Assembly (NCBI GenBank): GCA_026415505.1
Contig: JAOAGY010000032.1
Coordinates: 62,001-126,000, forward strand
Length of the DNA stretch: 64,000 nt
Direction: 5' to 3'
DNA from: Chlorobiota bacterium
GTDB taxonomy: Bacteria; Bacteroidota; Ignavibacteria; Kapaibacteriales; NICIL-2
Below are positions 1 to 64,000 of this stretch, in pieces. Below the pieces are notes generated by a model. The model was not told where the DNA came from. It saw nothing but the letters and a program-made list of their open reading frames with translations, and made no database searches. Each line of letters opens with the position of its first letter. Positions within the stretch are counted from its first letter, which is position 1. The position numbers were made by a program, and so were the translations under genes.

Positions 1-669
1 GGGTGTTCCCAGCAGAGAACAAAACACGCTCAAATTGCCGCCGAGCAAACGTCCCTCTCCAATTCCTTCGACGACGGGGAGAAATGTCTGGTCCGTGTAA
101 CTAAGCTGGGTCTCTGCAGGTGTGGGGTGTTCTGACTCGAATTGAAACAACGTTGCGATCAGCGAGCCTGCTGTTGTCGGATCGAATTCGCTCGATGCCA
201 TAGGACCGTGGAAGGTGACAAGTCCAGTTCGTTGATACAATGCGATCAGAAGCGCGGTAATGTCGCTGTAGCCGACGACTGGTTTCGTGCTTCGGCTGAG
301 TGCTGAAAAGTCCAGCAATGGGAGTATGCGCAGCACGCCATAGCCCCCTCGCGCGCACACGACAGCGTCAATGTCGGGGCTGAGGAGGAACTCGGTCAGC
401 TCGGCAGCTCGATCACTGTCGGGTGCAGCCAGATAGCCGGTCCCGCTGTTCAAGTACCGCCCCAGGACGACACGGAGTCCGAGTGACTCGAAGAATTCGA
501 TGCCAGTGCGTAATTGGCGTGGGTGGACAGGACTGGCAGGTGCGACGATCCCGACTGTCATCCCTTGCCGCAGTGCGTGCGGACGGCGAATATCGGTGCG
601 CGGACGTGCGAAGCTGGCTCCGAGTCCGATGGCGGTGATTGCTTGTAAAAACTCGCGTCGGCTTTGCAT
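1..669 (-). CDS. ldcA: LD-carboxypeptidase (peptidase S66), C-terminus cut off by the window edge
   Basis: Reading the minus strand from the ATG at 667-669 gives 223 uninterrupted codons that run off the left edge; S66 enzymes are about 300 aa, so the last quarter is missing. The family removes the terminal D-Ala from murein tetrapeptides (muramoyltetrapeptide carboxypeptidase) in peptidoglycan recycling. Visible landmarks are ARGGYG at 106-111, GYSDIT at 133-138 with the presumed nucleophile Ser135, HGP at 154-156 and GGN at 210-212; the catalytic His lies beyond the edge. The N-terminus SRREFLQ (3-9) followed by a short hydrophobic stretch looks like a Tat signal. That implies a periplasmic enzyme, unlike the cytoplasmic E. 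coli LdcA. The family is secure; export is inferred. It is divergent from tRNA-Ser. Confidence 0.85.
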   Translation of the reverse strand, partial: MQSRREFLQAITAIGLGASFARPRTDIRRPHALRQGMTVGIVAPASPVHPRQLRTGIEFFESLGLRVVLGRYLNSGTGYLAAPDSDRAAELTEFLLSPDIDAVVCARGGYGVLRILPLLDFSALSRSTKPVVGYSDITALLIALYQRTGLVTFHGPMASSEFDPTTAGSLIATLFQFESEHPTPAETQLSYTDQTFLPVVEGIGEGRLLGGNLSVFCSLLGTP

Positions 670-694
670 CGTGTCGTGCACAAAAGTCGAAGAA

Positions 695-702
695 CAAATT
701 TA
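695..702 (-). promoter_or_regulatory. Bacteroidota-type -7 element for ldcA
   Basis: On the minus strand this reads TAAATTTG, an exact match to the TAnnTTTG -7 box of Bacteroidota primary-sigma promoters, 25 nt before the ldcA ATG. No clear -33 TTTG is seen at the usual distance, so this is a candidate only. Confidence 0.45.
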
Positions 703-722
703 GTTGCCGATCCCAAGACCAG

Positions 723-730
723 TAATTTTG
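723..730 (+). promoter_or_regulatory. Bacteroidota-type -7 element for tRNA-Ser
   Basis: TAATTTTG matches TAnnTTTG and ends 9 nt before the tRNA. A TTG at 704-706 could serve as the -33 element with a 16-nt spacer, a little short. Similar boxes precede the other tRNA genes of the window, which supports the call. Confidence 0.6.
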
Positions 731-739
731 CGTCCGAAC

Positions 740-827
740 GGAAGGATGCAGGAGTGGCTTAACTGGCACGCCTGGAAAGCGTGTGTACCCGATGAGGGTA
801 CCGAGGGTTCGAATCCCTCTCCTTCCG
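740..827 (+). tRNA. tRNA-Ser (GGA anticodon)
   Basis: Long class II cloverleaf. The acceptor stem GGAAGGA (740-746) pairs with TCCTTCC (820-826), with G827 as discriminator. Anticodon GGA is at 774-776. There is a long variable arm, and the T arm GAGGG-TTCGAAT-CCCTC is standard. CCA is not encoded. The next coding start is only 29 nt downstream with no visible terminator. Confidence 0.95.
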
Positions 828-856
828 CACATTTCGACGACGACATTGGCTATCGT

Positions 857-1468
857 ATGAGCGATGAACGTCCCGCTCGCACACCGTCAGACCAAGAAGA
901 TATTGCAATCGTCCGTGCTGTACTGGAGGGAGACACCAATGCATTTGCGCTTCTGGACCGAAAGTACCGGCGCAAGCTTTACGGCTTGATCAGAGCCATC
1001 GTCGGTAACGATGACGATGCCGAAGACCTTCTCCAAGACACGTTGTTGAAAGCATATCGTGCATTGGGATCGTTCAAGGTCGAATACTCGTTCGAAAAGT
1101 GGCTCTTCAAAATTGCATCGAATACTTGCATAGACTACCTCCGTCGGTTGCGATTCGCTCACGAGTCGCTCGACCTCGATGAAACCGACGATGATGCTCC
1201 CAAGCGACAATTCGCAGATACCTCGGTTCTCCAGCCCGACGAACAAATGATCAAGAGCGAGCGACATGAAATTCTCTCGGCTGCAATCGCATCGCTCCCG
1301 GATAAATACCGCATCGTCATCGAACTACGACACAAAGAGGAACTCGACTATACCGAGATCGCCGAGCGTTTAGATTTGCCGCTCGGGACAGTCAAAGCAC
1401 ATTTGTTCCGAGCGCGGCAACTCTTGCTGAAGAAACTCGAACCGTATCGTCATCTTTTCGAGCCATGA
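857..1468 (+). CDS. ECF-type RNA polymerase sigma factor
   Basis: 203 aa containing only sigma region 2 (about residues 25-100, with DAEDLLQD) and region 4 (about 140-195, with helix-turn-helix DLPLGTVKAHL). This is the minimal layout of extracytoplasmic-function sigma factors, which direct RNA polymerase to a stress or surface regulon. The reading frame stays open upstream to 704, but that stretch is tRNA-Ser, so I use the ATG at 857. The stop overlaps the next start (ATGA at 1465-1468), so the two genes are translationally coupled. No anti-sigma gene is adjacent; the only partner is a lipoprotein. With 29 nt to the tRNA and no own promoter box, cotranscription with tRNA-Ser is likely. The ECF subgroup is not determined. 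Confidence 0.88.
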   Translation: MSDERPARTPSDQEDIAIVRAVLEGDTNAFALLDRKYRRKLYGLIRAIVGNDDDAEDLLQDTLLKAYRALGSFKVEYSFEKWLFKIASNTCIDYLRRLRFAHESLDLDETDDDAPKRQFADTSVLQPDEQMIKSERHEILSAAIASLPDKYRIVIELRHKEELDYTEIAERLDLPLGTVKAHLFRARQLLLKKLEPYRHLFEP

Positions 1469-2700
1469 GACATTCGATTCGCATGCTGCATACTGCGATA
1501 GTGCTTGTCGCTGTCGCTATTCTGTTTGGTGGATGCACTCGGCACGAGCCGTCGGAGCCGGTCCTCCGTGTCTGGCATTTTTGGAGCGCGCCTCATCACA
1601 TTCGAGTGTTGCAATCGCTCGTTGCGGAATTCGAGCACCGCCGCCACTGCCGAGTCGAATTGACACCACTGAGCTGGAGCGAAGGCAAAACGAAGCTCAT
1701 GGCGGCATTCAGCTCGGGTACCGCGCCCGACGTACTCGAGCTCGGCTCGGATTGGATTGCACAGTTTTCATCCAGTGGTGTGCTTGCAGAACTGCCGCCA
1801 CAGACGGTTCAGCCAGAGCGTTGGCTCGATTGGGCGTTGCCGCCATGCCGATGGAAGGGGCGCTACTATGCCATGCCATGGGTCGTTGATACCCGCGTGC
1901 TGTTCGTCAACACGGCGCTGCTCGGCAAAGCTGGAGCGGCGCTGCCGACGACGCTCGATGAACTGCTCCAAGCGAGTATTGCCGTTCAGGAACGAACCGA
2001 CGCTGCCGGTTTCGGTGCAACTGGTGCAGACGAGCATCGCTTGTACAAAAAAATCCTGCCGCTCATGTGGACACTCGGCGGAGATGTTCTCGACAGCAAT
2101 GGGCAGTGCATACTCTACTCCGAGCCGAACATCAGGGCACTGGAATTGTACGCGGCTCTCTCGCAGAACGGGATCATTGACACGCAGAAACAGCTCGACG
2201 CAGCATTCGTCCGTGGTACTGTTGCGTTCTGGAATTCGGGCAGTTGGCTTATCGAGAAAATCGAACACGAAAATCCGTCGCTGCCATTTCGAGCGGTGGT
2301 TCTGCCCGGTCGTGAGCGCGCAACACCGGGCATATCATTTGCTGGGGGCGAGTACTGGGCGATCGCTCGTGCGACGTCCAATAGCGAGCTGGCGCGAGCC
2401 TTCATCGAGTTTATGACCGACCGACCACAAGTAGTGCGATTGTGCAGCCAGATTGCCGAAGCTGGTTTCCCCGCTCGTCGCGATTGTTTTGCCGATACGT
2501 CTCTGACGCGTCACCCGGCAAAACGAGTGTTCGCCGAACAATTGCGTTGGGCACGAATGACGCCGGTCCATCCACGCTGGCTCGATATCGAGCGAATCCT
2601 CGAGGCGGCGGTCGTAGATGTCCTCTATGGACGTAGCGATGCCCGCACGTCATTGCGGGCAGCTCATGCAAAAATTGTCGCTCTGCTCAACGAAGCATAG
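1465..2700 (+). CDS. Extracellular solute-binding lipoprotein (ABC family 1 type)
   Basis: 411 aa. A basic N-terminus and hydrophobic core end in a lipobox with Cys24 (LFGGC), so it is probably a lipid-anchored periplasmic protein. The rest resembles sugar-type binding proteins: the opening VLRVWHFW, a GTAPDVLEL segment near residue 90, the MPWVVDTRVLFVN segment near 140, and a late GGEYWAIARAT. Such proteins deliver oligosaccharides or similar solutes to an ABC permease, but no permease or ATPase gene lies nearby. The start overlaps the ECF sigma stop by 4 nt. Its 3' end overlaps the convergent protease gene by 14 nt. The coupling suggests it belongs to the sigma factor's signalling or target circuit; the ligand is unknown. 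Confidence 0.8.
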   Translation: MRHSIRMLHTAIVLVAVAILFGGCTRHEPSEPVLRVWHFWSAPHHIRVLQSLVAEFEHRRHCRVELTPLSWSEGKTKLMAAFSSGTAPDVLELGSDWIAQFSSSGVLAELPPQTVQPERWLDWALPPCRWKGRYYAMPWVVDTRVLFVNTALLGKAGAALPTTLDELLQASIAVQERTDAAGFGATGADEHRLYKKILPLMWTLGGDVLDSNGQCILYSEPNIRALELYAALSQNGIIDTQKQLDAAFVRGTVAFWNSGSWLIEKIEHENPSLPFRAVVLPGRERATPGISFAGGEYWAIARATSNSELARAFIEFMTDRPQVVRLCSQIAEAGFPARRDCFADTSLTRHPAKRVFAEQLRWARMTPVHPRWLDIERILEAAVVDVLYGRSDARTSLRAAHAKIVALLNEA

Positions 2701-3496
2701 CACCGAGGTATTCCACGCTCTGCTGAGTGCGTAGCGGTTGTGGATAGAGGCTCATCAATTGCAGGAATTCTTTTGGGATGTCGGTGTGAACGTTGAGTCC
2801 GAGTTCACGCGCAACCTGCGGGGTGATGGGATAGTCGTGAGTCCAGTGTCCGGCTGTGAGGCGTTCAGCGACCTGCTTGGCAACATCGGTTGGATAGTTT
2901 TTCTCCAGGAGTTCGGTAACGGCGCTGCGCATTTGGTCAAGAGCTTTTTCGGCGATGTCTGCCAGAACAAGCGTGCGATCTTCGATGCGATTGACGTCTT
3001 TCGTTTGTCGAAGCCGCACGAGCGACGGAGCAGGAAATTCACCGAGTTGTGGATCGATCGGGCCGAGCACAGCGTTCTTGCTCATGATGATTTCGTCTGC
3101 GGCGAGTGCGATGAGCGTACCGCCGCTCATGGCGTAGTGAGGTACGATCACGCGGGTTTTGCCGCTGCGTCGTTGTATCGCACGAGCAATTTGTAGTGCC
3201 GCGATGACCAGCCCGCCGGGTGTATGGAGCACCAAGTCAATATCGCGGTCGTCGTCGGTCGCCTCCAGCGCCCGCAGCACGTCCTCCGAATCCTCCATCG
3301 TCAAATATTTGACCAACGGGAAGCCAAGCAACCGCATTGTTTCTTGACGGTGGACGATCAAGATCAGGCGGCTCTTCCGCTGTTCTTCGATGCGTGCGAT
3401 GAGCCGTTGCCGAGCAGCTTCGATCAATCGCTGACGGATAATCGGTTGCAGAGAACTGATCATTACGAAAAGCCAGAATAGCGACAGCAAATCCAT
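2687..3496 (-). CDS. Membrane-anchored Clp-fold serine protease, SDH_sah family
   Basis: 269 aa. One N-terminal membrane segment (about 2-20) is followed by a ClpP/crotonase-type fold. Features are TPGG at 92-95 (oxyanion region), AMSGGTLIALAADE with the likely nucleophile Ser124, and SKNAVLGPIDPQLG at 139-152 with a candidate general base Lys140. This is the serine-dehydrogenase-proteinase (SDH_sah) pattern, related to SppA-like signal peptide peptidases acting at the inner membrane. The start is the ATG at 3496, 6 nt after the rhomboid stop, so the two intramembrane/membrane proteases form an operon, which suggests membrane-protein quality control. The substrate is unknown. Confidence 0.8.
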   Translation of the reverse strand: MDLLSLFWLFVMISSLQPIIRQRLIEAARQRLIARIEEQRKSRLILIVHRQETMRLLGFPLVKYLTMEDSEDVLRALEATDDDRDIDLVLHTPGGLVIAALQIARAIQRRSGKTRVIVPHYAMSGGTLIALAADEIIMSKNAVLGPIDPQLGEFPAPSLVRLRQTKDVNRIEDRTLVLADIAEKALDQMRSAVTELLEKNYPTDVAKQVAERLTAGHWTHDYPITPQVARELGLNVHTDIPKEFLQLMSLYPQPLRTQQSVEYLGAMLR

Positions 3497-3502
3497 CGTT
3501 GG

Positions 3503-4228
3503 TCACGCGTAGTTGTGATACGAACGAACGTATTCATCCGGATATGACTGCCGATACCGCTGGCGGGCGAAAAGCCGGTAGAGTACCGCGCCCGCCACGA
3601 ATCCTCCGATGTGTGCCCAGAAGGCTATACCGGCGGCACGATCGGTAATGGACAGTACTGTGACTCCGCTGATCAATTGTCCGATGAACCATACTCCGAT
3701 GTAGAGGAGTGCAGGCAATTCGATGAAGTACGGAAGAAACAGTATCGGGAAAAGGAATACGATACGGCTTCCCGGGAAGAGAAACATGTAGGCAGCCATG
3801 ACGCCGGAGATTGCACCGGACGCCCCGATCGCCGGTACCGTCGAGGTCGGATGCAAGACGATGTGTGTGATGCTCGCTGCAATGCCCGTGATCAAGTAAA
3901 ACAGCAAGTACCTCGTCGGACCCATGCGATCTTCGACGTTGTCACCGAAGATGTACAGCGTCCACATGTTCCCGACGAAATGTCCCCATCCGCTATGGAG
4001 AAACATGTTGGTCAGCATCGGCAAATACGAATGCGGATAGCCCATCCATTCTGCCCACTGCGGATCGGTGAATCGAGCAGGTACAATACCGAAAAGATGG
4101 ATCACCGTCTCGAGCGAGCGCTCCGGTAACGACAGTTCGAGCAGAAATACGACCGTGTTCAATCCGATAATCACCCAGTTCATTACTGGCACACGCCGTG
4201 ACGGGATCGTATCGTGTAATGGTATCAT
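3503..4228 (-). CDS. Rhomboid family intramembrane serine protease
   Basis: 241 aa from the ATG at 4228; longer in-frame reading runs into tRNA-Pro and is rejected. The start MIPLHDTIPSRR is the usual rhomboid N-terminus. Landmarks are HSGWGHFVGNM (78-88), the nucleophile motif GASG (135-138, Ser137) and the partner His206 in AHIGG, with six or so hydrophobic helices. Rhomboids cleave single-pass membrane proteins within the bilayer. The gene sits upstream of, and probably in an operon with, the Clp-fold membrane protease. Transcription may begin just after the tRNA-Pro terminator. The catalytic dyad is intact, so activity is expected; substrates are unknown. Confidence 0.92.
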   Translation of the reverse strand: MIPLHDTIPSRRVPVMNWVIIGLNTVVFLLELSLPERSLETVIHLFGIVPARFTDPQWAEWMGYPHSYLPMLTNMFLHSGWGHFVGNMWTLYIFGDNVEDRMGPTRYLLFYLITGIAASITHIVLHPTSTVPAIGASGAISGVMAAYMFLFPGSRIVFLFPILFLPYFIELPALLYIGVWFIGQLISGVTVLSITDRAAGIAFWAHIGGFVAGAVLYRLFARQRYRQSYPDEYVRSYHNYA

Positions 4229-4270
4229 GCACGATTGTCGTGAAATGTCCGCGCAAAGATAGCTCAATAG

Positions 4271-4300
4271 AAAAAACGCCGATGTGCGATACATCGGCGT
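4271..4300 (-). terminator. Intrinsic terminator of tRNA-Pro
   Basis: On the minus strand a 10-bp perfect stem (4276-4285 with 4291-4300, 5-nt loop) runs straight into TTTTTT (4271-4276), 8 nt downstream of the tRNA. This is a classical rho-independent terminator. Confidence 0.9.
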
Positions 4301-4307
4301 GTTGCGG

Positions 4308-4381
4308 TCGGGGTGAGAGGATTTGAACCTCCGGCCCCTTCGTCCCGAACGAAGTGCTCTACCGGGCTGAGCTACACCCCG
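4308..4381 (-). tRNA. tRNA-Pro (CGG anticodon)
   Basis: The acceptor CGGGGTG (4381-4375) pairs with CACCCCG (4315-4309), discriminator A. Anticodon arm CTTCG-TTCGGGA-CGAAG gives anticodon CGG. The T arm GGAGG-TTCAAAT-CCTCT is standard. 74 nt, no encoded CCA. Confidence 0.95.
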
Positions 4382-4390
4382 CTTACAGCG

Positions 4391-4398
4391 CAAAAATA
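4391..4398 (-). promoter_or_regulatory. Bacteroidota-type -7 element for tRNA-Pro
   Basis: TATTTTTG on the minus strand matches TAnnTTTG and lies 9 nt upstream of the tRNA 5' end. The same octamer precedes tRNA-Ala and tRNA-fMet. The -33 element is not clear. Confidence 0.6.
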
Positions 4399-4481
4399 CG
4401 GAGCGGCGATCGAGCTCGCCATGAAATTTTCCCAGTTGTTGTTCGTTGCAGCGTTTCTGTTCGCAAATGTCGAGAAAGACG

Positions 4482-6659
4482 ATGGAGTCGCTTCATATCG
4501 AATTCGTAACCGACGGGTGGTGGCTGGTGCTGGTTCTTGCTGCAGCAGTTGGTGCCGCGCTGTGGTATTACGCTGTGCACCGAGCACTGGTCAGTGGGTG
4601 GGCACGCATCGTGCTGGTGGTGTTGCGATCGCTGGGTATTGGATTGCTCGCAGCGGTACTTTTCCAGCCGGTCGTGCGGTTTTTCTCTTCGCGTGAAGAA
4701 CCGCCACGTGTCGCTGTTGTCGTTGACAACTCCGCCTCGATGCGTATTCGCGACGGACGGTTCGACCGTAGCCGAATCGTTCGTCGAGCACTCGAACAAA
4801 TTGCCGATGCCTTCCCATCGAGCGCAGTGGTTCCACTCCGATTCGGTCGAACTGCGGAGCTGCTGCCCGTGTTTGCGCTGGATTCGTTTCGATTGGACGA
4901 GAATGCTACCGATCTCGAGGCGCCATTTGATTTCCTGGCACATCGCCGAGGCGATAACATTCAAGCTGTCGTACTCGTAACAGATGGTGCGTACAACTCC
5001 GGCGCGATGCCTCTCTATGCTGCTGAAGATTTCGGCAAACCGATTTTTTCCGTTGGCGTTGGCGATACGGCAGGGATTGCCGATATCGCCGTCGTTTCTC
5101 TTGTCACCAATGAGCGAGGCTTCAAGGACGTCGGAATACCTGTGCAGGTGAGCTTCACAGCAGATGGCATCAGTGGCGAGGCAACGCTCGTCTTGCTCGA
5201 TGGCGGCAACGAAGTCGCCCGACAGCGCATTCAGCTTGCGCCGACGCAACGTTTCTACCGCCACGTTTTCGAGTACACGCCGCGCAACGAAGGCACGCGC
5301 AAGCTGACTGCTCGTATCGAACCGGTCAATGGCGAATACACGACGATCAACAACACAATGTCGGAGTTCGTTCGCGTACTACCCAATGAAAGGCGGGTCG
5401 TTCTTATTGCCGGAGCGCCGAGTCCCGATGTCGCATTCATTTCGCAACTCATCGGCAGCGACCCCAGCATTCGCCTTCGGACGTTCATTCAGAAGTTCGG
5501 TGCTGAGTTCTACGGTGCTGCACCGACCGAAGCCGATCTGCGGGGTGCCGAAAGCATCGTGCTCGTTGGGTTCCCGATTGCATCCTCGTCCGATGCTCTC
5601 GTCGCTCTCATTGCCGACGTCGCAAAACGCGGCAAACCGATTTTGCTGGTTGCTTCGCAGGCACTCGATCCGCGCAAGTTGGCAGTACTCGATCCGGTGC
5701 TGCCGTTCTCGGTCGAGCGCTGGAATGCAGCAGAAATGCAGGTTACCTGCCACCTGACCGAGCGAGGCTCTCTGCACGCACTGATGCAGCCCAGCGAAGA
5801 CCGAGCACCTGCAAGCGATGCGTGGAACGATTTGCCGCCGATTTTCCGTCCAGAAGCGTTCGTGATACCGAAGCCCGGAGCTGAAGTGCTTGCCACCATC
5901 AAAGTGGGAACGACATCGCTCGACGAGCCGCTCATCGTAGCCAGAGCCAGCGGCGAGCGTCGCTCCGTCGCGATACTCGGCTATGGGTTGTACCGGTGGA
6001 AATTGCTCGGTGAAGGCATCGAACGTGTGCGCGGCAAGCAAACGCACTCTCCGATCGGTGCGTTTCTGTCCAATTCACTGCGCTGGCTTTCGAGCGATGA
6101 AAACTCGAAGAAAGTTCGCATTCGTACAAGTAAACGCCACTACATCAGCGGCGAACCGGTTGAATTCATCGCTGATGTTCAGGACGATGCGTTGCGCCCG
6201 ATCGACGACGCGACAGTGACCGTGAGCGTCCGAAGCTCTCAACGGCAATTCGAGCTGGTCCTGCAGCCCACCGGTAACGGACGGTACATCGCCGCCCTAC
6301 AGTCGCTGGCAGGTGGCGACTACTCGTTTGTCGGGAGAGCTCAGCGTAGCTCGCAAGTGCTCGGTACAGACGAAGGTCGGTTCACCGTTGGAGAACGATC
6401 GCTCGAATATCAGGACCTAAGGAAAAACGCCCAATTGTTACGGATTTTGGCAGAGCGAACTGGTGGGGAGGTCATCGATGCCGACCAGCTCGATGCACAC
6501 CGGCTTTGGCAACGTATCGAGAAGCTTCCCGGTTTTCGACCGCGTGTCGTCACTGGCACTCGGACACTGGCGATTTGGAATAGCTGGCTCATGCTCGCGC
6601 TGGCTATTGCAGCATTCGCCGCCGAGTGGTACCTCCGAAAGCGTCTCGGTTTGGTTTAG
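4482..6659 (+). CDS. VWA-domain membrane protein
   Basis: 725 aa. Two N-terminal membrane helices (about 11-32 and 42-66) precede a von Willebrand A-like domain with a MIDAS-type DNSAS (Asp82, Ser84, Ser86) and a VTDG (166-169). A long beta-rich region follows, then a last membrane helix (about 698-717). This is the architecture of large BatA-like or glutamine-amidotransferase-fold VWA proteins common in Bacteroidota, with the soluble part probably periplasmic. The function is unknown; a metal-dependent protein-protein interaction is a reasonable guess. I chose the ATG at 4482 because GAGAAAG precedes it; 4446 and 4467 are alternatives. The stop overlaps the gcvP stop by 4 nt. Confidence 0.75.
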   Translation: MESLHIEFVTDGWWLVLVLAAAVGAALWYYAVHRALVSGWARIVLVVLRSLGIGLLAAVLFQPVVRFFSSREEPPRVAVVVDNSASMRIRDGRFDRSRIVRRALEQIADAFPSSAVVPLRFGRTAELLPVFALDSFRLDENATDLEAPFDFLAHRRGDNIQAVVLVTDGAYNSGAMPLYAAEDFGKPIFSVGVGDTAGIADIAVVSLVTNERGFKDVGIPVQVSFTADGISGEATLVLLDGGNEVARQRIQLAPTQRFYRHVFEYTPRNEGTRKLTARIEPVNGEYTTINNTMSEFVRVLPNERRVVLIAGAPSPDVAFISQLIGSDPSIRLRTFIQKFGAEFYGAAPTEADLRGAESIVLVGFPIASSSDALVALIADVAKRGKPILLVASQALDPRKLAVLDPVLPFSVERWNAAEMQVTCHLTERGSLHALMQPSEDRAPASDAWNDLPPIFRPEAFVIPKPGAEVLATIKVGTTSLDEPLIVARASGERRSVAILGYGLYRWKLLGEGIERVRGKQTHSPIGAFLSNSLRWLSSDENSKKVRIRTSKRHYISGEPVEFIADVQDDALRPIDDATVTVSVRSSQRQFELVLQPTGNGRYIAALQSLAGGDYSFVGRAQRSSQVLGTDEGRFTVGERSLEYQDLRKNAQLLRILAERTGGEVIDADQLDAHRLWQRIEKLPGFRPRVVTGTRTLAIWNSWLMLALAIAAFAAEWYLRKRLGLV

Positions 6660-9532
6660 TGCTGTGCGTAGTCCTCGACGGGAGGGCATGAGCACATGAT
6701 ATTCCGGTCACCGTAGGTGTTGTTGATGCGCGCGACGGCTGGCCAGAACTTCCGCTCCGAAACGAACGGTAGAGGAAATGCTGCCTTTTGCCGGGAATAA
6801 GGGTGTGTCCATGTATCGCTGGCGATCATTTGCTGCGTGTGCGGCGCATTTTTGAGCACATTGTCGGTACGATCGGCGACACCGTTTTCGATCTCGGAGA
6901 TTTCGGCACGGATCGCCAGCATCGCCTGGCAAAAACGATCGAGTTCTTCCAGCGATTCGCTCTCGGTCGGTTCGATCATGAGAGTGCCAGGAACAGGAAA
7001 CGAGACGGTCGGCGCGTGAAAACCGTAATCCATAAGTCGTTTGGCGACATCTTCCGCATCCACACCGGCTCGTTGTTTGAATGGACGTAAGTCAACGATC
7101 ATCTCGTGCGCGACGTATCCACTCGAGCCAACGTACAGTATCGGAAATGCTTCTTCCAACCGTGCCTTGATGTAGTTGGCAGCCAGCAATGCTACCTGTG
7201 CTGCACGTCGCAAGCCATCGGCACCCATTAGCCGGATGAATGCCCACGAAATCGGCAGAATACTGGCGCTGCCCCATGGTGCTGCTGAGACGGTTCCGAT
7301 GCTCTGCTCGCTGTCGGTGATTGGGATAACGGGATGCGTCGGCAGAAAGGGTGCCAGCTCTCGACGAACCGCGATCGGTCCCATACCTGGACCGCCGCCA
7401 CCGTGTGGAATGCAGAACGTTTTATGCAGATTGATGTGGCAAACATCTGCACCGATAGCGCCGGGCGAGGTCAGCCCCAGTTGAGCATTGAGATTGGCAC
7501 CATCCATGTACACCAATCCGCCGACATCGTGGATACGGCGGCAAATGTGCCGTATGTGTTCTTCGAACACACCGTGAGTCGAGGGGTAAGTTACCATCAA
7601 ACACGCAATGCGGTCTCCATGTTCAGCCAGTTTTCGTTCGAGGTCATCGGTGTCGATGTATCCTCGCTCGTCGCTGGCGACAACGACCACCTGCAATCCA
7701 GCCATTACTGCACTGGCTGGATTAGTACCGTGTGCCGATGCGGGAATCAGAGCGATGCGGCGATGTCCTTGTCCGCGGCTCCGATGGTACGCCCTGATAA
7801 CCAACAGCCCTGTGTATTCGCCCTGAGCGCCTGAATTCGGTTGGAGCGACACAGCATCGAGTCCGGTAATGACCGCCAAGTCGCGTTCCAGTTCACTGAG
7901 CAGGATGCGGTATCCTTCTGCCTGCTCGAGAGGAACGAATGGGTGCAACTGATTGAACTCAGGCCATGTCACCGCCATCATCTCGACTGCAGCATTGAGT
8001 TTCATCGTGCACGAGCCGAGCGGGATCATCGAATGGACAAGGGACAAATCCTTGTTTTCGAGCCGCTTGAGATAGCGCATCATCTCGGTCTCGCTGTGGT
8101 AGGAGTTGAAAACCGGATGCTCCAAGTACGTAGTCGTGCGAGCGATGGGCGGCGGATAACTCGTCGTGGTAACGATAGGCTGTCCATTGGGGATCGTGCG
8201 TCCCAATGCGGTTGCGAACGTCTCGGCAATGTCTGCGATGTCGCGTTCTGTTGTCGTTTCGTCGAGCGAGATGCCGATAGCGCCGTCGTCGAAGTAGCGA
8301 AAATTGATTTTGTGTTCGAGTGCCCGTCGGCGAATGGTGGCTTGTTCCTCGCTGGTTGTCGCAACGTAGAGCGTGTCGAAGTAAATCGAATTCCGTTGCT
8401 CTATCCCCATGGCTTTGAGTACCGCATCGAGCTGTACGGTCAGGCGGTGCACCCGCTCGGCGATGCATCGCAGCCCTTCCGGACCGTGATAGACGGCGTA
8501 CATGGCAGCGACATTGGCAAGCAACGCTTGTGCAGTGCAGATATTCGAGGTGGCTTTGTCGCGCTTGATATGCTGCTCGCGTGTTTGGAGCGTCATGCGA
8601 TAGGCTCGCTGACCCTCTGCGTCAATCGAGACACCGATGATTCTTCCGGGCATGTAACGGATGTATCGTTGGTGGCTCGCTAAGAAAGCAGCGTGGGGTC
8701 CTCCGTATCCGAGTGGAACACCGAATCTCTGTGCCGAGCCGACGACGATATCTGCACCCCATGTACCTGGAGCTTCGATCAAACACAACGCCAGTAGATC
8801 GGTCGTTACACACAGCAGCGCTCCACTTGCATGAAGCGAGTCGGCAAGTGCGCGGTAATCCTCGATCTGCCCGATGCCGTTTGGATACTGCACAATGCCA
8901 CCGAGTGTGTGTTCATCGAGAGTCCACGTTTGCCACGGCGCCACGCGCAATTCGATGTCGAGCGCTTCACACCGCGTGCGAAGCACTGCCAGCGATTGGG
9001 GAAAGAGCGTGGCATCGGCATAGACAACCGACCGCGAGCTGCTGTGTCCAGCGATCGAAAACATCATGTGAACTGCTTCGGCGATGGCTGTCGCTTCGTC
9101 GAGCAGCGACGCGTTCGATATTTCCATGCCAGTCAGATCGCTGACCATTGTCTGGAAGGTGAGCAGCGCCTCCAATCGTCCTTGCGCGATTTCTGCTTGG
9201 TATGGCGTGTACGGTGTGTACCATCCGGGGTTTTCGATAATGTTCCGCTGTATCACCGGCGGTGTAATGGTGCCATAGTAGCCCATACCGATGAACGACC
9301 GGTAAAGCTTGTTTTTTGCACCGAGCTGGCGAAGCCGCGCGAGTACGTCGCGTTCGTTCATCGGTGGGGGAAGATCGAGCGGTGTGGTCAAGCCAATGTC
9401 GCTGGGTACAATCGCCTGGCTCATTTCGTCCAAGTTCGAAAAACCGATTGTTCGGAGCATCCGCTCGATGTCGGCAGCTCGAGGTCCGATGTGGCGGTCT
9501 ATGAAGCGGTCGCAAGAGGTGGTGGCGTTCAT
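6656..9532 (-). CDS. gcvP: Glycine dehydrogenase (decarboxylating), P-protein
   Basis: 958 aa, the full-length single-chain P-protein. It decarboxylates glycine with PLP and passes the aminomethyl group to the lipoyl arm of GcvH in the cytosolic glycine cleavage system. The N-terminus has the typical FIDRHIGP; the PLP lysine is Lys704 in NLHKTFCIPHGGGGPG. The N- and C-terminal halves repeat the fold, as in all one-chain enzymes. The start is the ATG at 9532. No gcvT, gcvH or lipoamide dehydrogenase gene is in the window, so the system is dispersed. The gene sits downstream of the tRNA-Ala/tRNA-Asp unit, separated by its terminator, and its stop overlaps that of the convergent VWA gene. Confidence 0.98.
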   Translation of the reverse strand: MNATTSCDRFIDRHIGPRAADIERMLRTIGFSNLDEMSQAIVPSDIGLTTPLDLPPPMNERDVLARLRQLGAKNKLYRSFIGMGYYGTITPPVIQRNIIENPGWYTPYTPYQAEIAQGRLEALLTFQTMVSDLTGMEISNASLLDEATAIAEAVHMMFSIAGHSSSRSVVYADATLFPQSLAVLRTRCEALDIELRVAPWQTWTLDEHTLGGIVQYPNGIGQIEDYRALADSLHASGALLCVTTDLLALCLIEAPGTWGADIVVGSAQRFGVPLGYGGPHAAFLASHQRYIRYMPGRIIGVSIDAEGQRAYRMTLQTREQHIKRDKATSNICTAQALLANVAAMYAVYHGPEGLRCIAERVHRLTVQLDAVLKAMGIEQRNSIYFDTLYVATTSEEQATIRRRALEHKINFRYFDDGAIGISLDETTTERDIADIAETFATALGRTIPNGQPIVTTTSYPPPIARTTTYLEHPVFNSYHSETEMMRYLKRLENKDLSLVHSMIPLGSCTMKLNAAVEMMAVTWPEFNQLHPFVPLEQAEGYRILLSELERDLAVITGLDAVSLQPNSGAQGEYTGLLVIRAYHRSRGQGHRRIALIPASAHGTNPASAVMAGLQVVVVASDERGYIDTDDLERKLAEHGDRIACLMVTYPSTHGVFEEHIRHICRRIHDVGGLVYMDGANLNAQLGLTSPGAIGADVCHINLHKTFCIPHGGGGPGMGPIAVRRELAPFLPTHPVIPITDSEQSIGTVSAAPWGSASILPISWAFIRLMGADGLRRAAQVALLAANYIKARLEEAFPILYVGSSGYVAHEMIVDLRPFKQRAGVDAEDVAKRLMDYGFHAPTVSFPVPGTLMIEPTESESLEELDRFCQAMLAIRAEISEIENGVADRTDNVLKNAPHTQQMIASDTWTHPYSRQKAAFPLPFVSERKFWPAVARINNTYGDRNIMCSCPPVEDYAQH

Positions 9533-9553
9533 CGTCGGTTGCGCAAGGTTGCG

Positions 9554-9585
9554 AAAAAGAAAAGCCCACGTGGTGCAGTGGGCTT
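9554..9585 (-). terminator. Intrinsic terminator of the tRNA-Ala/tRNA-Asp unit
   Basis: Minus-strand stem AAGCCCAC/GTGGGCTT (9585-9578 with 9569-9562, 8-nt loop) is followed by a T-rich tail (9563-9554). It lies 8 nt beyond tRNA-Asp, just upstream of gcvP. Confidence 0.8.
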
Positions 9586-9592
9586 AGCGGAG

Positions 9593-9666
9593 CGGAACCG
9601 ACGGGACTCGAACCCGCGACCTCTGCCTTGACAGGGCAGCGCTCTAACCAGCTGAGCTACGATTCC
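9593..9666 (-). tRNA. tRNA-Asp (GTC anticodon)
   Basis: Acceptor GGAATCG pairs with CGGTTCC (one T-G pair), discriminator G. Anticodon arm CTGCC-CTGTCAA-GGCAG gives GTC. T arm GCGGG-TTCGAGT-CCCGT. 74 nt, no encoded CCA. It is 23 nt downstream of tRNA-Ala. Confidence 0.95.
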
Positions 9667-9689
9667 TCCGACGGCAACCGGATGCCTCG

Positions 9690-9762
<73 letters not shown>

Positions 9763-9784
9763 ACTGCAGACTATCATCGGTGCG

Positions 9785-9792
9785 CAAAAATA
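9785..9792 (-). promoter_or_regulatory. Bacteroidota-type -7 element for tRNA-Ala/tRNA-Asp
   Basis: TATTTTTG (TAnnTTTG) on the minus strand, 22 nt before tRNA-Ala. A TTG about 21 nt further upstream could be the -33 element. Confidence 0.6.
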
Positions 9793-9899
9793 CGGCACGT
9801 TACGGCGTCAGTGCAAGTTTTCGCCAACTTCGATCGTTGATTGAATGGATCGTATCGACGATTGTGCATTTTTGTACGTGCGACGATCGCAATAAGGCA

Positions 9900-11030
9900 A
9901 TGCAGAACGAGGCGACAGAATCGGCACTGTACGAATTGTTCGAGGAGCATTCCTCCAGTCTTCGTGCACGACGAGCTGAGCAGCTTTGGAGAACGATTTA
10001 CGATGCTAAATCGAATCCGATCACAATCGGAACGCGTGCGCTCTTTGTGCATTGGTCGCAAGCCGATAGCGTCCAGCTCGTCGGCGACTGGACGTACTGG
10101 CAACCGAGTGCCCCCATGAATCGCCTCGCCGGTACTGATCTTCACTATGCTGTTTTGGAATTCCCCGACGATGCCCGCTTGCAATACAAACTCGTTGTCG
10201 GCGGGGTCTGGCAGCTCGACCCAGCTAACAATCGTGTCGTCGAGGAAGGCTTCGGTTTCAATAACGAGTTCTGGATGCCGCGTTATTCCGATAGATCATT
10301 CCTCGACATCGGGCGACGTGTTGCTGCTGGACAGCTCGAACGCATCGTTGTCGAAAGTGCTGTCCTTGCCGATCATCGGGAAGTTTTCTATTATACTCCA
10401 GCCCTCGATTCGTTTCCGCCGGTATTGAACCTGATGCTCGTGCATGATGGCTACGAAGCGATCCGCTTGGGGAAATTTCCGCGCATTCTCGACAATCTTC
10501 ATGCCCTCGGATTGATCGAGCCGACCGCCGCATGCTTTCTTTCCCCAGCCGATCGAAACACGGAGTATGCTGCCAGTGATGCCTACATTGCATTTTGCGT
10601 CGAGGAAGTGATCCCGGCGGCGAAAAATTACTTTGCAAGCCGGAGCATCCGGATAGCCGACACTCCGAACATGGTTGTCGTGAGTGGTGCGTCGCTCGGT
10701 GGTCTTTTGGCGACCAAAACAGCCCTGCGGTATCCCGATATGGTCGGCGGGGTACTGGCTCAATCGCCGTCGTATTGGTGGAATCGCGGCGAAATTTTCC
10801 GCTCGCCCGATCTTCGCAATGCGGCTCGATTGCGGGTGGTTATCCAAACCGGTACAATCTGCGATGCGCGCGATTTAGCGTCGCTCATGGCGCAGCGGCT
10901 GCGAGCGCTCGGTGCACGAGTTGATTACTTCGAGTATTCCCAGGGGCACACGTGGGCAAATTGGCGTTCGACGTTCGCCGACGGTTTGCGCGCGTTGCTT
11001 CCTGCTGAACGATCATCGTCTCTTACGTGA
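9900..11030 (+). CDS. Esterase with N-terminal CBM48-like domain (enterochelin-esterase-like)
   Basis: 376 aa from the ATG at 9900, preceded by AAGG; an in-frame reading from 9780 overlaps the tRNA promoter and is rejected. Residues about 45-115 resemble a glycogen-binding E-set domain (VQLVGDWTYWQP), as found in Fes and related esterases. Residues about 155-370 are an alpha/beta-hydrolase of the putative-esterase family: nucleophile GASLGG with Ser265, candidate Asp near QTGTICDARD (316-325), and His350 in SQGHTW. No signal peptide is seen, so it is probably cytoplasmic. The next gene, an ATP-grasp ligase, follows after 9 nt. The substrate is unknown; cleavage of an ester or peptide made or modified by the ligase is possible. 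Confidence 0.8.
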   Translation: MQNEATESALYELFEEHSSSLRARRAEQLWRTIYDAKSNPITIGTRALFVHWSQADSVQLVGDWTYWQPSAPMNRLAGTDLHYAVLEFPDDARLQYKLVVGGVWQLDPANNRVVEEGFGFNNEFWMPRYSDRSFLDIGRRVAAGQLERIVVESAVLADHREVFYYTPALDSFPPVLNLMLVHDGYEAIRLGKFPRILDNLHALGLIEPTAACFLSPADRNTEYAASDAYIAFCVEEVIPAAKNYFASRSIRIADTPNMVVVSGASLGGLLATKTALRYPDMVGGVLAQSPSYWWNRGEIFRSPDLRNAARLRVVIQTGTICDARDLASLMAQRLRALGARVDYFEYSQGHTWANWRSTFADGLRALLPAERSSSLT

Positions 11031-11039
11031 GGTGTCGCC

Positions 11040-12227
11040 ATGGAACGATCGGTTCTCTGTATCGCTGGGGCGCTGTTTGGGCGTCCGTTCTTGTTGGAGG
11101 CAAAGCGGCTCGGCTGGCGCGTGTATCTGTTGACCGAAGAGAAATACCTCCACGAAGCGTGGCCGCGCGACCACCTCGACGACATCTTCGCTGTCCCCGA
11201 CCTGTACGATGAAAAAGTCGTTCGCAACGTCGTCACCTATCTTGCGCGAACGATTCGGTTCGATCGTATCGTCGGTCTCGGTGAGTTCGATATCGAAGTC
11301 GCAGCAGCGCTCCGCGAACACACGCGCATCGGAGGTATGGGAGAAACGACCGCGCGCTACTTCCGCGATAAGCTCGCCATGCGCATGAAAGCACGAGACG
11401 AGGGCATTCGCGTGCCGGACTTTGTGCGCATACTTTACCATCCCGACATCGCCGAATTCATGGAGCGCGTCGAACCGCCGTGGGTACTCAAACCACGCAT
11501 GGGTGCGTCGTCGGCGAAGGTACGCAAGGTCTATCATGCTGGCGAAGTCTGGGAATGCCTCGAACAGCTCGGCGACAAACAATCGTCCTATCTCCTCGAA
11601 CAGTACGTCCCCGGCGATGTGTACCATGTGGATTCGGTGGTGTGGAATTACAAACCCGTTTTTGCTGTGGCATCGCGCTACGGTGTACCGATGCTCGACC
11701 TCAATACCAGCGGCGGCATCTTCACCACGCGCATGGTTCGCCGCAATAGCGACGAGGATCGCGCACTCAAGAAAATGAATGCAGCGGTCATCAAGGCATT
11801 CGGACTCAAACAAGGAGTCACGCACATCGAGTACATCCGCAGCCGCAACGATGGACAGTTCTACTTCCTCGAAGCGGGTGCGCGCGTGGGCGGGGCACGC
11901 ATCCCCGATGTCATTTGGCATGCGACGGGAGTTTGCCTCTGGCACGAGTGGGCACGTCTCGAACTGCGGGACGACGATCGGTACGCACCACCGAAACCGG
12001 CTCGCAACTATGGTGGCGGGATTTTCACTCTCGCCAAACAAGAATGGCCCGATATGAGTGCCTACACCGATCCGGAAATCTGCTGGGTGCAGAGAAAACG
12101 TCACTACGCCGGACTGATACTCGCCTCACCCGATCCCGACAGGGTCGAAGAGCTTCTGGCGCAATACTATCCGCGTTTCGTCCAGGATTTCATGGCGCAC
12201 GTGCCGCCCGATCGAGCGAAAGTTTAG
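11040..12227 (+). CDS. ATP-grasp domain protein (carboxylate-amine ligase-like)
   Basis: 395 aa. The N-terminal pre-grasp domain (about 1-100) has a degenerate nucleotide-type fold. The ATP-grasp region has WVLKPRMGASSAKV (about 149-162), an EQY loop near 187, the acidic site HIEYI, and EAGARVGG (about 281-288) in place of the usual ExNPRxGG. The family joins a carboxylate to an amine or thiol through an acyl phosphate, or carboxylates biotin-type substrates. A good ribosome-binding site (TGAGGTG) precedes the ATG. It forms a two-gene operon with the esterase. The stop shares 4 nt with the convergent lipoprotein gene. Substrates cannot be told from the sequence. Confidence 0.8.
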   Translation: MERSVLCIAGALFGRPFLLEAKRLGWRVYLLTEEKYLHEAWPRDHLDDIFAVPDLYDEKVVRNVVTYLARTIRFDRIVGLGEFDIEVAAALREHTRIGGMGETTARYFRDKLAMRMKARDEGIRVPDFVRILYHPDIAEFMERVEPPWVLKPRMGASSAKVRKVYHAGEVWECLEQLGDKQSSYLLEQYVPGDVYHVDSVVWNYKPVFAVASRYGVPMLDLNTSGGIFTTRMVRRNSDEDRALKKMNAAVIKAFGLKQGVTHIEYIRSRNDGQFYFLEAGARVGGARIPDVIWHATGVCLWHEWARLELRDDDRYAPPKPARNYGGGIFTLAKQEWPDMSAYTDPEICWVQRKRHYAGLILASPDPDRVEELLAQYYPRFVQDFMAHVPPDRAKV

Positions 12228-12730
12228 TAATTCGATTCGTCGCGCCAGATAGCGATCGTCCACGGCTCGTCGCTCCGCGAGCGGGTGAGTCTCAAGTTGA
12301 CGCGCCCCTGAATGCGCACGACGTCGGTCGGCGAGAAGGTAATCGTCAACACGAACCCGCGAGAGACATCGTACAGGAGCGAATCGCCTGCTGCAAGCAC
12401 GATGTCGTTCCACACCAGATCGAGATTCTGTGCCGCTTGAAAAAGACCGTTAGTTGCGATCATTTCTTCGTCTCGTCCCCACGAAAGGTCCACGCCGCGA
12501 TCGTAATTGCGGTAGAGGAACGTAAACGATGGAGCCAGCAACTTGCCGTAGGTGAGCGTGTCTTTAGTTAGGTAGGCAATGCGAAAATTCTGAAACACGC
12601 CGTCAGGAGTGCGCTGATCGGTCAGCCCGCCACCGTCCGACGGTTCATCGAGCAGTCGAGGAGCGAACGGATTGACGCATCCACATACGAAGAACGCCAA
12701 GAAAAGTCCCAATGCAAGTTTGCCGTGCAT
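12224..12730 (-). CDS. Small lipoprotein, NTF2-like (tandem member A)
   Basis: 168 aa. A hydrophobic signal ends in lipobox VCGC with Cys18, so it is probably lipid-anchored. The mature part has a helical FRIAYLTKDTLTYGKLLAPSF segment (about 50-70), then beta strands ending in PWTIAIWRD. This resembles the NTF2-like fold of small ligand-binding or immunity-like proteins, but I cannot name the family. The start is the ATG at 12730, 2 nt after the stop of the upstream lipoprotein; a TTG at 12736 would overlap it. It ends an operon recR - lipoprotein B - lipoprotein A. It shares its closing (W)xIxxWRD pattern and lipobox with the neighbour, suggesting an old duplication. Confidence 0.7.
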   Translation of the reverse strand: MHGKLALGLFLAFFVCGCVNPFAPRLLDEPSDGGGLTDQRTPDGVFQNFRIAYLTKDTLTYGKLLAPSFTFLYRNYDRGVDLSWGRDEEMIATNGLFQAAQNLDLVWNDIVLAAGDSLLYDVSRGFVLTITFSPTDVVRIQGRVNLRLTRSRSDEPWTIAIWRDESNY

Positions 12731-12732
12731 GG

Positions 12733-13344
12733 TCAATTCGCGAGCAATGCTTTGAGTGTGCTCCAGGTGTCAGGGATCGAATCGTTCGCTGCCGATGCAG
12801 CATCCCGCCAGCGGGAAATTGCCCATAAACCGAGCCGATTCGGAACGATCGTCCAGCGGAGTGTTCCAGCCACTCGGGTTGGCACCGATGGCAACGCGAT
12901 CGGCAGTTGGAGAAGGTAAGTTGCAACATATACCGCCGAATCCGGTGACCGTACGTCGAAATGTGCATCGCCGAGCGTCACGGTCGGAACTTGATCCGGA
13001 CCGAGCCGGCTGACAAGTGCCAGGAATGCTTGTCGCTCGTCGGTTCGTGACCACGAGGCGAACTTTGCCCCGAATCGTGCACCGGCTTCCGCCGATGGCT
13101 CGAAGCTGTACTGTTGCGCGGGCGAGAACCCTTGCAGAGTATCTGCCAGACAAAGCATGAACGCTTCAGTGTTCTTTTGCCCGATTGCGCTGAGCATATT
13201 GGCGACGACGATCAACTCGCTGGTGGGTTGATCGAACTGAACTGTTCCGCTGCCGGGAGGTTCCGGTGTACGCGTGCTGAACAGATTGCAGCCCGCGACT
13301 GTACTCACGACGACAACGGCAACAACGACTCGATCACTGCACAT
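12733..13344 (-). CDS. Small lipoprotein, NTF2-like (tandem member B)
   Basis: 203 aa. The signal ends in lipobox VAGC with Cys19, followed by a short Pro/Gly-rich linker. An amphipathic helix-rich segment (SELIVVANMLSAIGQKN) starts the mature domain and a beta-rich part ends with LWAISRWRD, matching the end of the next gene's product. The ATG at 13344 overlaps the end of recR by 11 nt; a TTG at 13359 would lengthen the N-terminus by five residues and is less likely. The function is unknown. Position after recR probably reflects operon economy rather than a role in repair. Confidence 0.7.
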   Translation of the reverse strand: MCSDRVVVAVVVVSTVAGCNLFSTRTPEPPGSGTVQFDQPTSELIVVANMLSAIGQKNTEAFMLCLADTLQGFSPAQQYSFEPSAEAGARFGAKFASWSRTDERQAFLALVSRLGPDQVPTVTLGDAHFDVRSPDSAVYVATYLLQLPIALPSVPTRVAGTLRWTIVPNRLGLWAISRWRDAASAANDSIPDTWSTLKALLAN

Positions 13345-13936
13345 TGCTCCGTCCTGCAAGTGCCCGTGACAATGTCGCTTCGTCTGCGAATTCCAAGTCC
13401 ATGCCTACCGGCACACCGCGTGCAATGCGGGTCAGCCGCACTCCGAGTGGCGCGATGAGCTTGGCTAAGTAGTGTGTCGTCACTTCGCCCTCGACGGTCG
13501 GGTTGAGTGCCAAGATCACTTCTGTGATGGTGCCGTGGCGAAGGCGCTCCAGCAGCGGTTCGATTTTGAGCTGCTCGGCGGTAACGCCCTGGAGAGGATC
13601 GAGTGCTCCATGCAAAACGTGGTAGAGTCCGCGGTATTCGCCTGTTCGCTCGATGGCGAAAACGTCGCTCGGTTGTTCGACGACACAAATGACCTCGCGC
13701 TCACGATTGGGCGAGGTGCAAATCGGACATGGGTCCTGCTCGGCGAACGTGAAGCAAACCGAACAGTAACCAACTGCGGTTTTGAGATCGAGCAATGCTT
13801 GCACCAAGCGCTGCACATCGCTTTCGGGACGACGAAGAAGATGGAAAACCAGTCGCTGAGCAGATTTCCGACCGATCGTCGGCAGCGAACTGAGTGCTTC
13901 GATAGCGCGCTCGATTGTAGGAGAAAAAATCGTCAT
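13334..13936 (-). CDS. recR: Recombination mediator RecR
   Basis: 200 aa, the family's normal length. With RecF/RecO it helps load RecA at single-strand gaps. A helix-hairpin-helix region (LPTIGRKSAQRL, 18-29) is followed by a Cys4 zinc finger (Cys58, Cys61, Cys70, Cys73) and a Toprim domain (VVEQPSDVFAIE from about 87). The reading frame stays open well upstream, but the ATG at 13936 gives the canonical N-terminus MTIFSPTIERAI. It is divergent from nuoD with 111 nt between the starts. No dnaX or ybaB precedes it, a common arrangement elsewhere. Confidence 0.97.
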   Translation of the reverse strand: MTIFSPTIERAIEALSSLPTIGRKSAQRLVFHLLRRPESDVQRLVQALLDLKTAVGYCSVCFTFAEQDPCPICTSPNREREVICVVEQPSDVFAIERTGEYRGLYHVLHGALDPLQGVTAEQLKIEPLLERLRHGTITEVILALNPTVEGEVTTHYLAKLIAPLGVRLTRIARGVPVGMDLEFADEATLSRALAGRSNVQ

Positions 13937-14028
13937 AGCAACAGACAACAAGCTCGGCTGCGAAACTACGATACGACTATCGCGAAAGAATGGATGCAGT
14001 CGGGCACTGCTACTCGAAACAGACGCTG

Positions 14029-14036
14029 TATTTTCG
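14029..14036 (+). promoter_or_regulatory. Probable -7 element for nuoD
   Basis: TATTTTCG differs from TAnnTTTG at one base and is followed by CGC, as in the tRNA promoters. It lies 11 nt before the proposed nuoD ATG, implying a very short leader, or a start at 14060. Confidence 0.35.
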
Positions 14037-14047
14037 CGCAGAACGAT

Positions 14048-15346
14048 ATGGCACAAGTCATGAGCGAGACGATACAGATCAGTCCTCTTGCGACACTCGA
14101 ACGTGTTCGTAAGCTCCGCCAGGAAAAAATCTACAAAGAGCTGCTCGATCGCGATACGACGCTGCTCTTCGAGGACCCGCTCGAAAACGACATGGTGCTC
14201 AACATGGGTCCACAGCATCCCGCGACGCATGGAGTGTTGCGGGTGTTGTTGCGGCTCGACGGTGAAACTGTCGTCAAATGCGTGCCCGAATTAGGCTACC
14301 TTCACCGGGGTTACGAAAAACTCGCCGAAAACTGCACGTACGTCGAATTTATTCCGCATACCGACCGGCTCGACTATCTGGCTCCGATGTCGAACAACGT
14401 CGGTATTGCGATGGCGATCGAGAATGCCATGGGTATCGAGGCACCTCCGCGTGCTCAATGGATACGAACGCTCGTCTGCGAGTTGGCGAGAATCTCGTCG
14501 CATCTGCTTGCAACTGGCGCGACGGCAATGGATGTTGGTGCGCTGACGGTGTTCCTGTGGACCTTTGCAGAGCGCGAAAAGCTCTACGACATTTTCGAGC
14601 TGATCTGTGGGGCGCGCTTTACGACAAGCTACACTCGCATCGGTGGCGTTGCCAACGACATCCCCGACTGGGTGCTGGGGAAAATTCGTGCGTGGGCAGA
14701 TCAATTCATCCCGCAATTGGAGGACGTCGAGAAAATTCTCTCCCGCAATCGCATCTTCATCGATCGCATGGCGGGGGTCGGCTATTGCTCTGCGGAGAAG
14801 GCGATCGCGCTCGGTATGACGGGACCTGTGCTCCGAGCATCCGGCGTCGAACGCGATCTACGACGCGATCAGCCGTACTTGCTCTACGACCGACTCGAGT
14901 TCGATGTCATCGTCGAAAACGATTGCGATTGTTACGCGCGGTTCATGGTGCGGCTGCGCGAGATGCGCCAGTCCATTCGGATGATCTACCAACTGCTCGA
15001 CAATCCACTGCCGGGTGAAGTCAAACTCAACGACCCCGTGCACGTCACACCCCGTAAGTACGAAATCTACACGAAAATGGAAGAGCTTATCGCCGATTTC
15101 ATGATCATCAACTTCGGTTCGCCTGCACCACCAGGCGAGACGTACACGGCGATTGAATCCCCCAAGGGTGAGTTAGGCTTTTTCATTGTCGCTGACGGAA
15201 CGGGTTATCCCTGGAAACTCAAGATTCGCTCGCCGTCGGCAGCAAATCTGCAAGCAATGTCGCACATGGCAGAAGGTTCGATGGTCGCCGACATTGTCGC
15301 GATCATCGGAGGGATCGATCCAGTCATGGGCGAAGCCGACAAGTGA
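14048..15346 (+). CDS. nuoD: NADH-quinone oxidoreductase subunit D
   Basis: 432 aa. NuoD is a 49-kDa-type subunit of the complex I peripheral arm and lines the quinone site. Landmarks are GPQHPATHG (54-62, His57 and His61), GYLHRGYEK (83-91), the quinone-site Tyr110 in DRLDYLAPM, and the C-terminal ESPKGELG and GGIDPVMGEADK. The start was set at 14048; ATG 14060 (MSET) is an alternative, and longer in-frame reading crosses recR. Other nuo genes are absent on both sides, so this subunit is encoded apart. It overlaps the next gene by one base (TGATG). It heads a run with trmH, a cytochrome-b-like gene and asnB. Confidence 0.97.
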   Translation: MAQVMSETIQISPLATLERVRKLRQEKIYKELLDRDTTLLFEDPLENDMVLNMGPQHPATHGVLRVLLRLDGETVVKCVPELGYLHRGYEKLAENCTYVEFIPHTDRLDYLAPMSNNVGIAMAIENAMGIEAPPRAQWIRTLVCELARISSHLLATGATAMDVGALTVFLWTFAEREKLYDIFELICGARFTTSYTRIGGVANDIPDWVLGKIRAWADQFIPQLEDVEKILSRNRIFIDRMAGVGYCSAEKAIALGMTGPVLRASGVERDLRRDQPYLLYDRLEFDVIVENDCDCYARFMVRLREMRQSIRMIYQLLDNPLPGEVKLNDPVHVTPRKYEIYTKMEELIADFMIINFGSPAPPGETYTAIESPKGELGFFIVADGTGYPWKLKIRSPSAANLQAMSHMAEGSMVADIVAIIGGIDPVMGEADK

Positions 15347-15975
15347 TGCCTGTCTCGGATGCAATGCAGACCGGTGGCGAGATCGTAGCACATGGTACCC
15401 CCGAACGCCGAGCGAAGATTCTTCGCATGCTTCGACATCGCCAGCCGACGCTGACAGTCGTGCTGGAGAATGTCCACGACCCGCACAATGTGTCTGCTGT
15501 AGTTCGTTCGTGCGATGCTGTCGGTGTGCTCGACGTCCATCTTGTGTACACAGGTGGGCAGCAATTCCCTCAGCTCGGTGAACGATCGAGTGCGAGTGCT
15601 CGAAAATGGGTCCGATTGATCAGCCATCGCAGTATCGCTGAATGCTATACCAGTCTCCGACAGCGCGGCATGCGTATCGTGACGACGTGTCTGGATCAGC
15701 CGGCGCGCAGCGTGTATGAATTCGACCTGACGAAACCGACAGCGGTCGTCTTCGGCAACGAGCATTCGGGAGTAAGCCGGGAAGCCTGTACGAGTGCCGA
15801 CGACAACTTGATCATTCCGCAGATGGGGATGGTCCAAAGCCTGAACATTTCGGTCGCATGTGCTGTCGTTTTGTTCGAGGCGTTGCGACAACGCTTGCAG
15901 CGGGGAATGTACGCTCAGCCGCAATTGTCCGAAGCGGAAATCGAAGCACTGCTCGACTATTTCCTTTCTCGTTGA
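15346..15975 (+). CDS. trmH: TrmH-type SPOUT RNA 2'-O-methyltransferase
   Basis: 209 aa. The SpoU family methylates the ribose 2'-OH of RNA, in TrmH the G18 of tRNAs, using S-adenosylmethionine bound in a trefoil knot. Motif 1 NVHDPHNVSAVVRSCDAVG (about 44-62) contains the conserved Asn and Arg. Motif 2 is FGNEHSGVS (about 143-151), and motif 3 is IPQMGMVQSLNISVA (about 163-177). Length and start pattern fit TrmH better than RlmB, which has an N-terminal L30e-like domain. I used the ATG at 15346 overlapping the nuoD stop; a GTG one codon earlier is possible. Confidence 0.88.
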   Translation: MPVSDAMQTGGEIVAHGTPERRAKILRMLRHRQPTLTVVLENVHDPHNVSAVVRSCDAVGVLDVHLVYTGGQQFPQLGERSSASARKWVRLISHRSIAECYTSLRQRGMRIVTTCLDQPARSVYEFDLTKPTAVVFGNEHSGVSREACTSADDNLIIPQMGMVQSLNISVACAVVLFEALRQRLQRGMYAQPQLSEAEIEALLDYFLSR

Positions 15976-15977
15976 CG

Positions 15978-16961
15978 ATGGCGCCAGGATGGACGATCGA
16001 ACGAGTACTCGGTAGCGCCGCCATAGCTGCACTCGCTGTTGTGCTCGTCAGCGGTGCTGTCGTCGCGCTCGGCTATCGTCCTTCGAGCGAACCGATCGGA
16101 GGCAGGGTGTACGTTGCAGCAACAGCAGTGCTCGACAACGAAAACGATACGCTGCTCCGCGCCGGCGAGAGAATCGTTCTCGACAGCGTTCCCTCGCACC
16201 GTGGGTCGTTGCTCCCGGTAGGCGACACTTCCACGACGTGGAGTTCTGCACTCGTGTCTCATGTGCTCCTGCTCCTTACACCGTCGGGCGCTGCGTTGGC
16301 AACAATTCACAACGTCTCGGCAACGATCTTCGTCGCGGCGGTTGCGGTGCTGTGTACGCTCACCGTTGCGCGTGGCTACCGTTGGCGGTCGAGGGATACC
16401 TTGTTTGTTCTACTGCTTGTTTGTGCGATGGTCGCATCGTGGCTCGGAACGACGCTGCCTGCCGATCCGCGCGCGATGGAGGCGTATGGTGTCGGTCGCT
16501 CGTTTCTCGCCGACAATCTCCCCTTCATCGGTGATGTCGTCGGAGCAGTGCTCCCGGCTCGATTCGATGCTGCGCGTGTGTTCCTGCTCCACGCTGTGTG
16601 GGTGCCACCGGTTCTGCTTGGCTTGCTTTGGTCGTATTACCGTGCTGTTTCGGATCGTCCATCGGTGATAGCAGTAGCAGTGGGGAGCATTGCGATCGTT
16701 GGAGTTGGCGTCGCGTGTACGCTCGTGATGACGCCAGTCGTAGTCCACGGTTCCGGTCGCCCGCTCTGGCATCTCGGCGTGCCGTATGGGCTGCTCCATT
16801 GGTTACCGATGGATGCAACGATGCTCACGATCGTTGCGTGGTGGGCGGTGGTGCTGGTATGCGGTACGAGCACGCGTCGGAGTATCCGCAGTCTCGGTGC
16901 GAGCTTGATAGCAGTGTGGTTCGTCGGTGGTGCGATCGTTACCATTGTGAGTAAAGGTTAG
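15978..16961 (+). CDS. Cytochrome b-like (N-terminal domain) membrane protein with one haem-ligand pair
   Basis: 327 aa with about seven hydrophobic segments (near 13-32, 93-101, 108-130, 142-160, 200-222, 229-252, 281-324). The stretch 108-222 follows the cytochrome b/b6 plan: His111 in the second helix, a GTTLPADPRA loop (157-166) like the family's GYLLPWDQ, an NLPFIGD segment, and His205 in LLHAVWVP. The family has a second His 14 residues after each of these; here those positions are Leu125 and Ser219. So only one haem site appears to be kept. A partner role in an electron-transfer complex is possible; no Rieske gene is nearby. The start ATG at 15978 is 2 nt after trmH. Confidence 0.6.
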   Translation: MAPGWTIERVLGSAAIAALAVVLVSGAVVALGYRPSSEPIGGRVYVAATAVLDNENDTLLRAGERIVLDSVPSHRGSLLPVGDTSTTWSSALVSHVLLLLTPSGAALATIHNVSATIFVAAVAVLCTLTVARGYRWRSRDTLFVLLLVCAMVASWLGTTLPADPRAMEAYGVGRSFLADNLPFIGDVVGAVLPARFDAARVFLLHAVWVPPVLLGLLWSYYRAVSDRPSVIAVAVGSIAIVGVGVACTLVMTPVVVHGSGRPLWHLGVPYGLLHWLPMDATMLTIVAWWAVVLVCGTSTRRSIRSLGASLIAVWFVGGAIVTIVSKG

Positions 16962-16963
16962 CA

Positions 16964-18892
16964 ATGTGCGGAATTGTCGGAGTTGTCGAGTACGCGGCAC
17001 GCCAACCGAACGTCGAGCCAGATGTGCTCGTCCGCATGAGTGAGCGCATCGCGCATCGAGGACCTGACGACAGCGGCTGGTGGTTGTCGCACGATCGTCG
17101 GTGTGGATTGGGTTTTCGTCGGCTGGCAATTATTGACCTCTCGGCAGCCGGGCATCAGCCGATGAGTACGCCGGATGGACGGTTGACGATTGTCTTCAAC
17201 GGTGAAATCTACAATCACCTCGAACTACGACGGGAACTGGAGTCTCTCGGCTATCGTTACCGTTCACGAACCGATACTGAGACGATCCTCTATGGCTACC
17301 AGGAATGGGGCGAACGAATATTCGAGAAGATGCATGGGATGTGGGCTCTGGCAATCTGGGACGATCAGCGGGGCGAACTACTCTGCGCACGGGATCGGAT
17401 AGGGAAAAAGCCGTTTTATTGGTGGCATCGAGACGGACGTTTCATCTTTGCTTCCGAGATCAAAGCGATTCTGGCGCATCCTGCCGTCGAGCGGGACATC
17501 GAGTGGGAAGAGCTGCCGAATTACCTCTGTTTTTCGATGACGAGCCATGAGCGCACGCTCTTTCGGGGTGTTGCAAAACTTCCACCGGCACACATTCTCC
17601 GGCTCCGTGCCGATGGCACCACTGAGCTGGTGCGATATTGGGCGCCACGTTTTCTCCCTGAATTGCAGAGCATTACACCGACCGAGGCGGAAGAAGAAAT
17701 TCTCCGTCTTCTCCGGCAAGCTATCGCCGACCGAATGATGAGCGATGTGCCGTTCGGTGTCTTTTTGAGCGGTGGACTCGATTCGAGTATCAATGTTGCG
17801 CTCATGGCTGAGCTGATGGATCGTCCGGTCGAAACCTTCACCGTCGGTTATCGCGACGAGGAACGCTATAACGAGCACACCTACGCACGTCAGATCAGCC
17901 GGCTCTTCTCGACGAATCATCACGAGGTACTCATTACCGAACGCGATGCACTGCCGTTGCTCGAAACAATGGTGTGGCACGAGGACGAGCCGAACGGCGA
18001 TCCGGTCTGCATCCCGCTGTACTTCTTGTCGCAGTTGACGCGTTCACGGGGAACGATCGTCGTGCAAGTCGGCGAGGGAAGCGATGAGCAGTTTGTCGGT
18101 TATCCGTGGATGCTGCGCGAGTGGCGATTCGGTCGCACATGGTGGCGGTATTACCACTGGTTGCCGCGTCCGTTGCGTTCGGCGCTGTACGTCATCGCGA
18201 AACCGTTTTTCCAACAGCGAGGAGCATACCGTGCGCTTGATTACATGCGTCGAGCTGCCGACGGAGACCCGTTGTATTGGGGCGGGGCAGTGGATATTCC
18301 GCCGACGTACTTGGAGCTGCTGTTCAGTCGGCAATGGAGCGACTACGCTCGGTTGCCGAAGATGTATGCCCGGCAGCTTCATGCCGAGACGGCGCGAGTG
18401 CTCCCGAATCCGACATTGTTGCAACGAATGGTGTGGTACGAATTCCAGCACCGTTTGCCCGAATTGCTCTTGATGCGAGTGGACAAAATCACGATGGCTC
18501 ATTCGATCGAAGCTCGCGTGCCGTTTCTCGACTACCGTCTGGTCGAATTCACACTCAACCTACCCGATACGATCAGAATTGCCGACGGCACGACTACTAA
18601 AGTGCTCTTGAAGCGAGCTGCCGAGCGGATATTGCCTCACCACATCGTCTATCGCAAGAAACAGGGCTTCGCCGCGCCGATTGACGAATGGATGCGTACT
18701 GTGTGGTACGACTATGCACGACAGACAATCCTCGATTCCTATTTTGTGCGTAGCGGTATTTTCAGTCGTTTCGCAGTGCAACACCTGTTTTACTTGTTGC
18801 GCTCGAAGCAACGACGGCTCGGAAAGAGCATCTACACACTGCTGAATTTAGCGCTGTGGCATCGGCGTTTTTTCGAGAGTCGAACGACTTGA
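16964..18892 (+). CDS. asnB: Asparagine synthetase (glutamine-hydrolysing)
   Basis: 642 aa. It makes asparagine from aspartate, ATP and glutamine. The mature N-terminus begins with nucleophile Cys2 (MCGIVGV). The class II glutaminase domain (1 to about 215) has RGPDDSG and FNGEIYN. The synthetase domain carries the PP-loop SGGLDSS at 269-275. The length is typical of the family, including AsnB-like enzymes that amidate cell-surface or secondary-metabolite substrates. A Shine-Dalgarno-like AAAGG precedes the ATG, 2 nt after the cytochrome-b-like gene, so it is cotranscribed. Free asparagine synthesis is the simplest reading. Confidence 0.95.
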   Translation: MCGIVGVVEYAARQPNVEPDVLVRMSERIAHRGPDDSGWWLSHDRRCGLGFRRLAIIDLSAAGHQPMSTPDGRLTIVFNGEIYNHLELRRELESLGYRYRSRTDTETILYGYQEWGERIFEKMHGMWALAIWDDQRGELLCARDRIGKKPFYWWHRDGRFIFASEIKAILAHPAVERDIEWEELPNYLCFSMTSHERTLFRGVAKLPPAHILRLRADGTTELVRYWAPRFLPELQSITPTEAEEEILRLLRQAIADRMMSDVPFGVFLSGGLDSSINVALMAELMDRPVETFTVGYRDEERYNEHTYARQISRLFSTNHHEVLITERDALPLLETMVWHEDEPNGDPVCIPLYFLSQLTRSRGTIVVQVGEGSDEQFVGYPWMLREWRFGRTWWRYYHWLPRPLRSALYVIAKPFFQQRGAYRALDYMRRAADGDPLYWGGAVDIPPTYLELLFSRQWSDYARLPKMYARQLHAETARVLPNPTLLQRMVWYEFQHRLPELLLMRVDKITMAHSIEARVPFLDYRLVEFTLNLPDTIRIADGTTTKVLLKRAAERILPHHIVYRKKQGFAAPIDEWMRTVWYDYARQTILDSYFVRSGIFSRFAVQHLFYLLRSKQRRLGKSIYTLLNLALWHRRFFESRTT

Positions 18893-18901
18893 CCGATTCC
18901 G

Positions 18902-20710
18902 ATGTACTCAATCGAGCAACGCGACGAACAACTCGTCGGCACGACGGCTGCTATTCGGTATCACTGCTACTTCGATCGAGCAGCCGAGCATCTATTGCGT
19001 GTCCGCATGGAGGTCGACACAAACGGCACTGAAGATGTCTTGCGCCTGGTGTTGCCATCATGGGCGCCGGGTAGCTATAAAATTCGCGACTTTGTAGCTC
19101 ATGTCGGCAACCTCGGTGTTCGCGATGAACGAGGACGCCAACTCGATGTCGAGTGGGGAGCAAAGAATGTGGTATGCGTTCGACCAAATGGCGCGCGAAC
19201 ATTGACTGTCGAGTACGTGTTCTACGCCAACGAGCGTACTGTCCGCACAATGCACATCACGCGCTGGCGTGCATTCTTGTTTCCGGTCAACTGCCTGTTT
19301 TACGTCGAGGGGCGAATGCACGAAATCCACCATGTTTTGCTCTACTACGACCGTGACAAATGGCAGACGCTGACAACGGCTCTTTCTCCCGTTTGTACGA
19401 CAAACGAAGCTGTTGTCCTCGGTGCGCTCAATTACGATATCCTGGCTGACTCACCGACAGAAATCGGGAATCATCAGGTGCGTCGCTTCGATGCATGGGG
19501 AGCACGCCATGAAGTCGCGTTGATAGCGCCGCTGCCTCTCGATGCCGATTGGCTCGCCGAGCAATGCAAAACGATCGTTCTGACGGAAGGAGCGGTCTTC
19601 GGAGGGGTGCCGTACGATCGCTACGTTTTCTTCGTGTACGCCGGAGCAAACCTCAGCGGCGGACTGGAACATGCGCGATGTTCAGTCAACATGTGCGATG
19701 TGGCGGCGCTGACCGATCCAGTCAAATCGAAGTCTCTACTTGCGTTGCTGTGCCACGAGTACTTCCACGTGTGGAATGTCAAACGCATTCGTCCTCGAAG
19801 CTATGGACCTTTCGACTACACGCGCGAAGTCTATTCGCCGATGCTATGGCTCGCCGAAGGGTTCACGTCGTATTACGACGACTTGTTTGCCTATCGAGCC
19901 GGTTTCTACACACAAGAAGAGTATCTCGATCTGCTTGCTCGCGAGCATTTGGGGAAGTTGCTTCATGTGCCCGGCAGGCATGCAATGAGCGTTCGTCAGT
20001 CGAGTTACTTGGCGTGGGTGAAGCTCTATGCGCAGTCTCCCGATGGACAGAATCGTTTCCCCTCGTACTACCTCAAAGGTGGAGTGTTAGCGCTTCTGCT
20101 CGACTTGGCAATTATTGCCGAAACCGAGGGGCAATGTCGGCTCGATGATGTCGTGCGTTTACTGTGGCACCACTACAACCAGCGACCGTCGGAAGGCGTA
20201 AGCGAGGAGGAAGTTCTTTCGGCAATCGAGCAGGTTTCATCTGCGCGAGTTCGAGAGCAATTTTGGCAATGGCTCGATAGCACCGATGATCCGGACATTG
20301 CAGCGGCATTTGCTCCATTCGGAATCGAGTGGAGCGTTCGTCCTGCCGAGCGGACATCGGCTATCGAACCGTTGCCACGTTTTGTCGGTGTGCAGGTGAA
20401 AAGCGATGCAGGGAGACTGTGGGTCGCTTCGGTCGAAGAAGGTTCGCCAGCGAGTCGTGCCGGTATCGCTACGGACGACGAGATCATCGCGGTTGGCGGT
20501 GTACGGGTCAGTACAGTGGATGAATTCGAGCGTGCTGTGCGAACGATGAATCAGCCCGTCACCGTCACCGCAAGTTGTGATGGGAAGCTCTACGAGGCGG
20601 TGCTCGATGTGCCGGTATCGCACCAGTATTTTTTGCGATTCCGACCGGTGCTCTCCGACAGCGAACATCGCCGTGCACAGCGGTGGCTCGAGCGGAGTGT
20701 CGTCGGGTGA
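18902..20710 (+). CDS. M61 family metallopeptidase with PDZ domain
   Basis: 602 aa. The N-terminal beta domain (about 1-160) matches the M61 peptidase N-domain. The zinc site is HEYFH (285-289), with the downstream glutamate expected in WLAEGFTSYYDD. A PDZ domain occupies about 480-570 (GSPASRAGIATDDEIIAVGG). M61 enzymes are glycyl-preferring aminopeptidases or endopeptidases. I see no signal peptide, so it may be cytoplasmic or exported by an unrecognised route. The gene starts 9 nt after asnB and ends the forward run that begins at nuoD. Confidence 0.92.
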   Translation: MYSIEQRDEQLVGTTAAIRYHCYFDRAAEHLLRVRMEVDTNGTEDVLRLVLPSWAPGSYKIRDFVAHVGNLGVRDERGRQLDVEWGAKNVVCVRPNGARTLTVEYVFYANERTVRTMHITRWRAFLFPVNCLFYVEGRMHEIHHVLLYYDRDKWQTLTTALSPVCTTNEAVVLGALNYDILADSPTEIGNHQVRRFDAWGARHEVALIAPLPLDADWLAEQCKTIVLTEGAVFGGVPYDRYVFFVYAGANLSGGLEHARCSVNMCDVAALTDPVKSKSLLALLCHEYFHVWNVKRIRPRSYGPFDYTREVYSPMLWLAEGFTSYYDDLFAYRAGFYTQEEYLDLLAREHLGKLLHVPGRHAMSVRQSSYLAWVKLYAQSPDGQNRFPSYYLKGGVLALLLDLAIIAETEGQCRLDDVVRLLWHHYNQRPSEGVSEEEVLSAIEQVSSARVREQFWQWLDSTDDPDIAAAFAPFGIEWSVRPAERTSAIEPLPRFVGVQVKSDAGRLWVASVEEGSPASRAGIATDDEIIAVGGVRVSTVDEFERAVRTMNQPVTVTASCDGKLYEAVLDVPVSHQYFLRFRPVLSDSEHRRAQRWLERSVVG

Positions 20711-20795
20711 ATAAGCCCACTCAGTGCATGGTTTTCATGTCGCGAAGTGATATATTGCAACCAGCAGCAAACATCACTTTTTCTGGAGTGTAACA

Positions 20796-22826
20796 ATGAT
20801 GCGAACTCTCCGCATTTCGGTGATTGCACTTGCAGTGTTCCCGTTGCTTGTTCAGGCGACGACCAATGGCGAGCTTCGTCTTATACCACGAGCCGATCGT
20901 TCGTCTCTTCATGTTCCATCCACATTCGTCGCCGATCGTCTCTCGCACCTCCATTACGCACCGGGTGCAAAAACGCAACGTGTATCCTACACAGTGATTG
21001 ATTCGCTGTTCAATGCTTTTTCGTACTATGGCAGCAATCAAACGTGCGTACTCTGGGAACCGCAGACGAAAACGTTCCTGACCATCAAGCGCGGCGCTCT
21101 ACCGCCGACCGATCCCAATAGCAACGACAAGAGTAACAACATCTTCATATTGCTTAGCAGCAACGGTACAAGCTGGCAACGCATCGGTCCGGTTGTCGTC
21201 GGCAATGCCAGCGATGGTTATCCGCGTTATCCGACGCTGGCGCTCATCCGCAGCGACGCGACGATTTCCTCTCTGGACAATTCGCTGTTCGATTTCTACT
21301 GTCCGTTGACCGATGGAAGCCAATGGGTAGGTCTCATTGCGGGTTATCAGATCAATTCCATCGGGTCGTCGCCAAGCACACAAATTTTGCGCGACTACAC
21401 CGATCAATCGTCAGGCTACCGATACACGTTCGGAACGACGTTTTCGACGGCATCAATTACACGGACAGCCGACGAGGCATTCGGATTCGCCGTGAGTCCA
21501 TTGTCGGTTTCGGATGCCGGTGCGCCATACAGCGAAAACAACAACATCGCGCTGATCAAAACCGATTTGAGCCCATCGGCGATTGATGTTTTCAGTGCGA
21601 GTGTTCCCTCGTCGTTACGAGCGGACAAGTTCCTCGATCCAGGGCAAGCGAACTCGCGTACTAACGATCCGATCAACATCGATGTTGACGCCAATAACAA
21701 TCTCTACATCGGAATCGTTGGTGTATTCAGCGACGGTGACTCGACATTGCGATTTGCTGTCACGAAATCCACCGACAATGGTGTGAGTTGGAGCGAACCC
21801 AACATTCTTCCATCGTCGGTCATCAAGGCATATGCGACAGCGAACGGCGGCGATCCAGCAACTTCCGGCTTTCGTTTTTCGTGGGGATGGGCTGGGGACG
21901 CATCCGGCAATACACGAGTAGTTGCTGCTAAAGATTTCGTCGTTACTGGCGTGGACTCGTACAGTTTTGCTGCGCAGTTTGTCTTGATTCAAGGACAAAC
22001 GCTCACCGGTGTGCATTATGTCGAAGTGTACTACAATGGCGGTCAATGGGGAATTCGCAAGATCGCAGACGCCTCACTGTTCGAGACCAGTGCGCAAATG
22101 AGCTTCAACAATGGCGATTCACAAGGTCCCTCGCAGCTCGGTTGCGAGCTTCAGCTCAGCCGCACGGCAGATTATAGCGCACTGCTCTTCAAAACGCTCG
22201 AAGCACGGATTATGGTCTGGGGTGGCGATTCCCTGCTGACAACCGATGTCGTCGTCAGCGCACGAAGTACGGCGAGCAACTCGTGGGAGCCGCTGCGCAA
22301 CGTGACCGAGAGTGTGATGTTCGATCGCATTACGTGGATCCCCAAACAAATCCCCAACGATCTGAGCGGCATTCCGTTGCTGACTGTCCAGGCTGCCTAT
22401 CGCGGCACAAGCGATCGCGAGTACTACTGGGACAATCAATTTCTTCTTGCATCAGCCTCGCAGTCGCCAACCCAGGAAGAAGTATTGCGCTACCGGCAAT
22501 ATGTGACATACTCGACGTTTACCTACGAGAACTTACCCGAGTGGTCGCCGGAAACGTCTGTTGAATCTCCATCGGGAGATAAACCTACTGTTACTGTTGC
22601 GCCCAATCCGACAACGAGCGTCGCGACTGTGTATCTGAGCAAACTCGACAGCGATGCGTGGCTCGATGTTGTCAATTCACGCGGCGAGGTGACGTATCGC
22701 GTCGAGCTACCGGCTGGAACCACATATCATACATTCGACACCTCATCGCTACCCAGCGGTGCCTACCGTTGCCGTATTCAGACAACGCACGGCATGACGA
22801 CTGTCCCGCTGAGTATCGTTCGATGA
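20796..22826 (+). CDS. Secreted sialidase-fold protein with type IX secretion sorting domain
   Basis: 676 aa. Signal peptide (about 1-21, ending LLVQA). The central part looks like a beta-propeller of the sialidase type with at least one Asp-box (STDNGVSWSEP near residue 327). The last 75 residues or so, from VAPNPTTSVATVYL to the C-terminus, are a Por/T9SS C-terminal sorting domain that would be cleaved on export. No sialidase catalytic set is obvious, so binding or another hydrolase role is possible. GGAG sits 8 nt before the start. An 85-nt gap separates it from the M61 gene, so it probably has its own promoter. Confidence 0.82.
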   Translation: MMRTLRISVIALAVFPLLVQATTNGELRLIPRADRSSLHVPSTFVADRLSHLHYAPGAKTQRVSYTVIDSLFNAFSYYGSNQTCVLWEPQTKTFLTIKRGALPPTDPNSNDKSNNIFILLSSNGTSWQRIGPVVVGNASDGYPRYPTLALIRSDATISSLDNSLFDFYCPLTDGSQWVGLIAGYQINSIGSSPSTQILRDYTDQSSGYRYTFGTTFSTASITRTADEAFGFAVSPLSVSDAGAPYSENNNIALIKTDLSPSAIDVFSASVPSSLRADKFLDPGQANSRTNDPINIDVDANNNLYIGIVGVFSDGDSTLRFAVTKSTDNGVSWSEPNILPSSVIKAYATANGGDPATSGFRFSWGWAGDASGNTRVVAAKDFVVTGVDSYSFAAQFVLIQGQTLTGVHYVEVYYNGGQWGIRKIADASLFETSAQMSFNNGDSQGPSQLGCELQLSRTADYSALLFKTLEARIMVWGGDSLLTTDVVVSARSTASNSWEPLRNVTESVMFDRITWIPKQIPNDLSGIPLLTVQAAYRGTSDREYYWDNQFLLASASQSPTQEEVLRYRQYVTYSTFTYENLPEWSPETSVESPSGDKPTVTVAPNPTTSVATVYLSKLDSDAWLDVVNSRGEVTYRVELPAGTTYHTFDTSSLPSGAYRCRIQTTHGMTTVPLSIVR

Positions 22827-22878
22827 GTCGGAGGGATCGTTCCATCGAAGTATGTCACAATCATTCGAATTATCTGCG

Positions 22879-25800
22879 ATGAAGACACTTGCGATTGTAT
22901 CGGGCATCATCCTTACTTGTGGGGTCCTGTGGGCGGGTACCAATGGCAATCTTACCGGTACTGTCAAGGACAAGGATGGTAAACCTGTGCAGGGCGCGAC
23001 GATCCGCGTGATGGGTACCGTTCGCGGAGCGAAAGCAAAGAGCAACGGCGAATACCTCATCATCAACATTCCTGCCGGTACGTATACCATTAAGGTCACG
23101 GCAGTCGGTTACAAAGAGACGAACGTCGAAGCGACGATACGTGCCGACCAAACGACGACACTCAATATCGTACTTGAAAGTGCCGAAGTCAAGGGACGCG
23201 AGGTTGTCGTCGAATCTGCTCGCCTCAAAATGGTTGACGACAAGACGGTAGGTATCACTCGCGAAGTCTCCGGCGATCAGATTCAACGAACGACACGAGA
23301 GACTGCGCAACAGATAGCTCTGACACAAGCAGGTGTGCTCGCTGCAGGTGGTGGTCTATCTATTCGTGGAAGTCGTCCGACGGATACGCAGATTCGTATT
23401 GATGGACAGGATGTCTCCGACCAAATATCCGGAGGATTCGGCGCTGCCGCAAATGCAGCGGGTATCCAGTATGCTCCGACGGCATCGGCGTTCGCGACTG
23501 AAGAAGTTCAGGTGCTAACGGGGAACTTCAGTGCCCAGTACGGCAATGCGATGGGCGGTGTCATCAACCAAGTTGTCAAGACTGGTCGGACAGATCGTTA
23601 TGAAGGTTTCCTTCGCTGGAGGACAGACGTTCCGTTTCTCTTCGGCAAATCAGGCAATGGTGTTCAGGCTCTCGCGCCCTTGCAAAACACATACGAGTTC
23701 GGCGTCGGAGGACCGATCCCGCTTCTCGGTCGTTCGACGTTTTTTGTTTCGACGCGGTATCTGACCGAACAATACCGAAGTTTTGGACTCGATGTCAAGG
23801 ATCGGGCAGGCAACTCGCTGGGACATCTTCCCGACAATGGTTCTGCAATCCGCAATATCACAGGGCGATTGGCATTCCAATTGACAGACGACATCAAATT
23901 CATTCTCGGTGGCACATGGGGATTGACTACGCTTGCATTCGGTAATTGGTCATGGCTGTATGCGAACTCACCGGCGATGCAGCTTGTTCCCAACTCGACG
24001 ACCGGTCTGAATGATACTATGATGCTTTCGACCGTCCCCGAGCGTGTTGCAAAGGTAAACGCACTCAACAATTTCATCTACAGCTACTTCGCGCGCATCA
24101 ATCACATTCTCACCGAGACAAGCTTTTACGAATTGACTATCTCGTTCAATAACAATATTGCCGAGAATGGTCGTCGCAATATCCCGCTCGGTCAAGGTTC
24201 TCTCGTTCGTAATGGACAAGTTCTCGATCCGTCGAAAGTCTCCACGGCAATGCCAGCGGACAATTTCTTCACAGGTTGGGATATTCTCAAGCCTGTCGAT
24301 AATTATGTGCTCGATCGAACAACAGGAATGCAAGTCCCTAAGAATGGTTCTCAAGGCGACAAGATCATAGACTACTATGCTGAAACATACGGGAATGTGT
24401 ACCTCGACAATGATCGGAATCGTCCATTCTACACGGTTGTGCCGAGTAATTTGACTGGATACGTCGAGGGTTCTTCCGATGTGCAGAGTACACTCAATCC
24501 ATACGGAATAATCGGAGCATTCTACGCACGGGGGAACGATGACGGTGCTGTCGATCGCGGTTTCGAGTTCACAGGTGCAAGCTTCTGGCAGATAGATGGT
24601 AACTATCAGCTCAATTTGTTCGCAGGTGATGTGCGGCATTTGCTCAAAGCGGGTATCGACGCTCGCCTCTACACCGCACGCCGGTACATGAACAGCTTGC
24701 CATGGTTGGGCAATCCTTTCTACGATGTCTTCACTGATCAATGGGGCGGTGATATTTATAGCCTCACGCCGGAAGAACGTGCCGATGGTAGCAAGCCGAA
24801 ACATGCGATCATTTCGGCTCTCTACGTCGAAGATCAGATTTCGTACAAAGGCATCAACATCAATCCGGGATTGCGGATTGATGTTTTCGATCCGAGTACG
24901 ACGTACAGAACCAATCCCGCTGATGCTTCATCGCCGGATCGAAAGACGGCTTCGATCAAAGTGCAGCTCAATCCACGTATTTACATTTCGTATCCGGTCG
25001 GTGATCGGTCGTTTTTCTCGATTGCGTATGGCTGGTACACCCAGGTACCTCGCTTCGAGTTGCTTTACAACAACACCGTCTCGGCTTTGACTCGTGGCAA
25101 CAATATCGTGGGCAATCCTGACCTGCGTCCAGAGAATGCAAAACAGTACAATGTCGCATACAACGTTCAGCTTTCCGACGACTTCGCACTCGATGTGCAA
25201 GCATTCTACAAAGACATTTACGGGCTGACGGGACTGTCGTATGTGCCGGATAATCGCTTCCCCTATGCTATCACGTCCAATGGGGAATACGGGAACGCGA
25301 AAGGCATCGAAGTAACGTTCCGCAAACGGCTCAGCTCGAATGTCGGCTTCAATTTGAACTATACGCTCTCGTTCGCTCAAGGGACGTCGTCGAGCTCCGG
25401 TGCCAATTACAACGCGATCATCAGCGGAGCTGATCCATACACTGGGCTACGGCTGTTCCCATTGACGGAATATCCACTCGATTACGACCGCCGCCATCGC
25501 TTCAACTACATCATTGATTTTGTGTGGGGCAAGGGCGAAGGTCCATCAATCGGTGGCATCCACTTTCTGGAAAATGTTACTCTCAACTTTACTGGACTCT
25601 TCCAGACGGGGACCCCGTACACGAAACTCGATCTGCGCGGCAATCAAGTAGGTGACTACAATGCCGAACGGCGCCCATCTGTTTGGTCGCTCGATATGCG
25701 TTTGCAGCGTTCGGTGCCTCTTCGCGATTTGTTCGGGGAGTCGTTCGGGAATACTGAGCTGATTTTCTTCCTGGACGTGATCAATTTGCCGAATTTGACT

Positions 25801-26118
25801 AACCCGTTCAATGTTTACGTGCGGACTGGTGATCCGGACAATGATGGTGTCAGCCTCTATCGCCAGGTTGGTGATTTCCCGCTCGGTCCATGGTATGCAA
25901 AAGCCGACCCAACCAACCCCTCGACCATTGCTCAGAGCCAATACGATCGGGCAGGCAACCGGTTCTACACCAAGGCAGCAGATCTCAACAACGATGGCAT
26001 CGTTACGCAACAGGAGCAGTACCAGTCGTATCTTCAATTTGTACGTGATGCGATGGCGCGCCGTCCGAATTACCTCTACCCGCGTCAGGTGTACTTCGGC
26101 GTGATGCTCCGATTCTGA
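22879..26118 (+). CDS. TonB-dependent receptor with carboxypeptidase-regulatory domain
   Basis: 1079 aa from the ATG at 22879 (MKTLAIVSG), chosen because it gives a clean signal peptide. Domain order: CarboxypepD_reg-like beta sandwich (about 22-100, GTVKDKDGKPVQGA), plug (about 125-240, with LSIRGSRPTDTQIRIDGQDVSD), 22-strand barrel to a terminal Phe. An acidic loop DLNNDGIVTQQE (1035-1046) near the end fits the EF-hand calcium-loop pattern. Such receptors import large substrates across the outer membrane using TonB, or act as SusC-like transporters. No SusD gene is present; instead a giant secreted protein and a PorV-like protein follow. The substrate is unknown. Confidence 0.93.
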   Translation: MKTLAIVSGIILTCGVLWAGTNGNLTGTVKDKDGKPVQGATIRVMGTVRGAKAKSNGEYLIINIPAGTYTIKVTAVGYKETNVEATIRADQTTTLNIVLESAEVKGREVVVESARLKMVDDKTVGITREVSGDQIQRTTRETAQQIALTQAGVLAAGGGLSIRGSRPTDTQIRIDGQDVSDQISGGFGAAANAAGIQYAPTASAFATEEVQVLTGNFSAQYGNAMGGVINQVVKTGRTDRYEGFLRWRTDVPFLFGKSGNGVQALAPLQNTYEFGVGGPIPLLGRSTFFVSTRYLTEQYRSFGLDVKDRAGNSLGHLPDNGSAIRNITGRLAFQLTDDIKFILGGTWGLTTLAFGNWSWLYANSPAMQLVPNSTTGLNDTMMLSTVPERVAKVNALNNFIYSYFARINHILTETSFYELTISFNNNIAENGRRNIPLGQGSLVRNGQVLDPSKVSTAMPADNFFTGWDILKPVDNYVLDRTTGMQVPKNGSQGDKIIDYYAETYGNVYLDNDRNRPFYTVVPSNLTGYVEGSSDVQSTLNPYGIIGAFYARGNDDGAVDRGFEFTGASFWQIDGNYQLNLFAGDVRHLLKAGIDARLYTARRYMNSLPWLGNPFYDVFTDQWGGDIYSLTPEERADGSKPKHAIISALYVEDQISYKGININPGLRIDVFDPSTTYRTNPADASSPDRKTASIKVQLNPRIYISYPVGDRSFFSIAYGWYTQVPRFELLYNNTVSALTRGNNIVGNPDLRPENAKQYNVAYNVQLSDDFALDVQAFYKDIYGLTGLSYVPDNRFPYAITSNGEYGNAKGIEVTFRKRLSSNVGFNLNYTLSFAQGTSSSSGANYNAIISGADPYTGLRLFPLTEYPLDYDRRHRFNYIIDFVWGKGEGPSIGGIHFLENVTLNFTGLFQTGTPYTKLDLRGNQVGDYNAERRPSVWSLDMRLQRSVPLRDLFGESFGNTELIFFLDVINLPNLTNPFNVYVRTGDPDNDGVSLYRQVGDFPLGPWYAKADPTNPSTIAQSQYDRAGNRFYTKAADLNNDGIVTQQEQYQSYLQFVRDAMARRPNYLYPRQVYFGVMLRF

Positions 26119-26167
26119 GGACTCGAACGACATTGGAATAATGTTCAACTCTCGGCGATAACATTCA

Positions 26168-29100
26168 ATGAAGCGACAAACGGTACTGTTCGGTTTCGTA
26201 GCGCTGGTACTCGTCGGCGGGTATCTCCACGCGCGCGATATTGACCGAACGAAAGTCAATCGTAAGGGCGCACGAACCGAAGCAGCCCAATTCAACGATC
26301 TGCGGCGCAATACCGTCAGTAAAGTGCAGTTCATGATTACCAATTACGGTATCTTCGGACTCGACGTCGCACGCAATCAAGGAGGTGGATTTTGGCCACG
26401 GGGGTCGGGTAACGAGTACATTTTTGGAGGTGGGATTTGGTTCGGTGCAATCAAGGTCAAAGATGGTGTACCTCGCAAGCTCAGCGTCATTTCGTATAAT
26501 CCCAACTCAGGTGCATCGTGGATGACACCAGGCTCGATTGACGATGGCGAACAAGCCGATCGTACACCCGATGCCGTGCTCAAAAACCGTGTGTACATGA
26601 GCACAGACTTCATCCGCGCCAATGGGATTCCACGCAACGCAACGGACGGACCGAACTGGCCGATCTGGGATAGCGACCCCAACGATACGCTTGCGAATCG
26701 GTCGGTCATCAAGGACCGGACTCGATACTTGGGGCACTACATCAACGATATTTCCAAGCGAAACAGTACGACATATCCGAAAGGACCAGCCTTCATATCG
26801 CAGGAGGATATCTTCACCATCTACAAGGATACCGACTTGCGGGCATACGAGCTGGGTGAAGATGCCGCGAAAAACGAGGGCTATCCTTTGCGTCTGCAGT
26901 TCGAGCAAACTGTCTATACGTGGGGGTTCGGTGAGTACGCGAACTTTTATTTCATTCGCTTCAACATTATCAATCGTTCGAGTGATACGCTCTACGAATG
27001 TTGGATGGCGCCGGCATTCGACTTCGATCTCGCTTATGTGCTGAATGCACAAAGCGGCGCCGGCAACGACCGTGTGAGCTACTATTTCAGCGATACGACG
27101 CTCAACCTTGCGTATCAGTGGACAAATACCGACCGTGGCGAGCGGGGCAGACGTTTCGGCTACGTGGGTATGACGTTCTTAGAAAGTCCAGCCGTCGATG
27201 GACAAGGCTTTATTCGTCACGACAAGCTGTATTACACTCTTCCTGAACAGCTCGGCTTGCAAACATTTCGCAACTGGGTCATTGACGTCGATCCGAAAAC
27301 GCCGATCGAACGCTACGACTTTATGGCGTCTCGTGCCAGAGATGGCGATACGGGACCTGGCGACAAACGATTCCTCATGGCGACCGGACCGTTCAACATG
27401 TTGCCAGGGGATACCGCTCGTGTCGTCGTTGGGACGATCTTCGCACTTCCAGTCAAGGACGAAGCGGACGGAAGCGAAGAAGATTTAGCCAATCTCGTGC
27501 GGCGTACGAGATTTGCTCAACGCGTTTATGACAACGGTTTCGCTGCTCCTGAGCCACCCGAACCACCGCGAGTGACAACAGAACCGCTCAACCATGCAAT
27601 CCTGGTCAAGTGGGATACGACCAGCTATACCTCGAACGATCGCAATGAACGCGGAATGGATATCATGGGCTTTCGCATCTATCGTGCCCGTGTGATCAAC
27701 CAAGACACGTTCGATGTTGACTATCGTTCACCGAGCGCTGACTATCCCAGCGGTCGTGGTCCGTTCGCCTGGAAACAGATAGCCGAGTGGACGACGCCAT
27801 CTCCATTTTCGATGACAGCGATGTTGTCCGATAGTGGCAATGTCGCAAGCGCTCGTTATCCGTGGATTCGCATATTCCCGCACTCATCGAAATCGAGTTA
27901 TCGTTTGCTCTATCCCTCCCTGATGAGTGGCAGCGATGTGACAAATGATAGCGTCATTCTCGTTCGACGATTGCCCAATACAGCGACCGAACCGTGGCGG
28001 AGTTTCTGGACACCGCTGATCCCTCAGCAAAGTTACTCGAATCCGATACGTTACGATACCCTAACGCTCGGCATTATCCGTGTGCTCCCAGGTGGCACAC
28101 TCCCGACTATGCCGACGACAACGACAGATACTGCGACCATGAACCAAGCGATGCAGATTCTCTGGCCTCAGGTAACGTCTGGAACGGTGAGTATCCGGTG
28201 GCTCGCCGATGATTGGGTCGATCAACCGTGGGCACGTGCAATTATCCGTAATTATCTCGACAGCATCACCAATGGACGTGCATTCCTCGATGTGGGCGAT
28301 GATAACCATGACGGTATCATCTCGCAAGATGACGATCTCCGCAAGCGCGAAGAAATTCTCAACAACGTGGATTACTACTACAAAGTCGTCGCACTCGACG
28401 AAGGTGACTACATTCAAGCAACGCCTGTCAAGACCAGTATCTCCGTTGATTTGATCAATGTCGTACAAGCATTTGCATTGGCATCCGGACCGCGCAAGGA
28501 GCCAACGATTTCTGCAACGTTCGATCCCAACCAAGTAGGTGGGCTATACGATTTCCAACTTGTTCCGAAAGATGCCGATCGCTTTGCGCAACTGTTTGCG
28601 GGACACGAGATCGAACTCGAATTCCGTCCGATGGTCTCCGGCTTCAGCGGCTATCCGTGCCTGGACACACTGTGGAACAATAACGCCAGTTTCCTCAAAG
28701 GACTCTACGGTAACGAACTCATCGTTCGTGACAAGACGACGGGCAAAGAGCTGCAGCGATATACGGTACTCTATGAACCAGCCGATTGCTTGTTCGACAA
28801 TTTCTACTCCGACGTCGCGATGGCGTACGTCTCTCCACAGACAGCGCAGCTATTGACGTTCTGCGACGATCTCCTCCGTGGAGCGGGGGACACGTCGCTG
28901 TTTGTGCATCCGCTCAACACCAGTGTTGCTGCTCGTGGCGGTAGTTGGACGACCGATAAAGGATGCTTCGGCGATACACGAACGATAGCCGGTACATTCG
29001 CAGTGACGTTCAACTACTACATTCAGCAGTTCGGCGGTATATTTCGACCCTATCGTATCGCGAAACTCAGCGGTGATGCAAATACATTCTTGGAGTATCG

Positions 29101-30262
29101 TCCACGCCGGATTGATCAAATTGCGAAAGCCGAACAAGTCGCAATCAATTATCGCAAGCAAATGTACGAGCGGTTCAACAACGGTGCCGGTACATACGAG
29201 GTTGAATTCCTTCCTGGTGGAGTCGAGACGATCACGACAACCTTCCTTCGCCGTCGTGGACTGGGTCAATTCGATACGCTTACGCGGACGTTCGATGCAT
29301 CGTATTTGAATGTTCGCGTCCGAAATGTTCGCACATACAAACGACCGTCGCCGACAGGAGACTCGGTACTGGTTCAGTACGGGAACGAAATACCACATGC
29401 TGCGCAATCGTTGCCAGCAGATGTGAGCGATTACAACCAAGATGGTTCGACCACGCTTGTACCGTATCCGCATCCTAAGCTGGTACCGATCGGTCAATTC
29501 AACCTTTCAGCGTATGCATGGAAAAACGGTCGCTATACGAAGGCGACTCTCAGTCAAAAAGAAGCGGTCACTGCGCGCGATACCCAAGCGGCAAGTTCCA
29601 ACCGTGGCGCACCAGTCGGCACGCAGGGACGCTATTACCTCTCGACGGTGACACCGGATGGAGACACGATAGACTTCACCCACGCGTTCGTCATTGACGG
29701 TGCAACGTTCTGGCTCGACTTCCCAGGCAAAGGTGGCAGACAAGGAACAGCCAGCGGGCGCCTGATTCCGTTCCCTCCAGATTCAGCATCTGCGACGCAG
29801 GATTTCAAGCCTGGCGATAAAATCGTCATCGAAACGATGGGCGGTCCTTTCGGTTTCCCGCTTCCCGGAGCTAAGGTAACCTTCAAGGTCTCCGATACAC
29901 AGATTGCTCAGGACCAGTTGACCGATACGGACCTCGATAGAGTGCTGATCGTCCCCAATCCATACGTTATCACACATGTCGGGCAGAAATCATCCTACGA
30001 TGCGAAAATCTACTTCACGCGATTGCCCAAGGAGTGCACGATCAAAATCTACACCGTCGCTGGCGATCTGATTCGTACAATCCACCACATTGACCAGGAC
30101 GGAACGTTCCGCTATGGTATGGACGTGTGGGATTTACTCAGCGACAATCGTCAACGTGCCGTTTCGCAAGGATTGATCGCCGTCATCGAGACTCCCAATG
30201 GAGCTCAGACGGTCAAGAAATTCGCCATCGTTGTCGGTGGTGCACGTATTCTGGGTCGTTAA
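26168..30262 (+). CDS. Giant secreted protein with C-terminal FlgD/T9SS-like domain
   Basis: 1364 aa. Signal peptide (about 1-22). I do not recognise a catalytic family. The N-terminal half is rich in Asp, Asn and aromatic residues, and a fibronectin-like stretch lies near 450-580. An EF-hand-like loop DDNHDGIISQDD occupies 711-722. The last 105 residues (from VLIVPNPYVI, about 1260) match the FlgD-Ig/T9SS-type end common in FCB surface proteins: IYFTRLP, CTIKIYTVAGDLI, MDVWDLLSDN. It is therefore probably surface-exposed or released. It lies between the TonB receptor and the PorV-like gene, with gaps of 49 and 26 nt, and likely works with them. Confidence 0.75.
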   Translation: MKRQTVLFGFVALVLVGGYLHARDIDRTKVNRKGARTEAAQFNDLRRNTVSKVQFMITNYGIFGLDVARNQGGGFWPRGSGNEYIFGGGIWFGAIKVKDGVPRKLSVISYNPNSGASWMTPGSIDDGEQADRTPDAVLKNRVYMSTDFIRANGIPRNATDGPNWPIWDSDPNDTLANRSVIKDRTRYLGHYINDISKRNSTTYPKGPAFISQEDIFTIYKDTDLRAYELGEDAAKNEGYPLRLQFEQTVYTWGFGEYANFYFIRFNIINRSSDTLYECWMAPAFDFDLAYVLNAQSGAGNDRVSYYFSDTTLNLAYQWTNTDRGERGRRFGYVGMTFLESPAVDGQGFIRHDKLYYTLPEQLGLQTFRNWVIDVDPKTPIERYDFMASRARDGDTGPGDKRFLMATGPFNMLPGDTARVVVGTIFALPVKDEADGSEEDLANLVRRTRFAQRVYDNGFAAPEPPEPPRVTTEPLNHAILVKWDTTSYTSNDRNERGMDIMGFRIYRARVINQDTFDVDYRSPSADYPSGRGPFAWKQIAEWTTPSPFSMTAMLSDSGNVASARYPWIRIFPHSSKSSYRLLYPSLMSGSDVTNDSVILVRRLPNTATEPWRSFWTPLIPQQSYSNPIRYDTLTLGIIRVLPGGTLPTMPTTTTDTATMNQAMQILWPQVTSGTVSIRWLADDWVDQPWARAIIRNYLDSITNGRAFLDVGDDNHDGIISQDDDLRKREEILNNVDYYYKVVALDEGDYIQATPVKTSISVDLINVVQAFALASGPRKEPTISATFDPNQVGGLYDFQLVPKDADRFAQLFAGHEIELEFRPMVSGFSGYPCLDTLWNNNASFLKGLYGNELIVRDKTTGKELQRYTVLYEPADCLFDNFYSDVAMAYVSPQTAQLLTFCDDLLRGAGDTSLFVHPLNTSVAARGGSWTTDKGCFGDTRTIAGTFAVTFNYYIQQFGGIFRPYRIAKLSGDANTFLEYRPRRIDQIAKAEQVAINYRKQMYERFNNGAGTYEVEFLPGGVETITTTFLRRRGLGQFDTLTRTFDASYLNVRVRNVRTYKRPSPTGDSVLVQYGNEIPHAAQSLPADVSDYNQDGSTTLVPYPHPKLVPIGQFNLSAYAWKNGRYTKATLSQKEAVTARDTQAASSNRGAPVGTQGRYYLSTVTPDGDTIDFTHAFVIDGATFWLDFPGKGGRQGTASGRLIPFPPDSASATQDFKPGDKIVIETMGGPFGFPLPGAKVTFKVSDTQIAQDQLTDTDLDRVLIVPNPYVITHVGQKSSYDAKIYFTRLPKECTIKIYTVAGDLIRTIHHIDQDGTFRYGMDVWDLLSDNRQRAVSQGLIAVIETPNGAQTVKKFAIVVGGARILGR

Positions 30263-30288
30263 CACATCAACAACGGAGCAACAGTACG

Positions 30289-31365
30289 ATGAATCGCTTT
30301 CTGACAACGATTGTTGTGTACAGTCTTGTTTCGAGCGGTGCGATGGTTGCGCAGCAGACGACACCGCAAGGTTCCTCAGCGGGCGAGTTCCGTAAAGTCG
30401 GTGCTGCTGGTGCACAGTTTCTCAAGATCGGTGTCGGTGCGCGTGCCAATGGGATGGCGGGCGCGTTCTCTGCGATAGCCAACGATCTTTCGGCACTGTT
30501 CTACAACAACGCTGGAATTGTTGATATCGGCGGATACATGGGGTCGTTTTCGTACACACAGTGGTTCGGCGGTTATTCGCACAATTTCATCGCCGGAGTC
30601 GTTCCAATAGCCGAGCGCTACAGAGCAGCACTGTCGGTGACATCGTTCACCAGCGGTCCCATCCCGCTGACGACAGTGCAGGACGAAAATCGCCTCAATA
30701 CCACCTACAGCATCACCGATGTTGCTATCGGCGGAACCTTCGCCGGTCAGCTTACCGATCAATTTTCGTTCGGAGTGACGCTCAAATATGTTCAGAACGG
30801 CATCGGGGGGATGAGTGCAAGCGGCATTCTTGCAGACGTAGGCACTATGTACCGATTTCGCGGGGTGCGGTTAGGATTTTCAATCAGCAATCTCGGTCCG
30901 CAGATGCAGTTCTCGGGCGGCGATTTGAATTTCCGCACCGATCTCTATCGTGAGCTCCAATATCAACAGATCGATGCCTCGTATCTGGTCAATCCGTTCA
31001 ATGCACCGATCTCTCTCAAAGCAGGGTTGGCTGCTGATTTGACTTCCGAGCTGCTTGGGTTATACGAGTCCGACCCGAACTTGGGCATCAACCAAGAACG
31101 GGAGCATCGGTGGCTGCTCGCTCTCGATTTCGAAACGCTCTCCGACGTCCCTGAGCAATTGGCAGTAGGGACGGAGTACACCTGGAGGGACTTGTTGTCC
31201 ATTCGTGCCGGCTATCGCTACAATCAAAGTGTATTCGGTTTGAGTGGCGGTATTGGACTGCGCTACATTGGTAGCGGCTTCGAAGGTATGCTCGATTACT
31301 CGATCCAACCGACTTCGACACTCGGCATTGTCAATCGCTTCTCGTTGACAGTTCGTCTCGATTAG
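30289..31365 (+). CDS. PorV/PorQ family outer-membrane protein
   Basis: 358 aa from the ATG at 30289; reading further upstream overlaps the previous gene. Signal peptide (about 1-21, ending MVAQ). The segment GAQFLKIGVGARANGMAGAFSAIANDLSALFYNNAGI is diagnostic for PorV/PorQ relatives of the FadL/OmpP1 barrel, and the C-terminus ends in alternating hydrophobic strands. PorV of type IX secretion is a shuttle that carries C-terminal-domain cargo from the translocon to the attachment complex; many paralogues exist in this phylum. Its position right after a protein with a T9SS-like C-terminus fits a dedicated carrier, which is inference. Confidence 0.85.
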   Translation: MNRFLTTIVVYSLVSSGAMVAQQTTPQGSSAGEFRKVGAAGAQFLKIGVGARANGMAGAFSAIANDLSALFYNNAGIVDIGGYMGSFSYTQWFGGYSHNFIAGVVPIAERYRAALSVTSFTSGPIPLTTVQDENRLNTTYSITDVAIGGTFAGQLTDQFSFGVTLKYVQNGIGGMSASGILADVGTMYRFRGVRLGFSISNLGPQMQFSGGDLNFRTDLYRELQYQQIDASYLVNPFNAPISLKAGLAADLTSELLGLYESDPNLGINQEREHRWLLALDFETLSDVPEQLAVGTEYTWRDLLSIRAGYRYNQSVFGLSGGIGLRYIGSGFEGMLDYSIQPTSTLGIVNRFSLTVRLD

Positions 31366-31456
31366 TCTGCGGTACGGCTGAGCGAATCGGATCGATAGTT
31401 TCATTGCGATCGCATAATTTGCACGCGGTCGTTGCTTGTTTGTTGTGGCGCCACTC

Positions 31457-32881
31457 ATGCTTCGTGCTGCTCTTGGCGGGACGGTGATTTTCTTCCTGGC
31501 TGTGGTCATGGTAGATTCACAGCAGCGCTTTCCGTTGGCGCTGTCCGTGGCGCAGTTTCGCTACGATTCAACACGAACACGTGTCGAGTTGGCCTACAGT
31601 ATCGCCGATACGCACCTGGTATTCCGCACAACGGAAAATGCTGGAATTGTTCGTGCAGCAGTCGAATTGTGCATTTCTGTTTTAGGTCTGTCTCGCTCCG
31701 ATTCGACGTGCGTTGTGCTGGAAACACAGAAAACAGTGGGCGATGCGACTCCTTCATTGCTTGTGGGGAAGCGGACATTTGTGCTTATGCCCGATCAATA
31801 CACGATTCGCGTTCGGATTCGAGATGCGCTGCGCCAAAACAGCGCAGTATTGGAACGTTCCTTTCCGCTGGTTGTGCGGAGTTTCGCGCACAAAAGGCTC
31901 AGCGCCAGCAGTATTGAGCTTGCACAATGGATCGTGCATCGTGATACCAACGATGCGCGCCAAGTCAATTCAGCATTCATCAAAAACGACCTTTACGTTG
32001 TACCGCTACCAAACAGCGTGTACGAAGGCACTGCGCCGATGCTCTTTGCATACACTGAACTGTACAATCTCGATCGCTGCCATTGCGATAGCATCGAACT
32101 GCATTACCATGTTCTCGATGCAGCAGTCAACGAGGTTTTCGACCTCCGCTACCGCCGTCCTGTGATCGGAGATGCGCAAGCAGAAGTAGTTTCGATCTCG
32201 CTCGATGGTATGCCGAGCGGAGTGTACTATCTGGCGCTGGGGTTGTCGCAGGAGCGTGGCGAAGAATTACAACTATCGCGCCAGCAGTTTTACCTGGTCA
32301 ATCCCGAACTTCCGCCGCAGCAACCAGTAGCCCTTAGCGAAGACGAGCTGTTTCTGCAAAGTCCATTTGCGACAATGAACCGTGCCCAGCTCGATACCGA
32401 AGTCGCATCGGCACGATTCATTGCATCAGCATCCGAGCTCGATGCGTACAATCAATTGACCGATCTGGCAGCAAAACGCAAGTTCGTGTTCCGATTTTGG
32501 CTGCAGCGCGACCCGGATCCGACGACACCGATCAACGAACGGTACGAAGAATTCCGCAAGGCGCGCGAGTACGCCGCAAAGCATTATAGCACACCTCGTT
32601 TTCCCCAGGGTTGGAATAGCGATCGTGGTCGTGTGCTGCTCAAGTACGGTTTCCCGTCCCAAATTGACCGAGCTTACTTCAACATGGATGGCGCACATCC
32701 TCATGAAATCTGGCGATACGACAACGTCCAAGGCGGTGTCATATTCGTGTTCGTCGATCAACAGGGGACCGAAAATTTCGTGCTCGTGCATTCGACTGCT
32801 CTCAACGAAATTCGCAACGAGAATTGGTATCGTCAGTTCGCGCTACCGAATTATCTCGATCCGAATTCGCCGGTGCGGTAG
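31457..32881 (+). CDS. GWxTD domain-containing exported protein
   Basis: 474 aa. Signal peptide (about 1-21) from the ATG at 31457; a TTG at 31436 would only add a non-signal extension. The C-terminal third carries the GWxTD domain: GWNSDRGRVLLKYG at 385-398, followed by an EIWRYDN segment. The domain is common in Bacteroidota/Chlorobiota and Acidobacteria; its function is not established. The N-terminal part is beta-rich. The next gene starts immediately (TAGATG), so it is cotranscribed with the acyltransferase and the SDR protein, which hints at an envelope role. Confidence 0.82.
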   Translation: MLRAALGGTVIFFLAVVMVDSQQRFPLALSVAQFRYDSTRTRVELAYSIADTHLVFRTTENAGIVRAAVELCISVLGLSRSDSTCVVLETQKTVGDATPSLLVGKRTFVLMPDQYTIRVRIRDALRQNSAVLERSFPLVVRSFAHKRLSASSIELAQWIVHRDTNDARQVNSAFIKNDLYVVPLPNSVYEGTAPMLFAYTELYNLDRCHCDSIELHYHVLDAAVNEVFDLRYRRPVIGDAQAEVVSISLDGMPSGVYYLALGLSQERGEELQLSRQQFYLVNPELPPQQPVALSEDELFLQSPFATMNRAQLDTEVASARFIASASELDAYNQLTDLAAKRKFVFRFWLQRDPDPTTPINERYEEFRKAREYAAKHYSTPRFPQGWNSDRGRVLLKYGFPSQIDRAYFNMDGAHPHEIWRYDNVQGGVIFVFVDQQGTENFVLVHSTALNEIRNENWYRQFALPNYLDPNSPVR

Positions 32882-33766
32882 ATGTCCGAAGCGATACGTC
32901 GTCGAGTTCTGGATGTGCTCAGTTGGATTGCATGGAAGCTCGGACAGCGAGGGCGCCGTGTGCTTTCGAACATCGCAGGTGTGCTGATCTCCATTGCGAT
33001 GGTAAAACGGCGGCGCATTGCGATTCGCAATATTCGTCTTGCGATGCCGGCACTCGAGCAATCGGCAATACGCCGACTGGCACGACGAAGTTTTGTCAAT
33101 CTCGCGTTAGTGCTCGCCGAGATACTCGCGACACCGTACATGGCGAGAACCGAATTGAGACGCTATTTCCGGTTCACTAATCCGACAATCGTCCGACGTG
33201 CACTTGCCGAACGACGGGGCGTGATATTGCTGAGTGCACATTTAGCCAACTGGGAATGGTCGGCTCTCGTTGCTGCTTTGGAATTCAACATGCCGTTGCT
33301 TGTCGTTGTCAAGGAGCAACGCGATCGAATCGTCAATGATTGGCTTTGGGGAATGCGCCGAATGACAGGCAACGAGCTTGTACCGATGTCCCGCGCTGCA
33401 AAGGCGATGCTGCGCTGGCTCACCGACGGCGGTATCGTTGCACTACTCGGCGATCAAGCTGCCGAACCATCCAGCGATGTGTTCGTCCCGTTGTTCGGTC
33501 GTCCGGCGGCTACCTACAAGGCACCGGTCAATTTAGCACGGCGAACCGGTGCACTGCTCGTTTTCGCATACTGTCTCCGCAATCGAGGTGGCGGATATGA
33601 CGTGGTTTTCGATCCACTACCTGAAGCGAACGATCCAAATGTTCCGGTGGAAGATGTCGTCGCTGCATACAACCGCAAGCTCGAAAGCGCAATACTTCGA
33701 GCGCCGGAGCAATGGGTGTGGCAACATGACCGTTGGAAGTACAATCCACCCTCGAAAACACCATGA
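32882..33766 (+). CDS. Lysophospholipid/lipid A acyltransferase (LpxL/HtrB family)
   Basis: 294 aa. The family transfers secondary acyl chains to lipid A or related lipids at the inner membrane. The catalytic HxxxxE motif is His120-Glu125 in SAHLANWEW, with the later GDQAAE (about 199-204) and a conserved FVPLFGRPA block. The N-terminal hydrophobic stretch (about 30-42) would anchor it. The ATG directly follows the upstream stop, and its own stop overlaps the SDR start (ATGA). The exact acceptor cannot be told from sequence; other lipids such as ornithine lipids are possible. Confidence 0.88.
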   Translation: MSEAIRRRVLDVLSWIAWKLGQRGRRVLSNIAGVLISIAMVKRRRIAIRNIRLAMPALEQSAIRRLARRSFVNLALVLAEILATPYMARTELRRYFRFTNPTIVRRALAERRGVILLSAHLANWEWSALVAALEFNMPLLVVVKEQRDRIVNDWLWGMRRMTGNELVPMSRAAKAMLRWLTDGGIVALLGDQAAEPSSDVFVPLFGRPAATYKAPVNLARRTGALLVFAYCLRNRGGGYDVVFDPLPEANDPNVPVEDVVAAYNRKLESAILRAPEQWVWQHDRWKYNPPSKTP

Positions 33767-34551
33767 CAATCTCGCTCGATAACAGAGTTGCACTCGTCGG
33801 CGGAGCAACCAGTGGTATTGGCTGGGCAATTTCGACGGCATTGGCTCAGGCAGGTGCAACGATCATCGCCATTGCGCGCGATCAGGAGCGCCTTCGCTTC
33901 CGGCTCGATCAATTACGCACCATGACAGGGCGCGAACATGCAGCAATTATGGCAAATTATGACCACCCAACCTCACCTGCCACAATCGCATCAGAGCTGA
34001 CACGGCTTTCATTAGCCCCCGACATTGTTGTCAATAATTCGGGTGGTCCGCCTCCTGGACCAATAGTTGATGCTCGAACCGATGACTTCCATCGAGCCTT
34101 TGACCGTTTAGTGTTGACGACGCATAGCCTGCTGCAAGTCCTATTGCCACACATGAAAGAGCAGCGATGGGGAAGAATCGTCAACGTTATCTCGACATCG
34201 GTCCGCCAGCCTATCGAGGGATTGGGTGTTTCGAACACAATCCGAGCGGCAACTGCCGCATGGGCGAAAACGATGTCGTTCGAACTTGCGCCCTATGGTA
34301 TCACAGTCAACAGCATCTTGCCGGGCGCGACACGCACTGAACGGCTCGACAGCCTCATTGTATCGAGAGCCGCCGAACGTGGTGTCGCTCCGTCAGTTGT
34401 TGAAGAAGAACTGCTTGCCGAGATTCCCATGAAGAGGTTTGCCCATCCAAATGAAATCGCTGCTGTAGCGGTCTTTCTCTGTTCCGATTACGCAGGGTAT
34501 ATCACCGGTGAATGTATCCGGGTTGATGGCGGGCGTACTCGATGTCTCTAA
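33763..34551 (+). CDS. SDR family protein lacking the Tyr-Lys catalytic pair
   Basis: 262 aa. The Rossmann signature GGATSGIG (13-20) and the NNSGG motif mark a classical short-chain dehydrogenase/reductase that should bind NAD(P). The usual YxxxK is absent: the matching segment reads VSNTIRAATAAW, with Thr or Ile where Tyr is expected and no Lys. The upstream Ser region (STSVRQP) and the downstream PGATRTERL are conserved. A known SDR subgroup annotated as 3-oxoacyl-ACP reductase-like shows this replacement. The start ATG overlaps the acyltransferase stop. It ends a three-gene operon; a fatty-acyl or envelope role is inferred only. Confidence 0.82.
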   Translation: MTISLDNRVALVGGATSGIGWAISTALAQAGATIIAIARDQERLRFRLDQLRTMTGREHAAIMANYDHPTSPATIASELTRLSLAPDIVVNNSGGPPPGPIVDARTDDFHRAFDRLVLTTHSLLQVLLPHMKEQRWGRIVNVISTSVRQPIEGLGVSNTIRAATAAWAKTMSFELAPYGITVNSILPGATRTERLDSLIVSRAAERGVAPSVVEEELLAEIPMKRFAHPNEIAAVAVFLCSDYAGYITGECIRVDGGRTRCL

Positions 34552-34552
34552 A

Positions 34553-34581
34553 CGAGAAAGCGGCACTGCTTAGTGCCGCTT
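34553..34581 (-). terminator. Terminator of tRNA-fMet, perhaps bidirectional
   Basis: Perfect 10-bp stem (34558-34567 with 34572-34581) with a 4-nt loop. On the minus strand it is followed by a modest T-rich run (TTTCTCG). It sits between the convergent SDR gene (stop at 34551) and tRNA-fMet, so it can serve both, though the plus side lacks a T-run. Confidence 0.7.
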
Positions 34582-34591
34582 CCATCCACTG

Positions 34592-34664
<73 letters not shown>

Positions 34665-34678
34665 ATCGATTTGGGTTG

Positions 34679-34710
34679 CAAAAATACAAAACGAATCATT
34701 TATGGGCAAA
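34679..34710 (-). promoter_or_regulatory. Bacteroidota-type promoter of tRNA-fMet (-33 and -7)
   Basis: On the minus strand TTTG (34710-34707), a 20-nt spacer, then TATTTTTG (34686-34679), 14 nt before the tRNA. This is the full TTTG-N20-TAnnTTTG arrangement and the best promoter match in the window. Confidence 0.75.
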
Positions 34711-34728
34711 CCCATCGGCAAGCGTAAC

Positions 34729-34736
34729 TAATTTTG
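34729..34736 (+). promoter_or_regulatory. -7 element for pheT
   Basis: TAATTTTG matches TAnnTTTG, ending 27 nt before the pheT ATG. No good -33 box is seen. It is divergent from the tRNA-fMet promoter. Confidence 0.5.
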
Positions 34737-34763
34737 TCGTAGTTACATCGTTTATCGAACACA

Positions 34764-37157
34764 ATGCGAATTTCTCTTACGTGGTTACGACAATTCGTCG
34801 AGTGGGACGGTCAGACGAGCGAGTTGGCTTCGATCCTGATACGGAATGGTATCGAAGTGGAAATGATAGAGGAGGTGGGTATCCGCTCCGAGTCTATCGT
34901 TGTTGCCCGAGTGCTCGACGTTCACCCTCACCCGTCAGCCGATCGTTTGCGAGTGTGTACTGTTTTCGATGGAAGTGGTGAGCGTCGCGTCGTCTGCGGT
35001 GCACACAACGTCGCTCCGAACCAATTGGTAGTGTTGGCATTGCCCGGTAGTCGGCTCGATGGCGATGTTGTGATAGAAACGCGTACAATCCGTGGTGTGG
35101 TATCGGAAGGAATGATTTGCTCGGAACGCGAACTCGGTCTTGGCGATGACCACAGTGGTATCCTCGTATTGGATGGATACGCTGAGCCGGGAACTCCGCT
35201 TTCCACGCTCTATCCACCAGATACGATAATCGAAATCGGTATCACACCGAATCGCGGAGATGCATTGTCTCATGTCGGAGTTGCACGTATTGTTGCTGCT
35301 GCACTGGGGCGAAGGATCGAATTGCCAACTGTTTCGATTGGCGACCGTTTCCCGATAGCTCCAGCGGTCGAAATATCGCAACCGGAATTGTGTCGGCGCT
35401 ATGCAGCATGCATTCTCGACGGTGTCGAGCCGATACCTTCGCCTCGATGGATAGCACTCCGGTTAGAACGCGCAGGAATACGACCGCGCAATATCATTGT
35501 GGACGCAACCAACTACGTTATGCTCGAATGCGGGCATCCTCTACATGCGTTCGATTACGACCGTCTCGATGGCAGAACAATCGTCGTGCGTACTGCTCGC
35601 GATGGTGAAAGCATCGTTACGCTCGATGGTATCGAGCGCCGCCTCGATACTTCAATGCTGTGCATTTGCGATACGAATAAGCCACAAGCCATAGCCGGTG
35701 TCATGGGGGGTGCGGACTCGGCAATTACTGCTTCGACCCGGCGTGTGCTGCTCGAGTCTGCCCATTTCCTTCCTGCTTCGGTGAGACGAACATCAAGAAA
35801 GCTTGGTCTGCACACGGATGCATCGTACCGATTCGAGCGCGGAGCAGACCTCGAGATGATTCCGTATGCCCTCGATCGTGCAGCGGCTATCATTGCCGAG
35901 GTGACCGGTGCTCGCGTATCGGTGATAACAGACCGCTATCCCCATCCCCAAAAAACTACTCCGATCACGCTACGCTTCGAACGCATTCAGCGAGTGCTCG
36001 GTGTTCACGTTGCACCTGATCGAATCGTTCATCTGCTCGACCAGAGAGGGTTCCATGCCGACAGCGTTCGACTCGACTCAATAGCCGTGCATGTTCCATC
36101 CTATCGGACCGATGTGCAAGCCGAGTGCGACCTTGTCGAGGAAGTTGCCATAGCTGTTGGATACGACGAAATTCCACCCTCTTCGAACGCTATCGTCCCG
36201 TTTGCCGCACGGAGTATCCCCGAGCGCCTTCGGTTCTCGGAGGTCGAGAACGATATTCGCCGTTGGCTTGCTGCCATAGGGTTCCATGAAGCACTCAGCT
36301 ACACACTGCAAGACCCCGATACGGCTCATGAACCTGCATCAGTAGTTGAAATTGCCAATGCGCTCGGTCGTGAACGGAGCGTGCTTCGCCAATGGATGCT
36401 GCCCACAATGGTCGAAAACATCTCCCGTAACGCACGCTACGGTGTGCGTTCAATCCGCCTCTTCGAAATTGGGAAGGTATTCCGCCTGTCCGAAAATGTC
36501 GCTGCACCTGTAACCGAAGAGCGTCGCCTTGTGCTCGCGGTTGCTGGGAATACTCATGCGCGGCATTGGCTCGACCCTGCTCGTGAATTGGACATCTTCG
36601 ATCTCAAGGGTGTGGTGGCAGAGTTGCTGAGTCGTTATCGCTTGCATGTTCACTGGCGCGTAACGGAAGGCACCCCGAGCTTGCGTAGTTGGTTGTGCGA
36701 TCCGATTATCGAGTTGGTTCTTGGCGATCGTGTTATCGGCTATGTCGCGCAACTCGACCGGAAACGCGCCGAACAATACGACATGCCCGACAATACATTC
36801 GTTGCAGAAATCGTAATCGAGACGCTTCTCTGTCAACCTCGAACTGCGCGGCGATATATGCCACCGTCGAATTATCCAAGCATTGTCAGAGATATCGCGT
36901 TGGTCGTGCCTTGCTCGGTCATGAGCAACGATCTTGTACAAACGATCAGTGCAGCAGGTGGCGAGCATTTACGCTCTGTCGAACCGTTCGATGTGTTCGA
37001 GCATCCATCGCTCGGACCAGGCAGCAAAAGCATCGCTTTTGCATTGTCGTTCGGCTCGACCGAACGGACGCTCACCGACGAGGAAATTGATGCGGCTCTT
37101 GCGCGTATTCTCGATGCAGTCGCGCGAGAGCATAATGCGCGCTTGCGAACAGTGTGA
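34764..37157 (+). CDS. pheT: Phenylalanine--tRNA ligase beta subunit
   Basis: 797 aa, the normal size. With PheS it forms the alpha2-beta2 enzyme that charges tRNA-Phe. Domains in order: N-terminal helix (ISLTWLRQFVEW), tRNA-binding EMAP-like domain (about 40-150, VLDVHPHPSADRLRVC), B3/B4 editing region (about 210-385), B5 (about 400-470), catalytic-like core, and C-terminal ferredoxin-fold anticodon-binding domain (from about 700, PPSNYPSIVRDIALVV). pheS is not adjacent. It is followed after 19 nt by a coiled-coil gene and zapA, an order seen in many Bacteroidota. Confidence 0.98.
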   Translation: MRISLTWLRQFVEWDGQTSELASILIRNGIEVEMIEEVGIRSESIVVARVLDVHPHPSADRLRVCTVFDGSGERRVVCGAHNVAPNQLVVLALPGSRLDGDVVIETRTIRGVVSEGMICSERELGLGDDHSGILVLDGYAEPGTPLSTLYPPDTIIEIGITPNRGDALSHVGVARIVAAALGRRIELPTVSIGDRFPIAPAVEISQPELCRRYAACILDGVEPIPSPRWIALRLERAGIRPRNIIVDATNYVMLECGHPLHAFDYDRLDGRTIVVRTARDGESIVTLDGIERRLDTSMLCICDTNKPQAIAGVMGGADSAITASTRRVLLESAHFLPASVRRTSRKLGLHTDASYRFERGADLEMIPYALDRAAAIIAEVTGARVSVITDRYPHPQKTTPITLRFERIQRVLGVHVAPDRIVHLLDQRGFHADSVRLDSIAVHVPSYRTDVQAECDLVEEVAIAVGYDEIPPSSNAIVPFAARSIPERLRFSEVENDIRRWLAAIGFHEALSYTLQDPDTAHEPASVVEIANALGRERSVLRQWMLPTMVENISRNARYGVRSIRLFEIGKVFRLSENVAAPVTEERRLVLAVAGNTHARHWLDPARELDIFDLKGVVAELLSRYRLHVHWRVTEGTPSLRSWLCDPIIELVLGDRVIGYVAQLDRKRAEQYDMPDNTFVAEIVIETLLCQPRTARRYMPPSNYPSIVRDIALVVPCSVMSNDLVQTISAAGGEHLRSVEPFDVFEHPSLGPGSKSIAFALSFGSTERTLTDEEIDAALARILDAVAREHNARLRTV

Positions 37158-37176
37158 ATCATTGTGGATTAAACCG

Positions 37177-38766
37177 ATGGATACCGTACCCGATTCGCTG
37201 CGCCTCGAATTCGATCAATTCTGGAAGCATGTGTACAATGCTGGGGCTGTTCTCAAAACCATCGCTGACCAGCTCCGCGTTTTGCGCGAAACGAATCGAA
37301 AACTCGACTCACAGATCGTCGAATTAGCGCAACGTCTTCATCACCGCGATGAGCAACTGACCAGCTCGATCGAGCGCATCGAGCAACTCGAAGTTGCACT
37401 CGACGAAGCACAGTCCCAACTGCGTCGAGCGAACGAAACAATCGAGCAACTTCGTCAGCAAAACGAGCGGCTCGGAATGCTCGAGCTTGTTGCCGAGCAA
37501 GAGCGCGAACGTGCACAGCAGCTCCAATCCGAGTTGGCAGCGCTACAGCAGCTCTACGAACAGTTGACCGATGATTACCGGGCGCTCAGTGAGCAAGCGG
37601 CGGCTCTGGCTGAACTCGAACGCGAGCGCGACAATCTCCGTGCGCGTATTGCCGAACTCGAACACCATCACCTTCGGACAATCGCCGATCGGGAAGAACT
37701 CGAACACCTCCGCTCGCTCGTCGAACAGTATCGCCTTCAAGCTGAGAGTTCCGCTGAGCAATCTCGCGAGCTACGAAACCTTGCGGAACGCTTAGAGGAA
37801 CGCGACAAGAGCATCGAAAAACTCCAGGAGGAACTCGCCATTGCCCAGCACACCATCGGACTACTCCAGGATGAACTCACGGCAAAACAGGCGGAACTTG
37901 CCTGGCTCGGTCAGCGGTTGGAACATGCAGAAAACGCTCTCGCAAAATCGCATGACAGCGATTCGATCGAGCACTGGCGCCAGCAAATGGAAGATGAACT
38001 TCGTCGGCGCCAGGCTGCATTCGAGAAGCTGTCGGATGACTATCGTCAGTTGACCGCCGAGCGCGACACGTTGCGTTCGGCAGCAGAACAGTGGCGACAA
38101 GAAGCCGAACGGCTGCGCCAGGAAAACGAGCGTCTCCTGCAAGAATCCGAACACCGGCGCCTCGATACGATTGAGCCGTCAGGCGGCAAATCAGATAACG
38201 AAGAAGTCCAACGGCTCGAGCGCGAGCTTCAGCTCAGTGAGCATGCCGCAACCCAGCAACAGCAGCAGCTCGCAGAATTGTCCGCTGAGGTCACACGCCT
38301 AAGAGACCTCTTGCAGCAATACCAGATGAATGAACGCAGTACAGAAGAACGAATCGCCGACGCCATCGGACCGTTCCAGATCAAGTTGAGTGCGGCAGAG
38401 CATGAGCTCAAGCATCTCCAACAACAGATTGCTGCGCAACGGCAAAGAATCCACCAACTGGAAGACGAGTTGCGAGGAGAACTGGAGCGTAACATAGTCC
38501 TCAAGCGACGCATCCGCCAGCTTGAAAGTCAGCCGACAATGTCCCACACATCGTCGCTCGTCGAACAGCTCAGTCGAATTGTCGAGACTCTCAGGACACG
38601 CCCAGAAGATTCGACTCTCGGGGCGGAGATAGAATCTACTGCGATGGTCCTCGTTGAGAAAATCGAGCAAGTGCTCGCTGCTCATCGTCAATGGCTGCTC
38701 GGCGAGGAATTGCTGGAAGCGATCAGCAACTCGCGACGTATGCTCGAACAGCACCTTCGTCAGTAG
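37177..38766 (+). CDS. Long coiled-coil protein between pheT and zapA
   Basis: 529 aa from the ATG at 37177. Nearly the whole chain (about 35-470) is heptad-rich, with high Glu, Gln, Arg and Leu content and no membrane segment, so it should form a long rod. The N-terminal 30 residues (RLEFDQFWKHVYNAG) and the last 60 are not coiled coil. I do not recognise a named family; a coiled-coil protein at this locus is common in Bacteroidota. Linkage to zapA, a regulator of FtsZ, suggests a cytoskeletal or division role, which is inference. Annotation by similarity to SMC or myosin would be misleading. Confidence 0.75.
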   Translation: MDTVPDSLRLEFDQFWKHVYNAGAVLKTIADQLRVLRETNRKLDSQIVELAQRLHHRDEQLTSSIERIEQLEVALDEAQSQLRRANETIEQLRQQNERLGMLELVAEQERERAQQLQSELAALQQLYEQLTDDYRALSEQAAALAELERERDNLRARIAELEHHHLRTIADREELEHLRSLVEQYRLQAESSAEQSRELRNLAERLEERDKSIEKLQEELAIAQHTIGLLQDELTAKQAELAWLGQRLEHAENALAKSHDSDSIEHWRQQMEDELRRRQAAFEKLSDDYRQLTAERDTLRSAAEQWRQEAERLRQENERLLQESEHRRLDTIEPSGGKSDNEEVQRLERELQLSEHAATQQQQQLAELSAEVTRLRDLLQQYQMNERSTEERIADAIGPFQIKLSAAEHELKHLQQQIAAQRQRIHQLEDELRGELERNIVLKRRIRQLESQPTMSHTSSLVEQLSRIVETLRTRPEDSTLGAEIESTAMVLVEKIEQVLAAHRQWLLGEELLEAISNSRRMLEQHLRQ

Positions 38767-38878
38767 CACCGAGCATCCAGGTGCTCCGGTGGCGAGAAGG
38801 TACGCTGCAAGTGACGAGTTGCTCGATCCCCGCGTACAGAGAGTACAACAAACAAGGCTGATTTCCGTTTTGTTTTTT

Positions 38879-38900
38879 GGTCGAATTCGTAAATTCGACC
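38879..38900. repeat. 22-bp perfect inverted repeat upstream of zapA
   Basis: Arms GGTCGAATT and AATTCGACC around CGTA, 25 nt before the zapA ATG, preceded by a T-rich run. It could be an operator or a leader hairpin. It is not a standard terminator, since no T-run follows on either strand. Confidence 0.5.
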
Positions 38901-38925
38901 AGTGCAACGATGGTGACAAGCGATT

Positions 38926-39222
38926 ATGACGACGGTGACTGTCACAATCAGTGGACGTCAATTTCGGTTACGCTGCGACGACGAACAACGGACAGTCCGT
39001 GCTGCTGCTGAAGTCGAGACTATTCTCGAACTACTCCGGCGAGATTCTGCCGATCAATCTACGCCGACACTGGCAATGTTGGCGGCACTCAATCTTGCCG
39101 AGCGTAACGACGCTCTTATCGAGCAACGCGATGCTATCGTTGGATATGTCTCCGAGCAGCTTCGTGCAATGGGGGCGTATCTGGAAGAGGCGATGCAACG
39201 GGCTGTCGAAGCGACGACGTAA
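38926..39222 (+). CDS. zapA: Cell division protein ZapA
   Basis: 98 aa. ZapA binds FtsZ and bundles protofilaments at mid-cell. The N-terminal domain has the pattern VTVTISGRQFRLRC (4-17) and DEQRTVRAAAEVE, followed by a helical dimerisation region with MLAALNLAE (about 50-58). This matches ZapA of Bacteroidota. The preceding gap is 159 nt, including a strong palindrome, so it may have its own promoter. It is followed by a 333-nt region holding a candidate structured RNA, then rny. The family call rests on the short N-terminal pattern and the locus. Confidence 0.85.
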   Translation: MTTVTVTISGRQFRLRCDDEQRTVRAAAEVETILELLRRDSADQSTPTLAMLAALNLAERNDALIEQRDAIVGYVSEQLRAMGAYLEEAMQRAVEATT

Positions 39223-39288
39223 GCCTTCGTCGCAGTGTGATCGAACGACTGGACGGTCATCGGTTCTTTGGAAACTCCGATCGAGTTG

Positions 39289-39525
39289 CGAGCCGTACTG
39301 CATCATCGTTGCACACGCGTAGCGCAGAACCGACTATGATCAAAGCGGGGAAATAGGCTCCGTGTACCAATGGCAGACTGCACCGCGATCCAACGCGGCC
39401 AGTTCAGTGGCGGCAGGAGCCAGCGGTAGGCGGGCTACTTCCCAAATGTGTGCTTGAAGGGTTCTTGCGATACCCGATACGCCTTATTAGGCGGACGATG
39501 CATGAAGTGCGGCTCGTGTTTTTTT
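39289..39525 (+). ncRNA. ssrS: Candidate 6S-like regulatory RNA
   Basis: The 333-nt gap 39223-39555 has no convincing ORF, but its right part folds into a nested rod. The closing stem pairs 39289-39298 with 39507-39516 (10 bp) and then 39299-39303 with 39498-39502. Further in, 39323-39331 pairs with 39460-39469 (one bulge), 39356-39361 with 39416-39421, and an apical hairpin is closed by 39383-39387 with 39394-39398. A small hairpin (CGCCT-TATT-AGGCG) sits in the 3' side of the bubble, and a T-run (39519-39525) ends it. A closed rod with a central bubble, next to zapA, is the 6S RNA pattern; 6S RNA binds RNA polymerase. Identity is inferred. 39223-39288 shows nothing clear apart from a weak promoter-like TTCTTTG. 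Confidence 0.6.
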
Positions 39526-39555
39526 GATTTTGTTTTACCAACATCGAATGCTGCG

Positions 39556-41118
39556 ATGGAATACACGACGATTCTCGTACTGAGTGTTATCGGGTTGATA
39601 CTCGGTTTCGGCATTGCGTACTTTGCTGGTACACGGGCTGCTGCTGCGCGCATTGCCGATGCGCACGAAAAAGCAAAAGCCATTCTCGACGAAGCGGAAA
39701 AAGAAGCTCGGACGCTCAAAAAAGAGCGAATGATCGAGATCAAAGAAGAGCTGCACAAAAAGCGGCAGGAATTGGAAAAGGAGTATAGCGCACGGCGGAA
39801 CAAACTGCAGAACCAGGAAAAACAACTCGCCAGCCGCGAAGAAGCTATCGAAAGCAAGCTCGAATTGATTGCACGAAAGGAAAAGCAGATTCAACAAGCC
39901 GATCAAGAGCTTCAACGCAAGCAACGCATCATCGAGCAAAAGCTCAAAGAAGCTGAAGCACTCGTCGCAGAGCAAAACCTGCGGCTGGAGCGAATCAGCG
40001 GCATGTCGCAAGACGACGCCAAACGCTATCTCATCGAGAACATGGTCAGCGAAGCACGTGCGGAGGCTGCGCAGTTGATCAAGCAGATTCGCGACGAAGC
40101 CCGCCAACAAGCGCAACGCGAAGCACAAAAGCTCGTCATCGAAGCCATACAGCGTACTGCGTCCGATCACTGCGTCGAAACGACCGTGTCCGTGGTCAAT
40201 CTCGCTAGCGAAGAACTCAAAGGTCGCATCATCGGCAAGGAAGGACGCAACATCCGTGCGTTCGAATCAGCAACGGGTGTTGACCTCATCATCGACGACA
40301 CACCGGAGGCGGTCGCAATCTCGGCATTCGATCCGTACCGACGCGAAATCGCTCGTATCGCACTCGAACGCCTGCTCGCCGATGGTCGCATCCATCCTGC
40401 GCGAATCGAAGAAATCGTCGAAAAAGTCCGGAAAGAAGTCGATGAAGAGATCGTTCGCGTCGGGGAACAAGCCGTCATGGAGCTGGGAATTCACAACATG
40501 CATCCCGAACTGATACGCCACGTCGGCAAAATGAAGTACCGGTCGAGTTACGGACAAAATCTGCTGGCGCATTCGATCGAGGTTGCCTTTCTGGCGGGCA
40601 TCATGGCTGCGGAGTTGGGTCTCGATGCACATCAAGCAAAACGCGCAGGATTGCTCCACGACATCGGCAAAGTTCTCGATCGCAATACCGAGGGTCCTCA
40701 CGCCTTGCTGGGGATGGAACTCGCCAAGCGGTATCGTGAACACCATGTGGTCTGCAACGCGATCGGCGCCCACCACGAGGATATCGAGATGGAATCGCCG
40801 ATCGCCGTACTCGTCCAAGCCGCCGATGCGATCAGTGGTGCGCGTCCGGGTGCTCGACGTGAATCGCTCGAGCAGTACATCAAGCGATTGGAAAAGCTCG
40901 AAGAGATCGCGATGAGCTTCGAAGGTGTGCAGAAAACATTTGCGATTCAAGCGGGGCGCGAGGTGCGTGTTATCGTCGAGCCCGAGAAAGTCGACGACCT
41001 CACCGCCGATCGGCTCGCCAACGACATTGCACGGCGTATCGAGCAAGAAATGGAGTACCCTGGTCAGATTAAAGTAACCGTCATTCGAGAACGACGGAGT
41101 TTTGCTATCGCCAAGTGA
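39556..41118 (+). CDS. rny: Ribonuclease Y
   Basis: 520 aa, the typical length. Membrane-anchored endoribonuclease that starts mRNA decay. Order: N-terminal transmembrane helix (about 4-25), long charged coiled coil (about 30-195), KH domain (about 210-275, with [14 protein letters not shown]), HD phosphohydrolase domain with His368-Asp369 in LLHDIGK, and a C-terminal region. The start is the ATG at 39556. An in-frame extension to 39448 would translate part of the RNA locus and lacks family similarity. It ends 14 nt from the convergent fliA. Confidence 0.98.
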
Positions 41119-41132
41119 GACGCCGACGAGGT

Positions 41133-41981
41133 CTATTGTTGTTGTCGTTCAGGATCGGCTTCGGACTCGAACTCTTCGATTTTTTTGCGGAGCTCGCTGC
41201 AAATCTGTGTGTGAATTTGGCAAATTCGGCTTTCTGTCAGTCCTAAGATGTCGCCGATTTCTTTGAACGTCAGCTCCTCGTAGTAGTACAGCGTTATGAC
41301 GAGCCGTTTGCGCTCAGGGAGCTTTGCAATGTAATCGCGAACGAAAGCGAGACGCTCGTCGCGCACGAGTTGAGTAAAGGGTGTTCCCGCATCGTCGTCG
41401 GGAATTTCCTCGATAGCATTGCGCTCGTTTCCTTCGTCGTCATAACTGACCTCGGAATTCATCATCGAAAATGACGCATTCGCGGCTGCCATTGCGTTCA
41501 GGTATGCTTGGTATTCTTCGGGGCTAATACCGAGTCGCGCCTGAATCTCGTCGGCGGACGCTTCGCGTCCGAGCTCACTTCGAAGGCGGTCGCTGATTTC
41601 CGTCAGCTCGTGTACCTTCTGCCGGGCTGAGCGCGAGAGCCAATCGAGCTTGCGCATTTCGTCGAGAATGATGCCACGAACGCGCGGAACAGCAAAGGTT
41701 TCGAATTTGATGCCGCGCTCTGGCTCGAAGCGCTCAATCGCATCGTGAAGCCCAAGTAATCCGACGTGTAAGAAGTCTTCTTCCTCCAACAATGCATTCG
41801 ATGGGATGTTCATGTTGTACAGCGTGTATCGAACGATCCACGAGTAATGGAGGAGGAGCTGTCTCTTGATTTCCTCTTTTCGGGCTTTGGGTGTCCGGCG
41901 AGCGCGAAGCTCCTTCCAAAGAGCCGCGAACGCAATTTCACCGGGAGTGCTCTGTGCGGCAGATTGTAGGGTATTTGCCAT
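41133..41981 (-). CDS. fliA: RNA polymerase sigma factor FliA/WhiG type (sigma-28)
   Basis: 282 aa. This sigma factor drives late flagellar and chemotaxis genes. Region 2 (about 60-125) has DFLHVGLLGLHDAIERFEPERGIKFETFA. Region 3 (about 135-190) includes SADEIQARLG. Region 4 (about 215-270) has LTFKEIGDILGLTESRICQIHT, the typical sigma-28 helix-turn-helix. A Gln-rich acidic tail ends it. The gene is last in an operon behind flhF and a small membrane protein, 10 nt after the latter, with AGGATG before the ATG. Its presence implies a flagellum. No anti-sigma factor FlgM is nearby. Confidence 0.93.
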   Translation of the reverse strand: MANTLQSAAQSTPGEIAFAALWKELRARRTPKARKEEIKRQLLLHYSWIVRYTLYNMNIPSNALLEEEDFLHVGLLGLHDAIERFEPERGIKFETFAVPRVRGIILDEMRKLDWLSRSARQKVHELTEISDRLRSELGREASADEIQARLGISPEEYQAYLNAMAAANASFSMMNSEVSYDDEGNERNAIEEIPDDDAGTPFTQLVRDERLAFVRDYIAKLPERKRLVITLYYYEELTFKEIGDILGLTESRICQIHTQICSELRKKIEEFESEADPERQQQ

Positions 41982-41991
41982 AGGTTACATC

Positions 41992-42372
41992 CTATCCCGT
42001 TGGTGAATTTTCCATCGTTGTCGTTTGTGCTTGTGCATTCATCGAGGCGCGGTCGGCATTCGAAGCAGAGAGCATTGCGGCAAGTTGCTCTTCTTCTGCC
42101 AATCGAGCTTGTTGACGGAGCTCTTCTTGTTTGATGCGATGGAGGACAGAGACTACCACGACCATCAGTACGCTTCCAGCGACAGCGAACCCGATGAAGA
42201 CGACAATAGCACGCAGGAGTAGAGTGTAAAGATCATCGTTGCCAGCGGCGAGCTGCAATAAGATACTCAATGAACTCGCCAGCAGGCTGGTGTTCAATAC
42301 GAAGCCGAGGGGATAACGGACCCACTGCTCGTGTTGGCGATCCTGTGAACGAGACGTTTTGCCCATGCGCAT
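41992..42372 (-). CDS. Small two-helix membrane protein in the flhF-fliA operon
   Basis: 126 aa from the ATG at 42372 (ATG 42366 also possible; a TTG at 42375 is less likely). Two membrane segments (about 18-42 and 49-76) with a short loop are followed by a basic-acidic amphipathic helix (IKQEELRQQARLAEEEQL) and a Thr/Asn/Gln-rich tail. I know no family for it. It occupies the slot between flhF and fliA where flhG (a MinD-like ATPase) lies in many motile bacteria. Gaps of 4 and 10 nt make cotranscription nearly certain, so a motility or flagellar-placement role is a fair guess. Confidence 0.65.
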   Translation of the reverse strand: MRMGKTSRSQDRQHEQWVRYPLGFVLNTSLLASSLSILLQLAAGNDDLYTLLLRAIVVFIGFAVAGSVLMVVVVSVLHRIKQEELRQQARLAEEEQLAAMLSASNADRASMNAQAQTTTMENSPTG

Positions 42373-42376
42373 CAAT

Positions 42377-43570
42377 TCACATCGTTACGGATGTCAGTAA
42401 ACGGTTCGAGCTGAAGAGAAATCTCATCAAGCGATCAGTACTCGGTTCGACGAGGTCGTCGGGCAGACGTGTGCCGGTTGTCAGCAATGAAAGTGGGATG
42501 TTGTGTTCCCAGAGCAGTGGCAGCAAGTGTCCGCATTGGGGTGCCTCGTCGAGCTTGGTAAGCGCAACGTGATACGTCGTGCTACGTCCCAACCGTGTCA
42601 GCATCGAACGCGCGATCTCGACATCGCAGGTCGCCGGTAGCGTGAACACGATAGCTCCACGAGCTTGCTCGACAGCATCGGTAAAGCTCGAAATACTCGC
42701 AGCGGTGCGTGCGCTCGGAGGCGGAAGATCGAGCAGCGTGATGCTGTCGGGTTCCGCTTGGAATTGTGACGGTTGGCGAATGCTGCTGACTTCGATACCG
42801 ACCAATGTTCCGAATGAGCGTAATTGCTCTATTGCTGCGATGCGTTCAGTGTCAGCCGATAGCAATCGAATCGTTAGTTCCGGTTGGGAGCGCTGCAACA
42901 AAAGTGCTGCCTTCATGAGCGTTGTAGTTTTTCCGCTTCCGCTCGGTCCGGTAAACGCAATTATTGGCGGGACGCCATCTGCAAGCAAGCGCCGAACCTG
43001 TATCAGCCCCGATAGAATGCTGTGGAGGCGTTCGGTGCATTCCTCTACTGTTGCCAATGGCTCGGCATCGGCGATGCGCGCGATCAAATAGCCAGCATAT
43101 TGCTCGGCGAATCCTGCTTCTCGGAGCATTTCATACGTCCGCCGATACGGATCGGGCAGAATAGAGCTATAGCGGTATGCGACCGCATGGGTAATCTCGG
43201 TCAATTTCACCGACAATCGGTGAATTTCCTCTTGCAGCTCACTGATAGCATCGTTGCTATGCTCTCCGGCATGCTCGATGTAGTACTGCAATGGAATCGG
43301 CTCACCCGATTCGCGACGCGATGTGCGCGTGGTGGTGCGTTTCGGAAACGAGGGTGCGCCCGCTGCTTCTACCAGGTGGTCGGTATGGCGAGCAGCTCTA
43401 CTCGACGCCATGCCGACGACTTCGGCAAAAGGCATACCGTCTGGTGCAATGCCCGAGCGAGTCGTTAGTAGCAATGCATCCTCGCCCAGCTCATGACGCA
43501 TGGCATCGAGCGCTTGGCGTAACGTCGGAGCAACGAACGTTTTCGTTCTGGCAGTCACAGGTGCCTCCAT
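42377..43570 (-). CDS. flhF: FlhF-like SRP-type GTPase, flagellar placement
   Basis: 397 aa from the ATG at 43570; an upstream in-frame region lacks family features. FlhF recruits early flagellar parts to the pole and sets number. The N-terminal B region (about 8-55, TFVAPTLRQALDAMRHELGEDALLL) is typical. The NG domain has P-loop GPSGSGKT (208-215), ADTERIAAIEQLRSFG (about 239-254) and the G4 motif TKLD (338-341). The G3 motif that should read DTAGR reads DLPPP (281-285), which may weaken GTP hydrolysis. flhG is not adjacent. The promoter should lie in the 198-nt divergent gap with rsmI. Confidence 0.88.
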   Translation of the reverse strand: MEAPVTARTKTFVAPTLRQALDAMRHELGEDALLLTTRSGIAPDGMPFAEVVGMASSRAARHTDHLVEAAGAPSFPKRTTTRTSRRESGEPIPLQYYIEHAGEHSNDAISELQEEIHRLSVKLTEITHAVAYRYSSILPDPYRRTYEMLREAGFAEQYAGYLIARIADAEPLATVEECTERLHSILSGLIQVRRLLADGVPPIIAFTGPSGSGKTTTLMKAALLLQRSQPELTIRLLSADTERIAAIEQLRSFGTLVGIEVSSIRQPSQFQAEPDSITLLDLPPPSARTAASISSFTDAVEQARGAIVFTLPATCDVEIARSMLTRLGRSTTYHVALTKLDEAPQCGHLLPLLWEHNIPLSLLTTGTRLPDDLVEPSTDRLMRFLFSSNRLLTSVTM

Positions 43571-43642
43571 GCAGGTATCGTTCCACTGTACTCCCCGTAA
43601 AAACTGTGCCAGCGGTCTTCCCTGATAACAAACTCGTATATT

Positions 43643-43657
43643 GCATTCGACGAATGC
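43643..43657. repeat. 15-bp perfect palindrome between flhF and rsmI
   Basis: GCATTCG-A-CGAATGC lies next to a TATATTG sequence in the divergent gap, a plausible operator. No known regulator consensus is matched. Confidence 0.4.
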
Positions 43658-43768
43658 GTGTTGAACCTTGCGACTGATTGCCACCTGCAGTGCACAGGTG
43701 GGAGAGAATCGACATGCATCGGGAGAGGACTCCCTGTTCGTCAGAAAATCACCTATTACACAGAACAC

Positions 43769-44815
43769 ATGAGCGAGTCACCTCCGCCTTGTCGTGGGCG
43801 GCTCTGTATTGTTTCGACACCGATAGGTAATCCTGACGACATCACTATTCGCGCGGTCGCCACTCTTCGATCTGCTGATGTCGTCGTGTGCGAGGATCGA
43901 AACGAAGCCGGCAAGTTGCTCCATCGCTTAGGTATCGAGCGCGATCTCATCGAGCTCAATGAGCATACCGACGAACGAGCGACGAGCGCATGCCTTGAGC
44001 TTCTCAGAGCCGGTAAAACGCTCGCACTGATTAGCGATGCTGGCACGCCGCTCATCGCCGATCCCGGCAATGCGCTCGTTGCATCTGCAATTGGAGCTGG
44101 ATGCGCGGTTGATGTCGTTCCCGGCGTTTCGAGTATTCTCGTTGCCCTTGTGCGCTCGGGTTTGCCGACGGAGCAATTCCTCTATGCTGGTTTCTTGAGC
44201 AGAAAAAAGATCGAGCGTCAGCGCCAAGCTCAGAGATTGGCATTGGAACCGCGAACGATCGTGCTTCTGGATACACCGTATCGGCTCGATGCAGTCTTGA
44301 GTGCGCTTGCCGAAGTAATGCCCGACCGCCGGGCTTACATCGGATGCAATCTGACCATGGCGACAGAGGCGCACCATTACGGTCGTCTCAGCGAACTACG
44401 CGAAAAGTTCGCAGAGCAACGCTTCCGTGGCGAGTATGTTATCGTTATCGAGGGAAATCCCGATACTCGGCAGTGGTATGCTGAATTGAGCGGGTATGCC
44501 GATGAACGTGCATCCACGACAAGCGCTTCGCAGCTATTGCCTGATCAAGGTACATCGAGTCGTTCTACCCCGGATGTATCGCCGCTCCAATCGAGAGGCT
44601 TGCATCATGAGTACTACCAGCGCAGGCGACGTCATCTCGACGAACGCCGGAGTCGCAACAAGAGTTCGACCTCCGCACAGAGCAACCGTTACGATTATCA
44701 ACAGCCCATCGTCAACTACACGATGAGCAATCCGTACCAGCAGCACCCGTCGAAACAACCGAAACAAGGAGGGAACCGCCCACCACGCCGTAGCCGCAAG
44801 CGTTGGCGTCGGTAG
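43769..44815 (+). CDS. rsmI: 16S rRNA (cytidine(1402)-2'-O)-methyltransferase RsmI with basic tail
   Basis: 348 aa from the ATG at 43769. It methylates C1402 of 16S rRNA in the decoding centre. The tetrapyrrole-methylase fold spans 1 to about 232: IVSTPIGNPDDIT (14-26), NEHTDER (about 70-76), SDAGTPLIADPG (about 90-101) and GVSSILVALVRSGLP. Typical RsmI is about 280 aa and ends in a small helical domain. Here the last 110 residues are a low-complexity Ser/Gln/Arg/Tyr-rich tail finishing in a run of basic residues (PRRSRKRWRR), probably disordered and RNA-binding. It is divergent from flhF and convergent with the DUF3098 gene. Confidence 0.9.
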   Translation: MSESPPPCRGRLCIVSTPIGNPDDITIRAVATLRSADVVVCEDRNEAGKLLHRLGIERDLIELNEHTDERATSACLELLRAGKTLALISDAGTPLIADPGNALVASAIGAGCAVDVVPGVSSILVALVRSGLPTEQFLYAGFLSRKKIERQRQAQRLALEPRTIVLLDTPYRLDAVLSALAEVMPDRRAYIGCNLTMATEAHHYGRLSELREKFAEQRFRGEYVIVIEGNPDTRQWYAELSGYADERASTTSASQLLPDQGTSSRSTPDVSPLQSRGLHHEYYQRRRRHLDERRSRNKSSTSAQSNRYDYQQPIVNYTMSNPYQQHPSKQPKQGGNRPPRRSRKRWRR

Positions 44816-44830
44816 CGTGGACCGGTGCGA

Positions 44831-45097
44831 CTATGAGCTTTTCGAGCGATAGAACAACGCAAGTGGTATCACGATTGCATAACCGATCACCAAAAGGATC
44901 GGAGCAACTGTTACCGCAAAGGGGTTATTCCAAACATTGTGATGGGCATCGGGATTATCGGTGAGTGCCGTCAACATCGCTGCATACCCACAGACGACAA
45001 GTCCAATCCCGATTGCCAGAAGAATCGCATTTCGCCGATCGAACGGAAATGACCACGCGATCTTCGAGTGGGTGGATGTTCCTGTTCGCCGCGCCAT
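44831..45097 (-). CDS. DUF3098 family small membrane protein
   Basis: 88 aa from the ATG at 45097; reading further upstream is open but lacks any family trait. Two membrane helices (about 24-45 and 64-83) with PFDRRNAILLAIGIGLVVCGY, the DUF3098 pattern of Bacteroidota, where the gene often sits beside ftsX. Here the neighbours are rsmI and a peptide-binding lipoprotein. The function is unknown. The 126-nt gap to the divergent lipoprotein gene should hold both promoters, but I see no clear -7 box. Confidence 0.7.
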   Translation of the reverse strand: MARRTGTSTHSKIAWSFPFDRRNAILLAIGIGLVVCGYAAMLTALTDNPDAHHNVWNNPFAVTVAPILLVIGYAIVIPLALFYRSKSS

Positions 45098-45223
45098 AGT
45101 TTTAGCTCGGAAAAGGTGATTGCAAAATTCAATGCTACGGTTGCATGCAATATACATCAACTTTGCATCGAACACAACGCGATCGAACTTGTAATTTGCA
45201 TTGTATATCTGCTCGAAGCGCCA

Positions 45224-46984
45224 ATGGAAATGTTCCGGCTCGTTGCCGCGATTGCGGCTGTAGCGATGCTGTCCTCGTGTCAACGTATTGCACATACAGC
45301 CGACGACTATCGCTACAGTGGACCTCCTGTTGTTGGCGACGTCGTCTTTTTTCACCTGCTCTCCGATCCGGAAGGACTCAATCCATACACGTCGAACGAC
45401 AACACAGCTTCGACGCTCAACCGATTGGTATTCGATGCGTTGCTCGAACAGAATCCGAAAACGCTCGAACTCGAACCGAGCATCGCACGAACATTGCCTG
45501 AGGTATCTCCCGATCACTTGACCTACACGTTCCATCTCCGCTCCAATGTGTGGTTCTCCGATAGCGTCCCGCTAACGGCACGAGACGTCGTTTTCAGTTT
45601 CAAAGCCGTCAAAAATCCCTTTCTTCTCGAAGCTGCAGCGCTGCGGAATTACTACGACGACGTTGCCGATGTCCGTGCTCTCGACGACACGACGGTGGTC
45701 ATCGTGATGACCAAGCCATACTTTTTGGCGATGTACTTTCTCGGCGATCTCCGTATTCTTCCCAAGCATGTGCTCGATCCCGATGGCTTGACCGATCGCT
45801 ACTCGCTGACAGAAGTCAACGACCCACGTTTAGCAAAGCAGAATCCAGCCATCGAACAGTTCGCCCGATGGTTTTCGCGTTCTGAACTTCGACGAGAGCC
45901 GCGTTACTTGATCGGTTCTGGTCCGTACGTTTTTCGCGAATGGAAAACGGGGCAGCGCGTTGTCCTCGTTCGCAATAAGCGTGCATGGGAAACACCTCTG
46001 TGGTGGCGCTGCGCGTACCCTGATGCAATTGTCGGTGTCGTCATCAACGATCGAGCTGCAGCACTGTCGGCATTGAAGACCGAAGAAGTAGATTTCGTCG
46101 ATGCAATTCCTCCTGCGTTCTACGACGAGCAGCTCGACACAGCACGCTTGGTGTATTTGCGCAAGGATAAGTACGAACAGTCTGTCTATACCTACATCGG
46201 TTGGAATTTGCGCAATCCGATTTTCAAAGATCGCCGTGTGCGCCAAGCGCTGTCGCACTTTGCAAACCGAGATCAGTGGATCGAAACACTCTTACGAGGT
46301 TATGCTCAACCGATCGAAGGTCCCATCTATCGCAACAGACCTGAATACGACTCGACTCTGCCAGCATATCGCTACGACCCTGCCCGTGCGATCGAGCTTC
46401 TCAGCGAAGCGGGCTGGAAAGATCGTGATGGCGACGGTGTGCTCGACAATATTCTCGATGGCAAGTTGACTCCTTTCGAATTTTCTCTCAGTTTCAATGC
46501 TGGCAACGAAATCCGCGAGAATATTGCGATACTCTTTGCGACAGAACTTCGTCGCTATGGCATCGTCTGTCGTGTTCAGAAGCTCGAATGGTCGGTATTC
46601 TTGCGGCAATTGAGCGAACATCAATTCGATGCTTACATCGGCGCATGGGTCAACGACAACATACCCAGCGATCCGTATCAGCTCTGGCATTCGTCCCAAG
46701 CCGACAATCATGGTTCCAACTATGTTGGTTTTCGCAATCACATCGCCGATCAGCTCATCGAACGCAATCGGGTAGAATTCGATCCCGCTGTACGGCTACA
46801 ATTGATGAGGCAATTTCAGCGAATTGTCCATGACGAGGCACCATATACGTTTCTCTGGACACCCGAGATACTGACAGCCTACAACCGGCGGCTTTTCAAC
46901 GTGCATTTCTATTCGGTGAGACCACCGTATGCAATACCGCAGTGGTTTATTCCACCGCATTTGCAGCATCACATCGTTCCATAG
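45224..46984 (+). CDS. Oligopeptide-type solute-binding lipoprotein (SBP family 5)
   Basis: 586 aa from the ATG at 45224 (a second ATG at 45230 is possible). The signal ends in SSC with Cys19, a lipobox. The body is a family-5 extracellular binding protein: PEGLNPYTSND early, VWFSDSVPLTARDVVFSFKA (about 110-129), GSGPYVFREWK (about 231-241), RVRQALSHFANRDQWI (about 336-351), and a closing IVHDEAPYTFLWTP. These proteins bind peptides, nickel or similar ligands for ABC importers. No permease genes are adjacent. The AlbA_2 gene follows after 3 nt. Confidence 0.88.
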   Translation: MEMFRLVAAIAAVAMLSSCQRIAHTADDYRYSGPPVVGDVVFFHLLSDPEGLNPYTSNDNTASTLNRLVFDALLEQNPKTLELEPSIARTLPEVSPDHLTYTFHLRSNVWFSDSVPLTARDVVFSFKAVKNPFLLEAAALRNYYDDVADVRALDDTTVVIVMTKPYFLAMYFLGDLRILPKHVLDPDGLTDRYSLTEVNDPRLAKQNPAIEQFARWFSRSELRREPRYLIGSGPYVFREWKTGQRVVLVRNKRAWETPLWWRCAYPDAIVGVVINDRAAALSALKTEEVDFVDAIPPAFYDEQLDTARLVYLRKDKYEQSVYTYIGWNLRNPIFKDRRVRQALSHFANRDQWIETLLRGYAQPIEGPIYRNRPEYDSTLPAYRYDPARAIELLSEAGWKDRDGDGVLDNILDGKLTPFEFSLSFNAGNEIRENIAILFATELRRYGIVCRVQKLEWSVFLRQLSEHQFDAYIGAWVNDNIPSDPYQLWHSSQADNHGSNYVGFRNHIADQLIERNRVEFDPAVRLQLMRQFQRIVHDEAPYTFLWTPEILTAYNRRLFNVHFYSVRPPYAIPQWFIPPHLQHHIVP

Positions 46985-46987
46985 TAC

Positions 46988-47659
46988 ATGAAGCGTCACC
47001 AGCTACGCCAACTCATCGCCGAAGGCGAAAGCGCCAGTGTCGAATTCAAGAGGCGATTCACATCGCCGGAAAAGATCGCCAAGGAGCTGTGCGCGTTTGC
47101 AAACACACACGGTGGTTACATCCTCTTCGGCGTTGATGACGACGGCAGCATTGTCGGTGTCGAGAGCGAAAAAGAGGAAATCGAGCGCGTTCGACATGCT
47201 GCTGAATTCTACGTCGAGCCTCCGCTGGCGATTACTGTCGAAGTCGTCGAGATCGAGTGGAAGGATGTTGTCGTTGTGCACGTTGCCGCCAGCACTGAGC
47301 GTCCTCACCGTGTCGTCGAAGCAAGTAAAGGGCAGCATCGTCGTGGTATAGTGTACGTCCGGAGCCGTGCCGAATCAGTTCAGGCGAGCAGGGAAATGGT
47401 TCGCCTCATGCGCGAGCAACATCCCGATGCAGCACCGCTACGGCTCTACATCGGTGATCGTGAGAAGCGGCTTTTCGCGTACTTGGAAAAGCACGGTAGA
47501 ATTACAGTCGCGGAATTTGCGCGACTGGTCAATATCTCGCGTCGCCGCGCATTGCAGCTACTTGTGCGATTGGTACGAGCTCAGGTACTGGTTCTCCATA
47601 CCGATGCCCCGACAAACTATTTCACACTCGTTGATGATGTCTCCAGCGACAGACATTGA
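46988..47659 (+). CDS. AlbA_2 (Schlafen-type) domain protein with C-terminal winged helix
   Basis: 223 aa. The N-terminal AlbA_2 domain (about 1-125) has the signature ESASVEFKRRF (14-24) and CAFANTHGGYILFGVDDDG (about 35-53), a putative nucleic-acid and ATP-binding fold. The last 75 residues (HGRITVAEFARLVNISRRRALQLL) look like a winged helix. Such proteins are annotated as transcriptional regulators, and related domains occur in some defence proteins; there is no experimental function for this form. It overlaps recQ by 23 to 26 nt in another frame, so the two are translationally linked and may act together in DNA metabolism. Confidence 0.8.
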   Translation: MKRHQLRQLIAEGESASVEFKRRFTSPEKIAKELCAFANTHGGYILFGVDDDGSIVGVESEKEEIERVRHAAEFYVEPPLAITVEVVEIEWKDVVVVHVAASTERPHRVVEASKGQHRRGIVYVRSRAESVQASREMVRLMREQHPDAAPLRLYIGDREKRLFAYLEKHGRITVAEFARLVNISRRRALQLLVRLVRAQVLVLHTDAPTNYFTLVDDVSSDRH

Positions 47660-50054
47660 GCGTATTCTCACCGGCGTATTTGGATTCCAAACCTTCCGCC
47701 CCGGTCAGCGCGAGATCATCGAGGCAGTGCTCAGCGGGCGAGACGTGCTCGGGGTTCTGCCGACCGGCGCTGGCAAATCGCTCTGCTATCAGCTTCCAGC
47801 GCTGCTTTCCGATGCTGTGACGCTGGTGATCTCACCGCTCATTGCTCTCATGCATGATCAGGTTGCATCTCTTGCTGAGCGCGGCATCCCAGCAACCGAG
47901 ATCACTGCTGCACTCGGCACCGACGAGATCGCTTACCGCCTTCGTGCTGCCCAGCGCCGACTAATACGGCTGCTCTACGTTGCACCCGAACGGCTCGACA
48001 ATACATCGTTCATCGAAGAGTTACGGCGTATCCCCGTTGAGCGAATCGTTGTGGATGAGGCACATTGCATCAGCCAATGGGGACACGATTTCCGTCCGGC
48101 GTATCTCCGCATCGGGGAGCTGAACCAGGCACTGGGGCGACGGCAAATGCTTGCCTTGACAGCCACAGCAACGCCACAGGTTCGTGAGGACATCCTCGTG
48201 CAACTCGGCATGCGGGAGCCATACGTGTACGTTGGCGATTTCGACCGTCCCAATTTGGAATTCATTGTCGAAGAGTGTCCACAGTCGAGGGGATATGACC
48301 AAAAAGCCGCTCGCATTGCCGACCATATTTCCCGTATCAACGAAGGGGCGACAATCATCTACGCAGGTACTCGCAAGGCAACAGAGTCAATCGCTGCACT
48401 CCTTGGCTCGTTCGGCTTTACCGCACGAGCGTATCATGCTGGAATGCCGGATGCAAAACGACATACTGTCCAGCAATGGTTCACTTCGGAATGTTCACCT
48501 GTCTTGGTTGCCACTGTTGCGTTTGGAATGGGTATTGACAAAGCAGATGTTCGGGCAGTCTTTCATTGCGACCTCCCACTCAGCCTCGAAAGCTACTACC
48601 AAGAAGCTGGACGAGCGGGGAGAGACGGGCGCCCAGCGCGGTGTGCCCTTCTTTATTCGCACGGCGACGAGCGACTTCAACGGCGATTGCTCGAATCCCA
48701 GTTCCCGCCACGTGAGCTGATCGAGGATGCCTATGCGTTGATCGGAGATATGCTCCGAGTCGGGGTTGGTGCGACAAGCAATGCGGTGCTGACAATTGAC
48801 CCGACGGCACTGGCGCATCGTCTTCGGTGCAGCGCACAATGGCTCGATGCGGCATTGGATTTCCTCGAACGTCAGCGATTGATTTCGCGGCGCTCTGGTG
48901 GTGGTGTTCTTCGGTTACGTCTTGTGACCAGTTACGAGCGTTGGCGTGAGTACTGTATGCACGCGCCACCCGACCGCGCGCCAGCGATGGAAGCGCTGCT
49001 TCGTTCGATTCAACCGACCGCGTTCGAACGAGCCGTCGAAATATCGCTCGATGAACTTGCGCAGCAGCATAGCGTCACTCCAGATGAACTACGTCGTGCA
49101 CTCAGTGCGATGGAGCTTGCCCGTATTGCCGAAGTCATGCCGATTGCTCAGCACAGCGGGATTCGGCTCGTCGGTATCCGCTATGCACGTGGACGCTTGC
49201 CTATCGAATGGGATGCAATCGAACAGCGTCGTCAGCATGCTGCTGAAAAGGTGCTCGCAGTCGTCGAGTATGTTCGTTCATCACGATGCAAACGTGCGAT
49301 ACTTCTGGAGTACTTCGGTCAGAATGCTGCGGGGCAGTGCGATCGGTGTTCGTCGTGCCGCCGAACCTCAGAGCCAACTCCCACGGCTCGATTGCAACGC
49401 TCTGCCTATGAGCAGTGGATACGTTCCGTTCTCCTGTCGGTCGTCGCCGAATTCGATGGTTTCCTCCGGCGCACGACCGCCGTCGCAATCGCAATTGGGA
49501 AAGCCGACGATGTTGCCGTTGCGCTCGGTGCAACACGGTCGAGTCGCTTCGGCGAGCTTTCTGGGGTAGATGTCGGTGTGGTGCGCCAGTATCTCGATCG
49601 ATTGCTGCTCGAAGGGAAAATAATTGAACATGCCCGCTTACGTACACTGCGATTATCAACCACGGGATGTGACGAAATCGGCAAGTCGCCGGTCGTTTCT
49701 TCTGCTCGAGATCATAAACGATCGGCAGAAACATTGCTCGATCGTTCAGTCGTCGAGACGCTCTCCTTGGTGAGGGCAGGGCTTTCGCCTGCGCAGGTTG
49801 CCGAGCGGCGATCGTTATCGCTGGTAACCGTCGTCAATCATCTTGTACAAGCGATCGCCGCTGGTGTTGACGTTCCTCGACGCCAATTGCTCGACGAATC
49901 AGTGTATGCCGAAACGGTGAAATTTGTCCGAAGTTATCCGCGTGCACTGCTGCGCGACCTTCATGCGTATTTCGGTGGGCGGTACGATTACCCGCTTCTC
50001 CGTTTAGCGATCGCGCTTGCGCGTAGTGACCTTGCGCGCAGCCGTTTCGAGTAA
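47634..50054 (+). CDS. recQ: ATP-dependent DNA helicase RecQ
   Basis: 806 aa from the first of two adjacent ATGs (47634, 47637). A 3'-5' helicase in recombination and fork repair. Walker A TGAGKSLCYQLP (about 42-53), DEAH box VDEAHCISQWGHDFRP (about 138-153), motif VI region with YYQEAGRAGRDGRPA (about 320-334), and zinc-binding cysteines in CKRAILLEYFG..QCDRCSSC (about 550-580). The C-terminus has an HTH_40-like helical domain (LSLVRAGLSPAQVAERR) rather than a standard HRDC. The last 51 nt overlap the convergent rimM coding end. Confidence 0.95.
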   Translation: MMSPATDIERILTGVFGFQTFRPGQREIIEAVLSGRDVLGVLPTGAGKSLCYQLPALLSDAVTLVISPLIALMHDQVASLAERGIPATEITAALGTDEIAYRLRAAQRRLIRLLYVAPERLDNTSFIEELRRIPVERIVVDEAHCISQWGHDFRPAYLRIGELNQALGRRQMLALTATATPQVREDILVQLGMREPYVYVGDFDRPNLEFIVEECPQSRGYDQKAARIADHISRINEGATIIYAGTRKATESIAALLGSFGFTARAYHAGMPDAKRHTVQQWFTSECSPVLVATVAFGMGIDKADVRAVFHCDLPLSLESYYQEAGRAGRDGRPARCALLYSHGDERLQRRLLESQFPPRELIEDAYALIGDMLRVGVGATSNAVLTIDPTALAHRLRCSAQWLDAALDFLERQRLISRRSGGGVLRLRLVTSYERWREYCMHAPPDRAPAMEALLRSIQPTAFERAVEISLDELAQQHSVTPDELRRALSAMELARIAEVMPIAQHSGIRLVGIRYARGRLPIEWDAIEQRRQHAAEKVLAVVEYVRSSRCKRAILLEYFGQNAAGQCDRCSSCRRTSEPTPTARLQRSAYEQWIRSVLLSVVAEFDGFLRRTTAVAIAIGKADDVAVALGATRSSRFGELSGVDVGVVRQYLDRLLLEGKIIEHARLRTLRLSTTGCDEIGKSPVVSSARDHKRSAETLLDRSVVETLSLVRAGLSPAQVAERRSLSLVTVVNHLVQAIAAGVDVPRRQLLDESVYAETVKFVRSYPRALLRDLHAYFGGRYDYPLLRLAIALARSDLARSRFE

Positions 50055-50540
50055 TCCTTCTGGTGGATCGACGACAAGCACACCGGCTGTCTCATCACGA
50101 CCGACGATGAAATTGCTCACCATAGGTAAAAGGAAACGACTCCCATCAGATCGCTCGATACTCAACAAGGGATGAGCTGGGTTTTCTTCTATACCAGTTG
50201 CGTAGCCGAGCATTTCTCCATCGGTGGTGATGATGCGCCACCCTGTTGGATCATCGGGCACCTGTGTCGTTGCGGCGAACTCGCTCGTCAAAGAAAAAAC
50301 ACCTTGCTCGCGAAGACGGTCAGCGTCCGGGCGAGAGCGAATGCCTTGTAATCGGACAATCGCACGGCGACCGCTCGTAGAGAACGATTCGACAATGAAC
50401 TCTCGACAGAATGCAGGGCTATAGCCGATCCGAACAACTGTCCCTGGGCGGATCGAACACACCTGGTAAAGCTCGACCAACACCCGACCATCTGTGCCAT
50501 GAGGACGAAGGATCGTCCCGAGATGAACATAACTTTCCAT
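50004..50540 (-). CDS. rimM: Ribosome maturation factor RimM
   Basis: 178 aa, normal length. RimM binds S19 and assists 16S processing and 30S head assembly. The N-terminal domain begins YVHLGTILRPHGTDGRVLVE (5-24) and ends near 85. The PRC-barrel domain follows, with PLLSIERSDGSRFLLPMVSNFI and VVDPPEGLLE. Elsewhere rimM is usually with rpsP, trmD and rplS; none is here. Its 3' end lies inside the recQ 3' coding end (51 nt). It is divergent from gmhA with 64 nt between starts. Confidence 0.93.
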   Translation of the reverse strand: MESYVHLGTILRPHGTDGRVLVELYQVCSIRPGTVVRIGYSPAFCREFIVESFSTSGRRAIVRLQGIRSRPDADRLREQGVFSLTSEFAATTQVPDDPTGWRIITTDGEMLGYATGIEENPAHPLLSIERSDGSRFLLPMVSNFIVGRDETAGVLVVDPPEGLLETAARKVTTRKRDR

Positions 50541-50604
50541 TCACATTTGCAGGGAGAAACACAAGTGACGATATTTGTTTCCGTAGCAAAATGAGAGTAC
50601 AGCC

Positions 50605-51213
50605 ATGGACACGATCGCACGCTCACATTTGGAACAATCAATCGCAACCAAACAACGATTGCTCGCCACTGCTATTGCGGACATTGTTCGAGCAGGTGAG
50701 CGTATCGCTGAAGTATTGGCATCTGGAGGTAAGGTGTTGTTGTGTGGCAATGGCGGCTCTGCAGCCGACGCGCAGCACATCGCAGCCGAATTGGTTATTC
50801 GATACCGATCACAAGTGGAACGACCAGCTTTGCCTGCGATTGCCTTGACGACCGATCCCTCCGTGATGACAGCAGGCGGTAACGACATCGGTTTCGAGAA
50901 TGTTTTTGCACGTTCTGTCGAAGCGTTGGCACGATCCGGCGATGTGTTGATCGCGATCAGCACCAGCGGGCGATCGGAAAATGTACGCCGTGCAGCAACT
51001 GTAGCGCGCCAGCGCGGTGTAGTGGTTATTGGGTTGCTCGGAGGTGATGGCGGTACGATTGCGTCCCTGTGCGATGATGCTGTGGTCGTTCCAAGCACTG
51101 TAACGGCACACATCCAGGAATGTCACATCACGATCGCGCATATTTGGTGCAGCATCATCGAAGCGCGACTGTTTCCGGATACTGTGGAGCGGGTCTGGGG
51201 AACGACAACCTGA
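50605..51213 (+). CDS. gmhA: Phosphoheptose isomerase (SIS domain)
   Basis: 202 aa. It converts sedoheptulose 7-phosphate to D-glycero-D-manno-heptose 7-phosphate, the first step to ADP-heptose for the lipopolysaccharide core. The SIS fold shows CGNGGSAADAQHIAAE (about 48-63), which includes the substrate-binding Ser and the zinc-binding His. STSGRSENV (about 114-122) and a C-terminal ECHITIAH with the second metal ligand follow. The length matches GmhA rather than the larger GlmS-type SIS proteins. No hldE or waa genes are adjacent. tRNA-Thr follows after 25 nt. Confidence 0.92.
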   Translation: MDTIARSHLEQSIATKQRLLATAIADIVRAGERIAEVLASGGKVLLCGNGGSAADAQHIAAELVIRYRSQVERPALPAIALTTDPSVMTAGGNDIGFENVFARSVEALARSGDVLIAISTSGRSENVRRAATVARQRGVVVIGLLGGDGGTIASLCDDAVVVPSTVTAHIQECHITIAHIWCSIIEARLFPDTVERVWGTTT

Positions 51214-51223
51214 ACGCCTGTCG

Positions 51224-51231
51224 TATTTTCG
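51224..51231 (+). promoter_or_regulatory. Probable -7 element for tRNA-Thr
   Basis: TATTTTCG, one mismatch to TAnnTTTG and followed by CG, ends 7 nt before tRNA-Thr. The same variant stands before nuoD. Confidence 0.45.
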
Positions 51232-51238
51232 CGTTGCT

Positions 51239-51311
51239 GCCACTTTAGCTCAGTTGGTAGAGCAGCTGACTTGTAATCAGCAGGTCGCCGGTTCGAGTCC
51301 GGCAGGTGGCT
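51239..51311 (+). tRNA. tRNA-Thr (TGT anticodon)
   Basis: Acceptor GCCACTT pairs with AGGTGGC (one T-G pair), discriminator T. Anticodon arm CTGAC-TTGTAAT-CAGCA gives TGT. T arm GCCGG-TTCGAGT-CCGGC. 73 nt, no encoded CCA. Confidence 0.95.
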
Positions 51312-51435
51312 CTCCAAGAACCAACTGATAGGACAGCGAGCGACTCGCAATTGCGTAGTTCTACGTATTGAGGAGAGCAAGTATGGGGTGTAAGTTCGCC
51401 TCTGGAGCCGATTCAACAGTTGTGGGTACAACGCG

Positions 51436-52866
51436 ATGTACGAATTCGATGACACGCCCGAATGGTCGGGACTTCGTCCAGGTCTCGATATCGAGGATAT
51501 TCTCCGTCGGTGTTTACACTCCTACGCACACCAAACGCTCGAATATCTCGATCCGGAGTTCTGCACAACCGATCAGCTCGAGCAGCTCACTTCGTACTGC
51601 CTGGAACGTGCACGTTACAGGGAAGCGCTCGCCGTTGCATCGCTCTGGACGATGTTGGCGCCGTACAGTTCCGATGCATGGTGCAAGTTGGGTACGGCAC
51701 AAGCGGGTGCGGGCAAGGTTCGCGATTCGATCGAATCATTCCGACGGGCGCTGAACTGCAACCCAACCGACAGCGAGATCGTGCTTCATCTTGCACACGC
51801 ATACGCTGATGCGGGCATTATCGAAGAAGCACGAATCTATTTCGATTATGCTTTACTGCTCGATCCGAATTGCGAAGATGCGATTTTCCAAAAGGCAGCC
51901 TTCTGTCAGCGGCGTGGATGGTTCAAGGATGCAATCGAACTCTACGAGCGACTTGCCGATTCGCCTCACTATGCCAAAGAAGTGCTCTTCGAGTTGGGGT
52001 ACTGTTACGACTGCTGCCACCGCTTCGATGATGCTCTCATTGCCTACGACCGATTTCTCGAACTCGATCCCTTCAATGCCGATGCCTGGTTCAATCGCGG
52101 CATTGTGCTGACACGTATGTCATCATATCATGACGCGATCGAGAGTTACGATTTTGCGCTCGCGATAGTGCCTCGTCACATCGGTGCCCTGTACAACAAA
52201 GCCAATGTTCTGTCGCTGCTCGGTAAACTCGACAGTGCTGCCGAGTGTTACCGTGAAGCGCTCGATCTCGATCGAACCGATCCAGCGATTTGGCACAATT
52301 ACGCCAGCGTCCTCGGTGAAATGGGACGGTATCATGAAGCAATTGATGCTTTTACGCATGCGATTGCACTCGCGTCCAACTACGCCGACTCCTACTTTGG
52401 TCGCGGGACATGCTACGATGCGATCGGCAACTACTATCAAGCATTGGCAGATTACAACTCCGCTCTGCACATTCAGTGTGCATCCGCCGAACTTTGGTAT
52501 GCCAAAGCTGACGTCCTCGTTCGGCTTGGTCTTTTCGAGGAAGCGATACAATCGTATCAGAACGCTCTGGAGATTTCTCCGACCAATGCCGAATGTTGGT
52601 ATGATTATGCCGTCGCCTTGATGCACCAACATCGCACTGGTGACGCAATCGCTGCATTCGAACGTGCTGCTGGATTGTCGCCAACGTGGGCAGAACCCCA
52701 GTACGCTCTCGTCAAGGCATATCTGTTGCAAAACAATATCGCTGCAGCACGCGTTGCACTTCAACGCGCTATCGAGCTCGATTCCACACGCCGAGCAGCT
52801 CTCGAATCGGAATTGCTCGCTCTCCTTCCGCCGGACATTGTCCGCTCGCTCGATTCACTCAAATAG
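51436..52866 (+). CDS. Tetratricopeptide-repeat protein
   Basis: 476 aa. From about residue 60 to the end there are about eleven TPR units of 34 residues in tandem (for example SIESFRRALNCNPTDSEI, AIESYDFALAIVPRHIGA, AIQSYQNALEISPTNAEC), giving a superhelical protein-binding scaffold. No signal peptide or membrane helix, so it is cytoplasmic. Proteins of this shape are widespread in Bacteroidota and Chlorobiota without a defined role. The start is the ATG at 51436. It stands alone between tRNA-Thr and the feo operon, with a 124-nt leader in which I see no clear promoter. Confidence 0.85.
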   Translation: MYEFDDTPEWSGLRPGLDIEDILRRCLHSYAHQTLEYLDPEFCTTDQLEQLTSYCLERARYREALAVASLWTMLAPYSSDAWCKLGTAQAGAGKVRDSIESFRRALNCNPTDSEIVLHLAHAYADAGIIEEARIYFDYALLLDPNCEDAIFQKAAFCQRRGWFKDAIELYERLADSPHYAKEVLFELGYCYDCCHRFDDALIAYDRFLELDPFNADAWFNRGIVLTRMSSYHDAIESYDFALAIVPRHIGALYNKANVLSLLGKLDSAAECYREALDLDRTDPAIWHNYASVLGEMGRYHEAIDAFTHAIALASNYADSYFGRGTCYDAIGNYYQALADYNSALHIQCASAELWYAKADVLVRLGLFEEAIQSYQNALEISPTNAECWYDYAVALMHQHRTGDAIAAFERAAGLSPTWAEPQYALVKAYLLQNNIAAARVALQRAIELDSTRRAALESELLALLPPDIVRSLDSLK

Positions 52867-52908
52867 CCTCCGTTTCGTGCGGGCAAACACTCTCTGAGAG
52901 CTGTATCG

Positions 52909-52930
52909 TAATTTTGAATAAGTCCAAATT
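52909..52930 (+). promoter_or_regulatory. feoA promoter -7 element with overlapping palindrome
   Basis: TAATTTTG (52909-52916) matches TAnnTTTG, 28 nt before the feoA ATG. It lies within an imperfect 21-bp inverted repeat (52910-52930: AATTTtGA facing TCcAAATT). An iron-responsive repressor site is the obvious idea, but the sequence does not match a standard Fur or DtxR box. Confidence 0.5.
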
Positions 52931-52944
52931 GCAATCTTCATTCC

Positions 52945-53223
52945 ATGCTCGGATTGGAGTTAGTACCAATCGGTGTTCCTGTGCGCATTGCCAGTCTCTC
53001 TGGTTCGCCTGAGTTTGTCGAGCGCATGGAAGAACTGGGTTTGGTACCTGGTACGGTCGTTACTGTTGTTCGTCGAGCGCCGCTTGGGAAAACACTTCAG
53101 CTTCACTACGGGAGCACGCTGCTGGCGATTCGCTTACCTGCGCCAGGAGCAATCAGTGTCGAAGTGATAGAAGTTCGTCGCATTGTCGGGCAGAATATCG
53201 AAGAGCTGGCAGCAGCTTTTTGA
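52945..53223 (+). CDS. feoA: Ferrous iron transport protein A
   Basis: 92 aa. A small SH3-like cytosolic partner needed for FeoB-mediated Fe(II) uptake. The core pattern VRIASLSGSPEFVERMEELGLVPGTVV spans about 13-39, with the PLGKTLQLHYGSTLLAIR strand segment after it. The length is within the family range. It is preceded by a -7 box and palindrome, and followed by feoB after 9 nt. Confidence 0.92.
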   Translation: MLGLELVPIGVPVRIASLSGSPEFVERMEELGLVPGTVVTVVRRAPLGKTLQLHYGSTLLAIRLPAPGAISVEVIEVRRIVGQNIEELAAAF

Positions 53224-53232
53224 GTAAGCCAG

Positions 53233-55104
53233 ATGCGGATCGAGACTCTCCCACACATCGCGCTTGTCGGTACACCCAATTCAGGGAAGACGACCCTCTT
53301 CAACGCATTGACGGGGATGCGCAAGAAGGTCGCCAATTATCCGGGCGTTACGGTCGAGCCGACAATCGGTATTGTCCGCAATGCTGGGTCGGTAATTGCC
53401 GTCGTTGATCTGCCCGGTATTTACAGCCTCCTGCCCAAATCGCCGGACGAAGAAGTGACCAGCCGCGCGTTACAGAACACACTGGCAGGCATTCCGGCGA
53501 TCGCTGCAATCGTACTCGTTGCAGACGCGACAAATCTCGAACGCGGTCTGTTGCTCTTTTCGCAGTTGAGTGCACTCGGAAAACCTATGCTCGTTGCTGT
53601 GACAATGATCGACGAGATCAAGCGACGCGGTGCACACTTCGACGATATCGAATTGGAATCGGTCTTGGGTGTCAAAGTTGTCCCCATTGTCGGAACGAAG
53701 GGTCTCGGATTAGAAGAATTGCGCTCGGAGCTGAACGATCATGCTCGGTGGCGGGTGCCATCGGTGCACTTTCCGATGTCCGCCACGGTGGAAGAGCGAA
53801 TCACATGGGCACGTCGAGTCGTACATGACGTTGTGCGAGGTGGTATTCACGATGCGCGTAGTGACCGTATCGATCGCATTGTCCTGCATCCAGTTTGGGG
53901 CATGTTTGTCTTTGTGGCTATCATGGCGCTGCTGTTTCATGCGATTTTCGCCTGGTCGGCGCCATTGATGGATTGGATTGATTTCGGTTTCAACCAGATA
54001 CGGCAGTTTATGGTCGGTGGCATGGTCGTCCCACCGTTGTGGTTGGATTTTCTTGCAAACGGCATCGTCGCAGGAGTGGGGAGTGTACTGGTCTTTGCAC
54101 CACAGATTTTCGTGTTGATGGTGCTTGTGACGTTCCTCGAAGATAGCGGATACTTGGCGCGTGCAGCATTCATGGTGGATCGACTTCTCGGTGTGTTCGG
54201 TTTACAAGGACGCTCGTTCATTCCTCTGCTGAGTTCGTATGCATGCGCAATTCCCGGTATCTTATCGGCACGGATCATTCCGTCTCCAGCCGAACGAATG
54301 GCGACAATGCTGGTTGCTCCGCTCATGACGTGCTCAGCACGATTACCCGTGTACACACTCTTGATCGGCGCATTCGTACCGCCGATCGCGATCGCTGGAA
54401 TCGTTTCACTTCAATCGTTTGTGCTCGGCGCACTCTATATCGTCGCTGCGGTCGTCGGTCTCATTGTTGCGTGGGTATTGCGGAAAACCATGTTCGCAAG
54501 CGATCGAACGGTATTTTTCATCGAGTTCCCACCGTACCGCTTGCCTCACTGGCGGAATTTGCTCGTCCGCGCAACAATTCGGATGCAGGATTTTCTGCAG
54601 ACTGCCGGCACAGTAATCTTGGCAATTTCCATCTTCCTGTGGGTACTTGTGAGTTTTCCGCGGCTTGAGCTGCAATCGGGCATGTCTCCTGAGCAATACC
54701 GACGAGCGCAGTTGGAGCAATCCTATGCCGCACGAGTGGGAAAAACGCTCGAACCGCTATTTGCTCCGATGCATTTCGATTGGCGTGTCACGATTGGCAT
54801 TATTGGCTCATTTGCAGCCAGAGAAGTCTTCGTTTCGATCATGGGACAACTGGCTGCCGTCAGCGGCGACGATCCCGACAATATCACATTGCGTTCGGCG
54901 CTGCAACAACAGCTCGAACCCGCTGTGGCATTCGCCGTGATTGCCTTTTATCTGTTCGCGCTCCAGTGTATGTCAACAGTTGCGGTTCTCCGACGAGAGA
55001 CAGGGTCGTGGCGTTTGACAGCTTTTGCGTTCGCGTACATGTTCGTGTTAGCATACGGGGCTGCAGCCGCGACGTACAATATTGCGCACTGGTTGTTGTC
55101 CTAA
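53233..55104 (+). CDS. feoB: Ferrous iron transporter B
   Basis: 623 aa. An inner-membrane Fe(II) transporter with an N-terminal GTPase domain. G1 GTPNSGKT (13-20), G2 Thr40 in PGVTVE, G3 DLPG (59-62), and G5 near GTKG (154-157). The G4 motif reads TMID (124-127) where NxxD is usual, so Thr replaces the base-specific Asn. Membrane part about 220-620 has two gate segments (SYACAIPGILSARI and a C-terminal IGSFAAREVF). It is shorter than E. coli FeoB (773 aa) but within the range of the family. No feoC; a GroES-like gene follows. Confidence 0.95.
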   Translation: MRIETLPHIALVGTPNSGKTTLFNALTGMRKKVANYPGVTVEPTIGIVRNAGSVIAVVDLPGIYSLLPKSPDEEVTSRALQNTLAGIPAIAAIVLVADATNLERGLLLFSQLSALGKPMLVAVTMIDEIKRRGAHFDDIELESVLGVKVVPIVGTKGLGLEELRSELNDHARWRVPSVHFPMSATVEERITWARRVVHDVVRGGIHDARSDRIDRIVLHPVWGMFVFVAIMALLFHAIFAWSAPLMDWIDFGFNQIRQFMVGGMVVPPLWLDFLANGIVAGVGSVLVFAPQIFVLMVLVTFLEDSGYLARAAFMVDRLLGVFGLQGRSFIPLLSSYACAIPGILSARIIPSPAERMATMLVAPLMTCSARLPVYTLLIGAFVPPIAIAGIVSLQSFVLGALYIVAAVVGLIVAWVLRKTMFASDRTVFFIEFPPYRLPHWRNLLVRATIRMQDFLQTAGTVILAISIFLWVLVSFPRLELQSGMSPEQYRRAQLEQSYAARVGKTLEPLFAPMHFDWRVTIGIIGSFAAREVFVSIMGQLAAVSGDDPDNITLRSALQQQLEPAVAFAVIAFYLFALQCMSTVAVLRRETGSWRLTAFAFAYMFVLAYGAAAATYNIAHWLLS

Positions 55105-55128
55105 GCACTGGAATACGCGATCACTGCA

Positions 55129-55494
55129 ATGGACGAGCACATCATCACCGACAAGTTCATCGTCATTGGCGATCGGTTGCTGATCAAGCCGTTGCGTGCC
55201 GATATGCAGACACCGAGTGGACTGTATTTGCCGCCCACTGTACAGGAGAATCAGAAAACGCAAAGTGGCTATGTCATCAAGACAGGTCCGGGCTATCCAC
55301 TGCCGATAGCACTCGATGCCGACGAACCATGGAAGGAACCGAACGAACGGGTCCGGTACATACCGCTTCAGGCACAGGTCGGCGACTTGGCGATTTTTTT
55401 GCAGCGTGAAGCCGTCGATATCGAGTACGAGGGAGAACGCTACGTTATTGTGCCACAGTCAGCGGTGTTGATGCTCATTCGCGAAGAATTTTAG
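55129..55494 (+). CDS. GroES-family co-chaperone paralogue
   Basis: 121 aa. The Cpn10 fold: VIGDRLLIKPLRAD (12-25), SGLYLP (30-35), the GDLAIFL strand and EYEGERYVIVPQSAVL (about 99-115). It is longer than classical GroES (about 95 aa), with an insertion around 55-80 (PLPIALDADEPWKEP) known from a GroES-like paralogue widespread in Bacteroidota and Chlorobiota. No groEL is adjacent, and the main groES is presumably elsewhere. It starts 24 nt after feoB, so it may be cotranscribed. Its stop is 3 nt from that of the convergent dapA. Confidence 0.85.
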   Translation: MDEHIITDKFIVIGDRLLIKPLRADMQTPSGLYLPPTVQENQKTQSGYVIKTGPGYPLPIALDADEPWKEPNERVRYIPLQAQVGDLAIFLQREAVDIEYEGERYVIVPQSAVLMLIREEF

Positions 55495-55497
55495 TGC

Positions 55498-56397
55498 TCA
55501 CTGTGAGCTACCGAGAGGTTCGATCCCGAACTGCTCGAGAAGGCGGAGGATTTTTTCTTTGCTCGATGCCGATAGCGGCACAAGCGGCAGACGATAAACC
55601 TCTTCGATCATCCCCATCTGTGCGAGAATGAATTTGACCGGGATCGGGTTCGATTCGATGAAGTTCGCAGCCATCAAAGGCAACAAATCGAGCAAGATCG
55701 CCCGTGCTGATTCGTAATCGCCTTTGAGTGCCGCTCGGACACCGTTGCCAAATCGTCGCGGCAAATAATTCGAGATAACCGATATCACCCCCTGACCACC
55801 GCAAGCGATGACAGGAAGTGTCAGCGCATCGTCGCCGCTATAGAGGGCAAAATGCGCGGGCGCATCGCGTATGATCGTTTGGATTTGTTCGAGATTGGCG
55901 GATGCTTCTTTGGTTCCGATTATGCGCTCGGAGAGAACCGCAACCTCTAATTGGGTTTCGGGAAGCATGTTGATACCTGTGCGTGGAGGCACGTTGTAGA
56001 GGATGATCCGCGCATCGGTTTCTCGAATGAGTGTACGGTAGTGCTCGACCAAACCGCGTTGAGTAGGCTTGTTGTAGTATGGCGTTACGACCAGAACAGC
56101 ATCGGCACCGAGTTCCATGGCGCGGTTGGTCAGCTCGATTGTCGTGCGTGTGTCGTTCGTTCCAGTGCCCGCGATGACCGGAACCCGCTTTCGAGCTGCT
56201 TCGATTGTCCGCTCGATTACCTCGATTCGTTCCGAGAAACTCAGTGTCGCTGATTCGCCCGTTGAACCGCACGGGACAAGTGCTTCGATGCCACTAACGA
56301 TCTGGAACTCGACGAGCCGATCGAGTGCTGCGCCATCGAGTTGACCATCGCGAGTCATCGGCGTCACCAGTGCTGTGGCGGTACCGCGAAAAATCAT
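55498..56397 (-). CDS. dapA: 4-hydroxy-tetrahydrodipicolinate synthase
   Basis: 299 aa, normal size. It condenses pyruvate with aspartate semialdehyde in lysine and diaminopimelate synthesis. A TIM barrel with GSTGES (44-49), Tyr134 in ILYNVPPRTG and the Schiff-base Lys163 in GTKEAS. The conserved Arg is near 138. All catalytic residues are present, which favours DapA over other members of the family such as N-acetylneuraminate lyase. It lies 34 nt downstream of dnaG and is probably the last gene of a long minus-strand operon. Confidence 0.95.
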   Translation of the reverse strand: MIFRGTATALVTPMTRDGQLDGAALDRLVEFQIVSGIEALVPCGSTGESATLSFSERIEVIERTIEAARKRVPVIAGTGTNDTRTTIELTNRAMELGADAVLVVTPYYNKPTQRGLVEHYRTLIRETDARIILYNVPPRTGINMLPETQLEVAVLSERIIGTKEASANLEQIQTIIRDAPAHFALYSGDDALTLPVIACGGQGVISVISNYLPRRFGNGVRAALKGDYESARAILLDLLPLMAANFIESNPIPVKFILAQMGMIEEVYRLPLVPLSASSKEKILRLLEQFGIEPLGSSQ

Positions 56398-56431
56398 GGC
56401 AATAGGATGGTAAGTGTGAAACGTATCGTCA

Positions 56432-58267
56432 TTACGAAGAACGTTGTCGTAGTTGGATGCGAAGTTTGTGAAGACGATCGATCTGTTGAAGCAACTCGAA
56501 GTTGTCCGGCTCGTTTGCCAATTGTTTGTTGAGTTGGGCGATACGCTGTTCGAGATTGCGGTCTTCGATTCGCATCAGTGCGTCGTCGAGTACATGGCGG
56601 AGCGTATGTTCGGTCTGATTCTCGATTTCGTCCTGAACCCAATACTGGCTCGGTGTTTCGTGAGAGAACACAATCCATTCAGCCAATTGTCGCGCATCGT
56701 CGTCGAGTGGGAGGTATGGCAATGCACTACCGGGTGCATTTCGGCTGTGGTCTTGGCTGAGGAATTGTTGGATCGCTTGGAGTAAGCGTCGGACTGTGTC
56801 GTTCGATAGACTCGCTGGGTCGAACATGTATTGGTCGAACAATACCTCAGCCAGTGTGCGCGAGAGCAAAACAGCTTCGAGTACTGCTCGTTCCTCTGGG
56901 TAAAGCGGCGAAGGTGGCGGAGGAAGATTGGCTGGTTCGGTCTGTTGGGGCAGTGGTACCGACTGTCGTAGTCGCGATGGGGTGCGATTCGATGGCGGAG
57001 CCATCCAGGAGAGCAACTCGATACGAATTCCGACTCGGTCGGATAGCTCGCGCAGGAGCAGCTCGCGATAGAGTGGATCGGGGACGGCTGTGACGATCTC
57101 CGCTATCGAACGGATTTGTGTCGTCGCTGTGCGTTGATTCGACCAGTCGAATCGCTGCTTACTCCACGCAATCAAAAACTCGACAGGTGTCAAGCGCGCA
57201 TCGAGTGCACGGCGCAACGCATCCTCGCCACGTTTCCGTACAATGCTGTCGGGGTCTTCGCCTTCTGGTAACAACACGACGTCGGCGGAGAATCCCTTGC
57301 GCAACGCGACAGTTACCGCTCGCTGAGCCGCATCGAAACCCGCTGCATCCCCGTCGAACACGAGTACAAGCTGCTCGGTAAAACGTCGGAGCACATCCAA
57401 ATGGCGTTCGGTCAGTGCGGTGCCGCTTGTGGCAACGCAATGTTCGATGCCCGCGGTGTGCATCGCAATGGCGTCCATATAGCCCTCGACGACGATTGCA
57501 CTGTGCAGCCGTATGATCGCGTGTTTTGCAAGGTGCAGTGCATAGAACGTCGCGCTTTTATCGTAGAGCGTTGTCTGAGGTGAGTTGATGTACTTCGGCT
57601 CGTCTGGCTCGTTCGCTATGGAGCGTCCGCCGAAAGCGATGACGTCACCGGCGATACTCGATATCGGGAACATGATGCGATCGCGAAAGCGGTCGTAAGC
57701 GCTCCCGTCTTCGCGTGACACGACAAGACCTGCGCGAGTGAGTTGTTCGAGTGTGAAACCTCGCCCGGTGAGTTCTCCCACCAGTGCTGTCCAACTGGCA
57801 GGAGCATAGCCGATCTGGAACTTCTCCACGATTGGATCGGACAGCCCGCGTTCTTTGAAAAACTGTTTCGCGACAGAGCTTTGCGATGCTTGTTGTCGGT
57901 AGAAATCTCGCGCAGCCGTCAGTGCAGCCAACAACGACCGTCGTTCTTCAGCCGCTGCACTCGCTTGCGGGGTATCGTCAGGTATCGGTATGCCAAGCTG
58001 TGAAGCGACCGAACGGAGCGCTTCGATAAAACTCATCCCCGCATAGTCGCGGAGAAATGTGAAGACGTCGCCACTTTTGCCACAACCGAAACACTTGTAA
58101 ATACCCAGCTCCGGACTCACGTTGAACGAGGGTGTCTTCTCCGAGTGAAAGGGGCACAGCCCGATGTAATTTTTCCCGCGCTTGCGGAGATGGATGTATT
58201 GACCGATGATGCCAACGATGTCGGCACGCTGACGGATTTCTGCGACCAATTCGTCGGAGATTGCCAT
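56432..58267 (-). CDS. dnaG: DNA primase
   Basis: 611 aa. It makes RNA primers at the replication fork. The CHC2 zinc finger uses Cys38, His41, Cys59 and Cys62. The Toprim catalytic domain (about 250-340) has VVEGYMDAIA and VFDGDAAG. The C-terminal helicase-binding region (from about 440) is less conserved. In many bacteria dnaG sits in a macromolecular-synthesis operon with rpsU and rpoD; here it follows folB-folK instead. The ATG at 58267 is 12 nt after the folK stop. Confidence 0.97.
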   Translation of the reverse strand: MAISDELVAEIRQRADIVGIIGQYIHLRKRGKNYIGLCPFHSEKTPSFNVSPELGIYKCFGCGKSGDVFTFLRDYAGMSFIEALRSVASQLGIPIPDDTPQASAAAEERRSLLAALTAARDFYRQQASQSSVAKQFFKERGLSDPIVEKFQIGYAPASWTALVGELTGRGFTLEQLTRAGLVVSREDGSAYDRFRDRIMFPISSIAGDVIAFGGRSIANEPDEPKYINSPQTTLYDKSATFYALHLAKHAIIRLHSAIVVEGYMDAIAMHTAGIEHCVATSGTALTERHLDVLRRFTEQLVLVFDGDAAGFDAAQRAVTVALRKGFSADVVLLPEGEDPDSIVRKRGEDALRRALDARLTPVEFLIAWSKQRFDWSNQRTATTQIRSIAEIVTAVPDPLYRELLLRELSDRVGIRIELLSWMAPPSNRTPSRLRQSVPLPQQTEPANLPPPPSPLYPEERAVLEAVLLSRTLAEVLFDQYMFDPASLSNDTVRRLLQAIQQFLSQDHSRNAPGSALPYLPLDDDARQLAEWIVFSHETPSQYWVQDEIENQTEHTLRHVLDDALMRIEDRNLEQRIAQLNKQLANEPDNFELLQQIDRLHKLRIQLRQRSS

Positions 58268-58279
58268 TGTGGATTCGTG

Positions 58280-58801
58280 CTATGGTCGAATGCAAAAATC
58301 GGTTTTTCGGAGAGACTGCGACGGTAGTCGTTCCGCTAACTCGGCGATGGTAGCCCCTTCGGTGGGATGAACCCAATCGGGTACGATGTCGCGTGCAGGA
58401 TACAGCACGAATGCACGTTCCACTGCGCCCGGATGCGGAATCGTCAGCGATTGACTTTCCAAGACGAGATCGTCATAGAGGATGATGTCGAGGTCTATTT
58501 CGCGCTCGTGCCATCGAGGACGGATGCGCCGACCGAGGCGACGTTCGAGTTCGGCAAGTACTCGGTGTAAGTGTTCGGGTGCGAGTGTCGTCGTACCAGC
58601 GATGCAGCAATTGAGATAATCGGGTTGGTCCTGAAAGCCTATCGGTGCCGATTCGTACACCGGTGAACATACGACCGAGCGCAATATTCCACCAGTCTCT
58701 ACTGCGTTGATCGCAGCCCGTAGGAAACCGAGCCGATCGCCGAGGTTGCTCCCCAGACCGATGAGAACGCGATGCTCGGTCAACGACGATGTTTGCGCCA
58801 T
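58280..58801 (-). CDS. folK: 2-amino-4-hydroxy-6-hydroxymethyldihydropteridine pyrophosphokinase
   Basis: 173 aa. It pyrophosphorylates the pterin before dihydropteroate synthase in folate synthesis. Seen: IGLGSNLGDR (14-23), YESAPIGFQDQPDYLNC (about 49-65) and the signature RWHEREIDLDIILYDD (about 100-115). Its 5' end overlaps folB by 22 nt in another frame, implying coupled translation. folP is not in the window. Confidence 0.93.
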   Translation of the reverse strand: MAQTSSLTEHRVLIGLGSNLGDRLGFLRAAINAVETGGILRSVVCSPVYESAPIGFQDQPDYLNCCIAGTTTLAPEHLHRVLAELERRLGRRIRPRWHEREIDLDIILYDDLVLESQSLTIPHPGAVERAFVLYPARDIVPDWVHPTEGATIAELAERLPSQSLRKTDFCIRP

Positions 58802-59154
58802 TCTACCTCGACTGAATCAACGACAGCACTGACTGGGACCGTTCGTTTCCGAACGCGGAGACACACACTCTCGACTTTGGCGAACCTGTCCAAAATCGCA
58901 GTGGCAATATCGTTGGCGAGCGTTTCGATAAGTTTCCGGCGCCGTGCATGAACAATTTCGCCGATGCACTCGATCAATTCGGCGTAATTGACAGCATTCG
59001 ACAAATCGTCGCTCGCAATCGCGGTGCTGGCGGTGTAATACACCTCGACGTCTATTTCGTAACGACCACCGAGCTGCTGTTCTTCTGCTGTCACGCCGTG
59101 ATACGAGTATATGTGCAGATTGTTGATCGTCAACTTTGCCAGTTCCGTCATCAT
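58780..59154 (-). CDS. folB: Dihydroneopterin aldolase
   Basis: 124 aa. It cleaves dihydroneopterin to give 6-hydroxymethyl-dihydropterin, the FolK substrate. The tunnel fold shows LTINNLHIYSYHGVTAEEQQLG (about 8-29), with the conserved Glu, and a central LIETLANDIATAILD (about 77-91) with a C-terminal VRKRTVPV. Two ATGs stand in tandem (59154, 59151). The first overlaps the ptsI stop by 4 nt, so translation is coupled to ptsI upstream and folK downstream. Confidence 0.92.
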   Translation of the reverse strand: MMTELAKLTINNLHIYSYHGVTAEEQQLGGRYEIDVEVYYTASTAIASDDLSNAVNYAELIECIGEIVHARRRKLIETLANDIATAILDRFAKVESVCLRVRKRTVPVSAVVDSVEVEWRKHRR

Positions 59155-60923
59155 GGCTGAGTGTGTTGTTCGCCGTTGGTGAGTGTGCTATCGCGTAACA
59201 AGGCTCTGACTGCTACCGAATCGCTGCAGCCGAGTGCGCGAGCGACCAGCGACCGGGCGCGTTCGGTATGAATCGAGCCGATTCTCTCTTTGAGTGCAGG
59301 AATGTAGCTCGGTGCGACACTGAATGCGCCGATACCGATACCGATGAGTAGCTCCGTTGCTGCCAAAAACGTCGCCAAATCGCCGCACAATTCCACCTCG
59401 ATTTCCTGCCGACGAGCGACCGTTGCGACGTGCACGAGTAGTTGCAGTACCGCTGGATTGAGCTGGTCGAAAATATGCGCGACCAGGTCGCTGGTTCGGT
59501 CAGCAGCGAGAGTGTACTGAGTCAGATCGTTCGTTCCGACGCTGAAAAAATTCACGTGCTGTGCCAGGTGTTCAGCCAGCAGCGCAGCCGCCGGTGTTTC
59601 GATCATGATTCCGAATGGCAGATGCTCATCGAATGGGGCGCGCTCAGCTCGCAGTTCGGATTTGACGTACTCGATCAACTCGATCGTTGCCGAAAGCTCC
59701 TCGATTGCGGTCACCATCGGTACGAGCAATCGCACGTTTCGCAACTCGGATGCACGGAGTATTGCACGGAGCTGGGTTCGAAATATGTCTTTGCGATGGA
59801 GCATGAATCGAAGTCCTCGCAGACCGAGTGCCGGATTGGCTTCGTGTGGCATTCCGTGGAGGATTTTATCGCTGCCGACGTCGAAAACGCGCAACGTTAC
59901 CGGCTTTGGATAGGCTCGCTCAGCGATTGCTCTGTACCAGCGGTATTGCTCTTCCTCGTTGGGGAAGTGCTGAAGGCGTACAAGCAACATTTCCGTTCGA
60001 ACGAGTCCGACACCATCGGCACCGTAACTGAGCGCGAGCGGGACATCGTCGGGTGAGTCCACTGATGCGTAAATAGGGATCGTCTTGCCGTCGAGCGTCG
60101 TCGCAAGAGTGTCGTCGGCAGCGCGGCGATGCTGACGATACTCGAACTGGAGTTGCCGGTAGTGCTCGATAGTCTGTTCGTCAGGTTCGACGAGGACATT
60201 CCCGCGCGAGCCATCGACGATGAGGAGAACGTCGTTGGCGATGATCGTTGTCGCATTGCGAATTCCGATGACAGCCGGTATTTCAAGCGAGCGTGCTACG
60301 ATGCATGCATGACTTGTGATGCCGCCGATTTCGGTGACGAATCCTGCAACGCCTCGGCTGTGATAGTGTACCACGTCGGAGGCAAGCAGCGATGGAGCAA
60401 CGATGATGCGTCCTTCGAGTTCTCCAACCGGAGTGAACAAGCTCAACAGTATCGTCACCAATTTCTGGCGCATATTTTCTAACTCGAAGCGTCGCTCACG
60501 CAGAAACGGATCGGACGATTCGGCGATCGCTCGGATATGCGCGGCATACGTTGTGCTGACCGCTACCTCCGCAGGCATGCCATCGCGAAGGATACCTGTT
60601 TCAACGGCATCCTCGATTGTCGGGTCGGTAGCGATCAATTCATAGGATTCGATGATCGCACGGGCATCTTCGACGAGCCGAGCCGATGAAAGACTCGCAC
60701 GAATGGACGCGAGCAATTGAGCACGCGCGGTCCGATACCGTTCTATCTCGCGCGGACGCTCATCGGATGCAACGGTGCGCCAGTTGAGCAGCCGAGCATG
60801 CGGTGGAGCGATGACGACTGCACGACCTATCGCAATGCCGCTCGATGCAGCGCTTCCGTGCAAACGCAATCGAAAAGGGAAAGACTTCCCACGCGAATCG
60901 TCAACGTCACTGTCCATGGTCAT
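59151..60923 (-). CDS. ptsI: Phosphoenolpyruvate-protein phosphotransferase (PTS enzyme I)
   Basis: 590 aa. Enzyme I takes phosphate from PEP onto a His and passes it to HPr. The phospho-His is His205 in GGITSHACIVARS. The PEP-binding TIM barrel has VGTNDLTQYTLAADR (about 458-472) and Cys513 in ELCGDLAT. An N-terminal HPr-binding helical domain precedes these. Start ATG at 60923 (60917 is possible). HPr is 7 nt upstream. No EII permease genes are in the window, so the pair may serve regulation or a distant permease. The stop overlaps folB. Confidence 0.96.
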   Translation of the reverse strand: MTMDSDVDDSRGKSFPFRLRLHGSAASSGIAIGRAVVIAPPHARLLNWRTVASDERPREIERYRTARAQLLASIRASLSSARLVEDARAIIESYELIATDPTIEDAVETGILRDGMPAEVAVSTTYAAHIRAIAESSDPFLRERRFELENMRQKLVTILLSLFTPVGELEGRIIVAPSLLASDVVHYHSRGVAGFVTEIGGITSHACIVARSLEIPAVIGIRNATTIIANDVLLIVDGSRGNVLVEPDEQTIEHYRQLQFEYRQHRRAADDTLATTLDGKTIPIYASVDSPDDVPLALSYGADGVGLVRTEMLLVRLQHFPNEEEQYRWYRAIAERAYPKPVTLRVFDVGSDKILHGMPHEANPALGLRGLRFMLHRKDIFRTQLRAILRASELRNVRLLVPMVTAIEELSATIELIEYVKSELRAERAPFDEHLPFGIMIETPAAALLAEHLAQHVNFFSVGTNDLTQYTLAADRTSDLVAHIFDQLNPAVLQLLVHVATVARRQEIEVELCGDLATFLAATELLIGIGIGAFSVAPSYIPALKERIGSIHTERARSLVARALGCSDSVAVRALLRDSTLTNGEQHTQP

Positions 60924-60930
60924 CGAATCA

Positions 60931-61203
60931 TTAGAGTGGTTCGCCGAATCCAGTGTCGAAAAGTTCAGCGATCGTCCGTGCTGCTTCCTCTTCGTCGGGA
61001 CCGGAGACGATGAGTTTGAGCCGTGTGCCTTGTGCCGCTGCTAATGTCATCACACCGATGATGCTTTTAGCGTTGATCCGGGTGTTGTCCTCGCTTTCGA
61101 GGTAGATGTCGGATTTGAACTGTGCCGCTGATTTGACAATCATCGCTGCAGGACGCGTGTGGAGTCCTGCTCGGTTGCGAACAACGACGGTACGTTCGAT
61201 CAT
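60931..61203 (-). CDS. ptsH: Phosphocarrier protein HPr
   Basis: 90 aa from the ATG at 61203, which places the active histidine at the canonical position 15 (GLHTRPAA); an ATG at 61218 would add five residues. The regulatory serine segment KSIIGVMTLAAAQG is present with Ser46, so control by an HPr kinase/phosphorylase is possible. HPr relays phosphate from enzyme I. It lies directly upstream of ptsI and 30 nt after tsaC, in the same operon. Confidence 0.95.
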   Translation of the reverse strand: MIERTVVVRNRAGLHTRPAAMIVKSAAQFKSDIYLESEDNTRINAKSIIGVMTLAAAQGTRLKLIVSGPDEEEAARTIAELFDTGFGEPL

Positions 61204-61233
61204 GGTACAGTTGAGCATAGGTCGTTTGCGTTG

Positions 61234-62211
61234 TTATTGATTGCTGCCGTGAGTATCGGTCGTCGGAGCGGAGGCTGCAGCTTTGCGGAGCCGGTTCATC
61301 AATGCATCGTCGCCGCGCACATCGGGGGTAAGGAGCACGTAGATTGCTCGTCGCTGTTCATGGTCGGCGCGACGAAATTCATCGTAGAGCGTCTGGTGCG
61401 ACAACAGTCGCGCCACCCACGGTTGACCGATCGGTTTGGTTGCCAATACAACGGAATCGCAGTACATCTCTGGTGGAATTTCGTCGAGTGACTCGATCAA
61501 AATTACGGGCGTCGCTGGAGCATAATGACGATACTTCATGCCTGGTGCGATCGGTTGTGATTGTACACTGGCTTCGACGATCGGTGGTTGAAAACCGATC
61601 ACTTCGGCAATATCGTCGGCAGTCACTACGCCTGGACGAACGATCGCGATCGTGCCAACCACGTTCAAAACGGTTGACTCGATGCCGATCGAACAGCGCC
61701 CGGCATCGAGGACAGCAGCAATCGAGCCACCGAGGTCCTCGAAAACGTGTTCCGCGGTCGTGGGGCTGGGACGCCCGGACCGATTCGCCGATGGTGCGAC
61801 GACGGCTTCGCCGACACGCTCGATGAGAGCACAAGTGACAGTAGGCGATGGAACACGAACTGCTACGGTCGGTAGCCCCGCACTGACAACTGCCGGAACG
61901 GTTGCTGCTCGTTCGAGTATCAATGTGAGCGGTCCGGGTGCAAAACGCTCGAAAAGTCGCCATGCGATCGGCGGTATTCGCGTAGCGACACGTTCGATGT
62001 CCTCGATACGTGCACAATGAACGATGAGTGGATTGTCGTGCGGACGTCCTTTGACTTGAAATATCTGCTCGATGGCGCGCTCGTCGCCAATACGTGCAGC
62101 CAGTCCGTAAACGGTCTCAGTTGGAATAGCGACCAGCTTGCCTTCACGCAAAAGCGATGCAGCACGCTCGATGTCGTCCGGTTTCGATGCATCCAATCGA
62201 AGTGTCGTCAT
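61234..62211 (-). CDS. tsaC: Threonylcarbamoyl-AMP synthase (Sua5/YwlC type)
   Basis: 325 aa. It makes threonylcarbamoyl-adenylate from threonine, bicarbonate and ATP for the t6A37 modification of tRNAs. The YrdC-like domain (1 to about 205) has IPTETVYGLA (29-38), KGRPHDNPLIVH (about 54-65) and APSANRSGRPSPT (about 140-152). A linker and a C-terminal Sua5 domain (about 235-315, with PGMKYRHYAP) follow, so this is the longer Sua5 form rather than the one-domain TsaC. It lies 7 nt after the peptide-binding lipoprotein and 30 nt before ptsH. Confidence 0.93.
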   Translation of the reverse strand: MTTLRLDASKPDDIERAASLLREGKLVAIPTETVYGLAARIGDERAIEQIFQVKGRPHDNPLIVHCARIEDIERVATRIPPIAWRLFERFAPGPLTLILERAATVPAVVSAGLPTVAVRVPSPTVTCALIERVGEAVVAPSANRSGRPSPTTAEHVFEDLGGSIAAVLDAGRCSIGIESTVLNVVGTIAIVRPGVVTADDIAEVIGFQPPIVEASVQSQPIAPGMKYRHYAPATPVILIESLDEIPPEMYCDSVVLATKPIGQPWVARLLSHQTLYDEFRRADHEQRRAIYVLLTPDVRGDDALMNRLRKAAASAPTTDTHGSNQ

Positions 62212-62218
62212 GGAGTTC

Positions 62219-63955
62219 TCACCAAGCGAACCACACGTGCTTCAGGATCGGTCGCGCCATCGGATCGAGCGGGTAATTCCGCACGTAGCGGTGCACCAGT
62301 CGGTAGTGATTTTCGTAGAACAGCATCGCAGCCGGAGCGTCGCGCATGATGAGTCGTTCGGCTGCAGCATACAGCGACAACCGTGTGTTGGGATCGGTGG
62401 TTGTTGTCGCGCGTGTCAGCAGGGCAGTCACAGTATCGTTCTTGTATCGCGTACTATTGGGATAGCTCGGTGCCGCCGTGTCCGCAGGGACATAGCGACC
62501 ATCGAACAGGCTCAAGAAGTTTTCGACGTCGGGGTAGTCGCCGTACCATCGTGTTCCCCACATGCTGAGCTGCCCGCGTTCAGCCATGTCGAGAAATTGT
62601 GCCAACTGGACGGTTTCGATCCGAACGTTTAGACCGAGGTGTTCTGCAAGCATCGCTTGAATCGCCTCGGCAACCTGTACCAACCGGGGTTCGGGATAGA
62701 TCGTTAGAACAATATCGCGCAGTCCCTGGCGTGCAAATGCCGTCTGTGAAAAGAGTCGTCGTGCACGTTCGGGATCGAAGGAATAGCCTGGAATTGTCGA
62801 GATGTCGTAGTTGGCGAGCACCGGCGGTGTGACACCGTGTTCCGCGGGTGCATAGGGAGAGTTGCGTGCAACAAAACGAACGATGCGCTCGCGATCGATA
62901 GCCCAGGAAATTGCACGGCGGAGTTGTACTTCTGTAAACGGTTCGGTCGCACAGTTGAAGTCGATAAACCACGTCAATAGTGCTGGGCAAACTTGCAGAC
63001 TGCAAGAGTAGTTCGCGCGCAAGCGACGTGTGCGGGTATCGAGCAGGACGTCGAAGAACTCTGTCGGTAGTGAATACGATTCGTCGAGATGCCCGTCGAG
63101 AAACTCCCGCAGTTGAACTTTGTCGTCTTTGACGAAGCTAATGAAAACCGAGTCGAGGTAGGGCAGGCGATTACCCCAACGATCATGCTGCCAGTACCGC
63201 TGGTTGCGGACGAGCAGCATCCCGTAATCATCTTTCCACCACACCAGACGAAACGGTCCCGTTCCCACCGGATGGCGGAAAAAGTCGTTGCCGTAATATT
63301 CGACAGCTTCACGGGGGACAACACACGCAAACGCATTAGCCAGCTGCAGGAGGAATGGGGCATAGGGCCGTTCGAGTTCGATAACGAGCGTCGAATCGTT
63401 CGGGGCGACGATGCCGGTGATCGTCGTTACTGTGGTATCGCCTCGTGTTCGGGCAGTATAGTACTGTGTCGCTCCTCGCACTTTGTCTTTGAAAATCCAA
63501 AATGCTGTTGTCCGCGCCAATGGGTCGCACGCGCGAGTGAGCGAATAGACAACATCGCGGGCTGTCATCGTTCGTCCGCGTCCACTGGGGAAGCATGGAT
63601 CGTCGTGGAAGACGACATCAGTGCGAAGGTGAAACGTGTATCGCAGACCATCCGGAGAAATTTCCCATGCCCGTGCCAATTCCGGTTGCGGCTGCAAGAG
63701 CGAATCGAACGTGATGAGCCGGTCGAACACCTGGAGTGCAATATCATCGGCTAACTTGCTGGTGATGAGCACCGGATCGAGTCCGTTCGGATTGCCGCGC
63801 AACATGTTGATGCGATACATGCCACCATATCGCACACCGCCGCTTGCTGGACGGAGGCTGTGTACGGTAGTTCGGTTCTTGCAGGACGTAATTGACGCTG
63901 CCAATACCGAACCAGCAAGCAGCAGCGCGGCTATCCGGCTCGGTCGGACAAGCAT
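62219..63955 (-). CDS. Peptide-type solute-binding lipoprotein (SBP family 5)
   Basis: 578 aa. The signal ends in lipobox ITSC with Cys25. The family-5 pattern is clear: GLDPVLITSKLADDIALQVFDRL (about 58-80), LRYTFHLRTDVVFHDDP, MTARDVVYSLTRACDP, VGTGPFRLVWWK, QLRRAISWAIDRERIV, and a late RYKNDTVTALL. It differs clearly from the family-5 protein at 45224, so two are encoded here. No permease genes are visible in the window. It heads the long minus-strand operon as far as can be seen, though an upstream reading frame may overlap its start. Confidence 0.9.
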   Translation of the reverse strand: MLVRPSRIAALLLAGSVLAASITSCKNRTTVHSLRPASGGVRYGGMYRINMLRGNPNGLDPVLITSKLADDIALQVFDRLITFDSLLQPQPELARAWEISPDGLRYTFHLRTDVVFHDDPCFPSGRGRTMTARDVVYSLTRACDPLARTTAFWIFKDKVRGATQYYTARTRGDTTVTTITGIVAPNDSTLVIELERPYAPFLLQLANAFACVVPREAVEYYGNDFFRHPVGTGPFRLVWWKDDYGMLLVRNQRYWQHDRWGNRLPYLDSVFISFVKDDKVQLREFLDGHLDESYSLPTEFFDVLLDTRTRRLRANYSCSLQVCPALLTWFIDFNCATEPFTEVQLRRAISWAIDRERIVRFVARNSPYAPAEHGVTPPVLANYDISTIPGYSFDPERARRLFSQTAFARQGLRDIVLTIYPEPRLVQVAEAIQAMLAEHLGLNVRIETVQLAQFLDMAERGQLSMWGTRWYGDYPDVENFLSLFDGRYVPADTAAPSYPNSTRYKNDTVTALLTRATTTTDPNTRLSLYAAAERLIMRDAPAAMLFYENHYRLVHRYVRNYPLDPMARPILKHVWFAW

Positions 63956-64000
63956 CGTTCGATGTCGTGAGCGATACGGAGCAAGTAATCGTCGGCATTC
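63931..64000 (-). CDS. Possible C-terminal end of an upstream gene (partial)
   Basis: On the minus strand a frame enters from the right edge and reads ADDYLLRIAHDIERCLSDRAG before TAG at 63933-63931, overlapping the next gene's start by 25 nt. The amphipathic composition and the overlap typical of this operon suggest a real gene end, but 22 codons are too few to identify it. Confidence 0.3.
   Translation of the reverse strand, partial: NADDYLLRIAHDIERCLSDRAG

Follow-up and report, generated by a model that had tools for sequence, protein, structure and literature searches.

6S RNA is a widespread global regulator of transcription, an open-promoter mimic that parks RNA polymerase. Does the Kapaibacteria species studied here, whose closest named genomes are Candidatus Kapaibacterium MAGs, encode one, and where? 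The question is raised by positions 39223-39555 of the 64,000 nt stretch that was analysed (the window), a gap between two genes in which a first-pass annotation, working by eye, had seen a nested rod with a T-rich end and had proposed the organism's 6S RNA, of about 230 nt.

A conserved locus between zapA and rny

The placement of the gap between zapA and rny was borne out by Pfam, which confirmed both gene identities (Table 1). Upstream of zapA, the window carries pheT and a coiled-coil gene, and this order (pheT, coiled-coil gene, zapA, RNA, rny) is kept phylum-wide. Among relatives of the order, rny was found in 77 of 80; zapA precedes it, and the gap, mostly 300-430 nt long, holds a conserved RNA. 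At the level of class and phylum, 28 of 29 loci have rny next to the RNA, mostly with pheT as well (tblastn counts, in which some genomes appear twice). The sole exception among the 29 is genome G047 (locus L265), where the 6S RNA is on another contig than rny, still beside a zapA. Genomes G015, G049 and G057 gave neither an rny match nor a 6S match; either these neighbouring genes were lost together, or the assemblies share a gap here. In E. coli the context is zapA-ssrS-fau, and the window RNA likewise occupies the position after zapA that is typical of 6S genes, with rny rather than fau downstream. Beyond rny, on the opposite strand (41133-43768), lie genes for a FliA-type sigma factor and an SRP54-type (FlhF-like) GTPase, which suggest a motility cluster.

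Table 1. Features of the 6S locus and its neighbours (window positions)
Feature	Position	Strand	Basis or remark
zapA, upstream neighbour	38926..39222	+	Pfam ZapA PF05164, 8e-11; also the neighbour in relatives and in E. coli (zapA-ssrS)
boxA-like element GGTTCTTTGGAAAC, in presumed precursor upstream of RNA	39262..39275	+	resembles rRNA-leader boxA of the order
6S RNA (very probable), ~238 nt	39288..39525	+	R1 57.5 bits, fold z -5.29, conserved in relatives; presumed ends, from closing stem and T-tract
closing stem, 5′ strand	39288..39310	+	pair probability ~1; covaries in relatives
GCACAC, 5′ strand of mutually exclusive helix	39311..39316	+	pairs with 39448-39453 (GTGTGC), P 0.31
predicted pRNA template, product 5′-AGUCGGUUCUGCGCUA	39320..39335	+	from in-register alignment to E. 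coli 6S
bubble-bounding helix, 5′ strand CGCAGAACC	39323..39331	+	helix 1 of A3: 94.5% of cells paired, 7/8 pairs with double changes
central bubble, 5′ strand	39332..39347	+	unpaired in consensus
apical arm	39348..39443	+	pair probabilities mostly >0.9; helices 2-6 of A3
central bubble, 3′ strand, carrying GTGTGC 39448-39453	39444..39459	+	pair probabilities; A3
bubble-bounding helix, 3′ strand GGTTCTTGCG	39460..39469	+	pair probabilities; A3 covariation
small hairpin, 3′ side of closing region	39480..39493	+	P ~0.98
closing stem, 3′ strand	39494..39517	+	pair probabilities; covariation in relatives
T-tract GTTTTTTT after closing stem, presumed transcript end	39518..39525	+	sequence; T-rich ends in many relatives
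rny (RNase Y), downstream neighbour	39556..41118	+	Pfam RNase_Y_N PF12072, 8e-53; adjoins RNA in 28/29 loci

The gap folds as a closed rod with a central bubble

Positions 39287-39521 fold at -108.0 kcal/mol, compared to -83.3 +/- 4.7 for dinucleotide shuffles (z = -5.29, none of 200 shuffles being as good), and folding of the whole gap gave z = -4.45. The nested rod with its T-rich end was recovered where it had been described, and so were a 9-bp helix, which corresponds to the bubble-bounding helix (P ~0.69), and the small hairpin on the 3′ side. The closing helix had been drawn as 15 bp, pairing 39289-39303 with 39498-39516 around a bulge at 39503-39506. The helix itself is present; its register had to be revised slightly, and its length to ~22 bp interrupted by single-base bulges. 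Its outer part pairs 39288-39298 with 39507-39517 at a probability of ~1.0, and further in, 39301-39303 pair with 39502-39504 and 39304-39310 with 39494-39500. The central bubble is asymmetric. The apical arm starts with a GGGAA/TTCCC helix, continues as a long covarying stem (39357-39368 with 39425-39435, then 39371-39381 with 39413-39422) and ends in two terminal hairpins, 39384-39397 and 39398-39411.

A scan for simple terminators returned nothing, the scan being blind to a stem with a 180-nt loop, and a scan for sigma-70 consensus promoters found none, which is no surprise in a phylum whose promoters differ. Among the Melioribacter-type loci (L124-L155), the T-tract is missing from many, in which the RNA extends almost to the rny ribosome-binding site and the transcript end may therefore form differently.

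Standard Rfam models miss the window copy

Comparison of the whole window with Rfam at the gathering threshold gave no match to a 6S family, and a search of the gap itself at E <= 10 returned nothing. Over the whole genome, the only RF00013 match lay elsewhere, at an E-value of 8.7, and none was found for RF01685 (6S-Flavo), a family described as the 6S RNA of Bacteroidetes (PMC2864571), the phylum to which the window belongs. RF01685 was found in 36 of 296 genomes sampled across the phylum, none of them from the window's order or class.

The relatives were more informative. In five of 80 genomes of the order, RF00013 matched below threshold (31-41 bits, E 1e-6 to 4e-4), each time in the zapA-rny gap and with an alignment passing through the hallmark 6S positions; none of the 80 exceeded the RF00013 cut-off. 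Under strict filters, none of the 296 phylum genomes exceeded it either, and 52 had matches below it. Since this cut-off is the detection threshold of a model rather than a biological feature, and since 0 of 296 genomes pass it, we take the miss in the window to be a limit of sensitivity. With laxer filters, one genome of the same class does pass (47.1 bits, for a cut-off of 46.4 bits), at a locus, L176, whose gene order is identical to that of the window: pheT, coiled-coil gene, zapA, 6S, rny. The search with the Rfam 6S models that the first-pass annotation had put forward as a check was thus negative at the window locus itself; for a relative it was positive, the orthologous locus scoring above the cut-off.

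A covariance model built from relatives

A covariance model, R1, was derived from an alignment (A2) of 23 relatives of the order, the window's genus being left out; compensatory changes were seen at 15 of the 30 pairs in A2. R1 found a single match in the window, 39324-39467 (57.5 bits, E 2e-10), which was also its single match in the whole genome, making this locus the single best candidate there. Given that RF00013 offered only its E 8.7 match and RF01685 none, the genome holds no better 6S candidate elsewhere. In the Bacteroidota sample, 165 of 296 genomes had a single R1 match, among them 49 of the 52 with RF00013 matches below cut-off, and matches of the two models overlapped wherever both coordinates were compared. 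At the Rfam-certified locus L176, R1 scored 97.5 bits, so that the window RNA is connected to a certified 6S RNA by way of intermediates. Applied to the 2.5-kb zapA-ssrS stretch of E. coli, the best R1 match was ssrS, in the right register, with a score that is weak when taken alone (10.8 bits, E 0.12).

To the window we added loci anchored on rny or on R1 matches, which made 93 sources. R1 matched 89 of them (at rny-anchored loci, upstream of that gene), and the resulting 89 sequences form alignment A3. In A3, 91.1% of cells were paired, compared to 77.3% after shuffling, and 25 of the 30 pairs showed double changes. The covariation score was 0.416, against 0.165 for shuffled alignments and at most 0.083 for slid structures; A3 was fitted to the model and therefore leans towards the structure, yet the slid and shuffled controls lie far below. 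The outer closing stem, which lies outside R1 and was counted separately, had 327 of 336 cells paired, compared to 295 +/- 2.6 in shuffles. Closing stem, bubble and apical stem are therefore all present with compensatory changes, and the covariation among relatives that had been suggested as a further check is strong in A2, in A3 and in the closing stem.

Identity of the RNA

The match to R1, the covariation, the single copy, the conserved zapA/rny locus and the RF00013 matches at orthologous loci together lead us to conclude, with little room for doubt, that the RNA in the zapA-rny gap is the 6S RNA (SsrS) gene of this Kapaibacteria species, and the length first proposed is now put at ~238 nt (39288-39525). 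With RF00013 and E. coli ssrS the RNA shares the closing stem, a GA(A/G)CC-G(G)GUUC helix beside the central bubble, the apical arm and the position after zapA; the GGGA...CCCAC bubble edges of RF00013 are found in most of its relatives. It differs from both in its score, below the reportable level for the window copy, in its length (~238 nt versus 183 nt), in a longer closing stem and in an apical arm ending in two small hairpins. A further difference from E. coli ssrS, besides rny in place of fau, is the boxA-like element upstream. The 6S RNA of B. thetaiotaomicron, likened here by description only, is from another class of Bacteroidota; it was validated by dRNA-seq and has two classes of pRNA (PMC7366714).

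In the 3′ bubble strand, the usually conserved CCCAC(T/C)G reads CCCAAATG in the window, and AAAGAACC reads GCAGAACC. Over 39441-39453 the window genome has CCCAAATGTGTG where its genus mates have CCCACTGTGTG, a change of the normally conserved edge of this strand; the same edge is changed in family member G006.

Other readings of the gap were weighed. That Rfam finds nothing in the window is what would be seen if a G+C-rich gap between genes had folded this way by chance; the likelihood of this is practically nil, in view of the z of -5.29 and the phylum-wide conservation, and the A3 covariation refutes it. A rod-and-bubble shape is by itself not decisive, as it is common to 6S RNA and to Ms1 (PMC9130861). 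Ms1 RNA of Actinobacteria has, like 6S RNA, a link to RNA polymerase, and it binds the core enzyme. An Ms1-like RNA here, 6S-shaped and binding core polymerase without sigma and without pRNA synthesis, is highly improbable: at orthologous loci the matches to RF00013 concern sequence as well as structure, one of them above the cut-off, and pRNAs have been reported for the Bacteroides 6S RNA (PMC7366714). No match at the sequence level was found between the window RNA and Ms1.

Location directly upstream of rny, as seen in most loci, would also fit a cis-acting leader of that gene (an attenuator or an RNase Y autoregulation site) rather than a trans-acting RNA. This has a very small chance of being correct, though a marginally better one than an Ms1-like RNA, given that in G047 the RNA is beside a zapA and on another contig than rny, that the RNA matches 6S models, and that the E. 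coli 6S RNA follows zapA without rny. We therefore retain the 6S reading; the gene is a previously unannotated member of the known 6S family, and the locus is ordinary in kind.

Predicted action and an alternative helix

6S RNA binds the housekeeping RNA polymerase holoenzyme as a mimic of the open promoter, and synthesis of a short pRNA releases it (PMC9130861); in B. thetaiotaomicron, both the 6S RNA and its pRNAs were detected experimentally (PMC7366714). By analogy, the window RNA would sequester RNA polymerase and be released by pRNA synthesis. The folded RNA would mimic the melted DNA of an open promoter and bind polymerase carrying the housekeeping sigma factor, holding it inactive, probably during slow growth. 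Once nucleotides are plentiful, polymerase may use the GAACC arm together with the 5′ bubble strand as template for a short pRNA, reading from ~39335 to 39320. This product would repeat the GGUUCU of the 3′ arm, and so could displace that arm, upon which the RNA would refold and the enzyme be freed.

A candidate for the refolded state is the helix 39311-39316/39448-39453. It cannot coexist with the GAACC/GGTTC helix and has a probability of 0.31, versus 0.69 for the latter. Over 23 genera, its strands pair better when matched than when mismatched (p 0.0004; p 0.001 for the variable part), while the same test on two control strand pairs gave p 0.07 and 0.65. This hints that the two strands coevolve, a signal that shared ancestry and base composition may inflate.

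A boxA-like element upstream of the RNA

The presumed precursor carries, upstream of the RNA and on the transcribed strand, an element resembling the boxA of rRNA leaders (for example GCGTTCTTTGAAAACAGG in the order and CGGCTCTTTGAAAACTGG in a genus mate). The 2.29-Mb genome contains GYTCTTTGRAAA at just two places, one of them this element. Of 49 loci of the order, 14 had the core of the element, YTCTTTGR, no further than 80 nt upstream of the RNA, compared to a mean of 0.34 and a maximum of 3 in shuffles, 6 of 474 control windows, and 0 of 49 on the reverse strand; overall, 28 of 89 loci had it upstream of the RNA. Always on the transcribed strand, it is found in the window's genus and in some members of several further families, and in only part of the order. 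Such a patchy distribution makes it a feature of lineages, not a hallmark of the family. A reading of GTTCTTTGAAA as a promoter -7 box was set aside, because rRNA leaders of the order carry the element downstream of a separate promoter box, TAATTTTG.

The element suggests that the 6S precursor may be transcribed by antiterminated polymerase, as for rRNA. The literature searched contained no published link between the making of 6S RNA and the rRNA antitermination machinery. A fuller proposal, that boxA couples the 6S precursor to rRNA Nus antitermination and that the RNA is also released via the coevolving alternative helix (pre-bubble 5′ strand with 3′ bubble strand), strikes us as speculative and somewhat unlikely in its entirety.

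Significance

6S RNA thus goes unannotated by the standard Rfam model in the window's order and across almost the whole phylum sample, and the aligned family (R1 and A3) provides a ready model for annotating it there. The same model and alignment link the copies of Kapaibacteria, those of Ignavibacteria type and those of other Bacteroidota to one ancestral locus beside zapA. What may surprise specialists is the gap in Rfam coverage of this phylum, together with the boxA-like element. If that element is functional, the making of an RNA that parks polymerase would be tied to the very machinery that drives rRNA synthesis.
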